A DNA stretch of 64,000 nt from NCBI GenBank assembly GCA_024280995.1, contig JAMXLM010000037.1, positions 1 to 64,000 on the forward strand, given 5' to 3'. The translations under genes were made by a program, and so were the position numbers. The stretch comes from Candidatus Dormiibacterota bacterium. Its GTDB lineage: Bacteria > Chloroflexota > Dormibacteria > Dormibacterales > Dormibacteraceae. Shown here piece after piece: positions 1-64,000 of this stretch; the stretch's first letter is position 1; every line of letters begins with the position of its first letter. The notes under the pieces were generated by a model that ran no database searches, was not told where the DNA came from, and saw nothing but the letters and a program-made list of their open reading frames with translations.

Positions 1-2
1 GC

Positions 3-785
3 CGGCCGGGCAAGCTGAGCGCCTCGGACATGCAGGCGCTGCAGACGGACACACGCGACTTCCTGGCCGGTGAGATCGTGCCGGTGCTGCTCCACACGCT
101 CTCGACAGCGAAGCTCAGCGCGAAGGAGAGCGCCGCGGTGAATCTCCTGACGGGTTGGGACTACCGCATGAACGTCGACTCCGCGGCCGCGACCGTCTGG
201 AGCACGTTCTGGGACACGTACGTCGACGAGACGTTCGCACCGTGGTGGAAGTCGCGCGCCGTGAAGGTGGACATGAGCGAGGTCACCGACGCTCTGGGCC
301 AGGACCTGGAGGCATGGACGCTCAACGACCCGAACAACCGCGCGTTCAGCGCGCCGGGCGTCGGATCAAGGACCGCCGCGGACGCGCAGCTCACCGCCTT
401 TCGCCGCGCGATCGCCGCGCTGTCGAGGCGGCTCGGCGGCAATCCCTCGAGCTGGTCATGGGGGCGCGTCCACACCCGAGAGCTCGAAAACCTCGCGGAC
501 GTCAAAGGCCTCAACTACGGACCGCTGCCCGACCGCGGCGACGCGAGGACCCCGCTCGCCGCCGGTGACTCACCGTCGACCCACGGTCCGAGCTGGCGCA
601 TGGTCGTCGATTGGGGCACGCACACGTTCGAGGGGGTCTACCCCGGCGGACAGAGTGAGAACCCGGCGTCCAGCTGGTACACGAACCTCGTCGATACGTG
701 GTGGGCCGGCGGCCTCGATCCGATGCTGAGCGCAGACGTCGCATCTTCCGGATCGGACAGCAAGACCTGGAGCATGAACCCGTGA
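3..785 (+). CDS. Penicillin acylase family protein, C-terminal part
   Basis: This is the 3' end of an N-terminal-nucleophile amidase of the penicillin/acyl-homoserine-lactone acylase type; its start lies left of the window. The frame is open from base 3, upstream of the ATG listed in the ORF track. The residues before that ATG (LSASDMQALQTD) match the family's conserved 'MQALQ D' helix. Near the end, GPSWRMVVDW and GVYPGGQSENPASSWY are the typical beta-chain motifs around the substrate pocket. The catalytic N-terminal Ser of the beta chain is outside the window. The enzyme normally acts outside the membrane on amide-linked acyl groups; the substrate cannot be told. The stop overlaps the GTG of the next gene. 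Confidence 0.88.
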   Translation, partial: RPGKLSASDMQALQTDTRDFLAGEIVPVLLHTLSTAKLSAKESAAVNLLTGWDYRMNVDSAAATVWSTFWDTYVDETFAPWWKSRAVKVDMSEVTDALGQDLEAWTLNDPNNRAFSAPGVGSRTAADAQLTAFRRAIAALSRRLGGNPSSWSWGRVHTRELENLADVKGLNYGPLPDRGDARTPLAAGDSPSTHGPSWRMVVDWGTHTFEGVYPGGQSENPASSWYTNLVDTWWAGGLDPMLSADVASSGSDSKTWSMNP

Positions 786-1135
786 GGGTGTACGCCACAG
801 TCCTGGTCGCGGCCATCGTCGCTGTGGCCGGCGTGCTGTTCGGCGTTTGGTGGGCGCCGTTCGTGGCCTGCATCGGCGTCGGTGCGATCGTTCCGCGCGC
901 CCGAACCGCCGTCCCGGCCGCGGCCGCGATCGGGCTCGTCTCCTGGCTCGTCCCGCTGGCGGGCTTGCAGCTGCGCTATGGGCTGGGGCCGACCGCGACC
1001 AGCCTTGCCGCGATCATGGGCTTCGGCCGCGCCGCGGTGGTGCCGATCGTTCTCACCCTGCTCGTCGGCACGCTTCTCGGCGTCGTGGGCGGCTGGTTGG
1101 GTAGCGCCGGCCGTACGGTCGTTGTTCGCGCATGA
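782..1135 (+). CDS. Small integral membrane protein
   Basis: A 117-residue protein of about four hydrophobic stretches (YATVLVAAIVAVAGVLF, FVACIGVGAIV, AAAIGLVSWLVPLAG, VPIVLTLLVGTLLGVVGGWL). The start chosen is the GTG that overlaps the stop of the upstream acylase in a GTGA arrangement, rather than the earlier ATG of the ORF track, which would overlap the acylase for 85 bases. The overlap at both ends (its stop overlaps the next ATG) indicates co-translation with acylase and reductase. I do not recognise a family. Confidence 0.65.
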   Translation: MRVYATVLVAAIVAVAGVLFGVWWAPFVACIGVGAIVPRARTAVPAAAAIGLVSWLVPLAGLQLRYGLGPTATSLAAIMGFGRAAVVPIVLTLLVGTLLGVVGGWLGSAGRTVVVRA

Positions 1136-1782
1136 GCATCGTCAAATGCGACCAATCGATCTCAATCGACGGGTTCAGCGCCGGGCCGGACCAGTCCGAA
1201 GAGAACCCGATCGGCGTGGGCGGCATGCGCCTGCACGAGTGGATGTTCGCGACGGCCGCATGGGCCCGCATGCAGAGCCTTCCGCCGGTGCCCGAGACTC
1301 CGGACTCCGCCGTCGTCGACGAGCTCGCCAACGATCCCGACGTCGGCGCCTACGTGATGGGCCGCAACATGTTCGACAAAGGCCGCGGCGAGTGGGACGA
1401 GTCCTGGAAGGGCTGGTGGGGTCCCGACCCGCCCTATCACGCGCCGGTGTTCGTGCTCACGCACTACCCGCGGGAGCCGGTGCCCATGGAGGGCGGAACG
1501 ACCTTCCATTTCGTCACCGACGGCATCGAGTCGGCGGTGCGCCAGGCGCGCGAGGCCGCGGGTGCAAAGGACGTCCAGGTGGCGGGTGGCGCGCACACCA
1601 TCGCGCAGGCCATCAACGCGGGGCTGCTCGACCAGCTCTACCTTCACATCGCCCCGGTCCTCCTCGGCTCGGGCGAGCGACCTCTCGAGAAGGCAGGCAA
1701 CCCGAAGCTCACGCCGGTGTCCGTGATCGCATCTCCCACCGTCACCCACGTCAAGTACCGGCTCGAGTACCCGAAGACATAG
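1132..1782 (+). CDS. Dihydrofolate reductase family protein (RibD C-terminal type)
   Basis: A 216-residue cytoplasmic NADPH-binding reductase of the RibD-C/DHFR-like family. The N-terminal strand with SISIDGFSAGP, the YVMGRNMFDKG segment, VFVLTHYPREP and the pyridine-nucleotide segment VQVAGGAHTIAQAINAGLLD followed by HIAPVLLGSGERP are all family hallmarks. Members of this group are widespread in soil bacteria and usually have no known substrate; they need not act in folate or riboflavin synthesis. ATG overlaps the stop of the small membrane protein (ATGA), so it is probably in the same transcript. Confidence 0.87.
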   Translation: MSIVKCDQSISIDGFSAGPDQSEENPIGVGGMRLHEWMFATAAWARMQSLPPVPETPDSAVVDELANDPDVGAYVMGRNMFDKGRGEWDESWKGWWGPDPPYHAPVFVLTHYPREPVPMEGGTTFHFVTDGIESAVRQAREAAGAKDVQVAGGAHTIAQAINAGLLDQLYLHIAPVLLGSGERPLEKAGNPKLTPVSVIASPTVTHVKYRLEYPKT

Positions 1783-1794
1783 ACTGCGCCCGGG

Positions 1795-3384
1795 GTGTTC
1801 ACCGGGGCCGAGTACGCGCGGAGCGGCGATGTCAACATCGCCTACCAGGTCGTGGGCGACGGCCCCGTAGACCTCGTCCTGACCTTCGGCTGGGTGTCGC
1901 ACCTGGCGATCGTCTGGGAGCAGCCCGCCATCGAGCATTTCCTGGACGGCCTCGCCTCGTTCAGCCGTCTGATCCTCTACGACAAGCGGGGCACCGGGAT
2001 GTCCGACCGCGTCTACCCGTTGCCCACGCTCGAGCAGCGAATGGACGACATACGCGCGGTGATGGACGCGGCCGGTTCGGAGCGCGCAGCCGTCATGGGC
2101 ATCTCCGAAGGCGGCGTCGTCTCGACGCTGTTCGCCGCCACCTACCCGGAGCGAACACTTGGGCTCATCATCAACGGCAGCTACCCCTCTCGCCTGCTCC
2201 GTCCGTACTACCCATGGGGAATACCCGCCGACGAATTCGAGAAGAGGCTTGCCAACGTCGAGCGCAACTGGGGTAAGGGGGGCGGCATGGAGGCATACGC
2301 GCCGAGCCAGCTCCGGAATCCCGAGGTCTCAGCCTGGTGGGGCAGGTTCACGCAGATGAGCGCAAGTCCGCGCGACGCACACGACCTCATCCTGATGAAC
2401 AGCCTCATCGACATCGGGGACGTCCTGCCGTCGATCCAGGTTCCCACCCTGGTCATCCACGCCAACCACGACAAGGTCGCTCCCATCGAAGCCGGCCGCT
2501 ACTTCGCCGAGCACATCCCCGGCGCCCGTTTGCTCGAGCTCGATTCGGATGACCACTGGTTCTACTTCCTCGACAACGACCGCGTGCTCGGCGAGATACA
2601 GGAGTTCCTGACCGGCGCACGGGGCGCTCCGGCGCCGGACACGATGGTTGCCACCGTCCTCGCCACCGAGGTGGCCCAGGCCGGCGCGCACGCCGTCTGG
2701 CTCGGCGACAAGCGCTGGCACCAGCTCATCGACCAGCACCACGCGGTCGTGCGCAAGGCGCTCGTCAGGTACTCAGGACGAGAGATCGAGGCGGGAGATC
2801 GTGGAATCACCGCCATCTTCGACGGCACCGCCCGCGCGGTTCGCTGCGCGCTCGACATCCGGGACGAGCTCCTGCACCTTGGCCTGCGCATCCGAGCCGG
2901 TGTGCACGCGGGCGAATGCGAGATCGCGGACGGCCGGCCCCGAGGAGTCCCGCTGCACGTCGCGTCGAGCGTGATGCAGGCGGCGCAGCCGGGCGAGGTC
3001 CTGGTCTCGGGCACGGTCAAGGACCTTGTCGTGGGCTCAGGGCTGGAGTTCTCGGATCGCGGCGCGCGTGTCTTCCCAGGGATACCGGGGTCGTGGAGTC
3101 TTTTCGCCGCGGGTCCGGCGCAGCCTGCCGAGGCGACCGAACCTGTTCGCTCCAATTGGGGAGTTGAGCTGAGCAAACGCGAGCGCGAGGTCGCGGAGCT
3201 GCTCGCCAAGGGGCTCAGCAACCGCGAGATCGCTCAGCGCCTGTTCCTGTCCGAGCGCACCGTCGACAACCACGTCCACCACATCCTCGACAAGCTCGGC
3301 TTCGACTCGCGTGTCCAGGTCGCGACCTGGCTCGTCACGCCGGGCACGCGCAGGGCGCCCTTCTCGAAAGATTTGAGCACCTGA
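1795..3384 (+). CDS. Alpha/beta hydrolase - class III cyclase-like - LuxR HTH fusion
   Basis: A 529-residue three-part protein. Residues about 10-275 are an alpha/beta hydrolase: nucleophile elbow GISEG (Ser104), a VIHANHDKV acid strand and a DDHWFYF histidine region. Residues about 283-430 resemble a class III nucleotide cyclase: ATVLATEVAQ replaces the usual TD[I/V] metal strand, changing the first metal Asp to Glu, while AGDRGITAIFDG keeps the second Asp; cyclase activity is doubtful. Residues about 455-520 are a LuxR-type DNA-binding domain (LSKREREVAELLAKGLSNREIA). It may be a transcription regulator that senses a small molecule through the hydrolase fold. GTG start without a visible Shine-Dalgarno site, 12 bases after the reductase. 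Confidence 0.85.
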   Translation: MFTGAEYARSGDVNIAYQVVGDGPVDLVLTFGWVSHLAIVWEQPAIEHFLDGLASFSRLILYDKRGTGMSDRVYPLPTLEQRMDDIRAVMDAAGSERAAVMGISEGGVVSTLFAATYPERTLGLIINGSYPSRLLRPYYPWGIPADEFEKRLANVERNWGKGGGMEAYAPSQLRNPEVSAWWGRFTQMSASPRDAHDLILMNSLIDIGDVLPSIQVPTLVIHANHDKVAPIEAGRYFAEHIPGARLLELDSDDHWFYFLDNDRVLGEIQEFLTGARGAPAPDTMVATVLATEVAQAGAHAVWLGDKRWHQLIDQHHAVVRKALVRYSGREIEAGDRGITAIFDGTARAVRCALDIRDELLHLGLRIRAGVHAGECEIADGRPRGVPLHVASSVMQAAQPGEVLVSGTVKDLVVGSGLEFSDRGARVFPGIPGSWSLFAAGPAQPAEATEPVRSNWGVELSKREREVAELLAKGLSNREIAQRLFLSERTVDNHVHHILDKLGFDSRVQVATWLVTPGTRRAPFSKDLST

Positions 3385-3468
3385 CCTGAGCACCGTCTGA
3401 GCCTTCTCCCCGATGTGAGTGCGATCGAAGCCACATAGCTTCGATGCATCACAAATCAGGAGGCTCGT

Positions 3469-3750
3469 ATGGCGAGATTCATGGTCGAGCGTTCGTTTCC
3501 GGATGGCCTCGAGATTCCCCCGACGTCGGCAGGAGCGCAGGCGTGCCTGTCGGTGGTCGGGACCAACGCCGAGCTCGGGGTCACGTGGGTCCACTCGTAT
3601 GTCACCGAGGACCACAAGAAGACCTTCTGCATCTACGACGCGCCGAGCCCGGACGCGATCCGCAAGGCGGCCAAGCTCAACCAGCTGCCCGCCGACAGGA
3701 TCACCCCGGTCAGCGTGCTCGACCCGTACTTCTACCGAGGAGGGGTGTAG
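3469..3750 (+). CDS. DUF4242 domain protein
   Basis: A 93-residue ferredoxin-like small protein that fits DUF4242 (SCO4226-type): it begins MARFMVERSFPDGL, has the CLSVVGTNAELGVTWVHSYV segment and ends in a CIYDAPSPDAIRKAAKLNQLPADRI helix typical of the family. Some members bind nickel; the ligands are not clear here. A strong AGGAGG site lies seven bases before the ATG. The next gene starts three bases after its stop, so the two form an operon. The function is unknown. Confidence 0.82.
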   Translation: MARFMVERSFPDGLEIPPTSAGAQACLSVVGTNAELGVTWVHSYVTEDHKKTFCIYDAPSPDAIRKAAKLNQLPADRITPVSVLDPYFYRGGV

Positions 3751-3752
3751 CG

Positions 3753-4250
3753 ATGTTCAAGTGGCTTACGAGGATCGGCGTTACCGGCCTGCTGCTGGGC
3801 GCCCTCCTTGCTCCCACGGCACAGGCCTCAAACGGCGATGACGAGTCCGCGGTCGCCGGCGTTCGCCAGGCGACGGACATGTTCCACGACGTCAGCCTGG
3901 CGCCCCTCGGGAACTACTATCCGCTGCTCAGCTGCTTCGACCTTCCGGGAGTCGGCGGCATGGGGCAGCACTACGTCGACACGACACGGCTGGACGCGAC
4001 GATCGAGGCGAACCGCCCGGAGGCGTTGGTCTACGAGGTCGATGCGAACCGCCTTCAGCTCGTGGCCGTCGAGTGGATCGTGCCCTGGTCAGCCTGGGTG
4101 CCCACCACCCCGCCGCAGCTGTTCGGCAAGTCGTTCACCAGCGTGACGTCGCTTCACCTGTGGGCGCTCCACGCCTGGATCTGGAAGCCCAACCCGCTCG
4201 GGATGTTCGCCAACTACAACCCCAACGTGAAGCTCTGCCCGGGGCACTGA
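3753..4250 (+). CDS. Secreted hypothetical protein
   Basis: A 165-residue protein with a clear signal peptide (FKWLTRIGVTGLLLGALLAPTAQAS) and a likely cleavage after AQA. The mature part has FHDVSLAPLGNYYPLLSCFDLPG, an 'RPEALVYEV' strand and the end KPNPLGMFANYNPNVKLCPGH; the two Cys could form a disulfide outside the cell. Short secreted proteins of this form are common in soil Terrabacteria and have no assigned role. The ATG chosen follows AGGAGG within the end of the DUF4242 gene; the ORF-track start at 3444 would run through that gene. A terminator hairpin follows. Confidence 0.72.
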   Translation: MFKWLTRIGVTGLLLGALLAPTAQASNGDDESAVAGVRQATDMFHDVSLAPLGNYYPLLSCFDLPGVGGMGQHYVDTTRLDATIEANRPEALVYEVDANRLQLVAVEWIVPWSAWVPTTPPQLFGKSFTSVTSLHLWALHAWIWKPNPLGMFANYNPNVKLCPGH

Positions 4251-4271
4251 GCTCTCGCTGAGAGCAGGGGG

Positions 4272-4305
4272 ACGGCGCTGCTGACGCGGCGCCGTTTCTC
4301 TTTTA
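4272..4305 (+). terminator. Rho-independent terminator
   Basis: Perfect seven-base stem ACGGCGC / GCGCCGT with a ten-base loop, followed directly by TTCTCTTTTA. It ends the DUF4242-secreted protein operon. Confidence 0.75.
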
Positions 4306-4319
4306 TCGGCGGTCGATCG

Positions 4320-4568
4320 CTAGCAGCCGACCCAGCCGAAGAGCTGCTGGACCTTGATCCGGTCCAGACCGCGAACGATGGTGTGATTGCCCATCCGCAG
4401 CATTGGCACCCGCTCGCCGTCGAGCTGCTCCCATTCCCTCATCGCCGCGGAGTCGCGGTTGACCTCTCGGTAGCGGAACTGGATGCCGAGCTCGCGCAGC
4501 AGCTCGGCCATCGCGTTCGACTCAGCCGAGTCGTCGGAGCCGTAGAGGATTGCTTCTCCGTCACCCAT
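4320..4568 (-). CDS. Glutaredoxin-like protein lacking the CxxC motif
   Basis: An 82-residue protein with the glutaredoxin fold pattern: a first strand AILYGSDDSAES, helix NAMAELLRELGIQFRYREVN, the cis-Pro strand RVPMLRMGNHTIV and RGLD. Where a glutaredoxin has CxxC, this protein has S-A-E-S, so it cannot be a dithiol oxidoreductase by the usual chemistry. The start chosen is the ATG at 4568; a TACATT -10-like box ends four bases before it, which would give a leaderless message, while the longer TTG start has no ribosome site. Convergent with the preceding operon. It could be a scaffold or an inactive paralogue. Confidence 0.7.
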   Translation of the reverse strand: MGDGEAILYGSDDSAESNAMAELLRELGIQFRYREVNRDSAAMREWEQLDGERVPMLRMGNHTIVRGLDRIKVQQLFGWVGC

Positions 4569-4682
4569 CGTCAATGTAGTAACGACAAAGTAGGGCAATC
4601 CGACTGATAGAAGAGATCAATTGTTTTGATCTGATCCATAGACGGAACCAATCGAACAACACTTTGCTGAGCGTCCACCACA

Positions 4683-5882
4683 ATGACGTGGCGGATGAAG
4701 CTCGCTGTCCTCGCCGTTTTGACCTCGGTCATCGTGGGCGCGTCTGGATGCGGGCAGACCACGACCGCCGGCGGTGGCAGCCGGCCCAGGCCGCCGAACC
4801 AAGCATTGAGGCCGCTCGACAAGCTCGGGGCCGGCGAGGGCGTGCTGAACCTGATCGCGTGGCCGGGCTACGCCGACCCCTCGTGGGTCAAGCCGTTCCA
4901 GCTGCAGACGGGCTGCATCGTGAGCGTGAAGTACGCCGCCTCTTCGGGCGAGATGCTCGGGTTGATGAAGGACGGCGGCGGCGCCCACTGGGACATGGTC
5001 TCGGCGTCAGGCGACTCGGCGGTGGCGCTCATGTACAGCGGTGACGTCCGGCCGATGAACGCGATGCTCATCCCCGACTTCTCGAGCTTCGACCCCTACT
5101 TCCAGAGCCCGCCGTACAACACCGTCAACGGGGTCCATTACGGCATCTCGGTGCAGTGGGGGCCCAACGTCCTGCTGTACAACACCAAGAAATTCCCCAA
5201 CCCGCCCACCAGCTGGTCCGCGGTGTACGACATCTCGAACAAGGGCCTGGTCACAGCGTACGACAACCCGATCACGATCGCGGACGGGGCCCTCTATCTC
5301 AGCAAGTCCCGGCCGAGCCTCGGCATCAAGGACCCGTACGAGCTGACCCGGAAACAGTTCGACGCCACGGTCGCGCTGCTGACTCAGCAGCGCCAGCTGA
5401 TCGAGAGGTACTGGTCGATCGCCTCCGACGAGATCCCGATGTTCAGGGACAGCGACGTGTTCCTCGGCGCCGCCCGCACCTATCAGGCCGGACAGCTGAA
5501 GGCCGCCGGCGCTCCGGTCGAAGAGACGATCCCGGAAGAAGGTGCGACCGGTTGGGGAGACAGCTGGATGCTGGCCACCAACGTCCCGCATCCCAACTGC
5601 GCCTACCTCTGGACCCGGTACGTGACAACGGCCAGGGTGCAGGCCGAGCAGGCGCTGCTCTTCGGCGCGTCTCCGGTCAACCCAAAGGCGTGCGCGGAGA
5701 TGGAGGCGATGCAGTCCGGATCGTGCGGTCAGTACCACGGCAACGCGTCAGCGCAGTACCTCGGGCAGATCAGGTTCTGGAAAACGCCCGTCACCACCTG
5801 CGACGACGGGAGCAAGAGCTGCGTTCCCTACGACCAGTGGGCCTCCGCCTGGACGGCGATCAAACAGGCCCCGACGAGCTAG
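4683..5882 (+). CDS. PotD-like ABC transporter substrate-binding lipoprotein
   Basis: A 399-residue extracellular solute-binding protein. The lipoprotein signal runs to the lipobox VGASGC (Cys23), followed by a Gly/Pro-rich tether. The mature part starts with the polyamine-binding-protein pattern LNLIAWPGYADPSWVKPF, contains the lobe-crossing YGISVQWGPNVLLYNTKKF and the GWGDSWMLATNVPHPNCAYLW segment, all typical of the spermidine/putrescine PotD/PotF family. Ligand residues cannot be assigned by eye. No permease or ATPase gene is adjacent, so it must use a transporter encoded elsewhere. Its last four bases overlap a convergent gene. Confidence 0.85.
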   Translation: MTWRMKLAVLAVLTSVIVGASGCGQTTTAGGGSRPRPPNQALRPLDKLGAGEGVLNLIAWPGYADPSWVKPFQLQTGCIVSVKYAASSGEMLGLMKDGGGAHWDMVSASGDSAVALMYSGDVRPMNAMLIPDFSSFDPYFQSPPYNTVNGVHYGISVQWGPNVLLYNTKKFPNPPTSWSAVYDISNKGLVTAYDNPITIADGALYLSKSRPSLGIKDPYELTRKQFDATVALLTQQRQLIERYWSIASDEIPMFRDSDVFLGAARTYQAGQLKAAGAPVEETIPEEGATGWGDSWMLATNVPHPNCAYLWTRYVTTARVQAEQALLFGASPVNPKACAEMEAMQSGSCGQYHGNASAQYLGQIRFWKTPVTTCDDGSKSCVPYDQWASAWTAIKQAPTS

Positions 5883-6175
5883 GAGATGTGCAGGAGGGCT
5901 GGAAGCAGGACTGACAGCACCCAAAGGGCCAGGCCCACTGCGATGGTGTTGATCTTCCGGTAGCGCCAACCGATCGCCGCCGCGACGAAGGCGACCACCG
6001 CGAGCAGCAGTACCACCGTGCTGACGGTGATGCTGCTCAGCCTGGGGATGAGTACGCCAAGCGACCAGAGCGCCAGCCCGACGGCGATCAGGTCGATCTT
6101 GCGCCAGGTAAAGCCGATCGCTGCCAGGACGAAGGCGGCCAGAGCCAGGATCTCGAGAAGCGTGCTGAAGCTCAT
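5879..6175 (-). CDS. Small membrane protein with internal duplication
   Basis: A 98-residue protein of four transmembrane helices made of two tandem copies of one unit: LALAAFVLAAIGFTWRKIDLIAVGLALWSLGVLIP and LAVVAFVAAAIGWRYRKINTIAVGLALWVLSVLLP differ at few positions. Each unit has two helices joined by a basic xRKI(D/N) loop. The duplication is clear from the sequence; the function is unknown. The gene converges on the binding-protein gene with a four-base overlap. Confidence 0.72.
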   Translation of the reverse strand: MSFSTLLEILALAAFVLAAIGFTWRKIDLIAVGLALWSLGVLIPRLSSITVSTVVLLLAVVAFVAAAIGWRYRKINTIAVGLALWVLSVLLPALLHIS

Positions 6176-6191
6176 GGCCGGCTATTCTGCC

Positions 6192-6530
6192 CTACCCAAC
6201 GTCGATTTGAGCCGCCGGTCGGTCACCCAGCGCTCCAGCCGGCATGAGCCAGGTGAATACGTCATACGTCAGCCGGCCGGCCTGGACAGACGGGTCGCCC
6301 TCCATCAGCTTCCGTGTCTCGTCGATCGACGTCCTGAAGACGGTCAGGCCACGCCACGACTCATCGGGCTGATCCTGGAACGGACCGTTGGTCAGGGAAT
6401 GGCCGGCTTCGCGCATTCGTGCGTTGAACGCGAGGTGTCCGGCCTGCAGCTCGTTCAGTTGCTGCTCGGTAAATTGCGGCGCGCCGGGCGGCCGGCGCAG
6501 GAGCACGACCGTGTAGGCATCCAACCTCAT
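6192..6530 (-). CDS. YciI-like protein
   Basis: A 112-residue dimeric alpha/beta-barrel protein of the YciI type: an N-terminal AYTVVLLRRPPGAPQF strand, helix LNELQAGHLAFNARMREAG, GPFQDQPDESWRGLTVFR and EGDPSVQAGRLTYDVFTWLMP (the family's 'DP ... aGr' region). YciI proteins are found in many pathways and most have no proven reaction. It stands alone on the minus strand. Confidence 0.75.
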   Translation of the reverse strand: MRLDAYTVVLLRRPPGAPQFTEQQLNELQAGHLAFNARMREAGHSLTNGPFQDQPDESWRGLTVFRTSIDETRKLMEGDPSVQAGRLTYDVFTWLMPAGALGDRPAAQIDVG

Positions 6531-6574
6531 CGCCGAAGAATAGTCATGCCCGCGCGCAAAAACGCTTGACCGGC

Positions 6575-7297
6575 TTATGTGCGGACCAGGTCTCCCAGCA
6601 GGTGCACGCCCCAGCCCTTCGGGAGCAGCCGCTCGGACGCCACCGAGGCGTTGAACATCAAGCCGTTCAGCGCCAGGTAAGTCGGGTCCGGCACGACGAC
6701 CAGCCGCTCCACCCGGAGTCCCGACCCTTGCGCGTAGGTCTTGATGTCGCGCTCCGTGTTCGCGCGGTACTGCACCGGGAAGGTGTCCGCCTCGTCGCGT
6801 CCGTAAACGCGCGGCACGAGCCTCCGCTGCAGCGCCGGCAGCGCTTTGCCGATCCGGTTCATGGCCGTCAGCGGGTTGCGCAGGTTAGGCGTGAGGAAGA
6901 TGAAGTGTCCGCCCGGGCGCAGGACCCTCCTCACCTCGATGAAGGTGGTCAGCGGATCGGCAAGATGCTCGAGCACCCAGACTGACACGACCACGTCGAA
7001 CGAGTCGGCGGCGAAGGGCAGGTTCTCGGCGACGCCCCGCACGACGGGCATCCCGGCGGCGCGGTGCGAGGTGAGCGACGGGAGGTCGGGATCGATTCCG
7101 GCCGCGAGCCTGACATCGCGCCAGATGACCTCGGCGACTCCGCCGCGGCCGCAGCCGAGGTCGAGCACGTTGCTGTCCTGAGTGACGTATCCGCGGACGA
7201 TGGACTCGAGCTGGTCCCCGCTCGGCGACCACCCCGGCCGGATGCGGCGGTAGCGGTCGCGATACCGGTTCTGCGCGTCCAGCGGCAGCATGGGCAC
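6575..7297 (-). CDS. Class I SAM-dependent methyltransferase
   Basis: A 240-residue methyltransferase. Motif I VLDLGCGRGGVAEVI, the acidic GIDPDLPSL strand end, the LPFAADSFDVVVSVWVLEHL motif and RVLRPGGHFIFLTPN follow in order and define a Methyltransf_11 domain. The C-terminal part (FPVQYRANTERDIKTYAQGSGL) resembles enzymes that methylate small molecules or lipids or sugars; the substrate is unknown. It lies 19 bases after udgX on the same strand, so they may be cotranscribed. Confidence 0.85.
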   Translation of the reverse strand: MPMLPLDAQNRYRDRYRRIRPGWSPSGDQLESIVRGYVTQDSNVLDLGCGRGGVAEVIWRDVRLAAGIDPDLPSLTSHRAAGMPVVRGVAENLPFAADSFDVVVSVWVLEHLADPLTTFIEVRRVLRPGGHFIFLTPNLRNPLTAMNRIGKALPALQRRLVPRVYGRDEADTFPVQYRANTERDIKTYAQGSGLRVERLVVVPDPTYLALNGLMFNASVASERLLPKGWGVHLLGDLVRT

Positions 7298-7315
7298 GGC
7301 TGCCGCATTGTGACC

Positions 7316-7924
7316 TCATCCGCCCCGAGCGGCAACCCTCAGGTCGGAGATGAACGCGGCGAGGGCGGCTTCGCGCGACTCGTCGTCCGTCGCGCGCAGG
7401 ATCGACGACGGATGAACGGTCGCCTCGACCGGAACCCCGAAGGACGAGCTCATGAAGCGGCCCCGGTCCTTGCTGACCCTGAAGGCGGGGCCCATCACCG
7501 ACTGAGCGGCGGTCGCCCCGAGCAGCACGATCACGCCGGGCTTCACGACCTCGATCTCCGCCTCGAGCCATGGCCGGCACGCCCGCACCTGCCCGGCGTT
7601 GGGCTTCTCGTGCAAGCGGCGCTTCCCACGCCGCGTCCAGCGGAAGTGCTTGACCGCGTTGGTCACGTAGACCTGGCCGCGATCGATCCCGGCCTGGTCG
7701 AGGGCCTTCTCGAGCAGCCGGCCTGCCGGGCCGACGAACGGCCGGCCCTGGAGGTCCTCCTGGTCGCCGGGCTGCTCGCCGACGAGCATGAGCCTGGAGC
7801 GTTCGCGGCCCTCGCCGAAGACGGTCTGGGTGGCGTGCTCCCACAGGTCGCACCCATGGCACGAGCCGGCCGCCTCGCGCAGCTGCTCGACGCTTCTCGG
7901 GTGCTCGGGCGGCTCCGCCGTCAC
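7316..7924 (-). CDS. udgX: UdgX-type uracil-DNA glycosylase
   Basis: A 202-residue member of the family 4/UdgX uracil-DNA glycosylases. GEQPGDQED (49-57) is the UdgX form of motif A; KRRLH (101-105) corresponds to the UdgX-specific KRRIH loop whose His makes a covalent bond to the abasic sugar in characterised mycobacterial UdgX; HPSSILR (171-177) is the second active-site loop. Iron-sulfur ligands are CHGC (22 and 25) and Cys116, with His93 at the position where family 4 enzymes have the KC(R)PP Cys. It should remove uracil from single-stranded DNA and stay bound. Upstream of a methyltransferase on the same strand. Confidence 0.88.
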   Translation of the reverse strand: MTAEPPEHPRSVEQLREAAGSCHGCDLWEHATQTVFGEGRERSRLMLVGEQPGDQEDLQGRPFVGPAGRLLEKALDQAGIDRGQVYVTNAVKHFRWTRRGKRRLHEKPNAGQVRACRPWLEAEIEVVKPGVIVLLGATAAQSVMGPAFRVSKDRGRFMSSSFGVPVEATVHPSSILRATDDESREAALAAFISDLRVAARGG

Positions 7925-7970
7925 GCAGATAGAACGCGTGAGTTCGCCTCGAACCGGGAATAACAGAGGT

Positions 7971-8192
7971 GTGGCAAAAGGTGATTTCGTCGAAGTGCTC
8001 GTCGACGCCGGCGGCGGGTCGGCGCGGGACTACACGATCGAGGCGACACGCGCAGGACGGAGCGTCGAGGTCCGCAGCTCACGCACGACGGTCGAGGTCA
8101 GGGAGCTGACGCGCACCGGCGGGGTGGTTCGCACCGCGCGATTCGTGGCGCCGCGGGTACTCGCTGTCGTGGAGCACCCCAAAGCGGCCTGA
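7971..8192 (+). CDS. Small hypothetical protein
   Basis: A 73-residue beta-rich protein (FVEVLVDAGGGSARDYTIEATRAGRSVEV, then RTARFVAPRVLAVVEHP). The ORF track starts it at 7788, inside the divergent udgX gene; the GTG at 7971, preceded by AGAGG, is more sensible. It precedes the amino-acid dehydrogenase by six bases and is probably in its operon. I do not recognise it. Confidence 0.55.
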   Translation: MAKGDFVEVLVDAGGGSARDYTIEATRAGRSVEVRSSRTTVEVRELTRTGGVVRTARFVAPRVLAVVEHPKAA

Positions 8193-8198
8193 TTAGAG

Positions 8199-9248
8199 TT
8201 GGAGGCCTTGGAAGACCTCCTCTCGAGCTGGGACGGTGAGGCGATCGCGGTGCATCGAGACCGCGCGACCGGGACGTTGATGTTCATCTGCGTCCACTCC
8301 ACGCGGCTCGGCCCGGCCGCGGGCGGCACGCGAATGAAGCACTACGCGACGCCGGCCGACGCTCTTCGTGACGGCATGCGGCTGGCCGAGGCGATGAGCC
8401 TGAAGTTCGCGAGCGTCCAGTTTCCGCACGGCGGCGGCAAGGCCGTCATCGCTCTGCCGGCGCCAGAGATTCCCCACGGCGATGCCCGTCGCCGCCTCCT
8501 GCGGGAGTACGGCGCGTTCGTCCAGTCGCTCGGCGGGCTTTACAGCGCCGCGCCTGACATGAACACCTCGGCCGCGGACATGGACGTGATCGCCGAAACG
8601 ACGCGCTACGTCTTCTGCAAGACCGAGCGCGCGGGCGGTGCGGGAGACACCGCGCCGGACACCGCGGTCGGCGTCCTGCACGGGATCCGCGCGGTCTGCC
8701 GCTACGTCTTCGGGTCCGACGACCTGAGCTTGCGCACCGTCCTGGTCCAGGGCGCGGGCGGCGTCGGCGGCCACCTCATCGAGCTGCTCATGGACGCGGA
8801 CGCGACCGTGATCGGTGCGGACGTGGACCCGAAACGCCTCGAATCTCTGCGTGAGCTGGGAGTCCGGACCGTGGCGGCGGACGATGCGCTGGCGACAGAG
8901 TGCGACGTGCTGTCGCCGTGCGCTGTGGGCGGCGTTCTGAACGCGAACACGATTCCCGCGCTGCGGTGTCGAGCCATTGCGGGTGCCGCGAACAACCAGC
9001 TCGATACCCCCGCCGACGCCGATCGGTTGCGCTCTCGGGGCATCGCGTACGCGCCCGACTTCGTCATCAACGCCGGCGGCATCATGCACGGCGGTGGCCT
9101 GGAGGAGCTGCATTGGACGCGAGAGGAGCTCGACGTCCATCTCGCCGGCATCGGCGAAGCCGTCTACTCCATCCTCGAGCGCGCCGAGCGGGAAGGAATC
9201 TCGACCGACGCCGCGGCCCGCGGCATCGCGCTCGCTCGGCTGGGCTAG
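8199..9248 (+). CDS. Glu/Leu/Phe/Val dehydrogenase family protein (leucine dehydrogenase-like)
   Basis: A 349-residue oxidative deaminase of branched-chain or aromatic amino acids. The N-terminal domain carries LGPAAGGTRMKHY and the catalytic-lysine loop FPHGGGKAVI; AAPDMNTSAADMDVIAE is the family's Asp-containing active-site stretch. The NAD-binding domain has VLVQGAGGVGGHLIELL and ends its second strand with GADVDPKRL. The length and motif spacing fit leucine/phenylalanine dehydrogenase better than hexameric glutamate dehydrogenase. TTG start; a second TTG lies nine bases further. It converges on arsM with a four-base overlap. Confidence 0.88.
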   Translation: MEALEDLLSSWDGEAIAVHRDRATGTLMFICVHSTRLGPAAGGTRMKHYATPADALRDGMRLAEAMSLKFASVQFPHGGGKAVIALPAPEIPHGDARRRLLREYGAFVQSLGGLYSAAPDMNTSAADMDVIAETTRYVFCKTERAGGAGDTAPDTAVGVLHGIRAVCRYVFGSDDLSLRTVLVQGAGGVGGHLIELLMDADATVIGADVDPKRLESLRELGVRTVAADDALATECDVLSPCAVGGVLNANTIPALRCRAIAGAANNQLDTPADADRLRSRGIAYAPDFVINAGGIMHGGGLEELHWTREELDVHLAGIGEAVYSILERAEREGISTDAAARGIALARLG

Positions 9249-9997
9249 CCCCTTCGCGCCCGGATGTAGGCGCTCCCCACCTTGCCCGTTCCGGGCAGCT
9301 GCTGCGTCGAATGCACCTCGAAGTCCACGTCCACGAAACCGGCGGCTTCGAGCTTCGCGCGATAGTCGTCGATCGGGATCGTCCCCGCGATGCAGCCCGC
9401 CCACGAATCGAGGCGCTTCTTCACGTCGGCGCTCAAGGCCTCGAGCTCGACCATGTCGGCGACGGCGAACCGGCCCCCCGGCCGGAGCACCCGGTGAGCC
9501 TCACGGATGACCGCGCTCTTGTCCTCGGCGAGGTTGATCACGCAGTTGGAGATGACGACGTCGACCGACGCTTCTGGGAGCGGGATCTCCTCGATCGAAC
9601 CTTTGAGAAAGGTCGCGTTCTCCACTCCCGCGCGCTCACGATTGCGGTTGGCCAGCTCGAGCATCTCGTCGGTCATGTCCAGGCCGTACGCGTGGCCGCC
9701 CGGGCTCACCCGCCGCGCCGAAAGCAGCACGTCCAGTCCGGCGCCGGAGCCGAGGTCGAGCACCACCTCGCCGGGCTTCAGCTCCGCCAGCGCGGTCGGG
9801 TTTCCGCAGCCCAGGCTGACCGATTCGCCGAGCCCGATCTGGCCAAGCTCTTCGGCCGAGTAATTGCTGTCACAGCAGGAGTCGTCGCCGCAGGAGCCAC
9901 CACAACATCCTTGTGACTCGTTCAGCACCGCCAGCTCCTTCGCCAGGCGCGAGTAGCGCTCCGTCACCGCCCACTTGACCTTGCTATCCATCGACAT
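9245..9997 (-). CDS. arsM: Arsenite S-adenosylmethionine methyltransferase
   Basis: A 250-residue arsenite methyltransferase that turns As(III) into methylated forms using SAM and thiols. The N-terminal Cys-rich stretch CCGGSCGDDSCC, the LGCGNPTALAELKPG motif, the SAM site VVLDLGSGAGLDVLLSARRV and ISNCVINLAEDK with its conserved Cys are ArsM hallmarks. It is divergent from an arsR-type repressor. A perfect inverted repeat covers both candidate start codons (9997 and 9991), so repressor binding would cover the beginning of the message; the ORF may be translated leaderless or from the second ATG. Confidence 0.93.
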   Translation of the reverse strand: MSMDSKVKWAVTERYSRLAKELAVLNESQGCCGGSCGDDSCCDSNYSAEELGQIGLGESVSLGCGNPTALAELKPGEVVLDLGSGAGLDVLLSARRVSPGGHAYGLDMTDEMLELANRNRERAGVENATFLKGSIEEIPLPEASVDVVISNCVINLAEDKSAVIREAHRVLRPGGRFAVADMVELEALSADVKKRLDSWAGCIAGTIPIDDYRAKLEAAGFVDVDFEVHSTQQLPGTGKVGSAYIRARRG

Positions 9998-10009
9998 CTA
10001 TCGATGGAT
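9986..10009. promoter_or_regulatory. Palindromic ArsR operator between arsM and arsR
   Basis: Perfect nine-base arms ATCCATCGA and TCGATGGAT separated by CATCTA. It lies in the 50-base gap of the divergent pair and overlaps the first codons of arsM. An ArsR/SmtB dimer is the obvious ligand. Confidence 0.75.
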
Positions 10010-10047
10010 TATGTACCATCAAGGTCGTGGCCGTCAAGGAGCTGCCG

Positions 10048-10371
10048 ATGATTCGCGAGCGTGGGGTCTGCTGCGGTCTTCCGGCGGTCAACGGGAAGTG
10101 GGCGGCGGAGCGCGCCGAGCTGATGAAGGCGCTGAGCGATCCGACGCGACTCACCATGGTCGCGTCGCTCTGGAAGGCGCGAACGCCGATCTGCATCTGC
10201 GACTTCACGGCCGGCCTGGGACTGACCCAGCCGACGATCTCCCACCACATGGCGAGGCTGAAGGACGCGGGTCTCGTCGACGCCGACAAGCGAGGGATCT
10301 GGATCTACTACCGGCTCCGGGACGAGCTGCCGGCGGAGACGCGAAAGTTGCTGAGCCAGCTCCTGGACTAG
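10048..10371 (+). CDS. arsR: ArsR/SmtB family transcriptional repressor
   Basis: A 107-residue winged-helix repressor. LMKALSDPTRLTMVASLW starts the DNA-binding domain, LTQPTISHHMARLKDAGLVD is the recognition helix, and IWIYYRLRDEL the wing. CICD in helix alpha3 and a CC pair near the N-terminus are plausible As(III) ligands. I choose the ATG at 10048 because AAGGAG lies six bases before it; the GTG at 10027 of the ORF track has none. Divergent from arsM, with a shared operator; it should release the operator when arsenite binds. Confidence 0.9.
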   Translation: MIRERGVCCGLPAVNGKWAAERAELMKALSDPTRLTMVASLWKARTPICICDFTAGLGLTQPTISHHMARLKDAGLVDADKRGIWIYYRLRDELPAETRKLLSQLLD

Positions 10372-10406
10372 CGCCACTTTTCGGCGCGCACCGCTACTCT
10401 TTCGCC

Positions 10407-11555
10407 GTGCGCGGGCGCGCCGGGGTTCTTGTTGCAGTCGTGGCGCTCGTCGCCTGCGGCGGTCCGACACCGGTCGGACACACGTCGGCCACCTCGTCGC
10501 CCTCTTCAGCGTCCACGCCTTCGGGGGCCGCGAGTCCGAGCGCCGCAGCGAGCCCGACCGCCTCGGCGGCGACGATGGTGCACTGCGCCTCGGCCGTCCC
10601 GGCAGGCGACAACCTCGTCATCGGCACGGTGGTCGGCGACCCGACGGTCGTGGTCCGCGACATCCAGGACCCTGCCCATGCCCGCAACGTGTGCACGTTC
10701 GACAGCTCGGCGACGTCGCCGATCTTCGTGAGCGGCACGACGGTGGCCTACGAGACGACGGCTGACGAGATCGTCACCGCCGACCTCGGCAGCGCGAGCG
10801 CCACCGTGCGCGCCACGTACGCCGCGGGATTCGGCGCCGGTCAGTACGCGTTCAGCCCCGACGGCAAGTCGATGACCTACATCAGCGGCAACGCCTGGCA
10901 CCTCGTCGGAGCCTCGGGCGACAGGGTCCTGACCACGCTGCCGGCGGTCCCCGGGCGAGGCGTCAACCCACAGCAGGACGACAGTTTGCTTGCCTTCTCG
11001 CCCGACGGCCAGTACCTCGCCTTCTTCCAGACCTTCCACGTCGGCGGCAGCGGCGCAACCTCGCCCGACCAGGTCCGGCGGGTGAGCGATGGCGGATTGG
11101 TCTACTCGACCTCCGGCGCGACCATGGCGGTGTGGGCGTCGGTGCCGAGCCGTCTGTTCTTCCGCGACGGCGCCGGGAACGTCAAGCGGTGGGACCCCAT
11201 CGCCGGGGTCTCTTCAATGACCACGCTCTCCTGGATCCGGCCGCAGTCATCGCCTGACGGCCGCTGGATCGCGTACACCTTCCCGACGCCGAGCGGAGTC
11301 GACGGGGTCGGCTTCTACAGCGTGCAGTCGAACAGCGTCTCGAACACGAGCCCGCCCGGCAGGTCCGGAGTTCGATTCCTGACCAATGACCTGGTCTTCT
11401 ACATCGGTGAGAAGGCGTGCTCGACCTGCTTCGGCGGCCAGGCAACCCCGAGCGGGGTCACGTACATCTACAGCATCGCCGGCGCATCGGAGATCACGTC
11501 CCGCCTCTCCACCGTCGACGACGCCTGGCCGCACGTGACCGCCCCGGCGCTCTAA
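10407..11555 (+). CDS. Lipoprotein with TolB-like beta-propeller
   Basis: A 382-residue predicted lipoprotein. GTG start, hydrophobic signal and the lipobox LVAC (Cys17), then a Ser/Ala/Pro-rich tether of about 45 residues. The mature part repeats TolB/WD40-like blades marked by AFSPDGKSMTYIS, AFSPDGQYLAFFQ and QSSPDGRWIAYTF. It should be anchored to the outer face of the membrane; the ligand is unknown. The long ORF of the track starts upstream across arsR in another frame and is not the gene. Confidence 0.78.
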   Translation: MRGRAGVLVAVVALVACGGPTPVGHTSATSSPSSASTPSGAASPSAAASPTASAATMVHCASAVPAGDNLVIGTVVGDPTVVVRDIQDPAHARNVCTFDSSATSPIFVSGTTVAYETTADEIVTADLGSASATVRATYAAGFGAGQYAFSPDGKSMTYISGNAWHLVGASGDRVLTTLPAVPGRGVNPQQDDSLLAFSPDGQYLAFFQTFHVGGSGATSPDQVRRVSDGGLVYSTSGATMAVWASVPSRLFFRDGAGNVKRWDPIAGVSSMTTLSWIRPQSSPDGRWIAYTFPTPSGVDGVGFYSVQSNSVSNTSPPGRSGVRFLTNDLVFYIGEKACSTCFGGQATPSGVTYIYSIAGASEITSRLSTVDDAWPHVTAPAL

Positions 11556-11558
11556 GAG

Positions 11559-11984
11559 CTAGGCCATCTCCCGGCGGCCTTGATCGCCGTTTGCCTTGTC
11601 CGGCGTCCCCACCATCCGCTCGACGACGGCGCGGTAGTGCAGCAGGGCCTGGCGCATGCCTTCGGTCTTGTCGCCGCGCGACTGCATCCCAAGGCGGTGC
11701 GCCCGCTGGGCGTCCGCCGGCAGCTCACGCTCGGTCAGTGGGTGCCCACGCTCACGCAGGACTGACATCACCAGGGCCTCCGCCTCACGCACCGCTTGCT
11801 CGGGGGCGTCGACGAACTTCGTCTCGATCTCGTTCCAGTCCTTGAGGTAGCGGTCGCGCGCTTCCGGTGCGAGTGGCCGCAGCTGCGGTCGCGAGCGCCC
11901 GACGCCGGCGGCACGAATAAGGAAGAGGAGAACGACGACGACGAGGGCCACCATAAGAATCACAACCAGCGTTGAACCGTCCAT
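11559..11984 (-). CDS. Single-pass membrane protein with coiled-coil domain
   Basis: A 141-residue protein with an N-terminal anchor (LVVILMVALVVVVLLFLIRAAG) and a soluble, charged helical domain: LAPEARDRYLKDWNEIETKFVDAPEQAVREAEALVMSVL, then a RALLHYRAVVERM-like helix. This arrangement occurs in many actinobacterial 'secreted protein' annotations, with no known role. It converges on the propeller lipoprotein three bases apart. Confidence 0.68.
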   Translation of the reverse strand: MDGSTLVVILMVALVVVVLLFLIRAAGVGRSRPQLRPLAPEARDRYLKDWNEIETKFVDAPEQAVREAEALVMSVLRERGHPLTERELPADAQRAHRLGMQSRGDKTEGMRQALLHYRAVVERMVGTPDKANGDQGRREMA

Positions 11985-12075
11985 CAGCTCGGCACCTCCA
12001 AACTAGGAACGCCGGCCGCCGGCCTTCGAACCGGAAGTCGCTGAGTGCGCCGAGACGCCGGGGCGTTGAACCCTT

Positions 12076-12414
12076 GTGGAGATCAGGCAGGCTCTACTCT
12101 GGAGCGGCCTGCTGATGGGGAGCCAGGCGACCGATACGCTCACCACGGCGGTGGATCGCGCCCGCGGGGCGGTTGAAGCGATGCCGATCACCAGCCGTCT
12201 GCTCGAGGTCGGAGGCGTGGCGCTGCTCTGGACGTTCAAGCTGATGATCGTGGCTTCCGCCGCGGCCGCCCTGCTGGCAGCCGCGCAGATGGTGCGCCAG
12301 GATCAGCGGCGTTCGCAGATCACCTTCCGTGTCTGCCTGATTGCGGTCCAGGCGGTGACCATCGGCCTGGCGGCCGTGTCGGTCAGCAACCTCGCCCTGA
12401 TGACGTCGATCTAG
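12076..12414 (+). CDS. Small membrane protein, DUF5658-like
   Basis: A 112-residue protein with three likely membrane helices. The pattern 'QATDTLTTAVDRARGAVEAMP', a polar helix with Asp and Glu before a second helix holding a Lys (WTFKLMIVASAAAALLA), resembles DUF5658 proteins, which have the same Asp/Glu/Lys placement. This is a motif match by eye and the family is of unknown function. GTG start. Confidence 0.55.
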   Translation: MEIRQALLWSGLLMGSQATDTLTTAVDRARGAVEAMPITSRLLEVGGVALLWTFKLMIVASAAAALLAAAQMVRQDQRRSQITFRVCLIAVQAVTIGLAAVSVSNLALMTSI

Positions 12415-12420
12415 AGAGCG

Positions 12421-12615
12421 TCAGTACAGGCCGAGGCGCAGCCGCCGTCTACCTTCGCGTTGAGCTGTGGCCTTGACCGGCCGATGACGGTCCCAGGCCT
12501 GCACGCAGCTCTCGCACGTGCAGCCGGGGCCCGCCCTGAGCGACTTCGCGTGGGGCGAAGCGCCCACCAACTTCAACAACTTTTCGAAGATGTTTCTGCG
12601 ACGTAGTGCTGGCAT
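12421..12615 (-). CDS. Small Cys-containing hypothetical protein
   Basis: A 64-residue basic protein with a central CTCESC pair and many Arg/Lys residues; it might bind a metal or a nucleic acid. Support for a real gene is the ribosome site AGGAGG six bases before the ATG. Nothing more can be said of its role. Confidence 0.5.
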   Translation of the reverse strand: MPALRRRNIFEKLLKLVGASPHAKSLRAGPGCTCESCVQAWDRHRPVKATAQREGRRRLRLGLY

Positions 12616-12770
12616 GGGGTCCTCCTGGTTACTGCGACTGTCTGGTTTAACGACGAAACGTCAAATTCCCTGCACCTGGCGGGTTTTGGTTAGCCGGACC
12701 CGGTTCGCCGTTATGGCTTCTCACCAAGAGGTCGGGGATGTCACGGCAGCTTCGATTCAGGAGGGAGTTC

Positions 12771-13172
12771 ATGTTCAGATTGCGAATGGCGATTCTCGGT
12801 GCGACCGCCGCCCTCGCCCTCGGAGGGGCCAGCGCGATGGCCATGGGCGAGGGCATCGGTGGCGGAGACGACCACGGAGACGCCGTTGCTTCGGCCGCCA
12901 GGAGCTGCCCGCACGACGCGAGCGGCGACCGCGACTCTCACGGCGACTGCGTCAGCGCGATCGCCTCGGCCAACGGCCAGGCACACCGCGATGGCGGCGG
13001 ATCCGGCCAGAACGGTAAGAGCACGGCTCCGGGCCAGGTCTGCAAGGCCGCCGATTCGACGGAGGCCGCCGAGCCGGCCGACAAGGCCGCGGACCGCACC
13101 GAGGATCGGGCTGAGCAGCAGGCCTTCGTGGCGTGTGTGAAGGCCCACGCCGCGGCCAACACGGGCAGCTGA
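12771..13172 (+). CDS. Secreted low-complexity hypothetical protein
   Basis: A 133-residue protein with a signal peptide (LRMAILGATAALALGGASAMA) and an Ala/Asp/Gly/His-rich mature part with four Cys (SCPHDAS, GDCVSA, GQVCKAAD, FVACVKAHA). I choose the ATG at 12771 with AGGAGGGAG before it, not the ATG 33 bases upstream. Proteins of this form ('...AFVACVKAHAA...') recur in Actinomycetota and Dormibacterota without a known role. A strong hairpin lies 90 bases after the stop. Confidence 0.68.
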   Translation: MFRLRMAILGATAALALGGASAMAMGEGIGGGDDHGDAVASAARSCPHDASGDRDSHGDCVSAIASANGQAHRDGGGSGQNGKSTAPGQVCKAADSTEAAEPADKAADRTEDRAEQQAFVACVKAHAAANTGS

Positions 13173-13259
13173 TTCCAATGACCTGGTAAGCGGGGCTTCC
13201 CGGGTAAGGGGTGTGTGAAGGGGCGGGGCCGAAAGGCTTCGCTCCTTCCATTTATGGTG

Positions 13260-13291
13260 CGACCCATGCAGCCTGAGCGCCGCATGGGTCG
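13260..13291. terminator. Hairpin between convergent genes
   Basis: Perfect ten-base stem CGACCCATGC / GCATGGGTCG with a 12-base loop and no U tract. It sits between the secreted protein gene and the small minus-strand ORF, where a bidirectional terminator would be expected. Confidence 0.5.
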
Positions 13292-13330
13292 ACTTCTGAA
13301 CGGCGGTGTTGTGCGGGTCTCGTGCCGCGG

Positions 13331-13459
13331 CTAGGTTCGCATCGAGCCCACACCCGTGAGCACGCCGGGTCGCGGACGGGTGGACCGGAGCGCGAACAAG
13401 CTGGCGGCGAGCGCCGAAAGAATGATCAGGACCGGGATCACCCGCGTCTTCTTCCCCAC
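13331..13459 (-). CDS. Small membrane peptide (42 residues)
   Basis: Too short for the ORF track. The minus strand has AAAGGAGG about seven bases before a GTG and then an open frame of 42 codons. The peptide starts VGKKTRVIPVLIILSALA, continues ASLFALRSTRPRPG and ends in TAG: a basic N-terminus, one membrane helix and a basic tail. The near-perfect ribosome site and the helix are what support it; there is no family match. Confidence 0.45.
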   Translation of the reverse strand: MGKKTRVIPVLIILSALAASLFALRSTRPRPGVLTGVGSMRT

Positions 13460-13573
13460 CTTCCACACCTCCTTTCTCCGAGTTCGGAATCGCTTCCGTC
13501 GACGTCTTGTGCTCTATCAGCTAGAACGCTCGACCGGGGAAGGTGTTACGTGTTGGTCCTACGATGAGGCGAC

Positions 13574-13951
13574 ATGCTCGGTGATCATCCGATCGAGGTC
13601 GTGCTGCTGGCCACCGACCTCGAGGCGTCGCGCGATTTCTACCGCAACCAGGTCGGTCTGGAGATCATCAACGAGACTCCGTCCGGCGTGACGTTTCGCT
13701 GCGGCGGGAGCACCCGGCTCGCTCTGAGCAAGAGCTCGGTCGGGACCGCCGACAGCCAGACCCAGGCGGCCTGGCGCGTGGGTGACCTCGACGCTGAGCT
13801 TGCCGAGCTGCGCGCACGCGGCGTGATCATCGAGGAATACGACCTGCCGGGTCTCAAGACGGTCGACGGGATCGCCGACGTCGGGTTTGCGCGTATCGCC
13901 TGGTTTATCGACCCCGGGAAGAACTGCATCGGAGTGATGCAGCTGAAGTAG
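13574..13951 (+). CDS. VOC/glyoxalase family protein
   Basis: A 125-residue vicinal-oxygen-chelate protein: LLATDLEASRDFYRNQVGLEII, FRCGGSTRLALSKSS, AAWRVGDLDAELAELRARGVIIEEYDLPGLKTVDGIA and ARIAWFIDPGKNCIGVMQL. The metal-site Glu and His positions of true glyoxalases are partly replaced, so the reaction is unknown. It is a clear paralogue of the VOC gene at 17224, sharing the EEYD(L/Y)PxLKTV region. ATG start. Confidence 0.82.
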   Translation: MLGDHPIEVVLLATDLEASRDFYRNQVGLEIINETPSGVTFRCGGSTRLALSKSSVGTADSQTQAAWRVGDLDAELAELRARGVIIEEYDLPGLKTVDGIADVGFARIAWFIDPGKNCIGVMQLK

Positions 13952-13962
13952 CCGGAAACGGT

Positions 13963-13989
13963 GCGGGCCGGACTCATCGCCCGGCCCGC
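13963..13989. terminator. Hairpin between convergent VOC and esterase genes
   Basis: Nine-base stem GCGGGCCGG / CCGGCCCGC with a nine-base loop just after the VOC stop, without a U tract. Probably acts on both converging transcripts. Confidence 0.5.
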
Positions 13990-14010
13990 GCTCATCTCAG
14001 ATCCGAGTGC

Positions 14011-14892
14011 TTACTGATTGTTCTCCGCGGTCACTGTGCGGAAGGTGTCCTCGACGGCGCCGGCGATCGTCTGCTGGCCCGACTGGCTCGGGTGCACGTC
14101 GCAGTTCGGAAACGCCGGCGCAGGACTGGAGGTGCCGATGTTGAGGAGCCCGGCCTCACACGTGTGCCCGCCGGCGACCGCCGCCGAGCTCTGCATCGCG
14201 GTGAACACGTCTGCGATGACCGCGCCGTGCTTCGCGGCGCTCGCGGTCACGAAGTGGTTGAGGAGCTCTGCGCCCTGGACCGACGCCGGGTCGGCGTAGT
14301 CGAGTGCGTAGTAGTTCACCACCTCGAGCACCCCGTGATAGCCGGTGGCCCGAATGCCGCCGAGGATGGTGTCGATGTTTGCGCTCATCGCCGCAAGTCC
14401 GGCCACCAGGCAGCCCTGGTCGGCCCCGCAGACTCGCTGGAGGATGAAAGCGTCGTTGGCCCCAATGCCGAGGCTGACCAGCCGCGTGTCGGGTTGGGTC
14501 GCCAGGAACCGCGTCGCGAAAGCCATCTGCGTCGCCGCGCCCTCGTAGGAGACGTGGAGCGGGAAACGGGCCTTGAACGGCACACATCCGTTGTCGTTGT
14601 GTCCCGCGACCCCGACGGCGAACATGAACCCGCCCGACGCCTCGCCGGGGCAGGACGCGTTGACCGCCTCGAGCTTGAGGTCACGTCCGACGTAATCGGG
14701 GTAGCCGACGAAGTTCTTCGCGTTTACGTAGGCAAAGCCATCGCCGGCGATGTAGCCGAAGACCACGCTGTCCCCGAGCGCAAGGTACGACGGGTGGTCG
14801 TCCTCGCTGGCCGCGGCGCCAGGACCCGCGAACAGCACCAATCCAAGAGCCAGGGCGATCACGGCAGTGCCGAACCACTGTCTTCGCGGCAT
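14011..14892 (-). CDS. Secreted SGNH/GDSL hydrolase
   Basis: A 293-residue secreted esterase or lipase. After a signal peptide (WFGTAVIALALGLVLFAGPGAAAS), block I YLALGDSVVFGY has the nucleophile Ser, block III is GIGANDAF with the oxyanion Asn, and block V NCDVHPSQSGQ has the catalytic His. Six or so Cys suggest disulfides outside the cell. The substrate is not predictable. It stands alone between a hairpin and the PPOX gene. Confidence 0.87.
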   Translation of the reverse strand: MPRRQWFGTAVIALALGLVLFAGPGAAASEDDHPSYLALGDSVVFGYIAGDGFAYVNAKNFVGYPDYVGRDLKLEAVNASCPGEASGGFMFAVGVAGHNDNGCVPFKARFPLHVSYEGAATQMAFATRFLATQPDTRLVSLGIGANDAFILQRVCGADQGCLVAGLAAMSANIDTILGGIRATGYHGVLEVVNYYALDYADPASVQGAELLNHFVTASAAKHGAVIADVFTAMQSSAAVAGGHTCEAGLLNIGTSSPAPAFPNCDVHPSQSGQQTIAGAVEDTFRTVTAENNQ

Positions 14893-14992
14893 CTCGAGCT
14901 CCTCCCCTAATTCCCAACGAAATGCGACGTGAGGAACCGCACATTAGTCGGTTTCGGAGCGAAGCGAAACTTGCGATCGAGGCAGCCGGATC

Positions 14993-15496
14993 TCAGGTCC
15001 GATCGAACAGCCAGCGGGTCGCGCCGTCCGGCTCGGACGAGGCGACTCCGGTCGCGCTGACCGGGGTTACCTCGTACAGATCCCATGGCGGAGGACCCGC
15101 GCTGGGGGCGCTGAAAGGCGCGACGAACGCGCCGTCCCGGACCTCCGCGGGCCACCCGCCGGCGACGTAGATCTTCGCCAAACGTTCGAGCGTCTCGGCG
15201 TCGGTCACCCTGGCCGCGGTCCCCTCGACGGTGAGGTCGATGTCGTCCAGCGAGACCGAGAGGACGCAGCGCGGGTTGGCCATCACATTTCGGCTCTTGC
15301 GCGTCGACGGGCCGCTGACGAAGTAGGGCTTGCCGTCCGACCACACGGCGCCCACGCCCGCCACGTGCGGGGTGCCGTCGGCGTTGGTCGTCGCCAGCCA
15401 GTACGTCTTGTGCGCGGCGGCGTCGCCTATCTGCCTCTCGACGCGGCTCCAGGGGATGGGGTCGTGACCGTAGATGTCGAGGTTCTTCGTTTCCAT
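14993..15496 (-). CDS. Pyridoxamine 5'-phosphate oxidase-like (PPOX) family protein
   Basis: A 167-residue split-barrel flavin or F420-binding protein: YWLATTNADGTPHVAGVGAVWSDGKPYFVSG, SRNVMANPRCVLSVSLDDIDLTVEGTAARV and PWDLYEVTPVSATG are characteristic. Such proteins often use F420 in Terrabacteria; the cofactor cannot be told by eye. ATG start; 15 bases before the next minus-strand gene's end, so it may follow that gene in one transcript. Confidence 0.82.
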   Translation of the reverse strand: METKNLDIYGHDPIPWSRVERQIGDAAAHKTYWLATTNADGTPHVAGVGAVWSDGKPYFVSGPSTRKSRNVMANPRCVLSVSLDDIDLTVEGTAARVTDAETLERLAKIYVAGGWPAEVRDGAFVAPFSAPSAGPPPWDLYEVTPVSATGVASSEPDGATRWLFDRT

Positions 15497-15511
15497 CTGC
15501 GCGCCTCCATT

Positions 15512-15994
15512 TCAGCTCGCTCTCAGCCTGGGGAACAGCCAGGTCGGTCCCAGGGTGAGGAACCCTCCCAGCAACACGATTCCGGCGATGACGCCAGACC
15601 AGAAATCAGGCCCGGAGATCAGGCCTCCAGCGTATCCGTACCTCGTGACCAGGTAGGCGAGGATCCAGTACAGAACGCTGCTGACCAGCCCCGGCGAGTA
15701 ATCGCGCTGCCCCACGGTCCAGAAGATGTGAACCGTCACGCCGTGTGCCGCGAAGCCGAAGATCCAGAACAGCGGCAGCACGACGAGATGGCCACCGAAG
15801 AGATCGAAGAGCGCGTTGCTCGCGGCGATGCCGAGGACCGCACCGGCGTTGAACCAGAAGAACATGCGGGCGTTGTACCCGGGCCAGAAATGGCCGCTCA
15901 CCCATTGGACGAAGCCGCCGTTCATCATCGTCTCGTCGAGCAGGTGAACGACGTAAGCGGCCAGAAGCCCCCAGGCGAAGAGGTCGAGGGTCAT
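15512..15994 (-). CDS. HXXEE-like integral membrane protein
   Basis: A 160-residue protein with five or so membrane helices. VVHLLDETMM near the N-terminus and HGVTVHIFW in the middle, plus YSPGLVS, match the His/Glu pattern of the HXXEE membrane family, with Asp-Glu where most have Glu-Glu. The role of the family is unknown. It is the upstream member of a possible two-gene unit with the PPOX gene. Confidence 0.65.
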   Translation of the reverse strand: MTLDLFAWGLLAAYVVHLLDETMMNGGFVQWVSGHFWPGYNARMFFWFNAGAVLGIAASNALFDLFGGHLVVLPLFWIFGFAAHGVTVHIFWTVGQRDYSPGLVSSVLYWILAYLVTRYGYAGGLISGPDFWSGVIAGIVLLGGFLTLGPTWLFPRLRAS

Positions 15995-16038
15995 CTCGTC
16001 TGATTATCCGGGCATCGGCCGGTCGCACCGGCAGGCGA

Positions 16039-16551
16039 CTACTCGAAGCGCAGACCGAACCTCTCGCAGAGCGATGGAACAGACGAAGGATCCAGCTCGA
16101 GGCCGTACCGAGACGCGATCGGACCGATGACCGCGGGGTCGCGCTTGCCGTCCTTGAGGACCTCGATCAGTTCCTCGAAGTACTTCTCGAAACCCGCAGG
16201 GGAGATGATCTCGAGCAGGCTTGCGTCGGTGTCGCCGGCGTTCCAGAACGTGTGCCACTGACCGCGCGGCTTCCAGATCACGTCCCCCTGGTCGCCGTAG
16301 ACCACGTCGTCGCCGAGGAGCGCGCCTACGCGACCGCTGCGGACCACGCTGTACTCGTCTTCTCGACTGTGCCGGTGGAGCGGCGCCGCCAGAGCACGCG
16401 GAGCCAGCGGATGCTCCACCAGCGAGAAACCGCCGTCGGAGTCGGAGCCCGGGATCATGAAGCGAACTCCCAGGCCGCCGAGACGGCCAAACGCTCCGGC
16501 ACCCGCCTTCAGGACTCGCGTCTCTATCACTGCCACTCCCAAACCCTCCAA
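16039..16551 (-). CDS. Cupin domain protein
   Basis: A 170-residue cupin. Motif 1 PLHRHSREDEYSVVRSGRVGALLGD has the His-x-His and Glu metal ligands, and motif 2 GDVIWKPRGQWHTFWN provides the third His. The C-terminal helix EKYFEELIEVLKDGKRDPAVIGPIASRYGLEL is seen in many monocupins of soil bacteria with unknown substrates. It is divergent from a TetR regulator across a 55-base gap with an inverted repeat, so it is probably the regulator's target. Confidence 0.82.
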   Translation of the reverse strand: MEGLGVAVIETRVLKAGAGAFGRLGGLGVRFMIPGSDSDGGFSLVEHPLAPRALAAPLHRHSREDEYSVVRSGRVGALLGDDVVYGDQGDVIWKPRGQWHTFWNAGDTDASLLEIISPAGFEKYFEELIEVLKDGKRDPAVIGPIASRYGLELDPSSVPSLCERFGLRFE

Positions 16552-16563
16552 TGCCTGAACGCC

Positions 16564-16605
16564 ATGTTTATTGAATAGACGGGGACTGTATCATTCGCTG
16601 AACAT
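16564..16605. promoter_or_regulatory. Imperfect inverted repeat, candidate TetR operator
   Basis: ATGTTTATTGAAT and ATTCGCTGAACAT match as an inverted repeat at 10 of 13 positions across a 16-base spacer, in the gap between the divergent cupin and TetR genes. Confidence 0.4.
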
Positions 16606-16606
16606 A

Positions 16607-17227
16607 GTGTCAACCCATCGTGCGTACACGCTCAGAGTTCGAGCCGATCGCCAGCGGGAAACGCGGGCTCGGATCGTGGCCGCCACCGAAGCGCTCCATC
16701 GCGAAGTCGGGCCGGCCAGGACGACGATCGCGGACATTGCGCGCCGCGCCGGCGTCGAGCGGCTGACCGTCTACAACCACTTTCCGCGCCTGGATGACCT
16801 CCTCCGCGCGTGTCAGGCTCACTTTCTCGCAGGCCATCCGCCGCCCGACATCTCGCCGGGCGACGTGGCGAAGAGTCGGGCGCTCGACCGACTGGAGGAT
16901 TCGCTCACGCGGCTCTACCGCTGGTTTCGAGCCAACGAGGAGATGGAGCAGAACATCCACCGCGATCGAGACCTGCTGCCCGAGCTCGACGAGCTGCTGC
17001 GTCGGAGCGGGGACCCGATTTTCGACCGGGCGGCTTCCGCCTATGCCTCATTGATAGCGCGCGCCGCTCTCGCCGCTACAGAAGTCGAGACTTTCATCCG
17101 GCTCGCGTTCGATTTCCGGACGTGGAAGCTCGTCACGCGCGGTGGACTCTCAGACGACAAGGCTGCCCGCCTTTTCGTTCGCGCCGTTGCGAGCCTAGAA
17201 TCCCGGGCGAGGAGGGGGCAGGGATGA
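16607..17227 (+). CDS. TetR/AcrR family regulator
   Basis: A 206-residue regulator when begun at GTG 16607. The DNA-binding domain is ARIVAATEALHREVGPARTTIADIARRAGVERLTVYNHFPRLDDLLRAC; the rest is a helical ligand domain of low conservation. The ORF-track start (TTG 16571) lies within the inverted repeat and seems too early. Its stop overlaps the ATG of the VOC gene (ATGA), so they are co-translated; the divergent cupin gene is the other likely target. Confidence 0.86.
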   Translation: MSTHRAYTLRVRADRQRETRARIVAATEALHREVGPARTTIADIARRAGVERLTVYNHFPRLDDLLRACQAHFLAGHPPPDISPGDVAKSRALDRLEDSLTRLYRWFRANEEMEQNIHRDRDLLPELDELLRRSGDPIFDRAASAYASLIARAALAATEVETFIRLAFDFRTWKLVTRGGLSDDKAARLFVRAVASLESRARRGQG

Positions 17228-17604
17228 GCATTTGGGAGAGCGCTACGGCCGAGGCGACGCTTCCGGCCAAAGACCTGGATCGCGCACGGACGTTTTACTC
17301 CGAGCGGCTGGGTCTCGAACCGACGACGGAGGACCAGCAGGGAATCCATTTCGTGGTGGGCGGCACAAGGTTTCGCCTTTTCCGCAGCGGCGGATCAGCG
17401 TCCGGTTCGCACACGCAGCTTGCGCTGATGGTTTCCGACATCGACTCGCAAGTGAGGTCTCTTCGGGATCGCGGCCTGAGCTTCGAGGAGTACGACTACC
17501 CGAACCTTAAGACGGTCAACTCGATCGCCGACCTCGGATATGCGCGCGCAGCCTGGTTCAAGGACTCCGAGGGCAACCTGCTGGGGATCGCGGAGCTCAC
17601 TTAG
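17224..17604 (+). CDS. VOC/glyoxalase family protein
   Basis: A 126-residue VOC protein: EATLPAKDLDRARTFYSERLGLEP, FVVGGTRFRLFRSGGSASG, THTQLALMVSDIDSQVRSLRDRGLSFEEYDYPNL and ARAAWFKDSEGNLLGIAEL. It is translationally coupled to the TetR gene and is a paralogue of the VOC gene at 13574. The reaction is unknown; the coupling suggests it handles the compound sensed by the regulator. Confidence 0.84.
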   Translation: MSIWESATAEATLPAKDLDRARTFYSERLGLEPTTEDQQGIHFVVGGTRFRLFRSGGSASGSHTQLALMVSDIDSQVRSLRDRGLSFEEYDYPNLKTVNSIADLGYARAAWFKDSEGNLLGIAELT

Positions 17605-17613
17605 AGAAGCACC

Positions 17614-18129
17614 TCAGCAGTCGAACACCGACCAGCAGATGTGGTTTCGCAACCGCTCGTCGTCGACCACCAGTTCGCGGATCGCCTTCGGGAGCTGGTC
17701 CAGCTGCCAGCGGCACTCTATCCGCCCCGCGCTTTCGTCCTGTCCCGCCGGTGCGGCGGCACGCACGGCCTTGATCGCATACGCGGCCGCGCCCAGCTCG
17801 TGCGCGGCGACGTGCGCAACGGCCGCGGCCTGAGCGGCTGCGTACGCGGCGAAGCGCGGGGCTCCGGTCAGGTCTCTCGCCGCACCGTTGGCGTGACCGG
17901 CCGCCGTCCGCGACTCGGTCATGGAGACCTCTCCTCGCGCCCATGCCCGGGCGAGCGCGATCGCCTGACGCTGCCGCAAGTCGTCTGGCCGAGCCATGCG
18001 GAACAGATGAAGGACGTGCTCGGCACACGTTGCCGCCCACAGAGCGAGAAGGTGGTGGTTTGAATCGGTGAGTGTGCCCCCGCGGCGGATGGTGATGAAA
18101 CGACGGTCGCGGCGTTTCGGAAGGATCAA
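17614..18129 (-). CDS. Putative immunity protein (Imm-5-like)
   Basis: A 171-residue helical protein. FITIRRGGTLTDSNHHLLALWAATCAEHVLHLF and the following 'RPDDLRQRQAIALARAWARGEVSMTES...HANGAARDL' pattern are typical of the family named 'putative immunity protein' next to polymorphic toxins in other genomes. Later helices (FAAYAAAQAAAVAHVAAHELGAAAYAIKAV) and the end WQLDQLPKAIRELVVDDERLRN fit too. No toxin gene is near, so the immunity role is only inherited from the family name. Confidence 0.72.
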   Translation of the reverse strand: MILPKRRDRRFITIRRGGTLTDSNHHLLALWAATCAEHVLHLFRMARPDDLRQRQAIALARAWARGEVSMTESRTAAGHANGAARDLTGAPRFAAYAAAQAAAVAHVAAHELGAAAYAIKAVRAAAPAGQDESAGRIECRWQLDQLPKAIRELVVDDERLRNHICWSVFDC

Positions 18130-18164
18130 CTGCCGGACCGCGTGATAGTTCGTTCACCCACCCG

Positions 18165-18926
18165 CTAGAGGTCTTTCCGGCGGAATGCCGCCCCGGCGAG
18201 GACGATGAGGATGGCGGTAAGCACGAGCGCCGTGAGGACCGGCCAGAACGCCGGCGCATCCTTGCCGGCGGCCAGCGACGCGGGTTGTGTGATCAGTCCC
18301 GCAGGCGTGTGATCGCTGAGTGGCTTCCAGATCGACGCCACCGAGAGGGCGACGTACGCACCCAGTCCCGCACCGGCGGCTCCGGCGGTCGAGCTGATCA
18401 CGACCGAGAGCAGGGTCATCAGCCCCAGGAACAGGACTGCCAGCACGGCAAATTCTCCGGACGAGCGCCATAGAGCCCCGCCCGGCGCCGATCCGAATAT
18501 CAGGTAAGTGAGCAACCACGTGATGGCGGCTCCGACGACGGCCAGGATCACGACGAATCCAGAGTGCACCGCCGCTTTGGACACGATGAACGAAACCCGC
18601 GAGAGCGGTTTGGTCAGCACCAGAACGGCGGTGCCGCTGCGCGTTTCGCCTGAGACGAGGCCTCCGTACACGATGACCAGCGCGATCAGGCCGATCTGCG
18701 AAACGTTCTTGATCCACTGCGAATACGAATCGAGGTACGTGGGTGGCGGCAGCTGGATCCCGGACAGCTGGTTTCCGACCAGTGACCCGACGATCTCCGG
18801 CGTGAATCTGGCCAGCGGAGGCCCGGTCAGCGCAAAGAGAAGGAAGATGCCCGGCAAGACCCAGATCCGCCAGGTGCGCAGGATCTCCTCGATCTCTTTA
18901 CGCGCGAAGACCGCGGCGCCGGTCAT
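18165..18926 (-). CDS. ABC-2 type transporter permease
   Basis: A 253-residue permease with six membrane helices: WVLPGIFLLFALTGPPLA, LIALVIVYGGLVSGETRSGTAVLVLTKPLSR (the conserved cytoplasmic 'E...G.. ..L..P.SR' segment), HSGFVVILAVVGAAITWLL, and more towards the C-terminus. The ATG at 18926 overlaps the stop of the ATPase gene, so the ORF-track start is too early. With the ATPase it forms an exporter of unknown cargo. Confidence 0.86.
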   Translation of the reverse strand: MTGAAVFARKEIEEILRTWRIWVLPGIFLLFALTGPPLARFTPEIVGSLVGNQLSGIQLPPPTYLDSYSQWIKNVSQIGLIALVIVYGGLVSGETRSGTAVLVLTKPLSRVSFIVSKAAVHSGFVVILAVVGAAITWLLTYLIFGSAPGGALWRSSGEFAVLAVLFLGLMTLLSVVISSTAGAAGAGLGAYVALSVASIWKPLSDHTPAGLITQPASLAAGKDAPAFWPVLTALVLTAILIVLAGAAFRRKDL

Positions 18927-19858
18927 CGTTGCTCCGCTCCGACGAGATGGACGAAGACGTCCTCGAGCTGCACTTCGCCGGTCTCGAGCCTTGCGAGGCC
19001 GAGGCCGCGGGCGGCTATGAAGCCGGGGATCGCACGCTGCGCGGCGGGCATATCGGCGACGGTGACCTCGATCGTCCCATCGCTGCCTCGCGCCACGGCT
19101 GTAGACCATGGTTGGGCCTTTATCTCGTCCACCAGCGCGTCGGCGCCGCCCGCGTCGCCGGCGACTTCGATGATCACCTTCGAGGCCGCGTACCGCCGTT
19201 TCAGCTCGTGAATCGGCGCGAGCGTGACGAGGCGGCCGCGGTCGAGGATCGCCACCGTGTCGCAGATCCGGTCGACGTCGGCGAGGATGTGCGTGGAAAA
19301 GAAGACGGTGGTCCGCCCGCGCATCGCGGCCAGCATCTCGAGCACGTCCTTCCGCCCGACCGGATCAAGAGCGCTGGTCGGCTCGTCGAGAATGAGCACC
19401 TTCGGAGCGCTGATCAGCGCCTGGGCGATGCCGAGGCGCTGCTTCATGCCCCTGGAGTAACCGCCGATCTTCGAATCGACCCCTCTGAGCCCGGCCAGGT
19501 CGAGCAGCTGGTCGACTCGGCTCCCCAGCGCCGCACTCGCGATGCCGAACAGCCGGCCGGCGAAGTAGAGGAACTCGGCGCCGGTCATCCAGTCGTAGAA
19601 GCCCGGAACGTCGGGCAGGTATCCCAGCTGACTGCCGATCGGATCTCCCGCCCGAACCGGCGTCCCGAGCACCCGAACCGATCCGGCGGTGGCGTGCGCG
19701 AGTCCGGTGACGATCCGGACCATGGTGGTTTTGCCGGCTCCGTTCGGGCCGAGGAAGCCGAAGATCGAGCCCGTTTCGACGGTGAGGTCTACGCCGTCGA
19801 GCGCGCGCTTGGTGCCATAGACCTTCGTGACACCGGCTGTCTCGATCGCAGCCGTCAC
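18923..19858 (-). CDS. ABC transporter ATP-binding protein
   Basis: A 311-residue ATPase: Walker A GPNGAGKTTMVR, signature YSRGMKQRLGIAQALI, Walker B VLILDEPTSALDP and the switch His in FFSTHILADVDRICD. The C-terminal extension (KRRYAASKVIIEVAGDAGG...) is typical of ABC-2 exporters of the CcmA/DrrA type. It overlaps the permease gene downstream and the PLDc_N gene upstream by four bases each, giving a three-gene operon. Confidence 0.93.
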   Translation of the reverse strand: MTAAIETAGVTKVYGTKRALDGVDLTVETGSIFGFLGPNGAGKTTMVRIVTGLAHATAGSVRVLGTPVRAGDPIGSQLGYLPDVPGFYDWMTGAEFLYFAGRLFGIASAALGSRVDQLLDLAGLRGVDSKIGGYSRGMKQRLGIAQALISAPKVLILDEPTSALDPVGRKDVLEMLAAMRGRTTVFFSTHILADVDRICDTVAILDRGRLVTLAPIHELKRRYAASKVIIEVAGDAGGADALVDEIKAQPWSTAVARGSDGTIEVTVADMPAAQRAIPGFIAARGLGLARLETGEVQLEDVFVHLVGAEQR

Positions 19859-20190
19859 TGCTTGGTGGGATCGTCGGGCGGCCCGTAGAGGGAATCAACG
19901 ATCTTTTCGACGCGCGCGGACTGGCCTGGCGCGCGCTCCGGTTCCGCTGCGGGGGGCGGTCGGCGGCCGATGGCAAAGTACAGGATCGCGCCCAGCAGGT
20001 TCACGAGGACGATGACGGCCACCCAGATCCACTTGTTGCCGGTGGCCACTTGCGAGGTGGGCCGGCGATAGAGATCGACGAGCGCGACCACGTCTAGAAC
20101 GATCTGAAGCACGGCGAGCACCGCCAGGGCAGCGAGCAAAGCCGGAGGCATCGCGGCGAGTGAGGCCAGCTCGATCACGTCGGCCTCCAT
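19855..20190 (-). CDS. PLDc_N domain membrane protein
   Basis: A 111-residue protein with two helices: PALLAALAVLAVLQIVLDVVALVDLYRRP and KWIWVAVIVLVNLLGAILYFAIGR. The 'ALVDL.RRP ... NKW.W...I.....GAILYF.IGR' pattern is the phospholipase D nuclease N-terminal (PLDc_N) domain, here without any phospholipase domain. First gene of the operon with the ABC exporter; perhaps an accessory membrane subunit. Confidence 0.82.
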   Translation of the reverse strand: MEADVIELASLAAMPPALLAALAVLAVLQIVLDVVALVDLYRRPTSQVATGNKWIWVAVIVLVNLLGAILYFAIGRRPPPAAEPERAPGQSARVEKIVDSLYGPPDDPTKQ

Positions 20191-20281
20191 ATTGTGGGTC
20201 GCGGCGCGGCCATGCGCCGCCGATCTCCGTGATGACGAGCCTGAGTCGGGGTGGATCCAGCCTCAGAGCATAATTCGCGCC

Positions 20282-20701
20282 GTGGACGGCTCCGAGGGCC
20301 GGGGAGGCTTCCGCGTGTTGCGGATGAAGACTGTCGCGACCGGTGATGAGACCAACGGGGCCTTCGAGCTAATCGAGGATTCCAGGAACGTGGGCGAGGG
20401 ACCGGCGCCCCACAGCCATCGCAAGAGCGACGAAGCCTTCTATGTGCTCGAGGGCAGCTTTGCCTTCGTCCGAGGATCTGACGAGATCCTGGTTGAGCGG
20501 GGCGGACTCGTTTTCATCCCGCGAGGGACGCGTCACTTCTATCGTGCCGCGGCCGATGGGTCGCGAGTCCTGATCTTTTACGTGCCCGCGGGCGGCTTTG
20601 ACGACTTCATGAGGGAGCTCGATTCGCTGCTCGCTCGTGGCATGACGAGCGCTCAGGCGATAGCGGCGATCGGCGGCAAGTACGACTCCGACCCGGCCTG
20701 A
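20282..20701 (+). CDS. Cupin domain protein
   Basis: A 139-residue cupin. PHSHRKSDEAFYVLEGSFAFVRGSDE is motif 1 with His-x-His and Glu; GGLVFIPRGTRHFYRAA is motif 2 with the last His. A C-terminal helix follows (FDDFMRELDSLLARGMTSAQAIAAIGGKY). The start is uncertain: I use the GTG at 20282, since the ORF-track start overlaps the divergent gene; an ATG at 20324 is possible. Metal and substrate are unknown. Confidence 0.78.
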   Translation: MDGSEGRGGFRVLRMKTVATGDETNGAFELIEDSRNVGEGPAPHSHRKSDEAFYVLEGSFAFVRGSDEILVERGGLVFIPRGTRHFYRAAADGSRVLIFYVPAGGFDDFMRELDSLLARGMTSAQAIAAIGGKYDSDPA

Positions 20702-20898
20702 GGACCGGACGCCGGAGAGGCACTCGCGCCCAAACGTCCCAGGGCCAGGTTTGGGCAAGTCATGGGGCAAACGACCTAAGAGCTTCCTGACTTTGACCTT
20801 GTTGGCCACTGCCACTCGGCGCGACCCTCTTGAGGCGGCTGAGGGAAGCCAGCCGCTCGGGCGGCCTCATCTGCCCGGCACGAAGGAAGGAGTGCACC

Positions 20899-21723
20899 GT
20901 GACTTTTCGTATGTCCAGGCTCGGCCTGTTGAAGGCGAGCATCGGCATGGCCGTGTCCATATCGGTCGTGGCAGTGATGCAGACCGGCGCGATGGCGGCC
21001 GAAGGAAACCCAGACTACCTCGGCATTCTGTCTTCGACGCCGGCAACGGGGTTTATCCCGTCGCCGAGTTTCTACTCGCTGAATCAGAACCAGAACACGC
21101 TGACTTTCGACCTGAACGTGACGAACCTCACCAATGTCCAGCAGTCGATGACCCTGGAAATGGGACTCGAGCACATCACCACCTACCTGGTGAATGGTCA
21201 GACGATCGACATCTCCAACGGGCAGCCCGGCGTGGTGAATGGCGTGATCGTCGACGGTCAGTTCAACAACAATCTTTCAACTGAGGTCCGCGACCCCAAC
21301 CCCACCTTCACGCAGTTGAACATCGGCCCCAACCAGACTCAGACGCTTCACTTCAGCCGCACGTTCGCGGCGGGCGGCTGCGGCTACTACGAGGTCGACC
21401 TTGCGAAGCAGGGTCTCATAGCCCAGAAGGGCCTCTCCGGCTTCGAGATTCGGGTCCTCGGCTGTGGCGCCAGCCCTTCGCCGTCGCCTTCGCCGTCGCC
21501 TTCTCCGTCGCCGTCGCCCAGCCCCAGCCCCATCGCGTCACCGAGCCCGTCGCCCCACCCGAGCCCTTCGTCCCACCCGACCCCCAGTCCGACGCCCTTT
21601 GGAGGGGTGCTCGCCAACACCGGCTCTGACAACCCGAATGAGCTGCTTGGCCTGATCCTCCTGGTCGTGGGCGCGTCTGCCCTCGTGGGTGGAACCGTCG
21701 CCTGGAGGCGTCGCAGGCTCTAG
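20899..21723 (+). CDS. Sortase-anchored secreted protein with Pro-Ser linker
   Basis: A 274-residue surface protein. A signal peptide (LLKASIGMAVSISVVAVMQTGAMAA) leads to a beta-rich domain (TFDLNVTNLTNVQQSMTLEMGL... GGCGYYEVDLAKQGLI) of about 165 residues, then a Pro-Ser linker, then the sorting signal: LANTG, a membrane helix (LLGLILLVVGASALVGGTVAW) and RRRRL. GTG start with AAGGAAGGA before it. The sortase gene begins at the very next base after its stop, so this protein is very likely its substrate and becomes linked to the cell wall. Confidence 0.83.
   Translation: MTFRMSRLGLLKASIGMAVSISVVAVMQTGAMAAEGNPDYLGILSSTPATGFIPSPSFYSLNQNQNTLTFDLNVTNLTNVQQSMTLEMGLEHITTYLVNGQTIDISNGQPGVVNGVIVDGQFNNNLSTEVRDPNPTFTQLNIGPNQTQTLHFSRTFAAGGCGYYEVDLAKQGLIAQKGLSGFEIRVLGCGASPSPSPSPSPSPSPSPSPSPIASPSPSPHPSPSSHPTPSPTPFGGVLANTGSDNPNELLGLILLVVGASALVGGTVAWRRRRL
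21472..21600 (+). repeat. Pro-Ser linker coding microsatellite
   Basis: Short-period C/G/T-rich repeat based on CCGTCGCCT/CTTCGCCGT units, coding for alternating Pro and Ser (with a few Ala/His/Thr). It separates the folded domain from the wall-sorting signal. It is protein-coding and not a CRISPR. Confidence 0.8.
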
Positions 21724-22422
21724 TTGGATCGCGATTTGCGTGCCGCCACGCGGGCCCCAGCCCGCGCGGCGGCCGTCCACGGCCGGCGGCGTGTCCTAGC
21801 CCCATTTCTCGTTGCGATGGGAGCGACGTCATTGGTCGCCGGCGTGGTACTCCTCGTGACGAGCCTGGCGCCGATGTTCGTCCAACGATCGGACTCGGCG
21901 CTGGTCGTGGCTCCCCTCGCTGCGCCGGCGAGCATCGACCCCGAGCCATCAACCGCGGGCGTTCCGACTCCCTCGATCCCGGCTCGGCAGCCCGCCGTGG
22001 TTGCACCGCGCCCGGAGGGGCCGATTGACGGCGTCAGCTTCGTGCTTCGCATCCCGGTCATCGGCTACAGCGCGATGGTCCGCCAGGGCGTCGGAGCCAA
22101 CGTCCTGGCCAACGGGCCAGGGCACTATCCGACGACACCCTGGCCGGGAAGTCCGGGCAACGTCGGAATCGCCGCTCATAACGTCTACTGGCTCAGCTTC
22201 AATCGCCTCAAAGTCGGCGACCAGGTGCAGCTCGTAACCCAGCACGGGGTGTTCCTCTTCCAGATCACTCGTTCGTGGGTCACGGATCCCAGCGACCGCA
22301 CCGTGCTCGTCCCTACAAGCGATGACAGACTCACTCTGACCACCTGCTATCCCCTGTGGGCGGGAGCCTATGCCACCAAGCGCCTGATCTTCAGCGCTCG
22401 TGAGATAGGAGGCGTCGCTTAG
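21724..22422 (+). CDS. Sortase (class D/E-like transpeptidase)
   Basis: A 232-residue sortase: N-terminal membrane anchor (LAPFLVAMGATSLVAGVVLLVTSLAP), a Pro-rich stalk, then the beta-barrel with FVLRIPVIGYSAMVRQGVG, the catalytic His in NVGIAAHNVYW (His152), Cys in LTLTTCYP (Cys208) and Arg in ATKRLIF (Arg220). The TLTTC motif is usual in class D and E sortases, which cut LAxTG or LPxTA-type signals. TTG start directly after the stop of the LANTG protein, so the two form a dedicated substrate-enzyme pair. Confidence 0.88.
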   Translation: MDRDLRAATRAPARAAAVHGRRRVLAPFLVAMGATSLVAGVVLLVTSLAPMFVQRSDSALVVAPLAAPASIDPEPSTAGVPTPSIPARQPAVVAPRPEGPIDGVSFVLRIPVIGYSAMVRQGVGANVLANGPGHYPTTPWPGSPGNVGIAAHNVYWLSFNRLKVGDQVQLVTQHGVFLFQITRSWVTDPSDRTVLVPTSDDRLTLTTCYPLWAGAYATKRLIFSAREIGGVA

Positions 22423-22431
22423 GCGCCGGCG

Positions 22432-23070
22432 TCAGTCGAACTCGACGGCGATGTACCCGTAGCCGTTTGCGCCGATAACCCAGGCGGTCGCGACGTAGCG
22501 ATAAGGACCAAGAATGTTCGCCTTGTGGTCCGGGCTGGCCATGAACAGATTGTTGATGGCGCCATCACTGATCCCGGCCGACCAGAAACCGACGTTTTCG
22601 CCGGACCGGCCGCCAATGCCGCAGGCCAGATCGCTGTAGACGCCGTTGGTGTGCGAGATGTATTCCTGAGCCGCCATACGGCGCGCGTTGCTCAAGGCCA
22701 CGTTATAGAGGCACGAGCTCCAGGTCAGCGGCGGAAGTCCGTACGCGGCGCGGTCCCGGTTGATCAGCGTTTGCTGGGCCGTCCGGACAACGATCTGCGG
22801 TGGGGCGGGCTGGCGGACGGGCGCGGAGACTACCGGCCCAGACGCCGGTGGCGTGTGTACGACGACAGGGCTCGGAGTCGGCGAGGGAGTTGGACTGGCG
22901 GCCGGCGCGTTGGATGGCAGCAAGACATCCGCGACTGACACGGGAAGCGCCTGGCGCGAGCTGGTCGGGATCTGAGCGCTGCCTGCTGCGTTCCGATCCA
23001 GCGCGTGGACTCCCGCCAGGAGCGCCAGCGACGTTGCCAATGCCGCGGCAGTCCAGGCGATGGCTCGCAT
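22432..23070 (-). CDS. Secreted CAP (SCP/PR1-like) domain protein
   Basis: A 212-residue protein with an N-terminal signal or anchor (IAWTAAALATSLALLAGVHAL), a Ser/Pro-rich stretch, and a CAP domain: LINRDRAAYGLPPLTWSSCLYNVALSNARRMAAQEYISHTNG, GENVGFWSAG, and FMASPDHKANILGPYRYVATAWV. The His and Glu of the CAP cavity (SHTNG, GENVG) are present. Extracellular; function unknown. It converges on the sortase gene ten bases apart. Confidence 0.85.
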   Translation of the reverse strand: MRAIAWTAAALATSLALLAGVHALDRNAAGSAQIPTSSRQALPVSVADVLLPSNAPAASPTPSPTPSPVVVHTPPASGPVVSAPVRQPAPPQIVVRTAQQTLINRDRAAYGLPPLTWSSCLYNVALSNARRMAAQEYISHTNGVYSDLACGIGGRSGENVGFWSAGISDGAINNLFMASPDHKANILGPYRYVATAWVIGANGYGYIAVEFD

Positions 23071-23180
23071 GACCTGTGGTCTGACGCCGCAGGTCGCCGG
23101 TTCTGGCGGTAAACGTTTGTTAAGGCCCAGCCCGGTGCTGCGTGAGCACCTGGCTGCGACGCTAGCCTTCTAGCCAACCC

Positions 23181-24002
23181 ATGACCCCCGACTCCGCGCA
23201 GCAAGAGCGCTACCTCCACGGCTACGAGGAATGGACTCGGCGCTGGATGGAGACCCGGACCGCAGAACGGGAGTTGGCGTTCCTGACTCCATACCTGGCG
23301 CCCGGGCAGGCCGTGATCGATTGCGGGTGCGGGCCGGGGTCGATCACCCTCGGGCTCGCGGACGCAGTAAGGCCTGGCGAAGTACTCGGCATCGACATCG
23401 AACCTCGGCAGCTGGAAGTTGCGCGATCCGCCGCAGACCGGCGAGGAACAACCAACGTTCGTTTCGAGCAAGCCTCCATCTACGAGCTTCCGGCACCTGA
23501 TGCCGGCTTCGACGTGGCGGTCGCGCATTTTGTGATCGAGCACGTGAGCGATCCGCCGCGCGCGTTGCGTGAAATACGCCGGGTGCTTCGACCTGGCGGC
23601 GTGGCCGCCATCAAGGATCCCTACTATCCGGGCTTCGTCTTTCGGCCGCTGACGCCAGAGATCGTCCTGTTCCAAGAGCTCATGGCGCGATGGCAGAAGC
23701 ACAACAACGCAAGCACCACCTATTCGGCCGACCTTCGCGCCCACCTGCTCGCGGCTGGGTTCAGCAGAACTCTGGCCACCGCGGGAATGGAAGCCGTGGC
23801 CGGAGCGGGACAGGACGCGATGGTCTTTCGAATGATTCTCGAGAACCAGGTCAAGGAGCCGAGCTTTCGCGAGACCGTGCTCCAGCAACGCTGGGCCACC
23901 GAGTCTCAGCTCAACGCGATCAGCGACTCGGCCTCAACATTCGCCGAGAGGCCTGACGTCTTCGGCTTCATCGTGTTCGTTCAGGCGCTCGGGTTCGTCT
24001 GA
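23181..24002 (+). CDS. Class I SAM-dependent methyltransferase
   Basis: A 273-residue methyltransferase close to Methyltransf_11/31: VIDCGCGPGSITLGLADAV, VLGIDIEPRQLEVAR, FEQASIYELPAPDAGFDVAVAHFVIEHVSDPPRALREIRRVLRPGGVAAIKDP. The C-terminal half (LMARWQKHNNASTTYSADLRAHLLAAGFSRT) resembles UbiE-like small-molecule methylases. The substrate is unknown. The gene stands alone. Confidence 0.86.
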   Translation: MTPDSAQQERYLHGYEEWTRRWMETRTAERELAFLTPYLAPGQAVIDCGCGPGSITLGLADAVRPGEVLGIDIEPRQLEVARSAADRRGTTNVRFEQASIYELPAPDAGFDVAVAHFVIEHVSDPPRALREIRRVLRPGGVAAIKDPYYPGFVFRPLTPEIVLFQELMARWQKHNNASTTYSADLRAHLLAAGFSRTLATAGMEAVAGAGQDAMVFRMILENQVKEPSFRETVLQQRWATESQLNAISDSASTFAERPDVFGFIVFVQALGFV

Positions 24003-24092
24003 GGTAGTACGGCCCGAGGCATCGGAGACGGTGAGCGGCGCTCGAACCAACTGACTTCTGTTCGCCGGTTGACTCGAACGATGGCAAATCGG

Positions 24093-24683
24093 CTAACGCC
24101 GCAGCAGTCGCGCACTGATCGTCTCCTCCAGGTGAGCCCGGTATCTCTTCAAGCTCCACCCTCGCTCGACGACCAGGTACTCGTACTGGTGCGGCGAGGC
24201 GATCGCCCACGCCACGTCGGCGGCAACCTCCTCGGCGATCCCCGGTCGCAAGCGCCCCTCGCCAGCCAGCTTCCTGAAGATCGCGCCCATCCCGGCGCGC
24301 CTCGAGTCAAGACGCCAGCTCCACATCTCTGCTGCGACCGGGTCATCCAGCCGGGCCGCGTACACCAGCCGTGATTGGGCGTACACCTTCGGATCGACGG
24401 CGGCAGCCGTATCGAGCATCGCGCGCAACATCGCAAGACCGTCCGTCTGAGCGGATACGTTGCGAAGGCGTTCCGGCAGGCCCGCCAACTCTTCGCTGCG
24501 CGAGATCATCGCGCGCAGCAGGCCGGCCTTGGAACCGAACCGGTCGTACACCGTCTGCCGGCTGACTCCGGCGGCGGCGGCGACCGCCTCCAACCCGACG
24601 CTGTGATAGCCGCTCTCGAGCAGCAGCTTGTTGGCGGCGTCGATGATCCGCACCTTCGTTCTTTCGGCTCTAGAACTTGACAT
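24093..24683 (-). CDS. TetR/AcrR family regulator
   Basis: A 196-residue TetR-type repressor: VRIIDAANKLLLESGYHSVGLEAVAAAAGVSRQTVYDRFGSKAGLLRAM is the DNA-binding domain. The ATG lies inside the first of two GACAnnnTGTC sites (24679-24689), so it probably represses its own gene and the divergent SRPBCC gene. Ligand unknown. Confidence 0.88.
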   Translation of the reverse strand: MSSSRAERTKVRIIDAANKLLLESGYHSVGLEAVAAAAGVSRQTVYDRFGSKAGLLRAMISRSEELAGLPERLRNVSAQTDGLAMLRAMLDTAAAVDPKVYAQSRLVYAARLDDPVAAEMWSWRLDSRRAGMGAIFRKLAGEGRLRPGIAEEVAADVAWAIASPHQYEYLVVERGWSLKRYRAHLEETISARLLRR

Positions 24684-24717
24684 CCTGTCTACTTTTCAAG
24701 TATCTTGACACCCTGTC
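24679..24717. promoter_or_regulatory. Twin GACA-N3-TGTC operators and SRPBCC promoter
   Basis: Two copies of CTTGACAnCCTGTC 28 bases apart, each with the palindromic core GACA-N3-TGTC. The first TTGACA (24677-24682) with TATCTT 18 bases later forms a good promoter for the plus-strand gene, so the first operator covers the -35 box and the second the start of transcription. Confidence 0.65.
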
Positions 24718-24748
24718 CAGTTTATCAACCACAGGAAGGAGCGAGGCA

Positions 24749-25234
24749 GTGAAGGTCCGAATCGAAGCGTCGATAGTTATCGACCGTCGAGTGGAAGAGG
24801 TGTTCGACTTTGCAGCGATTCGACACCGCGAGAACCACTCGCGGTGGGACGTTGCCGTCAGCCGGCTCGAGCCCGAGACCACCGGCCCGATGGGCCTGGG
24901 ATCCAGGTTCACGATCGTGCGCCGAAACCTGGGCCGGGAGGAGGCTCGGACTTTCACGATCACCGGGTGGGAACCGCCGCGGCTGATGGAAATGCGCACC
25001 GAGTCATCGGACTTCGCACTGGTTTTGCGAGGGGAGTACGAGGCGATAGGTGCAGGCGCCACTCGCCACAGGTTGATCGGTGAGGCCACCGTGGCCGGCG
25101 CGCGAAGCCTGCTCGCACCTGTGATGAAGGTCAAGTTCTCCCGCGACATCCAGGAGAACTTGCGGCGCATCAAGGCCCTGGTCGAGGCCGAGGCATCGAC
25201 TCGCCAGGTGAGTGCAGCGATCGGAAGTGCGTGA
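24749..25234 (+). CDS. SRPBCC family protein
   Basis: A 161-residue START/Bet v1-like ligand-binding protein: VKVRIEASIVIDRRVEEVFDFAAIRHRENHSRWDVAVSRLEP and LGSRFTIVRRNLGREEARTFTITGWEPPRLMEMRT, ending in a long C-terminal helix FSRDIQENLRRIKALVEAEA. GTG start with AGGAAGGAG before it; the ORF-track ATG overlaps the regulator's start. Controlled by the divergent TetR gene and its twin operators; it may bind or alter the inducing compound. Confidence 0.83.
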   Translation: MKVRIEASIVIDRRVEEVFDFAAIRHRENHSRWDVAVSRLEPETTGPMGLGSRFTIVRRNLGREEARTFTITGWEPPRLMEMRTESSDFALVLRGEYEAIGAGATRHRLIGEATVAGARSLLAPVMKVKFSRDIQENLRRIKALVEAEASTRQVSAAIGSA

Positions 25235-25329
25235 CCACGTCGTCACGCGCGATACCTCCTGCTAACGGGAGGAGGGTACTGCGGCTGAGTAGAAGCAGCC
25301 CCTACGATCCAGCTCGCGGGGCCGAATCG

Positions 25330-26103
25330 CTAATGCTTCCGGCGAAATTTGTCCGGCGGCAGCGCATTGGTACCGCGCGGGCTGATCTCATCCTCTAGGG
25401 CTCGGATCGTGGCGGCATAGCCGACCTGCTCGGTGGATTGTGAGACCTCTTGCGGTGAGACCGTGTCGACCATGAAGCGCTGAAGCCGCCGCCCGCTGAA
25501 CCAGGACGCTCCCCGGAGGATGCCAAGATACGCAAGAACTACGACGACGGCTATGCTGCTCGCGCCGCCGTAGTGCAAAGCGGTGGCATAGATCGCTCCG
25601 GATAGGATCCAAACCGCAAATAGCACAACAGTCAGCAGGCGTGACTTGCGTAGGACCAAATCGCTCCGCAGGATTGTTCCCTCACCGGCTGAGACTATTG
25701 CGCCGTCGGCGATCCAGCTGGAAGGACGGCGCGAAAAGTCTCCGATCAGGCTGACTTGAAAGTGTTCTCCCTCAACCCAGCCAACTGCCCGTCCCCCAAT
25801 TGGCAGGAAGACGGCATAGGCCGGCTCAGGTCTGACCTGTTCCTTCAACAGCTTGACGACCTGGTTCGTTGGGAGGGGCACCCGCAACTCGAACCGGCCG
25901 AGCTTCCACAACCACCACGGAAAGCTTGCCGGCGCGAAGGTTGAGTGGGCTGGTTCGTCGGTTTTCACTGGTTCCCCTGGGGAGGCAAGCTCGCTCCACG
26001 CGAGCGGCAAGTCTCCAGTTAGAGGCGGTCGCAGCCGCGACGAGAACTCGAGGAACAGCGACCCGAGCAACGCCACGAAGAACAGCACCGAAAGGATGGG
26101 CAC
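25330..26103 (-). CDS. Membrane hypothetical protein
   Basis: A 257-residue protein with an N-terminal anchor (ILSVLFFVALLGSLFLEFSS), a soluble domain of about 110 residues, then two adjacent helices (LLTVVLFAVWILSGAIYATAL and SSIAVVVVLAYLGILRGASWF) and a short C-terminal tail. No family recognised. It is the first gene on the left of the repeat-rich array and its DNA looks less GC-rich than the neighbours to the left. Confidence 0.6.
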   Translation of the reverse strand: MPILSVLFFVALLGSLFLEFSSRLRPPLTGDLPLAWSELASPGEPVKTDEPAHSTFAPASFPWWLWKLGRFELRVPLPTNQVVKLLKEQVRPEPAYAVFLPIGGRAVGWVEGEHFQVSLIGDFSRRPSSWIADGAIVSAGEGTILRSDLVLRKSRLLTVVLFAVWILSGAIYATALHYGGASSIAVVVVLAYLGILRGASWFSGRRLQRFMVDTVSPQEVSQSTEQVGYAATIRALEDEISPRGTNALPPDKFRRKH

Positions 26104-26132
26104 GAGCTTGGAAGCTTACGGCAGGCGAATTC

Positions 26133-26147
26133 GGTTCGCGTTGTGGA
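26133..26147 (+). repeat. Array repeat, left arm only
   Basis: GGTTCGCGTTGTGGA matches the left arm (GGTTCGCGTTATGGA) of the array repeat at 14 of 15 bases. It is followed by CGAGCGTAAG, which recurs after the tRNA fragment at 34.7 kb. It marks the left limit of the recognisable array. Confidence 0.5.
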
Positions 26148-26246
26148 CCTCGAGCGTAAGCCCGGGTGTAATCAAGCTTTAGGCGCCGAGCCAGAGAACG
26201 TCGTGTCGGCCGTACGGCAATGCCCAGTTATGTGCACCAGCCAGGC

Positions 26247-26951
26247 TCATGCCCAGTATTCAGCTGAGAGTCCGCGAACGTCGATCTCCAGGTTGAGCTC
26301 ATCCATCGGTGGTCGAGAAAAGAACCACCGCAGACCAGGGCGACTGAGTTCGGCAAACCTCGGCAACCCAGTCTCGGCCAACAGCTCATGGTCTGCCCGA
26401 GTGCCATAGAGCTGAGCATCTGTCGCCTCGCCCCAGCTCACCCCCAGCGCGTTCAGGCGCTCGTCAAGTGTCATCACGATCGCTTTCCAGTACGCCGCGA
26501 GACCGCCCTCGGTCCCGGGCGGCTCAGGCGCGCCTGAGACCACGAAGGTGCTTCGCGGCGCTTTCCCCTCGACCGTATGGCAAAACGCATGAAGGCATGG
26601 ATGCGGCGGGGGCTCGACCTCTGGTGCCACGTTTGTCCGCGCGGGCGCGAGCTTGCCGTCGACCCTCAGGCCCCACCGCTCGTGCTGAGCGACATATGGG
26701 CGGTTGAATTCGTCGAAACCCCGTCGGGACAGTGGTTTCGGAATGCGCAGCTCCATTGCGCACAACGCAGCGATCGGCCGCCCGGCGGCGTGCAGCGTTC
26801 GCTCCACCAGACGGAAGCCTTCATCGAGAGGCGTGTGGTGCGGCGCGTGCACACGGACGATGTGATAGCCGGGCTCGGCCACTACCCCTGCTGAGAATGG
26901 GCCGTTGTCGGTGGGGAGGAATCGGTATCCGCCCGCTGAGTTGATTTCCAC
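26247..26951 (-). CDS. Hypothetical protein, RidA/YjgF-like
   Basis: A 234-residue protein. The last third (AIVMTLDERLNALGVSWGEATDAQLYGTRADHELL and LRWFFSRPPMDELNLEIDVRG) follows the RidA pattern of a helix 'T..L...L..LG..W' and a strand pair ending in a family-like 'P.....E.D..'. The first part (GYRFLPTDNGPFSAGVVAEPGYHIVRVHAP) is less typical, so the family call is weak. The ORF can begin at TTG 27017, but that start is inside an array repeat; I prefer GTG 26951. First unit of the array. Confidence 0.5.
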   Translation of the reverse strand: MEINSAGGYRFLPTDNGPFSAGVVAEPGYHIVRVHAPHHTPLDEGFRLVERTLHAAGRPIAALCAMELRIPKPLSRRGFDEFNRPYVAQHERWGLRVDGKLAPARTNVAPEVEPPPHPCLHAFCHTVEGKAPRSTFVVSGAPEPPGTEGGLAAYWKAIVMTLDERLNALGVSWGEATDAQLYGTRADHELLAETGLPRFAELSRPGLRWFFSRPPMDELNLEIDVRGLSAEYWA

Positions 26952-26980
26952 GGTGCAAACGTAACCCCGCGCCCATGTCT

Positions 26981-27060
26981 CGGGATTGTGGGCCGCAGTT
27001 TCCGTAACGCGAACCAACCGACGATGACCGCTCGGCCGATCAGCCTCTGTGCACCGGGAC
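26981..27060 (+). repeat. Array repeat, class II copy
   Basis: GTGGGCCGCAG then TTTCCGTAACGCGAACC, followed by CTCGGCCGATCAGCCTCTGTG. The first nine bases are identical to the acceptor end of tRNA-Ile as read on this strand. It separates the RidA-like gene from the DUF4265 gene. Confidence 0.7.
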
Positions 27061-27121
27061 CCAAGTCGATCCGGCTCTGACTGAGTGGCACCGTAGCCGG
27101 TTAGTGTTCTTCCGAGACTAG

Positions 27122-27574
27122 GTGAAGCCAGAGCGAGAGAGGCTAGGACCGGAATTCGTCAAGTTGCGCCTCCAGGCGCCAGACGGAACGGTCGAAACGC
27201 CTTGGGCAATCGACCTTGGGGGAGGGACGTACAGGCTGGACAACATTCCGTTCTTCGCCTATGGCGTTTCAGCTGATGACATCGTTCAAGCAGCGCCTGA
27301 GGCGGATGGCGTGCTCAAGTTCATGAAGGTTGTGAAGCCATCGGGCAACCGCACCCTGAGGATTGCCTTTAAGGACAAAGTCACGAAGACGGAGCCGCTG
27401 CTCATCCGCCTGACAGAAATGGGTGTCGGCTGGGAGGGGGCCTTCGCAAAGCTGATCGCTTTGAGTGTTCCTCCTGAAACCAATGTTCAGAAGGTCGTCG
27501 ATCTCCTGAATCAGTCAGGAGAAGACTGGGAATTTGCGAATCCGACCTGGGAAGGGCTCCACTCCGGCGAATGA
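27122..27574 (+). CDS. DUF4265 domain protein
   Basis: A 150-residue protein matching DUF4265: ETPWAIDLGGGTYRLDNIPFFAYGVSADDIVQA followed by VLKFMKVVKPSGNRTLRI. GTG start. The family is small, cytoplasmic, of unknown function, and common as isolated accessory genes. The base composition is clearly lower in G and C than that of flanking genes outside the array. It occupies the whole interval between two repeat copies. Confidence 0.8.
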   Translation: MKPERERLGPEFVKLRLQAPDGTVETPWAIDLGGGTYRLDNIPFFAYGVSADDIVQAAPEADGVLKFMKVVKPSGNRTLRIAFKDKVTKTEPLLIRLTEMGVGWEGAFAKLIALSVPPETNVQKVVDLLNQSGEDWEFANPTWEGLHSGE

Positions 27575-27614
27575 CACAGCTTGCAACAAACTGGACCACC
27601 GCGCTCGCGCCGTG

Positions 27615-27680
27615 GTAGGGGCCGTAGTTTCCATAACGCGAACCAGTTGACGGTGATTGGTCGGCCCTTGACCCTTCGCT
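27615..27680 (+). repeat. Array repeat, class II copy
   Basis: GTAGGGGCCGTAG then TTTCCATAACGCGAACC, followed by GGTCGGCCCTTGACC. The minus strand carries an open frame of 72 codons through it with one hydrophobic helix (VTLAVGLFLTAFAFGRQRR); I do not call it a gene. It separates the DUF4265 gene from the next. Confidence 0.65.
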
Positions 27681-27799
27681 GGCGACCGAATGCGAAGGCG
27701 GTTAGAAAGAGTCCGACGGCCAACGTCACGCCGCCGGCGATGAACGCAGTGGTCAGAGATGGTAATCGCCGGGGCGCGAGCTAGGGCACACTTCGTGCC

Positions 27800-28585
27800 G
27801 TGGGTCGCAGGAACTTCGACTCGTTCGAAGAGGTGTTGAGATCGGTCGCCGAGCACAAGGCTGCCGCGGCCAAGGCGCACCTCGCCGGCGCCGACCCTAC
27901 CGCCGAGAAGCCTCGTGATGTGTACGTCGGCGCCTGCGCGGCGATCGCGCAGGCCTTGGTGCCTGACGGATTTCGCTACCTCAAGAGCAAGCACGCGCTC
28001 GACCGAATGGTCGGAGCATTTGTTCACCGCGTGTCCTTCCAGTCCAGTGCCGAGAACATCGCCGGTCAAAGCGTCGTTTTGTGGATGCATGCCAATGTGC
28101 GGTGCAAGGACCTGGCAATTTGGCGCTCTCATCAGTCAAACCCACTCCGGACGGATGATTGGGTCGCTGGCGGTATGGTCCACAACCTCACCCGCGAGCA
28201 CGCCATGATCGAATGGCAGCTCGCCGACCCGAAGTCGCGTTCCGCCGTGATCGGGGATGCGCAGGAGTTCGCACGGACCGTCGTCCTCGGATATTTCGCA
28301 CTCTTCGAGGATCCCCAGCGGACGGTGGCCGAACTACTCACGGCTCAGATCAACGCCTTCAGCATCGGCGATCAGATCGAGTTTGTGCTCTGCTTCGCGG
28401 GGCCACAGGAGGCCAATCAAGTCCTGCAGCGCTTCGTCGAGCATCGAAGCGACCTGCACAGCCAGATGCGTCGCGCAATAGAACGCGTCGATCGAGAAGG
28501 CTTTCCCGAGTACTCGCCCAGCGGCTATGCCGACGTGGTGGCGTGGGTTCGTAAGGCCTATCGGCTCGAACCAGCCATCGGGTAG
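27800..28585 (+). CDS. Hypothetical protein (DUF4304-like part)
   Basis: A 261-residue cytoplasmic protein. The middle (QALVPDGFRYLKSKHALDRMVGAFVHRVSFQSSAENIAG) follows the pattern of DUF4304-type proteins, in which a 'GF....  F.R......i.fQ.S' stretch is usual, but the rest has no match I know. GTG start. It fills the interval between the repeats at 27.6 and 28.7 kb. Confidence 0.6.
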   Translation: MGRRNFDSFEEVLRSVAEHKAAAAKAHLAGADPTAEKPRDVYVGACAAIAQALVPDGFRYLKSKHALDRMVGAFVHRVSFQSSAENIAGQSVVLWMHANVRCKDLAIWRSHQSNPLRTDDWVAGGMVHNLTREHAMIEWQLADPKSRSAVIGDAQEFARTVVLGYFALFEDPQRTVAELLTAQINAFSIGDQIEFVLCFAGPQEANQVLQRFVEHRSDLHSQMRRAIERVDREGFPEYSPSGYADVVAWVRKAYRLEPAIG

Positions 28586-28653
28586 GCGCCAGTCAGCGAG
28601 CTGCCAGCGTTGGGGTGCGCCTAACCCAGTTCGCAAGATGATTAGGCGGCCTC

Positions 28654-28722
28654 GGTTCGCGTTATGGAAAAGCGCCCGAATTGGTGGTGGGCCGCGGTGG
28701 ACTCGAACCACCTGCCTCCGCG
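28654..28722 (+). repeat. Array repeat with tRNA-Ile 3' fragment (class I)
   Basis: Left arm GGTTCGCGTTATGGAAAAGC, then CGAATTGG, then a 38-base stretch identical to the intact tRNA-Ile from its CCA end to the 3' side of the anticodon stem (28685-28722, beginning TGGTGGGCCGCGG and ending CCTCCGCG). The match stops at the anticodon loop. Same orientation as the tRNA. Confidence 0.85.
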
Positions 28723-28835
28723 GGAATCGGCGTAAGCCAGCGCGTCGCGCAAGTTTTCTGGCGCGCCGCGTCATGCGATGCAACTGATCCGACGTCGAGG
28801 CCCGTGACTTCACCCCTGCGGTCCTCGCACGTCGA

Positions 28836-31820
28836 ATGCAAGGGGGTAGACACTTGCACGCGAGCAGTTTCGTTCGAGAACCGCGACAGGTCGCACCGAT
28901 CGTCAAGACCCCAGAACCAAAAATTCGGATTCGACGCTCGCTCAAGCGCGCGTTGGTGATCGCATCGGTTTGCCTGGTCCTGGCAAGCGGGCTTTTCAAC
29001 GGGTCGTTGTCGATTCACGCGATCGCCGCTGTCAGGCAGGGCGGCATCAACGTCGAACCGTCGGCACGACCGTGGCGTTACGTCGGCGCAAACCCGGATT
29101 CCTGGTGGTGTGTGCAGCCGAACTGCATCACCGATCCAACCGCGCTGATCCAGACCGAGCTCAGCTACGCGCATCAACTCGGCGTCGCCGACCTCCGCCT
29201 GGAGTTTCCGTGGTTTCTGCTCGAACCCGGCAACGGCGTATACGACTGGTCACGCGCCGACCAGATCATGGTCGCCGCGCAAGCCGCGGGCGTCACGATC
29301 CAACCCATCATCGTGTTCACGCCGGCGTGGGCCGGAGCGAACACCACGGTGGCCCCGAGCGCATCAGATTTTTCCGCGTTCGTGACCACGTTGGTGCGTC
29401 GGTACGACCACCAGATCCCGGTCATCGAGATGTGGAACGAGGCCGATCACGGCCATTACTGGAACTCGGGCGAGACCGCGTATGTCCAATCGATCCTCAA
29501 CCCGGGTTACGCGGCTGTGAAAGCCGTCGACGCCTCGATCAAGGTCGAGGTCAGCGGGACGGCGAACGACCCCACGACCAACGGTTGGCTGACGACGCTC
29601 TATTCGCTTGGCGCGCAGTACGACGTCATGTCGTTTCACAACTACTCCGGCAGCGCGCTGTCCGAGGCGCAGTCGATCCAGTCGGTGATGGCCGCGCACA
29701 ACGACAGCAGGCCGATATGGCTCGGCGAGTACAGCGTCGATTCAACGCTCGGCGATCAGTCGTCCCTCATCACGAGCGTGCTGACGAGCGCATCACCGAT
29801 CGCGATGGCGCAGTGGTACAACCTCCGCGACGACGGCGCGTACAACTGCTGCCCTCCAGCGCTCGCCGTGTCGGCGAACTGGGGAGTCATGACGTCGAGC
29901 TATATGGCAAAACCGGCGTTCGCGACGATGCAGTCCCTGCTCACCGGGGCGTCGCCCGCACCTTCACCGTCGCCATCTCCATTGCCATCAACGATGCCGG
30001 CCCCGTCACCGTCTCCAGCCCCTTTACCGTCGCCATCGTCATCGCCGTCGCCGTCGCCTTCGCCCTCACCATCGCCGGCGCCGTCATCGTCAAGCATTGG
30101 CGGGCTGCACGTCGTCGGTAACCACCTCGTCGACGGCAACGGCAACGCCGTGGTCCTTCACGGAGCCGACATGGCGGGCACCGAGTTCGTCTGCGCGCAG
30201 GGCTGGAGCTCCGATCCGTTCGGCGGCCAGGCTGAGGACGACCCTCTGACGTTCGCGGCGATGAAGTCGTGGAACGTCAACGTCGTCAGAGTCCCCCTCA
30301 ATGAGGACTGCTGGCTCGGGATCAACGGCGTCAAGATCTCCGCGGCCACCTACCAGGCCACAATCGTCAAGCTCGTTGCCGACCTGCGTGCCGCAGGCTT
30401 TTACGTCATCGTCGATCTGCACTGGTCGGCGCCCGGCTCGCAACTGGCGTTGAGCCAGAATCCCGCGCCCGACGAGGACCACTCACCCGCCTTCTGGAAG
30501 TCGGTCGCGGCGACCTTCGCGTCCGACACCGGCGTGATCTACGACCTGTACAACGAGCCGTTCTTCTACTGGATCGCGCCGGGCGGTCCGGACGAAAACA
30601 CATGCCTCTGGAACGGATGCACGCTGACGCAGTACGAGACAGGCGGCACGCCGTTCACCATCACCGCGAACTGGCAGTCGGCCGGTTTCAACGAGCTCAT
30701 CGGCGACGTCCGCGCCGCCGGGGCGACGAACGTGATCATGGCGGGCGGCACCAACTGGGCGCGCGACCTTTCCGGATGGCTCGCCCACCGTCCGGCCGAC
30801 GGGAACACGATCGCGTCCTGGCACAGCTACCCCTCCGCCAACCCGAGCCTGCTCAGCGAGTGTGCGGCGCAGTGGTGCTGGGACCAGGTGATCGCACCGC
30901 TGGCGGAGCAGGTGCCGGTCGTCGTCGGCGAGACGGGCGACTCGACGGCGGGTCCGGAAACTTACCTGCCGACCTTCCTACCGTGGGCAAGCGCGCATGG
31001 ACTCAACGTCGCCGCATGGACCTGGAACGCCTGGAACAACTCCGACGACGTCCTCGTCACGAACATGCAGACAGGCGCGCCCACGGCTGGTGAGGGCGCC
31101 ACGTACAGGGGATGGCTCGGCGGGCTCCCTCCGGCGCCGTCGCCTCTGCCGTCACCGTCGCCGTCGGCATCGCCGTCCCCCTCGCCATCACCGTCGCCTC
31201 TGCCGTCGCCTCTGCCGTCACCGTCGCCCAGCCCATCCCCGTCGCCATCGCCGTCGCCCGCAGGCTCCGGCACCGTGATCTTCAGCGACAACTTCACGGC
31301 GGACAAGCACGGCACCACCCCATCGGGATGGAGCGTCGTCGGACTCAACTGCACATGGACCGTGAGCGACACCGCCCACTACCTCGCGCATGGCGGTTCG
31401 GTGGGAAGCCTGACCACAGGCAGCTCCGCCTGGTCGAATTACGCGATGAGCGTCTCGGTCAAGCCGACCGCTTGGACCAGTGAGGGCGACGGCGCGCTGT
31501 TCGCGGTCAACGGATCGAACCACTACAGCGTGCTGATCGTCGGCGGCACCCAACTCCGCCTCAACAAGTCGGTCTCCGGTGTGGAGACCAGCCTCGCGGC
31601 CGTTCCCTATGCCTTCACTTCGAGCAGCTGGTACACGATCAGCGCCTACATGAGTGGTGGCCTCCTCTCTGTCTACGTCAACTCGGTGCTGGTGATCCAG
31701 GTCCATGACTCGACGCTCACGTCGGGGGCCATCGGGCTCGAGGCCAACGATTCGGCGTCGTTCGACAACGTCACCGTCACTCAGCTTGGCGCTACGCCGG
31801 TCGCGGCCGGGCCGATCTGA
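28836..31820 (+). CDS. Secreted two-domain glycoside hydrolase
   Basis: A 994-residue secreted enzyme. A signal or anchor (LKRALVIASVCLVLASGLF) precedes a GH39/GH5-clan TIM barrel with acid/base Glu202 in EMWNEADHG and nucleophile Glu298 in IWLGEYSVD. After a Pro-Ser linker (about 373-430) a second barrel of the GH5 cellulase type follows, with DLYNEPFFYW and VVVGETGDS as its two Glu sites. A second linker leads to a C-terminal jelly-roll of about 180 residues (FSDNFTADKHGTTPSGWSVV... GLEANDSASFDNVTVTQL). It should cut plant or microbial beta-glycans. By far the largest gene of the array; ATG chosen, other starts possible. Confidence 0.85.
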   Translation: MQGGRHLHASSFVREPRQVAPIVKTPEPKIRIRRSLKRALVIASVCLVLASGLFNGSLSIHAIAAVRQGGINVEPSARPWRYVGANPDSWWCVQPNCITDPTALIQTELSYAHQLGVADLRLEFPWFLLEPGNGVYDWSRADQIMVAAQAAGVTIQPIIVFTPAWAGANTTVAPSASDFSAFVTTLVRRYDHQIPVIEMWNEADHGHYWNSGETAYVQSILNPGYAAVKAVDASIKVEVSGTANDPTTNGWLTTLYSLGAQYDVMSFHNYSGSALSEAQSIQSVMAAHNDSRPIWLGEYSVDSTLGDQSSLITSVLTSASPIAMAQWYNLRDDGAYNCCPPALAVSANWGVMTSSYMAKPAFATMQSLLTGASPAPSPSPSPLPSTMPAPSPSPAPLPSPSSSPSPSPSPSPSPAPSSSSIGGLHVVGNHLVDGNGNAVVLHGADMAGTEFVCAQGWSSDPFGGQAEDDPLTFAAMKSWNVNVVRVPLNEDCWLGINGVKISAATYQATIVKLVADLRAAGFYVIVDLHWSAPGSQLALSQNPAPDEDHSPAFWKSVAATFASDTGVIYDLYNEPFFYWIAPGGPDENTCLWNGCTLTQYETGGTPFTITANWQSAGFNELIGDVRAAGATNVIMAGGTNWARDLSGWLAHRPADGNTIASWHSYPSANPSLLSECAAQWCWDQVIAPLAEQVPVVVGETGDSTAGPETYLPTFLPWASAHGLNVAAWTWNAWNNSDDVLVTNMQTGAPTAGEGATYRGWLGGLPPAPSPLPSPSPSASPSPSPSPSPLPSPLPSPSPSPSPSPSPSPAGSGTVIFSDNFTADKHGTTPSGWSVVGLNCTWTVSDTAHYLAHGGSVGSLTTGSSAWSNYAMSVSVKPTAWTSEGDGALFAVNGSNHYSVLIVGGTQLRLNKSVSGVETSLAAVPYAFTSSSWYTISAYMSGGLLSVYVNSVLVIQVHDSTLTSGAIGLEANDSASFDNVTVTQLGATPVAAGPI
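29958..30099 (+). repeat. Pro-Ser linker coding repeat, first
   Basis: CCGTCGCCA/CCATCGCCG-type units coding for Pro-Ser-rich residues between the two catalytic domains of the glycosidase. Confidence 0.75.
31131..31264 (+). repeat. Pro-Ser linker coding repeat, second
   Basis: The same type of CCGTCGCC units between the second catalytic domain and the C-terminal jelly-roll. Near-identical units in both linkers offer sites for slippage or unequal recombination. Confidence 0.75.
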
Positions 31821-31833
31821 TCCGAAAGAAACA

Positions 31834-31864
31834 AGGGCTTGCCTCGTCGCATGAGGCAAGCCCT
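31834..31864 (+). terminator. Terminator hairpin after the glycosidase
   Basis: Perfect 12-base stem AGGGCTTGCCTC / GAGGCAAGCCCT with a seven-base loop, 13 bases after the stop; no U tract follows. Confidence 0.65.
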
Positions 31865-31880
31865 CGGGTAGCGGGCGTTT

Positions 31881-31975
31881 TCCGCACGAATTCGACGAGG
31901 GAAAGCCCGTGAACAGAGTGGTGGGCGCGGTTTCCGTGACGCGAACCAACCGGACTGGCTTGGTCGGCCGATTAG
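31881..31975 (+). repeat. Array repeat, class II copy
   Basis: A worn left arm (GAGGGAAAGCCCGTGAAC), then GTGGGCGCGG, TTTCCGTGACGCGAACC and GGTCGGCCGATTAGTC. It separates the glycosidase from the pRiA4b-ORF3 gene. Confidence 0.65.
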
Positions 31976-32031
31976 TCTGAGAAGAGGGATCGCGTATCGA
32001 GCGCCGTGCTTGTGCGGTGATCTCCATAGGT

Positions 32032-32535
32032 TCATGACTCCGCGCCCTCGCCTGTAGTCCTCCCGTACTGATCGGGTATCTGGCCCCAGCCGAAAAACGC
32101 CGTGGGCTTTGACGGAACCATGCCGAGTCGTTCCAGCGGGTCTATCAAGTCGTTTGACACCGTGCATCGGTGTGTCCAGTCGTCGCCCAAGTCGAAAATG
32201 TAGACAAACTGATCCCCGAGCGAGAGTCGACTGAGCTTTGACCGGCGGTCGTCAACGAGATCCTCTTCGGCGTCCTCGTCCACGGGTCCAACGCGAGTGC
32301 CGTCGCCCAGCTGAAACTCGTGGAGGTGACCGCGGTCCCACCGGGCAAAACCGTCATCGATCGCGTTTGCGAGGTCAGCGAAGGAATGATCGGGTGCTGC
32401 CGCGAACAGCCGACCTGGAGCAGGCGAGAATTCTTGCCCGCGGCCGTCGGTCAACTCCACCTTTATAGCCAGCCATCCGGCATTGCGCCGTTTGAAGGAG
32501 CGTCCAGGACCGGGCCGCCGACCCGTGCGCCGCAT
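32032..32535 (-). CDS. Plasmid pRiA4b ORF-3 family protein
   Basis: A 167-residue protein: WLAIKVELTDGRGQEFSPAPGRLF, FADLANAIDDGFARWDRGHLHEF, and LSRLSLGDQFVYIFDLGDDWTH are the hallmarks of the pRiA4b ORF-3 (IS1096 TnpR-associated) family. The role of the family is unknown, but it is named for and often found with mobile DNA. The first 25 residues may not be part of the protein; a GTG at 32460 is an alternative. Divergent from the Fic gene across 99 bases. Confidence 0.85.
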   Translation of the reverse strand: MRRTGRRPGPGRSFKRRNAGWLAIKVELTDGRGQEFSPAPGRLFAAAPDHSFADLANAIDDGFARWDRGHLHEFQLGDGTRVGPVDEDAEEDLVDDRRSKLSRLSLGDQFVYIFDLGDDWTHRCTVSNDLIDPLERLGMVPSKPTAFFGWGQIPDQYGRTTGEGAES

Positions 32536-32556
32536 TCACATGGACTATGATCTCAA

Positions 32557-32647
32557 GTAGGTTGCGTTGACTAATTAGTTAGGGCAGGATGCAGCAACCT
32601 ATTAGGTTGAGTTGTAGAATTTGGCTGCCATAACATGAGCAACCTAC
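32557..32647. promoter_or_regulatory. Operator cluster upstream of the Fic gene
   Basis: CAACCTATTAGGTTG (32595-32609) is a perfect palindrome with arms of seven bases. On either side lie GTAGGTTGC (32557-32565) and its exact inverse GCAACCTAC (32639-32647), the latter inside the first codons of the Fic gene. A TTGACT -35-like box is at 32567. The three sites share the core GTAGGTTG, which suggests one DNA-binding protein. Confidence 0.5.
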
Positions 32648-33702
32648 CCGAAAGCACGGCCAGAACGGCACGGGGACGACCCCCGCGCGAAGCGGTCCAC
32701 GCACGACTCAACTTCATGGTCGACGAGCTGAGGACCCGACTCGGCGGGTTGCCGCCCCCTGACGCGGCGGAGGGCATCTGGACCGACATGTGGTACCAGG
32801 AGGCTCACAGCTCAACAGCCCTCGAGGGCAACACTCTCGTGCTGCGAGAGGTTGAAGCACTTCTCCGCGAAGGCAAGGCCGTAGGCAGCAAGGAGCTCAA
32901 AGACTATCTCGAGGTCAGCGGCTACGCGGCCGGCGCCAAATGGGTGTACAGCCAAGCGTTGAGCGCTGGCCCGTGGACGAGCGGCAAGTTGCTCACCATA
33001 ACCGAGGTTCGACAAGTCCACCGACTGGTGATGACGCCCGTCTGGGACGTCGCGCCGCACCCAGACGCCTCCGAAGATGAAGCTCCGGGCAACTGGCGCC
33101 GCCATGACATCCGCGGCTTTAAACACGCAATGAAGCCGCCGGGCCATCCAGAGGTTCCGGCGCTGACGCGCGACTGGATTGATGGCATCGCGAACTTGCC
33201 TCGCGAATCGTCGCCAGTTGCTGAGGCGCTTGCTGCAAGACATGCCGCGTTCGAACGCATCCATCCGTTTATCGACGGCAATGGCCGCGTCGGTCGCTTG
33301 CTAATGAACCTCCTGCTGGTTCGGCTTGGGTATCCACCGGCCATCATCCAGAAGCGTCTTCGCGATCGGTACCTGGATGCTCTAAACCGCGCCGATCTTG
33401 GCGATCCCGGACCGCTGGGCGAAATCATCGCTCGGGCAGTACTCGACAACCTCAGCCGCTTCGTACTGCCCGCCGTCGCAGGCCCTGCCAGGCTTGTTCC
33501 ACTCGAATCGCTGGCCAGTAACGATCTGTCGGTGGTGGCTCTCCGGAACGCGGCACAACGCACGCGCCTGAAGGCGATTCGCGCGGAAGATGGTTCCTGG
33601 CGAAGCAGCCGACAGTGGGTCGACGAATACCGACGCGATCGCTATGCGACCCTGCGCCTGCCACGCAAACGAGGTGCGTCCACGGTGAAGGAATCGAAGT
33701 GA
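32635..33702 (+). CDS. Fic family protein (class II, self-inhibited)
   Basis: A 355-residue Fic protein. The catalytic motif HPFIDGNGRVGR (210-221) is complete with the His, the anion-binding GNGR and the final Arg. STALEGN (60-66) fits the inhibitory motif (S/T)xxxE(G/N) and lies N-terminal, as in class II Fic proteins. It should move AMP from ATP to a hydroxyl of a target protein when the inhibitory Glu is displaced. The C-terminal 80 residues are not recognised. ATG at 32635, within a cluster of palindromic sites. It shares its array unit with the divergent pRiA4b-ORF3 gene. Confidence 0.9.
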   Translation: MSNLPESTARTARGRPPREAVHARLNFMVDELRTRLGGLPPPDAAEGIWTDMWYQEAHSSTALEGNTLVLREVEALLREGKAVGSKELKDYLEVSGYAAGAKWVYSQALSAGPWTSGKLLTITEVRQVHRLVMTPVWDVAPHPDASEDEAPGNWRRHDIRGFKHAMKPPGHPEVPALTRDWIDGIANLPRESSPVAEALAARHAAFERIHPFIDGNGRVGRLLMNLLLVRLGYPPAIIQKRLRDRYLDALNRADLGDPGPLGEIIARAVLDNLSRFVLPAVAGPARLVPLESLASNDLSVVALRNAAQRTRLKAIRAEDGSWRSSRQWVDEYRRDRYATLRLPRKRGASTVKESK

Positions 33703-33719
33703 GGGCTCGCGGCGCTGTG

Positions 33720-33825
33720 GGTTCGGGTTATGGAAAGCCGGTCGAATTGGCGTGGGCGGTAGCTTCCGTAACGCGAACCAATTGAGCGTTGCGGGGCGAC
33801 GGATCAGCCTCTGTGGATCACGCCA
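33720..33825 (+). repeat. Array repeat, complete palindromic copy
   Basis: The clearest full copy: GGTTCGGGTTATGGAAAGC (33720-33738) and GCTTCCGTAACGCGAACC (33762-33779) pair as a hairpin of about 18 bases with one bulge and two mismatches around a 23-base centre with GTCGAATTGGCGTGGGCGG. The tail GACGGATCAGCCTCTGTG is shared with the copy at 26.98 kb. Confidence 0.8.
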
Positions 33826-33859
33826 TCGGCTGCGTACCGGTTCCTCAGCACGCCTGGCA

Positions 33860-34486
33860 TCAAGCTCGCTGACGGACGGCCACGAGCAGCCAAACGCCCA
33901 TGACGATTCCCCAGAGTAGGAGTGGGAAGAAGGTGAAGAAGGCCAGCGACGTGATCCCGAGGATCCCGATGACCAGCGTGGGCCAGCGGAGCCAAGCCGG
34001 CAGCGGCGGCAGATTGGCGATGGCAACCAATATCAGTGCGAAGCCGAGAAGCGTGGCGGCTGACTCGAATAGAACCTCGGTGCCGCTGATCCCGATCGCA
34101 TAGGTGATGTTCGGCGGGATATTGAGGTTGGTGCCTGCCTCATTGTTGCCGACGGGCTGGGATACGAAGATGCCCCAGCTCACCGCAAAGCAAATGGCGG
34201 CACCGAGTATGAGGCCCCAGATCACTCGAGGCCAGATCGAGCCGGAGTCCTCCGACTCGGCTTGTCGACCGAGGTAGGCGCCCAGGCAAACGAGACCTGC
34301 GGCGCCGAGCAGGCCGCCGAGGGCCGTCACGAGGGCGAGCACGATGTGCCCTGACGAAATGTAGGCGGCGGAGTCGGCGGCGGCGTAGTTCCCGCCCATG
34401 GGGCCACCAACGAAAAGGGCTATGAACGTGAGTACGCCAAAGGCGATTGAGCCGATGCCGGCGGCGATAGTGGCCGATCGCTTCAT
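33860..34486 (-). CDS. Multi-pass membrane hypothetical protein
   Basis: A 208-residue protein with six or so membrane helices, for example IAAGIGSIAFGVLTFIALFVGGP, IVLALVTALGGLLGAAGLVCLGAYLG and VIGILGITSLAFFTFFPLLLWGIVMGVWLL. It is similar in layout to DUF4386-type proteins but I cannot confirm it. ATG start. It is the only gene between the repeats at 33.7 and 34.6 kb. Confidence 0.65.
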   Translation of the reverse strand: MKRSATIAAGIGSIAFGVLTFIALFVGGPMGGNYAAADSAAYISSGHIVLALVTALGGLLGAAGLVCLGAYLGRQAESEDSGSIWPRVIWGLILGAAICFAVSWGIFVSQPVGNNEAGTNLNIPPNITYAIGISGTEVLFESAATLLGFALILVAIANLPPLPAWLRWPTLVIGILGITSLAFFTFFPLLLWGIVMGVWLLVAVRQRA

Positions 34487-34586
34487 GCGCCAAGTCTATT
34501 TATCCGGCGGGGCCGCGCCACATTGACTCGAGCTAGTGGACCTCAGTTCCTGTAAAGGCCACCGGCCCCGCCGGCCGCCAGTCGAT

Positions 34587-34719
34587 GGTTGGCGTTACGC
34601 AAAGCCGGTCAAATTGAAGTGGGCGGCGGTGGACTCGAACCACCTGCCTCCGCGGTAACTAGCCCTGAGCGCTGTGCGTCAAGAGTGGGAACCCCGAGCG
34701 TAAGGCGGGGTGTTATCAG
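34587..34719 (+). repeat. Array repeat with tRNA-Ile 3' fragment (class I)
   Basis: Left arm GGTTGGCGTTACGCAAAGCC, then GGTCAAATTGAA, then 36 bases (34619-34654) that match tRNA-Ile at 35 of 36 positions (one C to G in the acceptor). It diverges at the anticodon loop. After 57 further bases GTTATCAG, the anticodon-loop sequence itself, appears within GGCGGGGTGTTATCAG (34704-34719). Confidence 0.85.
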
Positions 34720-34735
34720 GCTTGGAACGGGACCA

Positions 34736-35281
34736 TCAGTCCGAGTCGGAAAACGCGAGGTGACGACCGCACCTAACACAGCGGAAGAGGTAGGCAGTCG
34801 GAGAGTGGTCCCGGCTGAGGCTGTAGAGATACGACCGCGTCTGCTCATATGACCAGCCGGACTGGTCGTTTTCGTGGAACAACATTTCCCACGCATCCGG
34901 ATGCGCGCCGGCGGCTGATCCGTCGACCGGCCCGAGAAAGGCCGCAGCGTCGGCGCAGTGATATAACCAGTGGTCTTGCTGCCACGAGCTGAATCCGGGC
35001 GTTCGTTGTGACACTTCCAGGCGGACAGCTTTCGGGACGTCAGCTGGTACGCCCCACCCAATATCAGTGAACTCGGCGTCAAACTTCTCCGCGGCGGTCC
35101 CATCGGCGATGCACCAAGGGCAAATCGCATGGTGTAGCTCTTCGGTCGAGTAAACGGGCCCTGTGTAGATGAACCCTCTTACTTGGCCGCAAGCCCGGCA
35201 CTGAGCATCAGAGGGCTTTATCGAACCCGTAGCGACGGGATCTGGGTGGTACTTAAAGATTGGAAGGCTAAAGGCAGACAT
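34736..35281 (-). CDS. CbrC family protein
   Basis: A 181-residue protein with all hallmarks of the CbrC (UPF0167) family: SLPIFKYHPDPVATGSI, CRACGQVRGFIYTGPVYS, ICPWCIADGTAAEKFDAEFTD, RTPGFSSWQQDHWLYHCADAAAFLG and a final CVRCGRHLAFSD. The CxxC pairs suggest zinc. In E. coli cbrC is linked to colicin E2 tolerance; the role here is unknown. I start at the ATG 35281 before SAFSLPIFKY; the ORF-track start reads through an array repeat. One gene per repeat interval. Confidence 0.85.
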   Translation of the reverse strand: MSAFSLPIFKYHPDPVATGSIKPSDAQCRACGQVRGFIYTGPVYSTEELHHAICPWCIADGTAAEKFDAEFTDIGWGVPADVPKAVRLEVSQRTPGFSSWQQDHWLYHCADAAAFLGPVDGSAAGAHPDAWEMLFHENDQSGWSYEQTRSYLYSLSRDHSPTAYLFRCVRCGRHLAFSDSD

Positions 35282-35315
35282 CGCCGCAACGATATCTGTC
35301 CTCGCAGGTTGTGTG

Positions 35316-35365
35316 GTGGGCTGTACCTTCCGTAACGCGAACCGGATGACGGTCGCCGGCAAAGT
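35316..35365 (+). repeat. Array repeat, class II copy
   Basis: GTGGGCTGTACC then TTCCGTAACGCGAACC and GATGACGGTCGCCGGC. It separates the cbrC-like gene from the membrane protein gene. Confidence 0.65.
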
Positions 35366-35398
35366 CATTGCTATTCCGACCTGCGGCAGGGGCGTGAA

Positions 35399-35878
35399 TT
35401 AGCGGCGGCCCGTACCGTTGTGGCCGTCGCCGTAGGCCTGGCGCCATGCCTTCAAAGCAGCTATCAACTGTGCGGTTGGCACTACTGTGTTGTTGGGAAG
35501 GTTTCGGTCGGCTGCCGACACAGCGCGGGCAAGGCCAGTCAACGCCTGGCTAAGCAGCCCGCTGGGCGCATGGCCGGAGACAAAATCGAAATTCACCCAG
35601 CCGGTCAGTGCGTAGAACGGACCGGGCCTAAATCGGTCGACATCGTCCCAGCGATACGTCACGCCTCCCACGGGCCCAGACCATGTAAAGCCGTCCGGCG
35701 TCAAGAGCCAAGGGCGCGACGATCGGAGGTTTACAGCCGCCAACGCGGTGAACACACCACAACAGGCCGCGAAGATGCCAGTGGCGGCGTCATGGGCGGC
35801 TAGAGCCGCGTAACCGCTGCCAACGAAACCTGCCCCGAACAGGATGATCCCGGTGATCCACAAGATCCTTCGACGCAT
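35399..35878 (-). CDS. Membrane protein with PH-like domain
   Basis: A 159-residue protein when begun at ATG 35878 (RRRILWITGIILFGAG). Two membrane helices (ILWITGIILFGAGFVGSGYAAL, AATGIFAACCGVFTALAAVNL) are followed by a beta-rich domain (LLTPDGFTWSGPVGGVTYRWDDVDRFRPGPF) like the PH-type domains of small bacterial membrane proteins. The function is unknown. It lies between the repeats at 35.3 and 36.0 kb. The 370 bases to the next gene hold only the class I repeat. Confidence 0.62.
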   Translation of the reverse strand: MRRRILWITGIILFGAGFVGSGYAALAAHDAATGIFAACCGVFTALAAVNLRSSRPWLLTPDGFTWSGPVGGVTYRWDDVDRFRPGPFYALTGWVNFDFVSGHAPSGLLSQALTGLARAVSAADRNLPNNTVVPTAQLIAALKAWRQAYGDGHNGTGRR

Positions 35879-36027
35879 GACCGGAATCTCAAGCCTGTCC
35901 GAGATGGCCAAGTCGAAAGCTGGGCTCGAGGCGATGGCACGCCAGTGTAGAGAAAGGCTTTCAGCGCGGCAGCCGACGGCTGCTGCAGCGCTGATCGGTG
36001 AAACGGCAAGTGCGGTTTGGCGCCTTC

Positions 36028-36161
36028 GGTTCGCGTTATGGAAAGCCTGCCGAATTGGAGTGGGCCGTGGTGGACTCGAACCACCTGCCTCCGCGTTGTC
36101 GCGGCGTGAACGGCGTGGCGTCGAATTCTTGATCGCGAGCGACGTGGCGGGGCGTTATCAG
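36028..36161 (+). repeat. Array repeat with tRNA-Ile 3' fragment (class I)
   Basis: Left arm GGTTCGCGTTATGGAAAGCC, then CGAATTGG, then 36 bases (36060-36095) matching tRNA-Ile at 35 of 36 positions (one C to T). It diverges two bases into the anticodon loop. After 58 bases GTTATCAG recurs in GGCGGGGCGTTATCAG (36146-36161), which differs from the 34.7-kb copy at one base. Confidence 0.85.
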
Positions 36162-36250
36162 CAGTGACTTTCGACTGAGCCGCGCAGGCGCTACTGTCGC
36201 CACGATGAGTCCCGACCTCGAGGTGAGAGTCACCTAGCATCTAGAGATCG

Positions 36251-37048
36251 ATGGCGACCGTCGGTGGTGACTCAAGAAGGAAAGACGACGCGGCCGCCGC
36301 CACGAACGTAAGCGTGCTGATGGCGGACCAGATCGCCTACTACCGAGCCCGGGCCCCAGAGTACGACCAGTGGTGGGCGCGGGAGGGTCCATCTGATTTC
36401 GGTCCTGAGTTCAACGCGGCCTGGGCTAGCGAGATCGATGCCGTGGGGGCGGTTCTCAGCGCCTTCAATCCAACCGGTGAGGTCTTGGAGCTGGCGGCAG
36501 GCACCGGAGGACTGACCGTTGAGCTAGCACGATGGGCAAAAGCGATCACGGCAGTGGACGCATCTCCCGAGGCGTTGGAGATCAACAGGGCCAAGCTGTC
36601 TCAGGCCGGGATTCCGGTCGAATACGTGACCGCAGATCTCTTCGCGTGGGAGCCGTCGCGGCGCTACGACGTCGTCTTTTTCTCGTTCTGGCTCTCACAT
36701 GTCCCAGTCGAGCGATTCGACGCCTTCTGGGCATTCGTGGCTCGGTCTCTCCGGCCCGACGGACGCTTCTTCTTTGTCGACAGTGCCGGCCCCGAATGGA
36801 GTCGCTTCTCTGGAGCGAGCGAGGCCGACTCGGAGTCGACTGTCCGGCGCGTACGAACACCCACGGATGTTGCGGCGGATGTTGCGCTCCGAGAGGTCGC
36901 GGACGGGCGTCAGTTCCACATCGTGAAGCGTTTCTGGACGCCCGATGCACTCCGAGGAGAGTTGGAAGCGCGGGGTTGGGAGGCGACCGTAGCCGAAACC
37001 GCATGGGCCTTCATCTACGGTCATGGTCGGCGTTCGGACCACCTATAG
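36251..37048 (+). CDS. Class I SAM-dependent methyltransferase
   Basis: A 265-residue methyltransferase: IAYYRARAPEYDQWW opens the conserved part, VLELAAGTGGLTVELARW is motif I, ITAVDASPEALEINRAKL the next, and YDVVFFSFWLSHVPVERFDAFWAFVARSLRPDGRFFFVD completes the fold. It resembles methylases of natural products or small molecules. The start could be the ATG at 36320, nearer to the conserved part. It is the array unit next to the intact tRNA-Ile. Confidence 0.85.
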   Translation: MATVGGDSRRKDDAAAATNVSVLMADQIAYYRARAPEYDQWWAREGPSDFGPEFNAAWASEIDAVGAVLSAFNPTGEVLELAAGTGGLTVELARWAKAITAVDASPEALEINRAKLSQAGIPVEYVTADLFAWEPSRRYDVVFFSFWLSHVPVERFDAFWAFVARSLRPDGRFFFVDSAGPEWSRFSGASEADSESTVRRVRTPTDVAADVALREVADGRQFHIVKRFWTPDALRGELEARGWEATVAETAWAFIYGHGRRSDHL

Positions 37049-37095
37049 GTTCCGGCAATGTCGCCCCGAAGCCGGATCGGCTCCGCGGCGATTCA

Positions 37096-37171
37096 TGGTG
37101 GGCCGCGGTGGACTCGAACCACCTGCCTCCGCGTTATCAGCACGGCGCTCTGCCAGTTGAGCTAGCGGCCC
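37096..37171 (-). tRNA. tRNA-Ile (anticodon GAT)
   Basis: Complete cloverleaf with encoded CCA: acceptor GGGCCGC/GCGGCCC, D stem GCTC/GAGC, anticodon stem CCGTG/CGCGG with loop CTGATAA (GAT), T arm GGTGG-TTCGAGT-CCACC. It closes the array; its 3' end points into it and it has three partial copies of its 3' half to the left. Confidence 0.95.
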
Positions 37172-37242
37172 AGAGCCAGAAGAACCAGCGCCCAGACCAG
37201 AGGGAGTCTAGCTGGGACGCCTGATTCTACGAATCCAGTTGT

Positions 37243-37608
37243 CTACGTGACATTCGGCCGGTAGACCACGCGGGCCGTGTCCGCCGGCCCCGCGACGGCG
37301 TAGGCCGCCATGCCAATGACGCCCAGGCCGATCAGCTGGAGAATCGCCACGATCGCGACCCAGTCCCAGGACCGGAGCTGAACCAGCTTGATCAACGCCG
37401 CGATCCACATCACGAACATGACCAGGGCCGCCAACCCCATTGCGACATAGCCAGCCTTCGCGGTCGCCGGGATTGAGTTCAATGTCGCACCGGAACCACG
37501 CAGCGCCACCACCACGCGCACGAACGCGACCAGCCATACGACCCACGCGCCGATGTACCACCCGGTCGTCGTCCGCTTGCTCAACACGCCCGCTCGAGTC
37601 TCCCTCAA
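37243..37608 (-). CDS. Membrane hypothetical protein
   Basis: A 121-residue protein with three to four membrane helices (WYIGAWVVWLVAFVRVVVAL, AGYVAMGLAALVMFVMWIAALIKLV, WVAIVAILQLIGLGVIGMAAYAVAG). It lies between the two tRNA genes. A GTG at 37584 is an alternative start. No family recognised. Confidence 0.6.
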   Translation of the reverse strand: MRETRAGVLSKRTTTGWYIGAWVVWLVAFVRVVVALRGSGATLNSIPATAKAGYVAMGLAALVMFVMWIAALIKLVQLRSWDWVAIVAILQLIGLGVIGMAAYAVAGPADTARVVYRPNVT

Positions 37609-37671
37609 TGAAAACGGGGCGAGCGGAGTGCCTACTCGGGACGGCGGGAGTGCGATGACCGCCGGGGAAAG

Positions 37672-37749
37672 TGGCAGGGGCGGAAGGATTCGAACCCTCG
37701 GCCCTCGGTTTTGGAGACCGATGCTCTGACCAGACTGAGCTACGCCCCT
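37672..37749 (-). tRNA. tRNA-Trp (anticodon CCA)
   Basis: Acceptor AGGGGCG/CGCCCCT, discriminator G and encoded CCA; anticodon stem TCGGT/ACCGA with loop CTCCAAA (anticodon CCA); T loop TTCGAAT. All parts of the cloverleaf are present. Confidence 0.95.
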
Positions 37750-37805
37750 ATAGCGCCTACGGCATTCTACCCAACACCCTACAAGCCCCCGGCTAGCATC
37801 GACGC

Positions 37806-38429
37806 GTGGCCGTCTTCCTCGCGAACGTGGGGGTCAACGCATCGCATCCCGTCCATTCGCCGCTCTCCGAAGACCTCACGTTCGAGCTGTTTCCGATCCC
37901 GGAAGCCATTCCGTGGCGTCCCCCGATGGTGCGAGGCTGGAACGGCAACGCCGTCCACCTCGATCCGGACTTCGTCTCCATTCCAGCGACGTATGGCGAC
38001 AACTGCCGGCGTGCCGGCCGCGCCTTCAGCCTGCGTCACGCGCAGCCCGGAGACCTGATCGTCTTTCTCGCTCGCCTGCAGCCTGCCGCGGGGACGCCGG
38101 GCTTCTATCTCGTCGGCAAGCTCGAGATCGACGACGTGCTCGTCGACGTGACGAGCGATCCCGGTCCGGGCTGGTGGGACGCCAACGCGCACGTCCGCCG
38201 CGCCCGAGCGACTCAGCGCTGGGACAGCTTTTGGGTCTTCAGAGGCGCGCCTTGGTCGAGCCTGCTGACCACGGCCGTGCCGTTCACCAGGACCGAGACC
38301 GAAATGGTCTTCAGCGACACGCGATGGCCACGCCATCGCACCGAGCTTCAGACGATCGGCTCGTACACGCGCGCGGTGCGGCGAGTCGAAGGCCGCGGAG
38401 AGGAATGGCTGCGGAACTCCCTGCGCTGA
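37806..38429 (+). CDS. Nmad3-like putative nucleotide-modification protein
   Basis: A 207-residue protein. The opening VAVFLANVGVNASHPVHSPLSEDLTFELFPIPE and later FVSIPATYGDNCRRAGRAFSLRHAQPGDLIVFLARL and GFYLVGKLEIDDV follow the pattern of nucleotide-modification-associated domain 3, which in phages and mobile elements is predicted to act in base modification. This is a motif match by eye. GTG start. Its end overlaps the phosphoesterase gene by 25 bases, so the two are coupled. Confidence 0.55.
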   Translation: MAVFLANVGVNASHPVHSPLSEDLTFELFPIPEAIPWRPPMVRGWNGNAVHLDPDFVSIPATYGDNCRRAGRAFSLRHAQPGDLIVFLARLQPAAGTPGFYLVGKLEIDDVLVDVTSDPGPGWWDANAHVRRARATQRWDSFWVFRGAPWSSLLTTAVPFTRTETEMVFSDTRWPRHRTELQTIGSYTRAVRRVEGRGEEWLRNSLR

Positions 38430-39118
38430 TCGTCGGCGACGTCCACGGCGACATCGAGCGGCTCTTCGCCGCGCTCAAGCCGTACCCGGCCCAGGACTGG
38501 AGGACGATTTTTCTAGGCGACCTGGTCGACTTCGGGGCATTCGGCGTCGGCTGCCTTCGTGTCGCGCGAGATCGCAAGAATTCGGAGGTCCTTCTCGGCA
38601 ATCACGAGGTCGCCATGCTCGGCGCTCTGGCTGACCCCTCACGCGTCGGCTTCTGGGTCGGCATCGGCGGCCAGCTGCACGACCTCGATGAGCTCCGAAA
38701 GGATGAGTCGTTGCAGGCGTGGATGAGGGAGCGGCCGATGCTGCTGAAGCTCGACGACGGGACACTGGTCCAGCACTGCGGCAATGACGACTACCGAATG
38801 CTCATCGGCGACGACAGGTCGGACCCCGTGAGCGAGATCAACGACAACGGCCGCCTGGTCCTCGAAGCCGGCGACACCCACCTCCTGTGGAATGTCATGA
38901 GCGGCAAGGGGATCTTCGCCGCCCAGCCCGAGCGCCTCGATCGCTGGCTCGAGCTCACCGGCTCACGGCGAGTCGTCTTCGGGCACACTCCACACCATGA
39001 GTCGAAGCCTGCGCACTATCACGGCGGCAAGGCGATCAATTTCGACGGCGGTCTTTCCCGCGCCCATTACCGTCGCGCTCAGCCACTGAGTGCGAGCGTC
39101 GGCCCGCTTCCTCCCTAG
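38405..39118 (+). CDS. Metallophosphoesterase family protein
   Basis: A 237-residue calcineurin-type phosphoesterase: LIVGDVHGDIERLF, IFLGDLVDFGAFG, VLLGNHEVAML and VVFGHTPHHES give the motif series GDxHG, GDxxD, GNHE and GHT that builds the two-metal site. The substrate may be a phosphoprotein or a nucleotide. The ATG lies within the end of the Nmad3-like gene, which follows AGGA; the shared transcript suggests a joint role in nucleotide handling. Confidence 0.85.
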   Translation: MAAELPALIVGDVHGDIERLFAALKPYPAQDWRTIFLGDLVDFGAFGVGCLRVARDRKNSEVLLGNHEVAMLGALADPSRVGFWVGIGGQLHDLDELRKDESLQAWMRERPMLLKLDDGTLVQHCGNDDYRMLIGDDRSDPVSEINDNGRLVLEAGDTHLLWNVMSGKGIFAAQPERLDRWLELTGSRRVVFGHTPHHESKPAHYHGGKAINFDGGLSRAHYRRAQPLSASVGPLPP

Positions 39119-39882
39119 GCCACCGCCGGCCTGCAGTCCTTGCACGGCCGGTAACCCTTCGCGCGCGCTTCCGCCTCATCGTGAAAGAAGACGAAGTTCT
39201 CCTCACGCGCGTGCCGGCCGTGATAGCAGGTGGGAAAGCAGAAGATCTTCGTGCTCTTGATGCCCTCGTAGCGAAATCCCGATTGCGCGAGCTTCTGCAG
39301 GCGCGCCAGCTGCACGCCCTCCAGGTTGAGGATCTGCTTCTTCGCCTCCGGCCCACCCCCGCCGTAGTTGCCGATCACGCCGTCGGATCGAACCACTCGG
39401 TGGCAAGGGATGAAATAGGGGATGGGGTTGTTCGCCAGTGCGGTGCCGACCGCCCGCACCGCCGCGGGATGCCCGATCTCGCGCGCGATCCACCCGTATG
39501 GTCTGACCTCGCCCCGGCGGATCTCCAGGGTCTTGCGCAAGACCGCCTGCGAAAACGGCGTCAGCCCGCGCAGGTCGAACTGCAGCCGGCGCTTGCCGGC
39601 GAGCTGGTCCTCGATCTTCGCCGCCAGGTCGGCGGGCGGATCGACCCGCACCAGCTGCCGCCCGACATCGCGACCGAACCACTCCTCGAATTGCAGCGCG
39701 GACGGAGCGCGCATCGCCGCCGAGACACCGAGCCGGTTCCACGCCACGTAGACGGGGCCGAGCACCGTGTCGAAAAGCGCGTACGAATCGGTGACGCCCG
39801 CCGACGCCAGCACGCGCTCGGCAAAGCCCACCGGCGCCTTCACCGCGCCGAGCTGCCGCAAATCAATCATCGCCGTGGCCAT
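39115..39882 (-). CDS. Ada-like repair protein with reversed domain order
   Basis: A 255-residue protein. The first part is an O6-methylguanine-DNA methyltransferase: Ribonuclease-H-like N-domain, then GLTPFSQAVLRKTLEIRRGEVRPYGWIAREIG and the active site IPCHRVV (Cys160). The C-terminal 50 residues are an Ada zinc domain: GFRYEGIKSTKIFCFPTCYHGR and YRPCKDCRPAV, with Cys215, 219, 247 and 250 complete. In E. coli Ada the zinc domain comes first; here it is last and there is no AraC domain. ATG at 39882 with GAGAGGTGAG before it. It overlaps the upstream sigma gene by 20 bases. Confidence 0.87.
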   Translation of the reverse strand: MATAMIDLRQLGAVKAPVGFAERVLASAGVTDSYALFDTVLGPVYVAWNRLGVSAAMRAPSALQFEEWFGRDVGRQLVRVDPPADLAAKIEDQLAGKRRLQFDLRGLTPFSQAVLRKTLEIRRGEVRPYGWIAREIGHPAAVRAVGTALANNPIPYFIPCHRVVRSDGVIGNYGGGGPEAKKQILNLEGVQLARLQKLAQSGFRYEGIKSTKIFCFPTCYHGRHAREENFVFFHDEAEARAKGYRPCKDCRPAVA

Positions 39883-40378
39883 CGCTCTCACCTCTCAGCA
39901 ATTTCAGTCCGCGATGGACGTTCGCCTTGACCGTGCCCACGGGTTGCCCGAGGACCTCGGCGACCTCCGCGTACGAGAGCTCCTGCACGTGGCGCAGAAC
40001 GACCGGCTCCCGATATCGCGCGGGCAGTCCCGCCACGCGGGCAGCCAGCGCGTCGACCTCCGCACGGCGCAGCGCGTCGTCCTCCGGGCCCGATGTCGTC
40101 GACGGCTCGCTGCCGTTCAGCTCGACGAGCCGCGGTCGCACCCCGCGCACCCGGTTGCGCACGACGTTGACCGCGATCCGGTGCAGCCACGCCCGCTGCT
40201 TGAGCTCGCGCACGCGCTCAGGCGTGTAGCCGGCGAGCGCCCGGTAGGCGCGAAGGAACGTGTCCTGAGCCACGTCTTCGGCGTCATGCCGGTTGCCGGT
40301 CAGCGCCAGGCCCAGGGCATAGATCCGGTCCTGGTGGTCGCGGACCAGGCGCTCGAAGACACGCTCCGTACCTTCCAT
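39863..40378 (-). CDS. ECF sigma factor
   Basis: A 171-residue sigma-70 family factor: region 2 FERLVRDHQDRIYALGLALTGNRHDAEDVAQDTFLRAYRAL, and region 4 ALAARVAGLPARYREPVVLRHVQELSYAEVAEVLGQPVGTVKANVHRGLKLLR. ATG at 40378 with AGGAGG close before it, so the ORF-track start is too early. It is co-translated with the Ada-like gene and may drive a DNA-damage response. Divergent from a second ECF gene 89 bases away; no anti-sigma gene follows. Confidence 0.92.
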   Translation of the reverse strand: MEGTERVFERLVRDHQDRIYALGLALTGNRHDAEDVAQDTFLRAYRALAGYTPERVRELKQRAWLHRIAVNVVRNRVRGVRPRLVELNGSEPSTTSGPEDDALRRAEVDALAARVAGLPARYREPVVLRHVQELSYAEVAEVLGQPVGTVKANVHRGLKLLRGESDGHGDD

Positions 40379-40467
40379 CGCCCTCCTAAACCCATGTGAC
40401 GCCCGCCCGGTTGCAGATGAACCGAGGGGAACCATGATGCCGCCCCAGGTGTAGATGATGCGTTCCG

Positions 40468-41031
40468 ATGGAGGGCCGGCCAGCGGACGAACAAGACCTG
40501 ATCGCACGCGCCCAGCGCGGCGACGCAGGTGCCTACGAGGAGATCGTGAACCGCTACCAGGAGATCGCCTTTCGAACGGCGTACGTGATAACGGGCTCGG
40601 CGGCCGACGCCGAGGACGCGGCCCAGGAGGCGTTCCTCAAGGCCCACCGCGCGATCAAGCGGTTTCGGACCGGCGCCCAGATCCGTCCCTGGCTCCTGCG
40701 CATCGTCTCGAACGAGGCACGCAACCGGCGCCGGTCCGCCGGCCGCCGCCAGCGGCTCGAGCTTCGTCTCAGCGAGGACCTTCGCCCGGGAGATGCGGCC
40801 CCATCTCCCGAGGCGGCGGCCGTCGCGGCGGATGAGCGCCGGCGGCTGCTGGCGCTCATCAACGAAATGGCCGACGACGACCGGCTTGTGATCGCGAGCC
40901 GGTTCTTTCTGGAGCTCAGCGGCGAGGAGACCGCGGCCGCCCTGGGGATCCGCGAGGGCACCGTCAAATCGCGCCTTTCGCGGGCGCTCGCGCGCCTGAA
41001 GGCGAAGTTCGAGGTGGCGGCCAATGCCTGA
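40468..41031 (+). CDS. ECF sigma factor
   Basis: A 187-residue sigma-70 family factor: LIARAQRGDAGAYEEIVNRYQEIAFRTAYVITGSAADAEDAAQEAFLKAHRAI (region 2) and ALINEMADDDRLVIASRFFLELSGEETAAALGIREGTVKSRLSRALARLKAKF (region 4). GGAACC with GTAGAT 17 bases later (40428-40456) could be its own ECF-type promoter. First of three overlapping genes with the putative anti-sigma factor and a lipoprotein. Confidence 0.92.
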   Translation: MEGRPADEQDLIARAQRGDAGAYEEIVNRYQEIAFRTAYVITGSAADAEDAAQEAFLKAHRAIKRFRTGAQIRPWLLRIVSNEARNRRRSAGRRQRLELRLSEDLRPGDAAPSPEAAAVAADERRRLLALINEMADDDRLVIASRFFLELSGEETAAALGIREGTVKSRLSRALARLKAKFEVAANA

Positions 41032-41782
41032 GCTCGAAGAGCGGCTGACGGCCCTCGCCCGGGACATCTCATGGCCAGAAACTCCGCCGCTCCTCCCCAT
41101 TCATCGGGAGGTGGCAGCGCCAAGCCGCCGGAAGGGCTGGGCGCTCGCCGCCGCGGCGGTCGTGCTGATCGTCGCGACGCTGCTCGCCTACACCCCTACG
41201 CGCGAAGCCATCGCCGGCTGGCTGAACCTGCACACGATCATCCATCGGGTCGAGAACCTGCCGCCGACCTCGCCGCGACCATCGGGCCCGGTCGGAGCAA
41301 GACTCGACCTCGGCACGCAGACCACGTTCGACGGCGCCGGGCAGCAGGTCGGCTGGACCGTCGTCGTCCCGTCGTCGCTAGGCTCGCCTGACGAGGTTTA
41401 CGTGAAGCTCCCGCCGAGCGGCCCCTCTGGCGGTGAAGTCAGCCTCGTCTACACCAGGCGCAGCGACATCAGTCCGGCCGGGACCACCGGCGTCTCGGTG
41501 CTCGTCAGCGAGGCGCGGGGGGCCGTGTCGGAACCGTTCTTCTTCAAGGTGCTCGGCCCAGACGCGACGATCGAGCAGATCACCGTCGACGGCCATCCCG
41601 CCTACTGGATCTCGGGCCGGCCGCATGACTTCGCGTTCACCGACGACCAGGGCAACCCCTACTTCGAAACCATGCGGCTCGCCACCAACACTCTCGTCTT
41701 CGACGACGGCGGCACGCTCGTCCGGATCGAGGGCGACATGACACAGGCGCAAGCGATTGAGATAGCGAGGTCGATGAGATGA
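41024..41782 (+). CDS. Putative anti-sigma factor / DUF4367-type membrane protein
   Basis: A 252-residue protein overlapping the sigma gene by eight bases. A short cytoplasmic part (ELEERLTALARDISWPETPP...), one helix (GWALAAAAVVLIVATLLAY) and an outer domain with DVYVKLPPSGPSGGEVSLVYTRR-like strands and LRLATNTLVFDDGGTLVRIEGDMTQAQAIEIARSM at the end, as in DUF4367 domains of anti-sigma proteins. The cytoplasmic part is shorter than a usual zinc anti-sigma domain, so control of the sigma factor is inference from the context. Confidence 0.7.
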   Translation: MPELEERLTALARDISWPETPPLLPIHREVAAPSRRKGWALAAAAVVLIVATLLAYTPTREAIAGWLNLHTIIHRVENLPPTSPRPSGPVGARLDLGTQTTFDGAGQQVGWTVVVPSSLGSPDEVYVKLPPSGPSGGEVSLVYTRRSDISPAGTTGVSVLVSEARGAVSEPFFFKVLGPDATIEQITVDGHPAYWISGRPHDFAFTDDQGNPYFETMRLATNTLVFDDGGTLVRIEGDMTQAQAIEIARSMR

Positions 41783-42972
41783 AGGCATCACAGGCGTTGA
41801 TCTGTCTGGCCGTAGTAGTGGTCGGTTGCGGGGCGAATCCGCAAGCGCCGCATCAAGCAGCCGCGGACAAGCTCTATGAGGCCGTGCCAGGCCCCAGACA
41901 GCCGATGCTCGCGGTCATCGACTCGGAGTCGCACGCTCGGGACCGCGAGCTGACGCTTGGCACGCCTTCGGCCGACTGGAAGCATGTCTATACGATCGTC
42001 GCGACCTCACTCCTCGACACCAACTCCGTGACGGGTGACCTCGTCAACACGCTTCAGCTCCACGGCATCTATCACCTGCCCGCCGCGAGCGCGAACGGCA
42101 TACCGGGCGGCAGTTCGCCGGATGGACGATGGCTCGTCGTCGAGAACTTCGACGGCCCCACGACCCACATGCTGGTGATCGACACCGGCACCCTGACGAT
42201 CCGGCAACAGGTCGCTCTCGACGGACAGTTCGAGTTCGACGCCGTCGACAACCAGGCGGCAGACCTCTACCTGATTCAGAGGTTGAACGGCCACGACTAC
42301 TACGTCCGGCTATATGACCTGACGGCAGGCTCGCTGACGCCGAACATCGTCGCCGACAAGAGCGACGGCGGCCAGGCGATGACCGGGCTTCGTCTTGCCG
42401 GCATGCCTTCGGCCGACGGCCAATGGCTGTTCAGCATCTACGTCCGCGCGCACCAGTCGCCGTTCATCCACGCGCTCAGCCTTGGCGGGCCGTTCGCGTT
42501 GTGCCTGGATCTCCCGGGCGATGGTTACCTCGACGACCCTGCCGAGATGCAGTGGTCGCTTGCGATGAGCCGCGACCGCAGCCGGATGTACGCCGTGAAC
42601 ACCGCGACCGGCGTCGTTGCCCTCATGACAAGCGACGCAAATGGGCCCTCGATCGTCCGCACCGCCCGCTTCACCGGGACAGGCACCACGCAACCGCGCA
42701 TGAGAGGAGCCGTCGTCACCGGCAGCACGCTCGTCGCAGGCGGCCCATCCGGCCTCACCTGGATCGACACGTCGAGCCTGCAGGTCGTTGCCCGGTCAAT
42801 CCCGGAGTGGAGCATCGCCGGCGTGGGCCTGAGCCCAGACGGGCGGCACCTCTACGCCGTCAGCGAAGAGGGTCGGGTCGCCGTGATTGGTATCGACTCG
42901 CGCGGGGTCGAGGCGATGTTCGACCCGCTGGCAGGGAGCCCGATGGCTCTCATGCGGGTGGCTGCCGCTTAG
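41779..42972 (+). CDS. Lipoprotein with YncE-like beta-propeller
   Basis: A 397-residue predicted lipoprotein: signal MKASQALICLAVVVVGCGA (Cys17), then propeller blades marked by GTPSADWKHVYTIVAT, GGSSPDGRWLVVENFDGP, AGMPSADGQWLFSIYV, AMSRDRSRMYAVNTATGVVALM and GLSPDGRHLYAVSEEGRVAVI. ATG overlaps the stop of the anti-sigma gene by four bases. Third member of the sigma operon and perhaps the extracytoplasmic sensor. Confidence 0.8.
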   Translation: MKASQALICLAVVVVGCGANPQAPHQAAADKLYEAVPGPRQPMLAVIDSESHARDRELTLGTPSADWKHVYTIVATSLLDTNSVTGDLVNTLQLHGIYHLPAASANGIPGGSSPDGRWLVVENFDGPTTHMLVIDTGTLTIRQQVALDGQFEFDAVDNQAADLYLIQRLNGHDYYVRLYDLTAGSLTPNIVADKSDGGQAMTGLRLAGMPSADGQWLFSIYVRAHQSPFIHALSLGGPFALCLDLPGDGYLDDPAEMQWSLAMSRDRSRMYAVNTATGVVALMTSDANGPSIVRTARFTGTGTTQPRMRGAVVTGSTLVAGGPSGLTWIDTSSLQVVARSIPEWSIAGVGLSPDGRHLYAVSEEGRVAVIGIDSRGVEAMFDPLAGSPMALMRVAAA

Positions 42973-43129
42973 ACGATTCCTCTTCGAAGCCGCGACAGCG
43001 GATGACGGGGAGCCTCGGATAGCGCGGGAACGACGGGTCCGTCCGAGACAGCTCGCACATCCAGAACGACGTCCGCGCACCCTTCACGGTGCGGGAGTGC
43101 TTGCACGTCGCGCAGAGCCCGACTTCCAC
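42950..43129 (-). CDS. Small four-Cys protein
   Basis: Too short for the ORF track. The minus strand codes for a 59-residue protein beginning VEVGLCATCKHSRTVKG, with SFWMCELSRTDPSFPRYPRLP and VIRCRGFEEE after it. CATC plus two later Cys form a likely zinc site, and the 'CxxC-H-S-R ... C-x-x-S-x-x-D-P-x-x-P-x-Y-P-x-L-P-V-x-x-C' pattern is one I know from short unnamed proteins in soil bacteria. GTG start without a strong ribosome site; its end overlaps the convergent lipoprotein gene by 23 bases. Confidence 0.6.
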   Translation of the reverse strand: MEVGLCATCKHSRTVKGARTSFWMCELSRTDPSFPRYPRLPVIRCRGFEEESSKRQPPA

Positions 43130-43211
43130 TAATCCAAATCATGTAACCCCGAGTCCGCCTCCGTCGAAGCTTCACCCATGTGATCGTCATTACCAGCAGT
43201 ACGTTGCCCGG

Positions 43212-43235
43212 GCGCTGTCAGATCACCGACAGCGC
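43212..43235. terminator. Hairpin downstream of the exonuclease gene
   Basis: Perfect eight-base stem GCGCTGTC / GACAGCGC with an eight-base loop, five bases after the minus-strand stop; no U tract. Confidence 0.4.
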
Positions 43236-43239
43236 GGGG

Positions 43240-44109
43240 TCAGCTCTTTGTAAGCGGCGGGAGGCTGTTGAGCGCCGTGACCAGGCGGTCGAGGTTGTTG
43301 CCGATGCCGTACCGCCTCGCCATCTCGGCGACGACCTCGGGCTCCGCCGGGTAGCGGGCGCGACGGCCTCTGGGGACCTTGATCTTCAGGTCGCGCACGG
43401 GCGGCACGACTTTCAGCGCCCTGCGCAGATAGTCCGCCTGCTCCGGGTTGCGGAACACGCCGGCCTCCAGCATCTTGTCGATGGAGCCGTAGCGCTTCAC
43501 CATCTGCGCCGCCGTCTTGTCGCCGATGCCGGGGATGCCAGGCAGACCGTCCGACGGGTCGCCGCGCAGGATCGCATAGTCCGAGTAGGCGGTGCCCGGG
43601 ATTGCGTAGCGGCGGGTGACCTCCGCCTCGTCGACCTCGGCGGGGCCGCCTTTCTGCGGGTAAAGCACGATGACATCTCGTCCCCGCACCTGGCTGAACA
43701 GGTCGCGGTCGCCGCTCGCGATCTCGATCGGCGTCTTCACCTTCGCCGCGATCGACGCGACGATGTCCTCCGCCTCGTAGCCTTCCAACCCCACCACGTC
43801 AACGCCGATCGCGGTGAGCGCGGCCAGGATGATCGGGACCTGCGGGATGAGGGCTGGAGGTATCGGCTCGGCGGTCCGGTGCTCCTTGTACTCGGGGATG
43901 AGCTCGACCCGCCAGTCAGGCCGCCAATCCTCGTCGGTCGTGAACGCCAGGTGGCGCGGCTTGCGGTCATTGACGTAGCGGGCGAGCGTGTCGAGCGTGC
44001 CTCGCACCGCGTTGACCAGCACGCCGCCCGGCCCGCGCATCGTCTGCGGGATCGCGTAAAAGGCGCGGAAGAACATGCTCGAGCCGTCCACCAGCAGCCA
44101 CTCCGGCAA
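43240..44109 (-). CDS. 5'-3' exonuclease (PolA N-terminal type)
   Basis: A 289-residue stand-alone flap nuclease. LLVDGSSMFFRAFYAIP opens the domain; GLEGYEAEDIVASIAAKV and IASGDRDLFSQV hold the metal-binding acids; DYAILRGDPSDGLPGIPGIGDKTAAQMV is the helix-hairpin-helix region. It cuts RNA primers or flaps at the 5' end. I choose TTG 44109 because no standard start lies between it and far-upstream codons that overlap the divergent lipoprotein. The C-terminal RRARYPAEPEVVAEMARRYG is common to this group. Confidence 0.9.
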   Translation of the reverse strand: MPEWLLVDGSSMFFRAFYAIPQTMRGPGGVLVNAVRGTLDTLARYVNDRKPRHLAFTTDEDWRPDWRVELIPEYKEHRTAEPIPPALIPQVPIILAALTAIGVDVVGLEGYEAEDIVASIAAKVKTPIEIASGDRDLFSQVRGRDVIVLYPQKGGPAEVDEAEVTRRYAIPGTAYSDYAILRGDPSDGLPGIPGIGDKTAAQMVKRYGSIDKMLEAGVFRNPEQADYLRRALKVVPPVRDLKIKVPRGRRARYPAEPEVVAEMARRYGIGNNLDRLVTALNSLPPLTKS

Positions 44110-44148
44110 AGCCGAAACATCGTAACGAGGGCCTAAGATCGCGGCGTT

Positions 44149-45225
44149 TTGCGCATTGCCGGCGCGACCCTGGTCCTTGTCGCGTCGCTCGCTGCCTGCA
44201 CGATCGTCCCATCGCCCGCGCCAAGTCCCTCGCCGTCCTCGCCGACCCAGGCCGGCGACCTTCGCACCCAGCTCGACCTGCTCCTGACCGAGCACGTGAT
44301 GATCGTCGCCAAGGAGTCTGCCGCGGCGGTCAACGGCTCCGGCGAATATCCCGCGTACGCGGCGCTGCTCGCGACCAACGAGGAGGCGCTGACGCGGTTG
44401 GTGCGTGCCGCCGCCGGCAGCACGTCCGCCGCGAACTTCGCGCAGGCGTGGCGAGCTTTGAACTCGGACCTGGTCGAGTACGCGATCCGGATCGCCACCC
44501 ACGATGGAGCCGGCGCCGACGCGGCTACGGCGCGTCTCACCGCGACCACGATGCCCAAGCTTGCCGACCAACTGGCAGAGATCACCCTCAGCCAAACACA
44601 ACCGTTGCTGACGCTTGTGACCAGCGAGGTGACCGCGCTGCGCGACACGATCGATGGCGCGGCCAACCACCAGTACGCGGCGATGTACGTCAGCCTGGCG
44701 AGCTCGGTCTCTGGAGCGATGGCGCTCGGCGACGTCGTCGCGAGCAAGGTCGTGGCCAGGTTCCCGGACAAGTTCCCAGGCGACGACACCGCGCCGGCGG
44801 TCGCGCGTCGTGCCCGCCTCAACGTCCTGACCCAGCAGCGGGCTTACCTGGTGACGATGGCCACCGACGCGCTGATCAACGGGCGGGGCGACGAGGAGAC
44901 GCAGGCGCTGAGCGCGCTGTCGGCGAACCTCAACGTCATGGTCGCGGAGCTCGCCAGCGGGCGCTCAAAGCAGGCGTGGTCCGACGAGCTGTCGACGATC
45001 CGGCGCTACGCGAGCTCCGGCGATGTCACAGCGAAGAACACATTGACGGAGAACTTCGTGTCTCAGCTCGCTTCGGCGACGAGCGTCTCGCCGGGCATCG
45101 TCTCCAACCAGGTCAACGCGACTATCAAGGTCATCGACGACCAGCGGGCGAAGAGTCTCGACGACGTCGCGGGCGACGACCGCGCGGCGGCGACTGCGAT
45201 GGCGCCGCTCGCGGACTCGCTCTAG
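44149..45225 (+). CDS. Helical lipoprotein with duplicated domain
   Basis: A 358-residue predicted lipoprotein: signal to LVASLAAC (Cys17), Pro-Ser tether, then two similar all-helical halves. The first has LDLLLTEHVMIVAKESAAAVNGSGEYPAYAALLATNEEALTRLV; the second has LNVLTQQRAYLVTMATDALINGRGDEETQALSALSANLNVMVAELA. Each half looks like a four-helix bundle. The role is unknown. TTG start; divergent from the exonuclease across 39 bases. Confidence 0.7.
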   Translation: MRIAGATLVLVASLAACTIVPSPAPSPSPSSPTQAGDLRTQLDLLLTEHVMIVAKESAAAVNGSGEYPAYAALLATNEEALTRLVRAAAGSTSAANFAQAWRALNSDLVEYAIRIATHDGAGADAATARLTATTMPKLADQLAEITLSQTQPLLTLVTSEVTALRDTIDGAANHQYAAMYVSLASSVSGAMALGDVVASKVVARFPDKFPGDDTAPAVARRARLNVLTQQRAYLVTMATDALINGRGDEETQALSALSANLNVMVAELASGRSKQAWSDELSTIRRYASSGDVTAKNTLTENFVSQLASATSVSPGIVSNQVNATIKVIDDQRAKSLDDVAGDDRAAATAMAPLADSL

Positions 45226-46494
45226 TCAGGCGTCGAGCGCGTCGGCGATGATCTCCAGGCCGGTCGCGGCCTCCTCGGGGTCGAGGACCAGCGGCGGGCT
45301 GATCCGCACGGCGCGCGAGCCGGCGGTGAGTAGCAGCAGTCCGCGTTCGAACGCGGACTGAACGAGCTTCGCAGCGAGCTCGGGCGTCTTCAGCTCGAGG
45401 GCGAGCATGAGGCCGATCCCACGCACATCGGTCACGTCCTTGTGGCTCGCGGCGATCTCGCGCAGGCCGTCCTGCATCTGCGCGCCGACCTTCGCGGCGT
45501 TCTCCATGAGCCCGTCCTCGAGGAGGTCGAGCGTCGCAAGACCGGCTGCGCACGCGACCGGGTTGCCGCCGAACGTGCTGCCGTGCGATCCCGGCGGCCA
45601 GCTCATCTGCTCGGCGCGCGCGATGAAAGCGCCGAGCGGGAGGCCGGAGGCGATCCCCTTCGCCAGGCAGACGATATCCGGCTCTACGCCCCAGTGCTCG
45701 ACGGCGAGGAGGTGACCCGTGCGCCCCATGCCCGACTGCACCTCGTCGGCGACGAGCAGGATGCCGTGCTTCTTCGTCAGCTCGCGGAGTCTGGGCAGGA
45801 AATCGTCGGGCGGCACGAGGTATCCGCCCTCGCCCTGGATCGGCTCGACGAAAACCGCGGCAACGCTTTCCGGCGGCGCAACCGTATTGAAGAGCTCCTC
45901 GATCCGGTCGAGCGACTGGTCGGTGGTGATGTTGCGCGACGCGGTCGGGTAGGGCGCGTGGAACACCTGGGACAGGAGTGGGGCGAAGCGGCGGCGCTGG
46001 CTCGCCTTGGACGCGGTCAGCGAAAGCGCGCCGAAAGTGCGTCCGTGGAACGCGCCGATGAAGGCGATGTAACTCGGCCGGTTGGTCGTGTATCGCGCGA
46101 GCTTCATCGCGCCCTCGATGGCTTCGGCCCCCGAGTTGGTGAAGAAGACGCGCGCGGGAGTGCCGGGCAGGATCTTGCTCTCGAGCCGCTCGGCAAGCTC
46201 GATCTCGGGGCGGTAGTAGAAGTCGGTGCCGGACATGTGGATGAAGCGCTCGGCCTGGTCCTTGATGGCCTCGACGACTTTCGGGTGCGAGTGCCCCGTC
46301 GTGACGACGGCGATGCCGGCGGTGAAGTCGAGGAAGCGGTTGCCGTCGACGTCGGTCACCCAGCAGCCGCGCCCGTGATCCATGACGAACGGATAGGAGC
46401 GGGTGAAGCTCGGGGACATCGACTTGGCGTCGCGGGCGATGAGCTCCGCGGCCTTCGGCCCGGGGAGCGGGGTCTTGATCTCGGGCTTGGTCAC
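45226..46494 (-). CDS. Class III aminotransferase (4-aminobutyrate type)
   Basis: A 422-residue PLP enzyme: YPFVMDHGRGCWVTDVDGNRFLDFTAGIAV, FFTNSGAEAIEGAMKLAR, HGRTFGALSLTASK, LLVADEVQSGMGRTG and the Schiff-base Lys in IVCLAKGIASGLPLGAF. This set fits 4-aminobutyrate/acetylornithine-type aminotransferases; the length and the 'YRPEIELAERL' region favour the GABA group. GTG at 46494; the ORF-track start would overlap the divergent GNAT gene. Converges with the lipoprotein gene, end to end. Confidence 0.88.
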   Translation of the reverse strand: MTKPEIKTPLPGPKAAELIARDAKSMSPSFTRSYPFVMDHGRGCWVTDVDGNRFLDFTAGIAVVTTGHSHPKVVEAIKDQAERFIHMSGTDFYYRPEIELAERLESKILPGTPARVFFTNSGAEAIEGAMKLARYTTNRPSYIAFIGAFHGRTFGALSLTASKASQRRRFAPLLSQVFHAPYPTASRNITTDQSLDRIEELFNTVAPPESVAAVFVEPIQGEGGYLVPPDDFLPRLRELTKKHGILLVADEVQSGMGRTGHLLAVEHWGVEPDIVCLAKGIASGLPLGAFIARAEQMSWPPGSHGSTFGGNPVACAAGLATLDLLEDGLMENAAKVGAQMQDGLREIAASHKDVTDVRGIGLMLALELKTPELAAKLVQSAFERGLLLLTAGSRAVRISPPLVLDPEEAATGLEIIADALDA

Positions 46495-46508
46495 GGGCGG
46501 GAAGCATA

Positions 46509-47030
46509 ATGGTCGCGATGGCACGGACCAAAGCAAAACCACGCAACCCGGTGCGCTCGGCGACTCCGGAAGACCTGCGGCCGATCATGGGCATCTACAA
46601 CTGGGCGGTCAACCAGACCTTCGCCACCATCGACTCCGAACCGCTTGACGCCGAGGAGGCGCAGGAGTGGTGGGAGATGCACGGCCGGCGCTCCAAGCTG
46701 CTCGTGGCCACGGACGACACAGGAGTGATCGGGTGGGCGCGCCTCCTGCCGTGGAAGCAGCGGGGGTTCGACGTCGCCGAGTGCCTGGTCTACGTCGACC
46801 CGGTGCACCACGGCCAGGGCATCGGGGCGGCGCTGCTCACCGAGCTGACTCGCGAGGCGCGGGGCCTGGGCTACCTGACCGTGGTGGCCAGCGTGGCCAA
46901 GGACAACCGGGCCGGGCTGGCGCTGTTCACCAGGCAGGGTTTCGAGGTCGTGGGGACCATCCGCAACGCTGCACACAAGTTCGACCGGTGGATGGACATC
47001 ACGCTGGTACAGAAAGAGCTGGAGTCGTAA
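46509..47030 (+). CDS. GNAT family N-acetyltransferase
   Basis: A 173-residue acetyltransferase: VRSATPEDLRPIMGIYNWAV, ECLVYVDPVHHGQGIGAALLTELTREARGLGY (acetyl-CoA loop) and NRAGLALFTRQGFEVVGTIRNAAHKFDRWMDITLVQKEL. The C-terminal part is that of phosphinothricin acetyltransferase-like (Pat/MnaT) enzymes that acetylate amino groups of amino-acid-like compounds. ATG at 46518 is another start. Its end overlaps the convergent DUF559 gene by 32 bases. Confidence 0.86.
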   Translation: MVAMARTKAKPRNPVRSATPEDLRPIMGIYNWAVNQTFATIDSEPLDAEEAQEWWEMHGRRSKLLVATDDTGVIGWARLLPWKQRGFDVAECLVYVDPVHHGQGIGAALLTELTREARGLGYLTVVASVAKDNRAGLALFTRQGFEVVGTIRNAAHKFDRWMDITLVQKELES

Positions 47031-47856
47031 GGGCCCCTCGCACCTGAGCGGCGACGACCCCGGGCCTCTGGTACACGTCTGCCGACGTGAACCGCAGCAA
47101 CCGGAAACCGGCACTCATGAGCAAGTTCTGCCGGCGGTCGTCGCTCACCAATCGCTCCCGATGGTTTCCGCCGTCGAATTCGATTACGAGCCTGGCCGCC
47201 CGATATAGGAGGTCGACCCGTGCGATGAAACGCCCACTGGAATCGTGGAGGTCTGCCTGAACCTCGGGCGCCGGAAGGCGCCCCGCGATCAACAGCCACC
47301 GCAAGCGTGTTTCCATCGGCGACTCCGCAGGGGCCGCCAAATGTGCGAGGCGCCGGAGCCTCGCCGCTCCCGGGCGCCTGTTGAAGTTCAGGTTCAGGTT
47401 CCCGCGCTTTCTCACAGCCATGTCCACCGCGATGAGGGCTTCGATTGCCGGTCGGCGCGCGCAGAGGTCGAGCAGAGTCCGTGCAAGCGTGGTGACATGC
47501 ATCCCGCGCACGGCGCAGATCTCGGAACTGTCGATGTCACATCGCCAGACCGCAACCCCTTGTCGCGATCTCAGTTCGCTCCGGGCTGGTACGGCGACCT
47601 CGACGGGATTCACCGCTTCGAGGTCCAGCCCATGAAGCCATGCGGCGGTCCGTCCCGCAAAAACCGCATCGGCCGGGAGGCTGCGCTTCCACGCCGACAC
47701 CAGCGACATCGGGTCGGGGGTGAAGCTCGCCAGGCAGTACATGCTTGCTCCAAGGCGTCGAAAACGCCGGCTCTTCAGCGAGCTCTGGGCCAGGCCTGCA
47801 GCGCGCGCTTCGGTCAGAGAGAACGGTTTTCGAGTCAGCTCGACCGGGATACGCAC
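46999..47856 (-). CDS. AbiEi-like winged-helix / DUF559 protein
   Basis: A 285-residue protein. N-terminal winged-helix-like part (KPFSLTEARAAGLAQSSLKSRRFRRLGASMY), a middle typical of the type IV antitoxin AbiEi family (PADAVFAGRTAAWLHGLDL, VTTLARTLLDLCAR), and a C-terminal DUF559 domain, a Vsr-like nuclease fold (ETRLRWLLIAGRLPAPEVQADL, RVDLLYRAARLVIEFDGGNHRE, RLLRFTSADVYQRP) with the acidic Glu/Asp and 'EFDG' site. GTG 47856 chosen; upstream the frame runs into tandem AGCTAC repeats. Two palindromes lie before it. No AbiEii toxin is near. Confidence 0.82.
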   Translation of the reverse strand: MRIPVELTRKPFSLTEARAAGLAQSSLKSRRFRRLGASMYCLASFTPDPMSLVSAWKRSLPADAVFAGRTAAWLHGLDLEAVNPVEVAVPARSELRSRQGVAVWRCDIDSSEICAVRGMHVTTLARTLLDLCARRPAIEALIAVDMAVRKRGNLNLNFNRRPGAARLRRLAHLAAPAESPMETRLRWLLIAGRLPAPEVQADLHDSSGRFIARVDLLYRAARLVIEFDGGNHRERLVSDDRRQNLLMSAGFRLLRFTSADVYQRPGVVAAQVRGALTTPALSVPA

Positions 47857-47920
47857 GCGGAGACGATGCGCCGTCTTGCGCCGGGCGACAACCCTGCCTG
47901 TTAAGGGCAGCGGTACAGCT

Positions 47921-47943
47921 CCAGCTACAGCTACAGCTACAGT
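47921..47943. repeat. Short tandem repeat
   Basis: Three to four AGCTAC units upstream of the DUF559 gene, between it and the twin palindromes. In one frame they would code for Val-Ala repeats, but that part is outside the likely CDS. Confidence 0.6.
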
Positions 47944-47945
47944 CC

Positions 47946-48005
47946 CCGATTCGTCCCAATCGGCGCAATAAGAGCGTCTCCCTTCGCCCGATTGGTACCA
48001 ATCGG
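47946..48005. promoter_or_regulatory. Twin 18-bp palindromic operators
   Basis: CCGATTGGTACCAATCGG (47988-48005) is a perfect 18-base palindrome. CCGATTCGTCCCAATCGG (47946-47963) matches it at 16 of 18 positions. They are 42 bases apart, four helical turns, and lie 90-150 bases before the DUF559/AbiEi-like gene. Autoregulation by that gene's winged helix is the simplest idea. Confidence 0.6.
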
Positions 48006-48011
48006 CTGCTT

Positions 48012-49190
48012 CTAAGTCACGTAGGAAGGTGGGTAGACGGTTTTCATTACGCCCACCGCGGTCCACTGGCTCACCACCGCTGCCGCTCGCGTGTTCTGAC
48101 CTTCGTCCAGAGCGCCCGCTCCCGCGAACTTCACGCCCCCGCCGTTGATGCTGTCCCCGACCGGCACGTCGACGTTCAACGCCGCCGCGCGGATCGATTC
48201 CGACGACGGCGTGACGCCTGCGTTCGGCAGCACATCGTGGAACAGCGTCCAGCCACCGACAAAGCCGGCCACCGCGGGGATCTCCATCGAGCTGCTGCCG
48301 TAGGCGGCCTTCGCCTTCGCCAGCAAATCGCGGCCCGACGCCGACAGCGCGCCCGAGGTCACGTCGCCGTCCGGCTTGTCGGCCGCGTACACCCCGACCG
48401 ACCCGGACCCGAGCAGCTGGCTGAACGCCGGCATGCAGAACGCCGAGCTAGTGCCGATCGCGCCTTTGAACGTCACGTGCGCGGCCAGCAGCGCCCGCCA
48501 GATCGCCACCCCGTCATCGAGGTAGCTCACGTCCCACAGGAAGTCGGGCCGGTCCGCGGCGACGCGAGCGGCGATCGCGGTCGGGTCGTAAGCGGCGGGG
48601 TTGTACTCGACGACGTCGACCACGTCGATGCCGTCCTGCCTGGCCAGGGCCTCCTCGCCTCCGCCGACCGACCGGCCGTACACGTCGTTCACGCGAACCA
48701 CGACCGCGGTGGGGGCGATCACGTGGTCCTGCGGAACAAGCATGTCCCGCGTGAACGTCACGGCCATGCGGCCAAGCGAGCTGCCGGTCGCCACCGTGCG
48801 AAAGACGTATTTGCGCTGCGCGGTGATGGGGTCGGCGACCGCGCCCGTCTCCCAGTAGACCGTCTTCAGCTGTTCGGCGCGGGCAGATGCGGCGGCGGAA
48901 AGCGTCGAGCCGTACGTGCCGAGGATCGCCGGCACGTGGTACCTCGTGATGAGAGTGTCGACGGCGGCCACCGCCTGCTCCGGCGTCTGGGCATCGATGA
49001 CCTGCAGCCGGACGTTCGCGTGCGAGACCTTGAGCGACGCCTGCACGCCGGCAAGCTCTTCCCTACCACCGGGTGCCTGCGGCCCGCTCAGCGGATAGAT
49101 CGCGCCGAGCACCAGCTCGTGGCTGCTGGCCTGCGAAGCCTGACCGCACGCCGCAACCAGAAAAAGGACGAGCACCAGTCGCCGGATCAC
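48012..49190 (-). CDS. ABC transporter substrate-binding lipoprotein (branched-chain amino-acid type)
   Basis: A 392-residue type I periplasmic-binding-like protein: lipoprotein signal to LVAAC (Cys15), ELVLGAIYPLSGPQAPGGREELAGVQASLK, the AILGTYGSTLSAAASARAEQLKTVYWETGAVAD site region, and VTFTRDMLVPQDH... VVRVNDVYGRSVGGGEE. This is the Leu/Ile/Val-binding-protein family. No permease or ATPase is near. It is the last gene after the sulfurtransferase-thioredoxin set, ten bases after the thioredoxin gene. Confidence 0.85.
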   Translation of the reverse strand: MIRRLVLVLFLVAACGQASQASSHELVLGAIYPLSGPQAPGGREELAGVQASLKVSHANVRLQVIDAQTPEQAVAAVDTLITRYHVPAILGTYGSTLSAAASARAEQLKTVYWETGAVADPITAQRKYVFRTVATGSSLGRMAVTFTRDMLVPQDHVIAPTAVVVRVNDVYGRSVGGGEEALARQDGIDVVDVVEYNPAAYDPTAIAARVAADRPDFLWDVSYLDDGVAIWRALLAAHVTFKGAIGTSSAFCMPAFSQLLGSGSVGVYAADKPDGDVTSGALSASGRDLLAKAKAAYGSSSMEIPAVAGFVGGWTLFHDVLPNAGVTPSSESIRAAALNVDVPVGDSINGGGVKFAGAGALDEGQNTRAAAVVSQWTAVGVMKTVYPPSYVT

Positions 49191-49199
49191 CGGTTCAGG

Positions 49200-49610
49200 T
49201 TAAGCGGTGGCAGCACTCCCAAGCGCCGAACCCCGGGCCTCGGCCAGCTGGCGCTCAAGCTTCGGAGCGGGCGCGTACCCGTAGTTGATGTGCATGGCGT
49301 GGCCGTCGGCCGCCATCACGACCGTCGTCGGCAGCGTGTAGACCCGGAAGCGATCCGCGAGCGTGCGCTCCGAGACCGCATCCACCCTGTCGATCCGCAC
49401 GCCGCCGAGCTTTGCCAGCGCCGGCTCCTGGTGGGTCTTGCAGACGGTGCAGCTGTCACCGGTGAAATAGAGGATGTACGGGTCGGCGGCAGGCGCCCCC
49501 GCCGCGCCCGCCACCAAACGCCGCGCCCGCCAAGCCCGGAAGGTCTCCAGGCCGGCGGCGGCGAGCACCACTGCGCCCACCACCGCCAGAGCCCAGAGTT
49601 GCGCACTCAT
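49200..49610 (-). CDS. Membrane-anchored thioredoxin-like protein
   Basis: A 136-residue protein: N-terminal helix (LWALAVVGAVVLAAAGLETF), then a thioredoxin domain with ILYFTGDSCTVCKTHQEPAL (Cys-x-x-Cys), VDAVSERTLADRFRVYTLPTTVVM (cis-Pro) and DGHAMHINYGYAP. It should be a thiol reductant or oxidant outside the membrane. Its start overlaps the end of the DUF4395 gene by one base; the partnership of DUF4395 and thioredoxin is common. Confidence 0.86.
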   Translation of the reverse strand: MSAQLWALAVVGAVVLAAAGLETFRAWRARRLVAGAAGAPAADPYILYFTGDSCTVCKTHQEPALAKLGGVRIDRVDAVSERTLADRFRVYTLPTTVVMAADGHAMHINYGYAPAPKLERQLAEARGSALGSAATA

Positions 49611-50086
49611 CAGAATGTCCCGCTCGTCTCCGACGATCGGGTGGCTCGTACGAGACCTCGCTTTTCCAGCTGAAAGAAAATCTGGCAGCCGAGGCAGTAA
49701 CCGAAGGCCAGGTTGACGAAAGCCAGGACGGCCACCAGCAACGCCAGCGCCAGCCCGACGACCGGCAGTGGGATCAGGAACACCGACGCCACCGCCAGGA
49801 ATACCCCGCCCAGTCCCTGGGCGAAGTTGTGGGGTTCAGGACGGTCTTCAACCGGCTGCGGTTTGACGATTCCGCGCGGCTTCAGGACCTGCAGGTAGAC
49901 CTGCTTGAACAGCGCCAGACCCGGTGCGAACGTGCCCAGCAAGAGCACGATCGCGAGCAGCGGGATCAGGACGAGAATCGGCCGCCACACCGCGCTGCCG
50001 ACGAACGCCACCAGCACGGTCGCGACGATCCCGGTCTGGTTGACCTTGAGCGCCGAGTGGTCGACGTATCGAACGACGGAGCTCAT
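49610..50086 (-). CDS. DUF4395 membrane protein
   Basis: A 158-residue protein with three to four helices. VDHSALKVNQTGIVATVLVAFV opens DUF4395 and FAQGLGGVFLAVASVFL... FVNLAFGYCLGCQIFFQLEKRG closes it; the CLGC pair in the last helix is characteristic and may exchange electrons with thioredoxin and sulfurtransferase partners. ATG at 50086 overlaps the sulfurtransferase stop by four bases; the ORF-track start is too early. Confidence 0.87.
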   Translation of the reverse strand: MSSVVRYVDHSALKVNQTGIVATVLVAFVGSAVWRPILVLIPLLAIVLLLGTFAPGLALFKQVYLQVLKPRGIVKPQPVEDRPEPHNFAQGLGGVFLAVASVFLIPLPVVGLALALLVAVLAFVNLAFGYCLGCQIFFQLEKRGLVRATRSSETSGTF

Positions 50087-50925
50087 TTCTCGATTGGCAC
50101 CCGAATCGAGCTTCCCCACTCGGTCCACGAGCCGTCGTAGTTCTTCACGTCCGGGTAACCGAGCAGTTCGTGCAGCACGAACCAGGTGTGCGCCGAGCGC
50201 TCGCCGATGCGGCAGTACGCGATCACCTCTTTGTTGGCGACCACGCCTTTGCCGCCGTAGATCTCGTGCAGCTCGTCGGCGGTCTTGAACGTGCCGTCCT
50301 CAGCGTTGACCGCGGTCGCCCAGGGGATGCTCGCCGCGGTGGGGATGTGCCCGCCGCGCTGGGCGCCCTCCTGCGGCAGATTCTCCGGCGCGAGGAGCTC
50401 GCCCGAGAACTCCTTCGGCGAACGAACGTCCACGAGAGCCGCCTTGCCGATCTTGTCGAGCACGTGCTCACGGAACGCACGGATCTTCTCGTTCTGCGAG
50501 CCGGCGAAGTGGTACGTGGTCGCGGCGTAGTCCGGCACGTCAGTCGCGTAAGCGCGTCCTTCCTTCTCCCACTTCACGCGGCCGCCGTCGACCAGCTGGA
50601 CCTTGTCGTGGCCGTAGTACTTCAGGGCCCAGTACGCGTAGGCCGCGAACCAGTTGTTGTTGTCGCCATACAGCACGATGGTCGTGTCGGGCGTGATGCC
50701 GCTCTTGCCGAGAAGCGCGGCCAGGGCCTCGCGTGAAGCGATGTCGCGAGCGACCTGGTCCTGCAAGTCGCGCTTCCAGTTCCAGCCGACGGCGCCCTCG
50801 ATGTGGCCCTTCTCGTAGTTGGTCGGGTCGACGTCGACCTCGACCAGTCGAAGGCCCGAGTCTTTCGCATGCTCGTTGATCCAATCGGTGGTTACGAGCG
50901 GCTTGGTCTGTGTTTGAGAGCTCAA
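50083..50925 (-). CDS. Thiosulfate/3-mercaptopyruvate sulfurtransferase (two rhodanese domains)
   Basis: A 280-residue tandem rhodanese. The first domain (TTDWINEHAKDSGLRLVEVDVDPTNYEKGHIEGAVGWNWKRDLQD) lacks the active Cys; the second (ALVDVRSPKEFSG... GHIPTAASIPW) has the active loop VIAYCRIGERSAH, with CRIGER as in thiosulfate:cyanide sulfurtransferases. I choose TTG 50925 because GGAGG lies eight bases before it. First gene of the operon sulfurtransferase-DUF4395-thioredoxin-binding protein, which points to handling of reactive sulfur. Confidence 0.88.
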   Translation of the reverse strand: MSSQTQTKPLVTTDWINEHAKDSGLRLVEVDVDPTNYEKGHIEGAVGWNWKRDLQDQVARDIASREALAALLGKSGITPDTTIVLYGDNNNWFAAYAYWALKYYGHDKVQLVDGGRVKWEKEGRAYATDVPDYAATTYHFAGSQNEKIRAFREHVLDKIGKAALVDVRSPKEFSGELLAPENLPQEGAQRGGHIPTAASIPWATAVNAEDGTFKTADELHEIYGGKGVVANKEVIAYCRIGERSAHTWFVLHELLGYPDVKNYDGSWTEWGSSIRVPIEK

Positions 50926-51125
50926 ATCCAATACCTCCAGGAAATGCAAATGACGTGTCGAACGGTTGCGGGAGAAACCGAGCGGTCGAGTGGGCGCGGC
51001 TGTGACGCCGCGAGCAAACGACCGGTGCTAGCTACAGAAGCAGGCCGGGATGTGGGTCAAACGCTGGGCAGGCCAGGCGAGGTCCTGCATAGGCGATCAA
51101 TTCTAGGAAACACCCGGCCGTAGCG
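50926..51125. other. 200-base divergent leader region
   Basis: Divergent gap between the sulfurtransferase and dapF-like genes. It holds a six-base-stem hairpin (CGCGGC/GCCGCG near 51000) and GC-rich stretches but no riboswitch or promoter I can name. The minus-strand leader of the sulfurtransferase would be long enough for control by attenuation. Confidence 0.3.
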
Positions 51126-51983
51126 GTGAATTCCCTGACAATTGCGAACGTGTCGCAAGTAGAGTTGTTCAAGTACCAGGCGCTGGGCAACGACTACCTG
51201 GTGATGGACCTGCCGGGGCCGCTTGACGAGATCGTGCCGCTGCTGCCGCGCATCTGCGACCGCCATTTCGGCGTCGGTTCCGACGGGCTGCTCGCCTTCG
51301 ACCCGCAGGCGATGACGGTGCGGATCTTCAACCCTGACCGCTCGGAGGCGCAGAAGAGCGGCAACGGCTTGCGAATCACCGCCGCCCATGCGGTCCTGGT
51401 GCACGGAGCCGGCGAAGCCTTCGAGCTGCGCACCGCGGACCGGCCCAACGCCGTGCGTGTGCTGAGCGTCGACGGCGCGGAGGTCGTCAGCGAGATCGAC
51501 ATCGGCCGCCCATCCTTCCGCGCCGCAGACCTGCCCGCGAACTTCGACGGCGAGCCCGAGCACGTCGACCTCGACACACCGGCCGGCCGCGCCGAAGCCG
51601 TGCTGGTTTCGGTCGGCAATCCGCACTGCGTGGTCTTCGGCGAGACGGTGACGAAGGAACGGTGCCTGGAGCTGGGGCCGCACCTGGAACGGCACCCCGC
51701 GTTTCCCGAGCGGACCAACGTGCAGCTCTGCGAGGTGGTCGATCGCACGCGCGTGCGCGCGGAGATCTGGGAGCGCGGTGCGGGCTACACGCTTGCGTCG
51801 GGCACAAGCGCGAGCGCGGTCGCGGCTGCGTGCATGCGAAGGGGACTGGTAGACGACAGCGTCATGGTCGAGATGCCTGGCGGAAATCTGTCCGTGCGGC
51901 GCGAGAGAAATGGCGACCTGGTTCAATCGGGTCCGGCGCGCCGAGTGTTCCGGGGGAGGATCGACCTGCTCGACTTCGCCTGA
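51126..51983 (+). CDS. Diaminopimelate epimerase family protein lacking both catalytic Cys
   Basis: A 285-residue DapF-fold protein. FKYQALGNDYLVMD, RHFGVGSDGLL, RIFNPDRSEAQKSGNGLRI, VSVGNPHCVVF, and WERGAGYTLASGTSASAVAAA all align with DapF. In true epimerases the motifs are CGNGxR and ACGTG(A) with one catalytic Cys each; here they are SGNGLR (Ser78) and ASGTSAS (Ser225). So a two-Cys racemisation is not possible; it may bind or act on another substrate or be a lyase-like relative. GTG 51126 or GTG 51150 may be the start. Confidence 0.85.
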   Translation: MNSLTIANVSQVELFKYQALGNDYLVMDLPGPLDEIVPLLPRICDRHFGVGSDGLLAFDPQAMTVRIFNPDRSEAQKSGNGLRITAAHAVLVHGAGEAFELRTADRPNAVRVLSVDGAEVVSEIDIGRPSFRAADLPANFDGEPEHVDLDTPAGRAEAVLVSVGNPHCVVFGETVTKERCLELGPHLERHPAFPERTNVQLCEVVDRTRVRAEIWERGAGYTLASGTSASAVAAACMRRGLVDDSVMVEMPGGNLSVRRERNGDLVQSGPARRVFRGRIDLLDFA

Positions 51984-51987
51984 CGAT

Positions 51988-54369
51988 CTAGCTCAGGGCG
52001 ACGTCGTCGACGAGCGTGTAGCTTGGGGTTGCCGGGTCACCGTCGTCATGGTTCACGAAAGTGATGGTCACGTAGCTCCCGGCGTGCGCCGACAGGTTGA
52101 CCGTGACCTTCGTCCACACAACGTTCTTCACACACACCGGCGTCTGCACGGTGGACACATCGCCCGTGACGCCGTCGAGCAATGTGGCCGTAAACCAATC
52201 GTTCTTGACCTTGTCCGCGCATACCGATCGGTACCAGAAGGTCAGCTTGCCGCCGGAGGCCGGAACGTCGAACGTCTGCCCCAGGGTGCTGGTCGAAGAG
52301 GCTGAGGCAGATCCGATCTGAGCGGCGAACGTGCCGGTGTGCGGCGCCGCGATGAAGTCCACGTCACCAGACCCCGTCCATCCAATCAAGCCGCTCTCGA
52401 ACCCGCCGTTCACGATGCCTTTCGGAACGACCGTCAGCGACAGGCTGGCCGAGTGCGTGTGGAAGCCGTTGGTACCTGTGACCGTGACCGTGTACACGCC
52501 GGGCGCAACACTGAATCCGGCGTTCAGCGTCATGATCGCGAGGCCGCCAGCCGAGATGGTGCTGTCGACGCTGGCGGTCGGGCCGCCCGGCGACACCGCC
52601 ACCGAGAGGGTGATCGGGCTTGGGCCCACGAGCGCCGTGGTCAGCACGTCGACTCGCGTCAGGTCGCCGTGCGCGAGCGTGGCCGATGACGGGTCGTACG
52701 CAATGGTGAAGTCTGGAATCGGCAGTACCTGCACGGTCACGTCGACATAGTGCGTGGCGACGCCCTCGGTCCCGACGACGCGGACTCCATACGTGCCAGG
52801 CGCCAGTGACGGCGCCGCGGTGATCGTCATCGTCGCCGCGCCACCGGCCATAACCGACGACGGGCTGAAGGACGCCGTGATGCCTGGGTCGTTGGTCAGG
52901 CTCGAGAGCGCGATCGTGCCCGTGCCGCCGACCGCGGTGGTGCTTACCGTGACTGCAGGCAGCGGGTTGCCCAGATACGCACCGACCGAGGTGCGGTCGA
53001 CCGAGATGGCGAAATCGCTGCCGATCCCCACGCCGTGAAGCGGGATGACAAGCGAGCCGCCTGGAACGTTGCCGGTGAACGTCAGCTGCCCGAAACGGTC
53101 GCCCGGGGCAGTTGGCCCGAACGTCACCAGGAACAAGCAGCTGCTGCCTGCCGCCAAGGGGTCGGGACCGGCGGGGCAGTCGCTGCTCGACACGGAGAAG
53201 TCGCCACTGACCGAGAGAGTCATGACGAGTGGACCCGTCCCGGAGCTGAGCACCGAGTAAATGGCCGGCTGGCTCGTCGCGCCCACGTCCACCGAACCGA
53301 ACTCACCGGCGGTCGTGTTCAGGGTCAGCTGCGGATTGCCCGCGGCGGTGACGATGCCAGGACCCAGCTCCCACGTGTCGGCATCGAATGTGTTCGGGTT
53401 CACGCCGGCGTTGAAACCACCGAAGAGCACCATGCGGCCGAGCGCGGAGTCGTAGACCATCGACTGGCCCGCTCGGACGCTTGGCGCCGCCGCCGTCCAA
53501 TCGCGCGCCCATTGAGAGCCGTCCCACTCCCACGTGTCGTTCTCCTCGCCAAGGCTGTACGGCTGGATGTGGTCTCCGCCGAAGAGGATCGTGCGGTCGC
53601 TCACCGGGTCGTACGCCATGGAATGCCAGAACCTCGCGTACGGCGAAACGCTGGGCGTCATCTGCGTCCAGCTCGCTCCGTCCCACTCCCACGTGTCGGC
53701 CATGCGCTGCCCGGCGTTTACATCGCGCCCGCCGAACAGCACGGTCTTGTTTCGAGTCGAGTCGAATGCCATCGCCGCGCCCTGACGAGGCGTCGGCGAG
53801 TTGGCCGGGCTGGCCTGCGTCCAGTTAGTCCCGTCGTACTCCCACGTCTCTGGCATGGCGATTCCAAACGGATTGAACTCGCCGAACACGACCATTCGAC
53901 CACGCGTTGAGTCGTAGGCCATCGCCGCCCAGACCATCGGTGGCGGGGACGTGGCGAGGACGCGTTTGGTCCATGTCGTTCCATCCCACTCCCACGTGTC
54001 CGAGCTCGTCGCAGTTGGTGTCGACCCACCGAAGAGCACCGAGACGTGTCGGGTGCTGTCGTAGGCCATCGCGGCTCCCGCAAGCACTGGCGGCGAGACG
54101 GGCGGCGATGGATTGGTCCACGTCGATCCGTCCCATTCCCAGGTGTCACCAAGGTTCGCGGCCCCGTTGGAGGAGCCTCCGAACACCACCATTCGATTGC
54201 GTAGCGAGTCGTAAGCACTCGCCGCAAACACACGAGCCGGCGGCGATGCGCTCGGCGCTTCCTGCTCCCAGTTGAGTGCCACAGCCGCGGCGGTCGCTGG
54301 TACCGGCCCCAGGACGGCCGCGCCGGCAATCGTGCCGACGATCGCCGCCCGCAGCCATGACATGCGCAT
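51988..54369 (-). CDS. Large secreted kelch-type multidomain protein
   Basis: A 793-residue secreted protein. Signal peptide (AAIVGTIAGAAVLGPVPATAAA), then six kelch-like blades of about 53 residues marked by 'MAYDSxRxxxVLFGG...DTWEWDGxxWT' (for example MVVFGGSSNGAANLGDTWEW). Then an ASH/choice-of-anchor-like domain (GSVDVGATSQPAIYSVLSSG), two or three Ig-like repeats (ITLSVAVSPGGPTASVDST) and a C-terminal carbohydrate-binding-like domain (VNGGFESGLIGWTGSGDVDF... FVNHDDGDPATPSYTLVDDVAL). Likely binds sugars or surfaces outside the cell. Convergent with dapF, four bases apart. Confidence 0.83.
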   Translation of the reverse strand: MRMSWLRAAIVGTIAGAAVLGPVPATAAAVALNWEQEAPSASPPARVFAASAYDSLRNRMVVFGGSSNGAANLGDTWEWDGSTWTNPSPPVSPPVLAGAAMAYDSTRHVSVLFGGSTPTATSSDTWEWDGTTWTKRVLATSPPPMVWAAMAYDSTRGRMVVFGEFNPFGIAMPETWEYDGTNWTQASPANSPTPRQGAAMAFDSTRNKTVLFGGRDVNAGQRMADTWEWDGASWTQMTPSVSPYARFWHSMAYDPVSDRTILFGGDHIQPYSLGEENDTWEWDGSQWARDWTAAAPSVRAGQSMVYDSALGRMVLFGGFNAGVNPNTFDADTWELGPGIVTAAGNPQLTLNTTAGEFGSVDVGATSQPAIYSVLSSGTGPLVMTLSVSGDFSVSSSDCPAGPDPLAAGSSCLFLVTFGPTAPGDRFGQLTFTGNVPGGSLVIPLHGVGIGSDFAISVDRTSVGAYLGNPLPAVTVSTTAVGGTGTIALSSLTNDPGITASFSPSSVMAGGAATMTITAAPSLAPGTYGVRVVGTEGVATHYVDVTVQVLPIPDFTIAYDPSSATLAHGDLTRVDVLTTALVGPSPITLSVAVSPGGPTASVDSTISAGGLAIMTLNAGFSVAPGVYTVTVTGTNGFHTHSASLSLTVVPKGIVNGGFESGLIGWTGSGDVDFIAAPHTGTFAAQIGSASASSTSTLGQTFDVPASGGKLTFWYRSVCADKVKNDWFTATLLDGVTGDVSTVQTPVCVKNVVWTKVTVNLSAHAGSYVTITFVNHDDGDPATPSYTLVDDVALS

Positions 54370-54391
54370 CGGGGCGCAGACCCTAACTCAG

Positions 54392-54913
54392 TTAAGTGGT
54401 CGTGTCAAGCGAATCATCGGAGTACCGAGAGAGGAGCGCTTCGACGCTCATCGCGACCTCGACCGGCCAGCGGGCCTTGGCGCGCTCGCGCAGGCCGCGC
54501 GGGTGATAGATCGCGTCGAGTCCGACCATGAAATACCGCTCGAGCCGGTTTCGGATCGACTTCTTCACCGACCGAACTTCAAAGCCAAGCACCGCCCCGG
54601 CCTCGCCCATCAGCGAAGTGCCCCGAATCGTCGTTACGCCGGCAAACTCGCCCGCCCGCACGCGCGCGGCAAGTGCGGACAGGTCCTCGCGAAGGACATG
54701 CACCGCCCGAAAGGTTGAGTAGCCGGGACTCTTGCGCATCGCCGCCAGCGCGTGACCGTCGAGGTGCAGCTCGAGGACGTCGCCGGCACGCCGGATCGCG
54801 AACAGCGACCCGCTGCGCACGGGCGTGGCCGGGTGCGTTCGTGAGTAGAACCGCTCCCACGCTGTCCACACCCACGGCACCGCGCGGAACGCGCGCCATC
54901 TCAGGTCGGCCAA
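54392..54913 (-). CDS. Hypothetical protein, YkoP-like
   Basis: A 173-residue protein: RSGSLFAIRRAGDVLELHLDGHALAAMRKSP, LSALAARVRAGEFAGVTTIRGTSLMGEAGAVLGFEVR and the C-terminal PVEVAMSVEALLSRY. The 'GDvleLHLd...l... LGFeV... p.e.amS...Ll.rY' arrangement resembles the YkoP domain; I give this as a weak call. It begins at the base after the MFS gene's stop and is the last gene of a seven-gene run. Confidence 0.55.
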   Translation of the reverse strand: MADLRWRAFRAVPWVWTAWERFYSRTHPATPVRSGSLFAIRRAGDVLELHLDGHALAAMRKSPGYSTFRAVHVLREDLSALAARVRAGEFAGVTTIRGTSLMGEAGAVLGFEVRSVKKSIRNRLERYFMVGLDAIYHPRGLRERAKARWPVEVAMSVEALLSRYSDDSLDTTT

Positions 54914-56191
54914 TCAGGCGAACCTCACCCGGCGTACGACCGCGGCGCCGAGGAGCAACGAGACCGCCGCGACCATGAACACGAGCCGGTAGGCAAGAGC
55001 CTCGACACCCAGCGCGCCGGCGGCGAGGATCACTACCCCGCCGATCGCGGGTGCGATCAGGGTCGGCAGGTTGATCGACACAGTGAAGATCCCGAGGTCG
55101 CGGGCCGAGCTTCCGGCGCCAGGCAAGGAATCGATGGCGAGCGCCCAATCGACGCTCAAGTAAGCGCCGTAGCCGAGGCCGAACAGGATTCCCAGCGGCG
55201 CCAGTGGCAGCTGCGCCGGCGCGAAAACGAAGATCCACGCCGCTGCGGCCATGGCGAGGTTGGCGGCGACGACGATCTTGACCCGCGGAATGCGGTCCGA
55301 TGCAATGCCCAGCACGAGCGAGCTCGCGAGCGCGCCGGCGAGCGCGAGGAGTGCGATCGCCACCGTCGCGCCGACGAACGTCGTGCTCCCGTTCGTCGAG
55401 GCGAGGTAGTACTCGATGTACGTCAGGAAAAGGGTCAGCCCGATCATGACGAGGGCACGGGCGCCGAAAACCAGGCGAAATCGTTGGTCCGCGAACAGCT
55501 GGGTCCACGGGTGTGGGCGCTGCGCAACCGGCGAGGGCTCGTCAACCCCGAGCATGGTGACGGCGGCGCAAACGACCAGAACGCCGGCGGCCGCCGCGTA
55601 GAACAGCAGCGCGCCGTGCGTCACCTGCGCGGCAAGCTGCGCGCCCGCCTTCACGCCGCCGAGCAGCAGTCCGGCGGCGGCAAGACTCCCTACGCTGCCG
55701 AGAAGCGTCATCAATCCGAGCCAGCCCGACGCCGCCCCGCGCTGCGATGCGTCGACGACGTCGGGCAGCATGCCCTGGTACGCCGCGGTCGCGACGTTCG
55801 TGCCCACCTGGACGATGGCGAAGCCGGCCAGGAACACCAGGAGTGGGGTCGTGACGGCGAGGCCGGCCTGTCCGATCAACGCCACCGCGATGCCTGCGAC
55901 GATCAGCTGGCGGCGGCGTCCGAATCGCGACTTCAGGCGGTCCGATGCGGCGCCTCCGAGCGGCGTCGCGATGAGCGCGATCATCGCGGCGAAGAACGAA
56001 AGCACACTGACCGCCAGCGCCTGGTCTGAGCTTGCGATCGCCCCTCGGTCGACCAGCAGCAGCATCTGCGCGGGGACGACGATCGGGAGCAGCGCCGAGG
56101 ACTGAAAGTTCAGACCCAGCCAGAGCGCGCTGAGCGTCGCCTGGTCCTGCACGCGCAGGCGCGCCTGCGCGACGGCCGCGACGCGCTCCAT
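54914..56191 (-). CDS. Major facilitator superfamily transporter
   Basis: A 425-residue transporter with 12 predicted helices. The cytoplasmic loop motif GGAASDRLKSRFGRRRQLIVAG is the MFS A motif, repeated in weaker form as LVLGIASDRIPRVKIVVAAN in the second half. NFQSSALLPIVVPAQMLLL in helix 1 and the general layout resemble sugar-cation symporter-like (SLC45-type) members. Substrate unknown. Four bases after the HAD gene, in the greA-led run. Confidence 0.86.
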   Translation of the reverse strand: MERVAAVAQARLRVQDQATLSALWLGLNFQSSALLPIVVPAQMLLLVDRGAIASSDQALAVSVLSFFAAMIALIATPLGGAASDRLKSRFGRRRQLIVAGIAVALIGQAGLAVTTPLLVFLAGFAIVQVGTNVATAAYQGMLPDVVDASQRGAASGWLGLMTLLGSVGSLAAAGLLLGGVKAGAQLAAQVTHGALLFYAAAAGVLVVCAAVTMLGVDEPSPVAQRPHPWTQLFADQRFRLVFGARALVMIGLTLFLTYIEYYLASTNGSTTFVGATVAIALLALAGALASSLVLGIASDRIPRVKIVVAANLAMAAAAWIFVFAPAQLPLAPLGILFGLGYGAYLSVDWALAIDSLPGAGSSARDLGIFTVSINLPTLIAPAIGGVVILAAGALGVEALAYRLVFMVAAVSLLLGAAVVRRVRFA

Positions 56192-56195
56192 CTGC

Positions 56196-56858
56196 CTAGG
56201 AGCGCACCACAGTTTTCACCGCTCTCGGAAGTTCCGCGAGCCCGCCGATGACGGCGTCCGCAAGGGACGGATCGTCGCTCTCGCCCTGGCGGTTCACCCA
56301 GATCCGCGAGATCCCGAGCTCGTGCGTCGGGCGGATGTCGTGGAAGTAGCTCTGTGCGACATGTATCCAGACATCGGCGGCAGAGCCGAATATCGACCAG
56401 AACGCATTGAAGTGCGCGGGGTTTGGCTTGTATGCGGACACGTCTTCGGCCGTCACCACCGCATCGAAAGGCACAGGCAGCCGCCGCCGGGTCAACGCGA
56501 TGATGTCGCGGTCGCAGTTGGTCAGCAGCGCGAGCTTCCAGCCGTCCTCGCGCAGCTCGGCCAGCGCCGCGCCGACGTCGGCGAACGGCCGCCAGTACGG
56601 AATCGTCGCGACCAACGCGGTCGCGTCGTCGGGCTTGAGCTCTAGCGACAACCTTTGCGCTGCGCGACGGGTCGTCTCGGCGAGCACGTCAAGGTAGGGC
56701 TTGAACGGGCCCTCTTCGACCTCCGCCTCAAGCGTGCTGTAGGCGTCGAGGAACGCGTCACCGCGACCTGGGAAGAGAAGCTCACCGGTCGTGCCGATTC
56801 CGTGCCGCCAGTCGATCAACGTCCCGAAACAGTCGAACGTCAACCACCGGCCGGCCAC
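56196..56858 (-). CDS. HAD-superfamily hydrolase (haloacid dehalogenase type)
   Basis: A 220-residue HAD enzyme: motif I LTFDCFGTLIDW (Asp nucleophile), motif II LALLTNCDRDII, the Lys in VSAYKPNPAHFN and IHVAQSYFHDIRPTHELGISRIWVNRQG. This resembles (S)-2-haloacid dehalogenases and related phosphatases. GTG at 56858 chosen; the ORF-track start overlaps AIM24. It lies in a run of tightly spaced genes; no link to a pathway is clear. Confidence 0.87.
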   Translation of the reverse strand: MAGRWLTFDCFGTLIDWRHGIGTTGELLFPGRGDAFLDAYSTLEAEVEEGPFKPYLDVLAETTRRAAQRLSLELKPDDATALVATIPYWRPFADVGAALAELREDGWKLALLTNCDRDIIALTRRRLPVPFDAVVTAEDVSAYKPNPAHFNAFWSIFGSAADVWIHVAQSYFHDIRPTHELGISRIWVNRQGESDDPSLADAVIGGLAELPRAVKTVVRS

Positions 56859-56866
56859 GAGCGCGA

Positions 56867-57565
56867 CTATCCCCCCGGCTTCGGCAGGTACTCCTGGATC
56901 GCGTGCGCCAGGTGCTGGATCGCCATCGACTGCAGCCACACGCGGCCGGGACCTGTGAGCGCGGCGAGGAACAACCCCGACCCGCCGAAAAACATGTTCT
57001 GGATTCCCGGCACGGTGACGATGTTGAACTGCATTCCTTCCTGGAACATCCCCACCTGACCGGGGTGCACGCGCAGCGTGTTGCCGGGCTGCAGGTCGTA
57101 GATGACGACCTCCCCGTGTAGCTCGACCCACGCCTGGCCCTGGCCACGGAGCTTCTGCATCGTGAAGCCGGTCCCACCGAACACGCCGGCGCCGAGCCGC
57201 TGCTGGAAGCCGATCGAGAACTGGACGCCTGGGGTCGCGCACATGAACCCGTGCCTGTGGACCATGTAGCCGGTGTTCGGCGTGATCTCGAGAGGCAGGA
57301 TCTGGCCCGGCAGCTTGGAGGAGAACGCGATCAAGCCCGGGCCGCCGACCGCCGTGTACTCCGTCATGAACAGGGTGCCGCCGGCGAGCGCCCGGCCCAG
57401 CGCGCCCATGAAGCCGCCCTGCTGACCGCCCACCTGGAGCCCCGTCTTCATCTGCATGGCCATCGACAGCCACGACAGCTGACCGGCCTCGGCGAAAACC
57501 GTCTCGTTGGGTTGCATGTTGAGCTCGAGGACCGGAAGAGTCGTGCCGACGATCTTTGGCTCCAT
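56867..57565 (-). CDS. AIM24 family protein
   Basis: A 232-residue beta-helix protein of the AIM24/TIGR00266 family: LNMQPNETVFAEAGQLSWLSMAMQMKTGLQVGG, GTLFMTEYTAVGGPGLIAFSSKLPGQILPLEI, and QGQAWVELHGEVVIYDLQPGNTLRVHPGQVGMFQE. The family includes a mitochondrial protein and bacterial proteins of unknown role. ATG start. Eight bases before the HAD gene. Confidence 0.9.
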   Translation of the reverse strand: MEPKIVGTTLPVLELNMQPNETVFAEAGQLSWLSMAMQMKTGLQVGGQQGGFMGALGRALAGGTLFMTEYTAVGGPGLIAFSSKLPGQILPLEITPNTGYMVHRHGFMCATPGVQFSIGFQQRLGAGVFGGTGFTMQKLRGQGQAWVELHGEVVIYDLQPGNTLRVHPGQVGMFQEGMQFNIVTVPGIQNMFFGGSGLFLAALTGPGRVWLQSMAIQHLAHAIQEYLPKPGG

Positions 57566-57575
57566 GGACCTCTCC

Positions 57576-58019
57576 TTAGTGCCGGTGGTGGGGGTCGATC
57601 ATGCGCCGCCGTGGTGTGTGCGGCGCCGGGTTGCGGGAGCAATCGTCGCAGACCCCGACCACGAGCACCTCGGTGCGGACGGGCTTGAAGCCATGCCCTT
57701 GCTCGAGGTGGTGCTCGAGCTCGCTCACGAGCTCTTCCTGGATGTGCATGACACCGCCGCACACCTGGCAGACGGCGTGGTGATGGTCTCCGCTCGCAAG
57801 CTCGTAGTACGTCGGACCTTCTCCAAGATGCGCCGCGTACACCGACGCCGAGGCGGTCAGCGCTTCGAGCGCACGGTAGACGGTGCTGCGAGGAAACCCC
57901 GGCCTCGACTTCTTGAGCTCCTCGGTGATCTCTTCGGCGGTGCAGTGGCCGCCCAGGTGCACGATCGTCTGGTAGACCATCTCGCGCTGAGCGGTGCGGC
58001 GCATCCCGGGGGCAAGCAT
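57576..58019 (-). CDS. Fur family metal-dependent regulator
   Basis: A 147-residue Fur/Zur/PerR-type repressor: RRTAQREMVYQTIVHLGGHCTAEEITEELKKSRPGFPRSTVYRALEAL is the DNA-binding domain, YYELASGDHHHAVCQVCGGVMHI has the metal-binding His and the first CxxC, and CDDCSR the second CxxC (structural zinc). The His-rich tail (DPHHRH) is unusual. ATG at 58019 preferred over the earlier ATG. It sits within a run of co-directional genes between the peptidase and AIM24, two and ten bases away. Confidence 0.9.
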   Translation of the reverse strand: MLAPGMRRTAQREMVYQTIVHLGGHCTAEEITEELKKSRPGFPRSTVYRALEALTASASVYAAHLGEGPTYYELASGDHHHAVCQVCGGVMHIQEELVSELEHHLEQGHGFKPVRTEVLVVGVCDDCSRNPAPHTPRRRMIDPHHRH

Positions 58020-58021
58020 CG

Positions 58022-59116
58022 CTACACCACCCGAAGCGAAGGATCGGAGCGCGTCAGCACGCGACAACCATCGTGCTCGACCGCCACGTCGTCTTCGATG
58101 CGCACTCCGCCAAACCCGGGGATGTAGATGCCCGGCTCGATCGTGAACACCATGCCCGCCTCGAGCACGGTCGCGGAGCCGGGATCGAGGCTCGGGTCCT
58201 CATGCTCCTCGAGACCGAGGCCATGGCCGATGCGGTGAAAGAAGCGGTCGCCGTAGCCGGCCGAATCGATGACCCGGCGCGCGGCCGCGTCGACGGCGCC
58301 GGTGGTGACGCCCGGCCGCACCGAGGCGATCGCCGCATCGTGTGCCTCGAGGACGATGCGGTGGATCTCGCGCTGCTTCGCGCTCGGCTCTCCGACGACG
58401 GCCATCCTGGTCACGTCGGCCTTGTAGCCACCGAAGTCTGCGCCGAAGTCGAGCAGAACGAAGTCGCCCTTCGCCAGCCTGCGGCTCGAGTGCTGGTGAT
58501 GCGGAAGCGCCGAGTTGGATCCGGACTGGACCAACGATGGGAACGAGAGCGCGCCGCCGAGCTCGCCGATGATCGTGCCGAGCACGAACGCGACGTCGAC
58601 CTCGCGCTGACCCTCGTGCAGCTCGGAGAAGATGCGTCCGGTCGCTTCGTCCGTGATGGCCGCCGCTCGCCCCAGCATCTCGATCTCGTCCGCGTTCTTG
58701 ATCAGGCGCATCCGCTTGATCTCAGCGCCGACGTCGACGAGCTCGCTGATGCCGGCCCTCGCGGTGATGACCTCGGCGAGATGCAACGTCAGGTGCTCTT
58801 TCTCGACCCCGATCTCGGCCCGCCCGTGCAGCGCCGCGACGACGAGCGCGTAAGGATCCTCGCCGTCGCGCCAGGCGACGACCTCGGCGCCGGACGCGTG
58901 CTCGATCGCCTTTTGCTGCTCCAGCGCCGGCACGATCAGCGTCGCGGCCTGCGGGCCGACGGCAAGGCCCATCAGTCGCTCGTGCGGGTTGGCGTGGAAG
59001 CCGGTCAGGTAGGCGATCGAGACCGGTTGCGAGATGTAGACCGCGTCCAGGTGACGGGCCGCCATCCAGCCCCGAAGGGTCTCGAGCGGGGTGGTGATCG
59101 CGGCCGACTTACTCAA
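58022..59116 (-). CDS. Xaa-Pro aminopeptidase (M24 family)
   Basis: A 364-residue 'pita-bread' metallopeptidase. An N-terminal creatinase-like domain (VYISQPVSIAYLTGFHANPHERLMGL) and the catalytic domain with the metal ligands in DFGADFGGYKADVTRM (two Asp), RIGHGLGLEEHEDPSL (His), VFTIEPGIYIPG (Glu) and VRIEDDVAV (Glu). It removes the first residue before Pro from peptides. Its start overlaps the end of greA by eight bases, and Fur follows two bases after its stop. Confidence 0.92.
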   Translation of the reverse strand: MSKSAAITTPLETLRGWMAARHLDAVYISQPVSIAYLTGFHANPHERLMGLAVGPQAATLIVPALEQQKAIEHASGAEVVAWRDGEDPYALVVAALHGRAEIGVEKEHLTLHLAEVITARAGISELVDVGAEIKRMRLIKNADEIEMLGRAAAITDEATGRIFSELHEGQREVDVAFVLGTIIGELGGALSFPSLVQSGSNSALPHHQHSSRRLAKGDFVLLDFGADFGGYKADVTRMAVVGEPSAKQREIHRIVLEAHDAAIASVRPGVTTGAVDAAARRVIDSAGYGDRFFHRIGHGLGLEEHEDPSLDPGSATVLEAGMVFTIEPGIYIPGFGGVRIEDDVAVEHDGCRVLTRSDPSLRVV

Positions 59117-59582
59117 CGCCGGTGACGCGAACGCTGTATCCGCCGCCGGGGCCTTTGACCTGCACCACGTCGCCGACCTTGTGGCCGATCAGGGCTTTGC
59201 CGAGGGCCGACTCGAAGCTGACGCGTCCGGCTTTCGGATCGGCTTCGGCGGGGCCGACGATGCGGTAGCTCTCCTCTTCGTCGGCGCCGTCCTCGTTGAA
59301 GCGCACGGTGCTGCCCATCGCGACGACACCCTTTTGCGTGGTGGCTTCGATGATCACGTGGTTCTTGATGATCGCCTCGAGCTCGCGTATGCGGGCCTCC
59401 ATCATTCCCTGCTCGTTCTTGGCGGCGTGGTACTCGAAGTTCTCGGACAGGTCTCCAAGCTCGCGGGCTGCCTTGATCTTGGCGACGATGTTCGGCCGGC
59501 GCTGGGTGGTGAGCTCGTCGTGCTCACGTTTCACGGCTTCCAGGCCCTCGCGCGTGATCGGAACCTCGTTCGGGATCGTCAT
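59109..59582 (-). CDS. greA: Transcription elongation factor GreA
   Basis: A 157-residue GreA: ITREGLEAVKREHDELTTQRRPNIVAKIKAARELGDLSENFEYHAAKNEQGMMEARIRELE forms the coiled coil with the acidic tip GDLSEN that reaches the active site of RNA polymerase, and the FKBP-like C-terminal domain has VAMGSTVRFNEDGADEEESYRIVG and ALGKALIGHKVGDVVQV. It rescues backtracked polymerase. First gene of the seven-gene minus-strand run. Confidence 0.96.
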   Translation of the reverse strand: MTIPNEVPITREGLEAVKREHDELTTQRRPNIVAKIKAARELGDLSENFEYHAAKNEQGMMEARIRELEAIIKNHVIIEATTQKGVVAMGSTVRFNEDGADEEESYRIVGPAEADPKAGRVSFESALGKALIGHKVGDVVQVKGPGGGYSVRVTGVE

Positions 59583-59639
59583 CTTGTTTCGAGTCTAATC
59601 CGTGACTCGAAACGGGCCATCCGTATACAGTCGGCTCCC

Positions 59640-60062
59640 ATGAGACCGGTCATCCTCCGGATCGGGCTGCTGCTGATGGGCATCGGACTGCTCGGCGGCT
59701 CGGTCGGCACCGAGCTCCTCGACTCGTTCAAGGCGATCGACGAGCAGGTGGGCACCAACGGCTCGGCCGCCTCCGCCGTGCTGGGAATCGGCCTCATCAT
59801 CGCCGCCATCAATCCGTCGGGGTCGGTCGCCTGGGTCCGGGCCGGCATCCTGTACGGGATCGTCGTCCTGGTGTTCGAGATCGTGTCCGCGGTGCACGGC
59901 AAAGGATTTCACCTCGGGCCCGTGATCTTCGGGCTCGCGTTCACCCTCCTCCTCATCGCCGCCTACCCCGAACGCAAGAAGCTCCTGCCCTCCACTTCTC
60001 CGCCTTCCGCCGCCGACACCGAACCCACAGCGGAGGAGCCTCACCCCGAACCCCAGACCTGA
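59640..60062 (+). CDS. Small membrane hypothetical protein
   Basis: A 140-residue protein with four helices (VILRIGLLLMGIGLLGGSVG, AVLGIGLIIAAI, VRAGILYGIVVLVFEIVSAV, GLAFTLLLIAAYP) and a Pro/Glu-rich tail. The ORF track begins it far upstream inside the divergent greA gene; the ATG at 59640 is right. Five bases before the sulfite-oxidase-like gene. No family recognised. Confidence 0.68.
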   Translation: MRPVILRIGLLLMGIGLLGGSVGTELLDSFKAIDEQVGTNGSAASAVLGIGLIIAAINPSGSVAWVRAGILYGIVVLVFEIVSAVHGKGFHLGPVIFGLAFTLLLIAAYPERKKLLPSTSPPSAADTEPTAEEPHPEPQT

Positions 60063-60067
60063 AAGCC

Positions 60068-61063
60068 GTGGGTGCCGACCTGGTCGTCGTTCGAGAGGAT
60101 CCATTCAACGCGGAGGTCAGGCTCTCGCGCCTGTCAGAAGGCGGCGTGACGCCGAACGAGCGCTTCTACGTCCGAAGCCACTTCACGACGCCGTCGATCG
60201 ACGCCACGGACTGGCGCCTGCGGGTCCACGGCATGGTGGGGAAGGAGCTCAGCCTCGGGCTCGACGACCTGCGTCAGATGCCGGTTCGGGAGGAGGCGGT
60301 CACGCTCGAGTGCGCCGGCAACGGCCGCTCGATGTTCCGACCAAAGGTGGAGGGCGAGCCGTGGGCGCTCGGCGCGGTGAGCACCGCGGCGTGGAAAGGA
60401 GCCCCGCTCAGCGGTGTGCTTGGGGCCGCCGGGCTCGATGCGCGCGCGAAGCATCTCGTGTTCCGCGCCGCCGAGGGCTTCGAGCGCAGCCTGTCGCTCG
60501 ACGAGGCGCGCCAGGCGATGGTCGTCTTCGAGATGAACGGCCGTCCGCTTCCCGTCGAGCACGGCCACCCCGTCCGCCTGGTCGTGCCGGGCTGGTATGC
60601 GGTCGCGTCGGTGAAATGGCTGACCGATGTCGAGGTGACGGACCGCCCGTTCGAGGGCCACTTCCAGACCGACCGCTACGTGTACGAATGGCCGGATCGC
60701 CGCGAGCCCGTGACGCAGCTCAAGGTTCGCTCGTTGGTCACCCACCCGGAGGATGGGTCGGCCGTCCGCGCCGGGCGGTTCGTGATCCGCGGCCTCGCAT
60801 GGTCCGGGATGGGCGCGGTGACTCGGGTCGAGGTCAGCCTTGGGAGCGGCCGCTGGGCCGAGGCGGCCCTTCGCGGAAGCGGCCGCTACGCGTGGAGGCA
60901 GTGGGAGCTGACCGCGCAGGTGGAGCGGCCCGGCCGGCTCGCCATCCGCTCACGCGCGACCGACGCCAGTGGGCAGACGCAGCCCGAGCACGCGGAGTGG
61001 AACCGCCTCGGCTACGGCAACAACTCGATCCAGACCGTGTCGGTCCGGGTGGTCCAGGCCTAG
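60068..61063 (+). CDS. Sulfite oxidase-like molybdopterin-dependent oxidoreductase
   Basis: A 331-residue enzyme: NERFYVRSHFTTPSIDATDWRLRVHGMVGKELSLGLDDLRQMP, then VTLECAGNGRSMF with the Cys that binds the molybdenum, LVFRAAEGFERSLSLDEA, GHPVRLVVPGWYAVASVKWLTDVEV, and a C-terminal dimer domain (FVIRGLAWSGMGAVTRVEVSLGSGRWAEA). No signal peptide and no heme domain, so it is a cytoplasmic YedY/SorA-like or plant-type enzyme; electron acceptor unknown. GTG start. It converges on the next gene with a four-base overlap. Confidence 0.9.
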   Translation: MGADLVVVREDPFNAEVRLSRLSEGGVTPNERFYVRSHFTTPSIDATDWRLRVHGMVGKELSLGLDDLRQMPVREEAVTLECAGNGRSMFRPKVEGEPWALGAVSTAAWKGAPLSGVLGAAGLDARAKHLVFRAAEGFERSLSLDEARQAMVVFEMNGRPLPVEHGHPVRLVVPGWYAVASVKWLTDVEVTDRPFEGHFQTDRYVYEWPDRREPVTQLKVRSLVTHPEDGSAVRAGRFVIRGLAWSGMGAVTRVEVSLGSGRWAEAALRGSGRYAWRQWELTAQVERPGRLAIRSRATDASGQTQPEHAEWNRLGYGNNSIQTVSVRVVQA

Positions 61064-61884
61064 GTTTTCGGGACGAGCGCCTGGACCTCTTCCATCATTC
61101 GGCGCTGGACGAGGTAGCTGACGCCGTACACGGCGGCGCCCAGCACGATGCCCGCGACCAGGGCGACGATCGCGTGCACGGGTGACGGATTGATCGGGAT
61201 GAAGGCGACCGCGTCGTCGCCGATGATCGCCGCGAGGGCGAGCGCGACGGGCGTCAGAACCGGCAGCAGCTGCAGCCGCCGCATGACCGGCGGCACCGGC
61301 GGCTCGACGCGACCGACCATCCGCTGACCCATCACGCCCACCGACTTCACGTGCTTGAGGTTGGGCGTGACGGTGAGGACGACGTTCACCTGGTTGCCCG
61401 GCACGGCCTTGAGGCGCGCGGGCGGCACCAGGTACTGCTCGACGCCGCCGCGAGTCTGGACCATCATCATGCCGAGCCCCATCGAGGTGCTGACCGAGCT
61501 CGCGCCCACGAGCTGGCCCTGGACGAGGCGAGGCTCAGCCCGGCGATCGCGCAGCGCGAGACGGAGGGCGGGCCCGACGAAGCTGGCCAGGAGAGCGATG
61601 GGCAGAACCCACGCGATGGCGGCGGCGATGGCGACGGGCCATCCGTACAGCGGAGGGACGAAGAGTACCAACGCAGCGATGACCAGGATGCATACGACGG
61701 CGATGGCGATCGAGACGTAACCGATCCTGACCACGTAGTCCGGCGCGTAGCCCTGCAGCATGCCGCCGGACTGGACGTAGCGTTCGCGCTGCCTCCGCGT
61801 CGCCCCGGGTGCGTTGGATGCGCCCTGCTTGGGCTGCACCTTACGGACCTGCTGCCGCATCTGCCGGACCTGTTTCTTGCCCAT
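61060..61884 (-). CDS. Membrane hypothetical protein
   Basis: A 274-residue protein: basic N-terminus (GKKQVRQMRQQVRKVQPKQG), two helices (IGYVSIAIAVVCILVIAALVLFV, WPVAIAAAIAWVLPIALLASFV), a soluble part (VGASSVSTSMGLGMMMVQTRGGVEQYLVPPARL) and two further helices. ATG at 61884; the long ORF-track start overlaps DUF488. I do not recognise a family. Confidence 0.68.
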   Translation of the reverse strand: MGKKQVRQMRQQVRKVQPKQGASNAPGATRRQRERYVQSGGMLQGYAPDYVVRIGYVSIAIAVVCILVIAALVLFVPPLYGWPVAIAAAIAWVLPIALLASFVGPALRLALRDRRAEPRLVQGQLVGASSVSTSMGLGMMMVQTRGGVEQYLVPPARLKAVPGNQVNVVLTVTPNLKHVKSVGVMGQRMVGRVEPPVPPVMRRLQLLPVLTPVALALAAIIGDDAVAFIPINPSPVHAIVALVAGIVLGAAVYGVSYLVQRRMMEEVQALVPKT

Positions 61885-61898
61885 ACCGTCTTTCTCTC

Positions 61899-62432
61899 TT
61901 AGAGGGCGAGTGTATCGGGCGGATAGGTGATGCGTTCGCGTTCGACCGTCGCGAATGGCGTCAGCTTGTGCACGGTGGGTTCGCCCACCCCGGTGATATG
62001 CCTCACCTCGACGCCGCGCACGACCAGCGCGTCGGCGATCAGCGAGCGGTGGCAGCGCCACGGCACGGCCTCGGCGCACATGATCGCGACGCGCCCGTTG
62101 CGAGCGAGCTCACGCAACCGATCGAGCGCCGCCCAGAACTCATCTGTCTGCATGTAGTCGGCGTAGCCGCGAAAGCTGGGGTTGCGCCACCCGAGGTTGA
62201 TCGAATCGAGCTTCGGCTTGCGTAGCCCGCCGAGCTCGGGCAGGTGCAGGTAGTCGATGCCCAGCGCCGGCAGCGAGCGCTCGAGCGCCGCCTTCGCGAA
62301 GTGCGGCATGCGTCGCGACGCCGGCAGCGTGCGGACATCGACCAGCACCTCGATCTCGTTGCGCTCCAGGAGCTGGACGAAGTCCTCGAAAGATCGGGTC
62401 GAATGCCCGATGGTGAAGACGGGCGGCGCTAT
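61899..62432 (-). CDS. DUF488 domain protein
   Basis: A protein of about 177 residues with all hallmarks of DUF488: FTIGHSTRSFEDFVQLLERNEIEVLVDVRTLPASRRMPHF, LGIDYLHLPELGGLRKP, FRGYADYMQTDEFWAALDRL and the CAEAVPWRCHRSLIADALVVRGVEVRHI motif with two Cys. No ATG, GTG or TTG lies near the conserved beginning. The frame could start at the ATA of 62432, which overlaps the upstream stop as ATAG, in the manner of an ATGA overlap. The family's function is unknown. Confidence 0.8.
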   Translation of the reverse strand: MAPPVFTIGHSTRSFEDFVQLLERNEIEVLVDVRTLPASRRMPHFAKAALERSLPALGIDYLHLPELGGLRKPKLDSINLGWRNPSFRGYADYMQTDEFWAALDRLRELARNGRVAIMCAEAVPWRCHRSLIADALVVRGVEVRHITGVGEPTVHKLTPFATVERERITYPPDTLAL

Positions 62433-63637
62433 CGCTTGCGCTGGGACGGATCCACGGCCGGCTCCAGCACGCGCTTCAAGTAGGTCACACCGCCCACCAG
62501 AAGTGCGCCCGTGAAGAGATAAGCCGGCTCGAAGAAGCTGTGATCGCCCGCGGCCACGAGCACGTACACCAGGTCCACGGTCGTCAGCTTGATGGTCGGC
62601 ACGGGCGTCGCCGAGTTGACGGTCGATGGAGTCAGCGCGGGCCGGATCGCGTCCGCGGGCGACGCCAGGTTGTAGTACGCGCCGTCGAGGTTCATCGGCA
62701 GCATTCCGGTCACGACCACCGGCCGGTTGTTGCTGAGGTCCACCTCGAGGCCGTACCTCGAGCCGTTCGAATCGACGAGGTTGGCCGGACCGAAACCTGG
62801 AACGTCGAACTGCCGCTCGTAGACGACCTTCACCGGGTCGCCGGTCTGGTCGGTCCGCATCGAGTGCGTCCACTGCGGGAGCAGGCTGTGCTCGGCGAGA
62901 AAGATGTTCGCGATGTCCGCCTCGGTTGCCCCGGCGGCCTGGATCTCCGGCATCAAGACCGAGGCGAAGATGAAGTAGGCCGGGCTCGACGGCGGCGACT
63001 GAACCGTGCCTCGCACCTTCAACGTGTAGTCGCTCGACGTGTACGAACCCAGGAATCCCTGCGGACGGCCGCGGAGGACCGTGCCCAGCTGGGTGGCGAA
63101 CTGGTCCGCGGTGTTGGTCGAAGGCTCGTGGTAGCGAAAGACCGGCGCGCCGGTGACGGCGGGCGTCGACGTTCCCGCCCAGACCATCTGCGCGGGCCCC
63201 GAGTATTCGGCGCCCGTCGGGCTGACGGCGCTGGGCGGGCCGTTAGCCGTCGTCGCCGCGAACACCGGCGTGGGAAGCAGGCCGAAGCCGCCGAATCCGG
63301 TCTGATCGCCGCTGCGCGATCCGGCGCCGTTGCTCAACGCCGAATTCGCGCCGCCGCCGCCCAGGTGCAGCCCGGAGGCGCTGTACGCGAGGAAACCTGC
63401 ACCCACGACCACGACAAGCAGGGCCGCGACAGCAGCCGCGGGCACGCCCGGAACTGCGCGGACGCCCCGCCAGAACCCTGCAAGGGCGTCGCGCAGACGA
63501 TTCGTCGCGGGACGCGCCTCCTGCATTCGGGTCCACAGCTCGTCCTCGAAGCCGCGGCGCGGCCGCGTCGTCGCGAAGGCGTCGTCCAGCCGGCGCTGGA
63601 GCGCCAGGAGCTCGAGGTCCTCTTCCTGGTCGCTCAT
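62429..63637 (-). CDS. Anti-sigma factor-like membrane protein
   Basis: A 402-residue protein with a short cytoplasmic part (LLALQRRLDDAFATTRPRRGFEDELWTRMQEAR), one helix (VPAAAVAALLVVVVGAGFLAYSASG), a large outer domain, and a second helix near the C-terminus (HSFFEPAYLFTGALLVGGVTYL). The cytoplasmic part resembles regions found in partners of ECF sigma factors but lacks the zinc Cys/His. ATG overlaps the end of the sigma gene by four bases, which argues for control of that factor. Confidence 0.72.
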   Translation of the reverse strand: MSDQEEDLELLALQRRLDDAFATTRPRRGFEDELWTRMQEARPATNRLRDALAGFWRGVRAVPGVPAAAVAALLVVVVGAGFLAYSASGLHLGGGGANSALSNGAGSRSGDQTGFGGFGLLPTPVFAATTANGPPSAVSPTGAEYSGPAQMVWAGTSTPAVTGAPVFRYHEPSTNTADQFATQLGTVLRGRPQGFLGSYTSSDYTLKVRGTVQSPPSSPAYFIFASVLMPEIQAAGATEADIANIFLAEHSLLPQWTHSMRTDQTGDPVKVVYERQFDVPGFGPANLVDSNGSRYGLEVDLSNNRPVVVTGMLPMNLDGAYYNLASPADAIRPALTPSTVNSATPVPTIKLTTVDLVYVLVAAGDHSFFEPAYLFTGALLVGGVTYLKRVLEPAVDPSQRKR

Positions 63638-64000
63638 GTCGGCTCCTTCTGCACGACTTCCCTCAAGGCCTTCACCCCTCGGTGATACAGCATCTTGGCC
63701 GCGTCCTCGCTGCAGTCCATCAGCTGGCCGACCTCTTCGAAGGTCAGACCCGAGTGGCGCAGTGAGATCGCGTCGCGCTGGCGCTCCGGCAGCCGGGCCA
63801 CCTGGGTGAGAAGCGCCTCGTACTGGATGCGCTCCTCAGCCTGGCCCGCAGGGTCCGCTTCGGCCACCGGCTGCTGCTGGATCGTCCGGCGCAGCCTGTC
63901 GCGACGACCCTGGGCCCGGAAGTGGTCGAGCGTGGCGTTGCGGGCGATCCGGAACAGCCAGGCGGCCGGAGTGGTGTGACGGGGCTCGAAGCGGTCGTAT
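63634..64000 (-). CDS. ECF sigma factor, C-terminal part
   Basis: Cut by the right edge of the window. The frame stays open past the ORF-track start: TPAAWLFRIARNATLDHFRAQGRRDRLRR is the end of region 2, and EALLTQVARLPERQRDAISLRHSGLTFEEVGQLMDCSEDAAKMLYHRGVKAL is region 4. It is upstream of, and overlaps, the membrane anti-sigma-like gene. Confidence 0.88.
   Translation of the reverse strand, partial: YDRFEPRHTTPAAWLFRIARNATLDHFRAQGRRDRLRRTIQQQPVAEADPAGQAEERIQYEALLTQVARLPERQRDAISLRHSGLTFEEVGQLMDCSEDAAKMLYHRGVKALREVVQKEPT

Follow-up and report, generated by a model that had tools for sequence, protein, structure and literature searches.

Diaminopimelate (DAP) epimerases of the DapF type are cofactor-independent enzymes that reviews and structural papers describe as thiol/thiolate enzymes, and two catalytic cysteines at helix N-termini are their hallmark. 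In the Anabaena enzyme, Asn66, Asn164, Asn197, Glu215, and Arg216 bind the distal end of DAP, and Arg216 has been linked to recognition of the L-centre of the substrate (PMC12039745). A histidine and a glutamate are called essential in DapF (PMC5885031), and a disulfide switch has been described for the enzyme of C. glutamicum (PMC5296763). O-ureidoserine racemase (7vdy), which has the DapF fold and acts on another substrate, retains the catalytic pair (scheme in PMC8142540). The histidine racemases CntK and HisR and the diaminobutyrate racemase PddB, all cofactor-independent and with a DapF-like fold, likewise use two cysteines and are nearly inactive as serine mutants; single Cys-to-Ser replacements removed most or all of the activity of HisR (PMC11602996) and PddB (PMC8225329). 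A hydroxyl, with a pKa of about 16 compared with about 10 for a thiol, is a far poorer acid (PMC8225329). Given this weak acidity and the mostly inactive mutants, a plain exchange of cysteine for serine is not expected to work.

Two further groups show what may follow from changes in a catalytic pair. In the proline racemase superfamily, a distant relation in fold that includes the hydroxyproline epimerases and trans-3-hydroxyproline dehydratases, swapping a catalytic residue changes the reaction. Aspartate/glutamate racemases of the EcL-DER type have a fold other than that of DapF. EcL-DER, which is also cofactor-independent, provides a natural precedent for the loss of one thiol, since one cysteine is replaced by threonine; unlike in the protein described below, only one of the two cysteines is affected, and the reaction runs one way (PMC8142540).

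The gene considered here occupies positions 51126 to 51983 of the forward strand in the window, that is, the whole 64,000-nucleotide stretch of Dormibacterota DNA that was analysed, and encodes a DapF homologue of 285 aa with serine at both catalytic positions. A search of open-licence literature, whose coverage is not exhaustive, returned no published description of a Ser/Ser DapF.

A DapF homologue with serine at both catalytic positions

The translated ORF agrees with the initial annotation, which had noticed SGNGLR and ASGTSAS in place of both catalytic-cysteine motifs. The first serine, Ser78 (codon AGC, 51357 to 51359, forward strand), lies within SEAQKSGNGLR, and the second, Ser225 (codon TCG, 51798 to 51800, forward strand), lies in ASGTSAS within the segment WERGAGYTLASGTSAS. 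Both align with the catalytic cysteines, which are Cys74 and Cys218 of the E. coli enzyme by alignment numbering. The GTG start at 51126 is doubtful, and translation probably begins at the GTG at 51150, because relatives align only from VSQVEL onward; the low AF2 confidence at residues 1–7 is in keeping with this later start.

In profile searches, the protein scored 190.9 bits against TIGR00652 (DapF), for which the curated equivalog cut-off is 114.65, and PF01678 was found twice, once in each half. The AF2 model (pLDDT 93.5, pTM 0.88) has the two-domain DapF fold, and Ser78 and Ser225 immediately precede helices 79–93 and 226–238, as the cysteine pair does in DapF. The best Foldseek matches were solved DapF structures (TMq 0.70–0.87) and O-ureidoserine racemase, with a range of 0.70–0.89 for the two together, and structures of PhzF, hydroxyproline epimerase, and dehydratase matched less well (about 0.63–0.73; about 0.66–0.73 for the proline racemase superfamily). 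Proline racemase, PhzF, and hydroxyproline dehydratase gave no family-library match for this protein and are not its closest fold. The proposal of a DapF-fold protein that lacks both catalytic cysteines is borne out. The cysteine pair that defines the family is missing, so we file the protein as “DapF-like, Ser/Ser clade” and not as DapF proper.

Apart from the catalytic pair, the substrate site resembles that of Cys/Cys DapF (TIGR00652; E. coli, H. influenzae, Anabaena, P. aeruginosa). All the distal DAP contacts of the Anabaena enzyme have counterparts (N69, N165, N198, E216, and R217), which are invariant in the alignment of the Ser clade, and the essential histidine and glutamate near the catalytic pair correspond to H167 and E216, present in 86 of 90 and 90 of 90 rows, respectively. 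The GNG and GT carboxylate-binding turns are shared, as is the position of the catalytic residues at helix N-termini. Cys44 and Cys168 are conserved and are read as structural because they are also common in Cys/Cys DapF. Rescue by a nearby thiol was considered and rejected for the window protein, which lacks the second cysteine, five residues beyond the catalytic position, that is frequent in canonical DapF and present in 73% of the Ser clade.

The Ser/Ser clade beyond Dormibacterota

Scanning genome contigs with two short peptide patterns yielded at least 582 confirmed places and at least 80 loci. The patterns exclude sites 78 and 225 and include sites 70, 77, and 221, so part of the conservation at these three follows from the selection. 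Serine occupies both sites in all 90 Ser-type rows of the wider alignment, some of which are near-duplicates, and the hallmark pair of cysteines is therefore missing from the window protein and from the whole set. Conditioned on the pattern WERGAGYT alone, Pro70 was found in 53 of 53 cases and Lys or Arg77 in 49 of 53; conditioned on the other pattern alone, Tyr221 was found in 48 of 56. Neither Lys77 nor Tyr221 is strictly invariant in the clade, whose marking residues are Pro70, Lys/Arg77, Ile84, Gln200, Tyr221, Ser228, and Met250.

A tree of Ser/Ser members had been recommended, and it recovers a real group: in a maximum-likelihood analysis of 94 rows, 75 Ser/Ser proteins formed one clade, separate from Cys/Cys DapF and set against 19 other rows, with support of 100/100, a result that holds within the sample and is not a census because rows were chosen by similarity. 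Among the matches listed, the clade spans more than ten phyla, including Dormibacterota, Chloroflexota, Acidobacteriota, Spirochaetota, Verrucomicrobiota, Planctomycetota, Pseudomonadota, Bacillota, Nitrospirota, Bacteroidota, Aquificota, Thermodesulfobacteriota, and others. We consider the Ser/Ser proteins an old branch of the DapF family. Members of the Geothrix/Holophagaceae type (L061, L074, L078, and L087) are shorter by one residue ahead of the second serine (GYT-PASGSS) and carry aspartate for asparagine in the GNG turn (SGDG). A search of the plasmid collection gave no match at 60% identity or above.

Copy number was examined in 50 genomes with a Ser/Ser protein, most of them MAGs of unstated completeness. 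The Ser/Ser protein was the single TIGR00652 match in 34 of them, two of which are large assemblies of isolates, Flavobacterium panacis and Maribellus luteus. None of these 34 genomes has a meso-DAP dehydrogenase (Ddh) above cut-off, and 22 of them, counted from the table, have LysA above cut-off; the LysA match of Maribellus luteus falls just under it. The one genome with Ddh above cut-off (G101) also has a Cys/Cys DapF. A sole copy is no proof of activity and need not be essential, since, according to a title cited in PMC6721243, there are E. coli strains mutated in dapF that build LL-DAP into their wall. The other 16 genomes contain further DapF-type matches, mostly Cys/Cys where the motif was read, and for this reason the Ser/Ser protein may do something else there; in two cases (G081 and G094), the additional protein is a very distant one. 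Two Pseudomonas genomes (G088 and G091; loci L068 and L071) combine a Cys/Cys with a Ser/Ser DapF, and in this genus the latter could serve another purpose.

Several lineages have the Ser/Ser gene next to DAP genes, in the arrangements dapB-dapF-dapL (L065), lysA-dapF (L080), lysA-dapF-dapL (L096), dapF-dapL (L111, L116), and dapF-lysA (L113, L125). In Dadabacteria and similar genomes, it is found near genes that, by eye, we take to resemble mqnA, mqnD, and an amidohydrolase of the futalosine pathway (L063, L067, L072, L073, L076, L094, L097, L103, L109, L118, and L121).

The DAP/lysine pathway in the host and its class

The host is a soil bacterium whose genome is a 3.02 Mb MAG, 94.4% complete. 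Those of its near relatives that have names are soil MAGs, under the labels Chloroflexi CF_* and Candidatus Dormiibacterota. Searches with PF01678 and TIGR00652 for the second, Cys/Cys dapF envisaged by the initial annotation returned only the window gene. The host's family within Dormibacterota is represented by 42 genomes, of which 38 have a DapF match, with one gene per genome. The four genomes without a match (G006, G012, G028, and G064) are 59–78% complete, three others (G001, G024, and G031) have fragments only, and all readable copies are Ser/Ser, down to 57% identity. As the MAGs are incomplete, a second dapF may have escaped notice. Two genomes from another family of the same class (G039 and G059) have an ordinary Cys/Cys DapF adjoining a dapL-like gene.

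The neighbourhood of the gene is conserved in the host's family, yet it is no DAP operon. A divergent gene for a two-domain protein resembling rhodanese and 3-mercaptopyruvate sulfurtransferase, assigned by profile matches (50083 to 50949, reverse strand), adjoins the Ser/Ser dapF in all 11 of the family loci checked (the window, L035–L038, and L040–L045). Directly downstream of the window dapF, a large Kelch-repeat protein is encoded on the opposite strand at 51988 to 54369.

Pathway genes were sought by family-profile searches and with single stretches of sequence. The host has DapB, LysA, and a DapL-like aminotransferase that scored 570 bits, just below the curated cut-off of 593. Most members of its family have a DapL-like protein in the range of about 550–580 bits, and six (G020, G023, G027, G029, G032, and G036) have no strong DapL match. 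The family combines the Ser/Ser DapF with DapB and LysA, the latter missed in some incomplete MAGs, and the two genomes with Cys/Cys DapF have the same set of DapB, LysA, and DapL-like genes. The other sampled genomes of the class have neither DapF nor DapB and mostly no LysA. The class (G000–G060) is thus split, and most of its genomes either carry DapB, DapF, and LysA or miss them.

Two bypasses were considered and rejected. Ddh was not found above cut-off in 61 relatives, and LysX of the AAA route to lysine, which exceeded its cut-off in 16 genomes of the class, all among those without DapF, did not reach it in the host's family. The protein therefore stands in a DAP/lysine pathway with LysA, with an LL-DAP source in the form of the sub-cut-off DapL match, and with no Ddh bypass. 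With no second DapF, no Ddh, and DapB, LysA, and mostly a DapL-like protein present, the Ser/Ser protein is, as judged from gene content, the only candidate among known families for the step from LL- to meso-DAP in this family. The initial annotation had stated that a sole dapF in an organism making meso-DAP, with measured epimerase activity, would refute its own reading; the genomic half of that description is what we found, namely a sole DapF together with DapB, DapL-like protein, and LysA and without Ddh.

In MurE (host gene G000:C18:162978-164387, L238; further loci L208–L237), the host's family carries the motif TTDDPL, compared with EDPR in other families of the class. The diamino acid in the host's wall may therefore differ, for instance by being lysine, and lysine synthesis may be the sole use of meso-DAP.

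Proposed function and competing readings

We propose, with a probability of roughly 0.6, that the window protein is the working DAP epimerase of its host, which would convert LL-DAP to meso-DAP with a non-thiol acid/base pair. The suggestion that it has another reaction or a binding role is the weaker reading, given the sole DapF, the presence of pathway partners, and the intact DAP-recognition residues. Under our proposal, the DapL-like aminotransferase would make LL-DAP, the Ser/Ser DapF would convert it to meso-DAP, and LysA would lead on to lysine. Proton removal and return would pass through the hydroxyls of Ser78 and Ser225 in a closed, dry site that keeps His167 and Glu216. The serines might be activated by clade-specific neighbours, Lys/Arg77 beside Ser78 and Tyr221 and Ser228 near Ser225, or else Lys77, Tyr221, or Ser228 might itself be the base; we hold the assignment of these particular residues with little confidence. 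That several other sites changed at once in the Ser clade suggests a rebuilt active site. Freedom from a disulfide switch between catalytic cysteines could be a benefit of the serine pair, which is speculation.

Even odds may be given to a broader proposal, of a natural and widespread type of DAP epimerase that works without a thiol. It would invert the unactivated alpha-carbon of an amino acid by a Ser/Ser or a Ser plus Lys/Tyr acid-base pair where a thiol/thiolate pair is considered necessary, would be insensitive to disulfide formation in the active site, and is predicted to escape trapping via a catalytic cysteine by aziridine inhibitors. If it holds, a natural thiol-free branch, apparently at the same step, would represent a second solution to this chemistry and a test case for the shift of an enzyme from sulfur- to oxygen-based proton transfer. 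It would also bear on automatic annotation and flag bacteria likely to resist thiol-directed DapF inhibitors and oxidation. In the sole-copy genomes, which would be expected to require this step, either serine does the chemistry or another enzyme goes unrecognised.

The second branch of this choice corresponds to a reading that we judge improbable, in which the protein binds DAP or a close relative after losing epimerase activity, as a regulator, pseudo-enzyme, or partner of another enzyme, and an unrecognised epimerase supplies meso-DAP; the DAP epimerase of many phyla would then still have to be found. The near-dead Cys-to-Ser mutants of DapF-fold racemases fit this reading, as do the 16 genomes with further DapF-type matches, but neither a second DapF nor Ddh is seen above cut-off in the other 34 or in the whole Dormibacterota family, H167 and E216, the companions in proton transfer, are retained, and in some lineages the gene shares its locus with lysA and dapL.

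It is less likely still that the protein catalyses something else on a substrate resembling DAP, for instance an elimination, an isomerisation, or the racemisation of a different amino acid, in the manner of the proline racemase relatives. DapF-fold enzymes with altered pockets do act on histidine, O-ureidoserine, and diaminobutyrate, and the genes resembling those of the futalosine (menaquinone) pathway in Dadabacteria would suit such a role. However, every residue that contacts the distal amino acid of DAP is invariant, presence of the gene in the class follows the DAP/lysine genes, and the structural matches to PhzF, hydroxyproline epimerase, and dehydratase are the poorer ones.

We find it very hard to credit that DAP epimerisation is no longer needed, with downstream enzymes taking LL-DAP and the protein surviving as a relic or in a minor role. 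The E. coli mutants mentioned above and the DDPL motif of MurE in place of the EDPR of the class lend it some plausibility, but the serine pair is kept at 57% identity or more across the host's family with all DAP contacts retained, as would not be expected of a relic, and LysA acts on the D-centre of meso-DAP.

Finally, a sequencing or assembly error, conceivable in a MAG, is ruled out for practical purposes, since dozens of independent genomes share both serines and each site is encoded by two codon sets. Chance, a base-calling error, and local decay are likewise discounted, because all readable copies in the host's family and all 90 Ser-type rows are Ser/Ser. At 65 loci outside Dormibacterota, Ser78 is encoded by AGY in 62 and TCN in 3, and Ser225 by TCN in 60 and AGY in 5, a pattern that we interpret as retention of serine across both codon sets at both sites.
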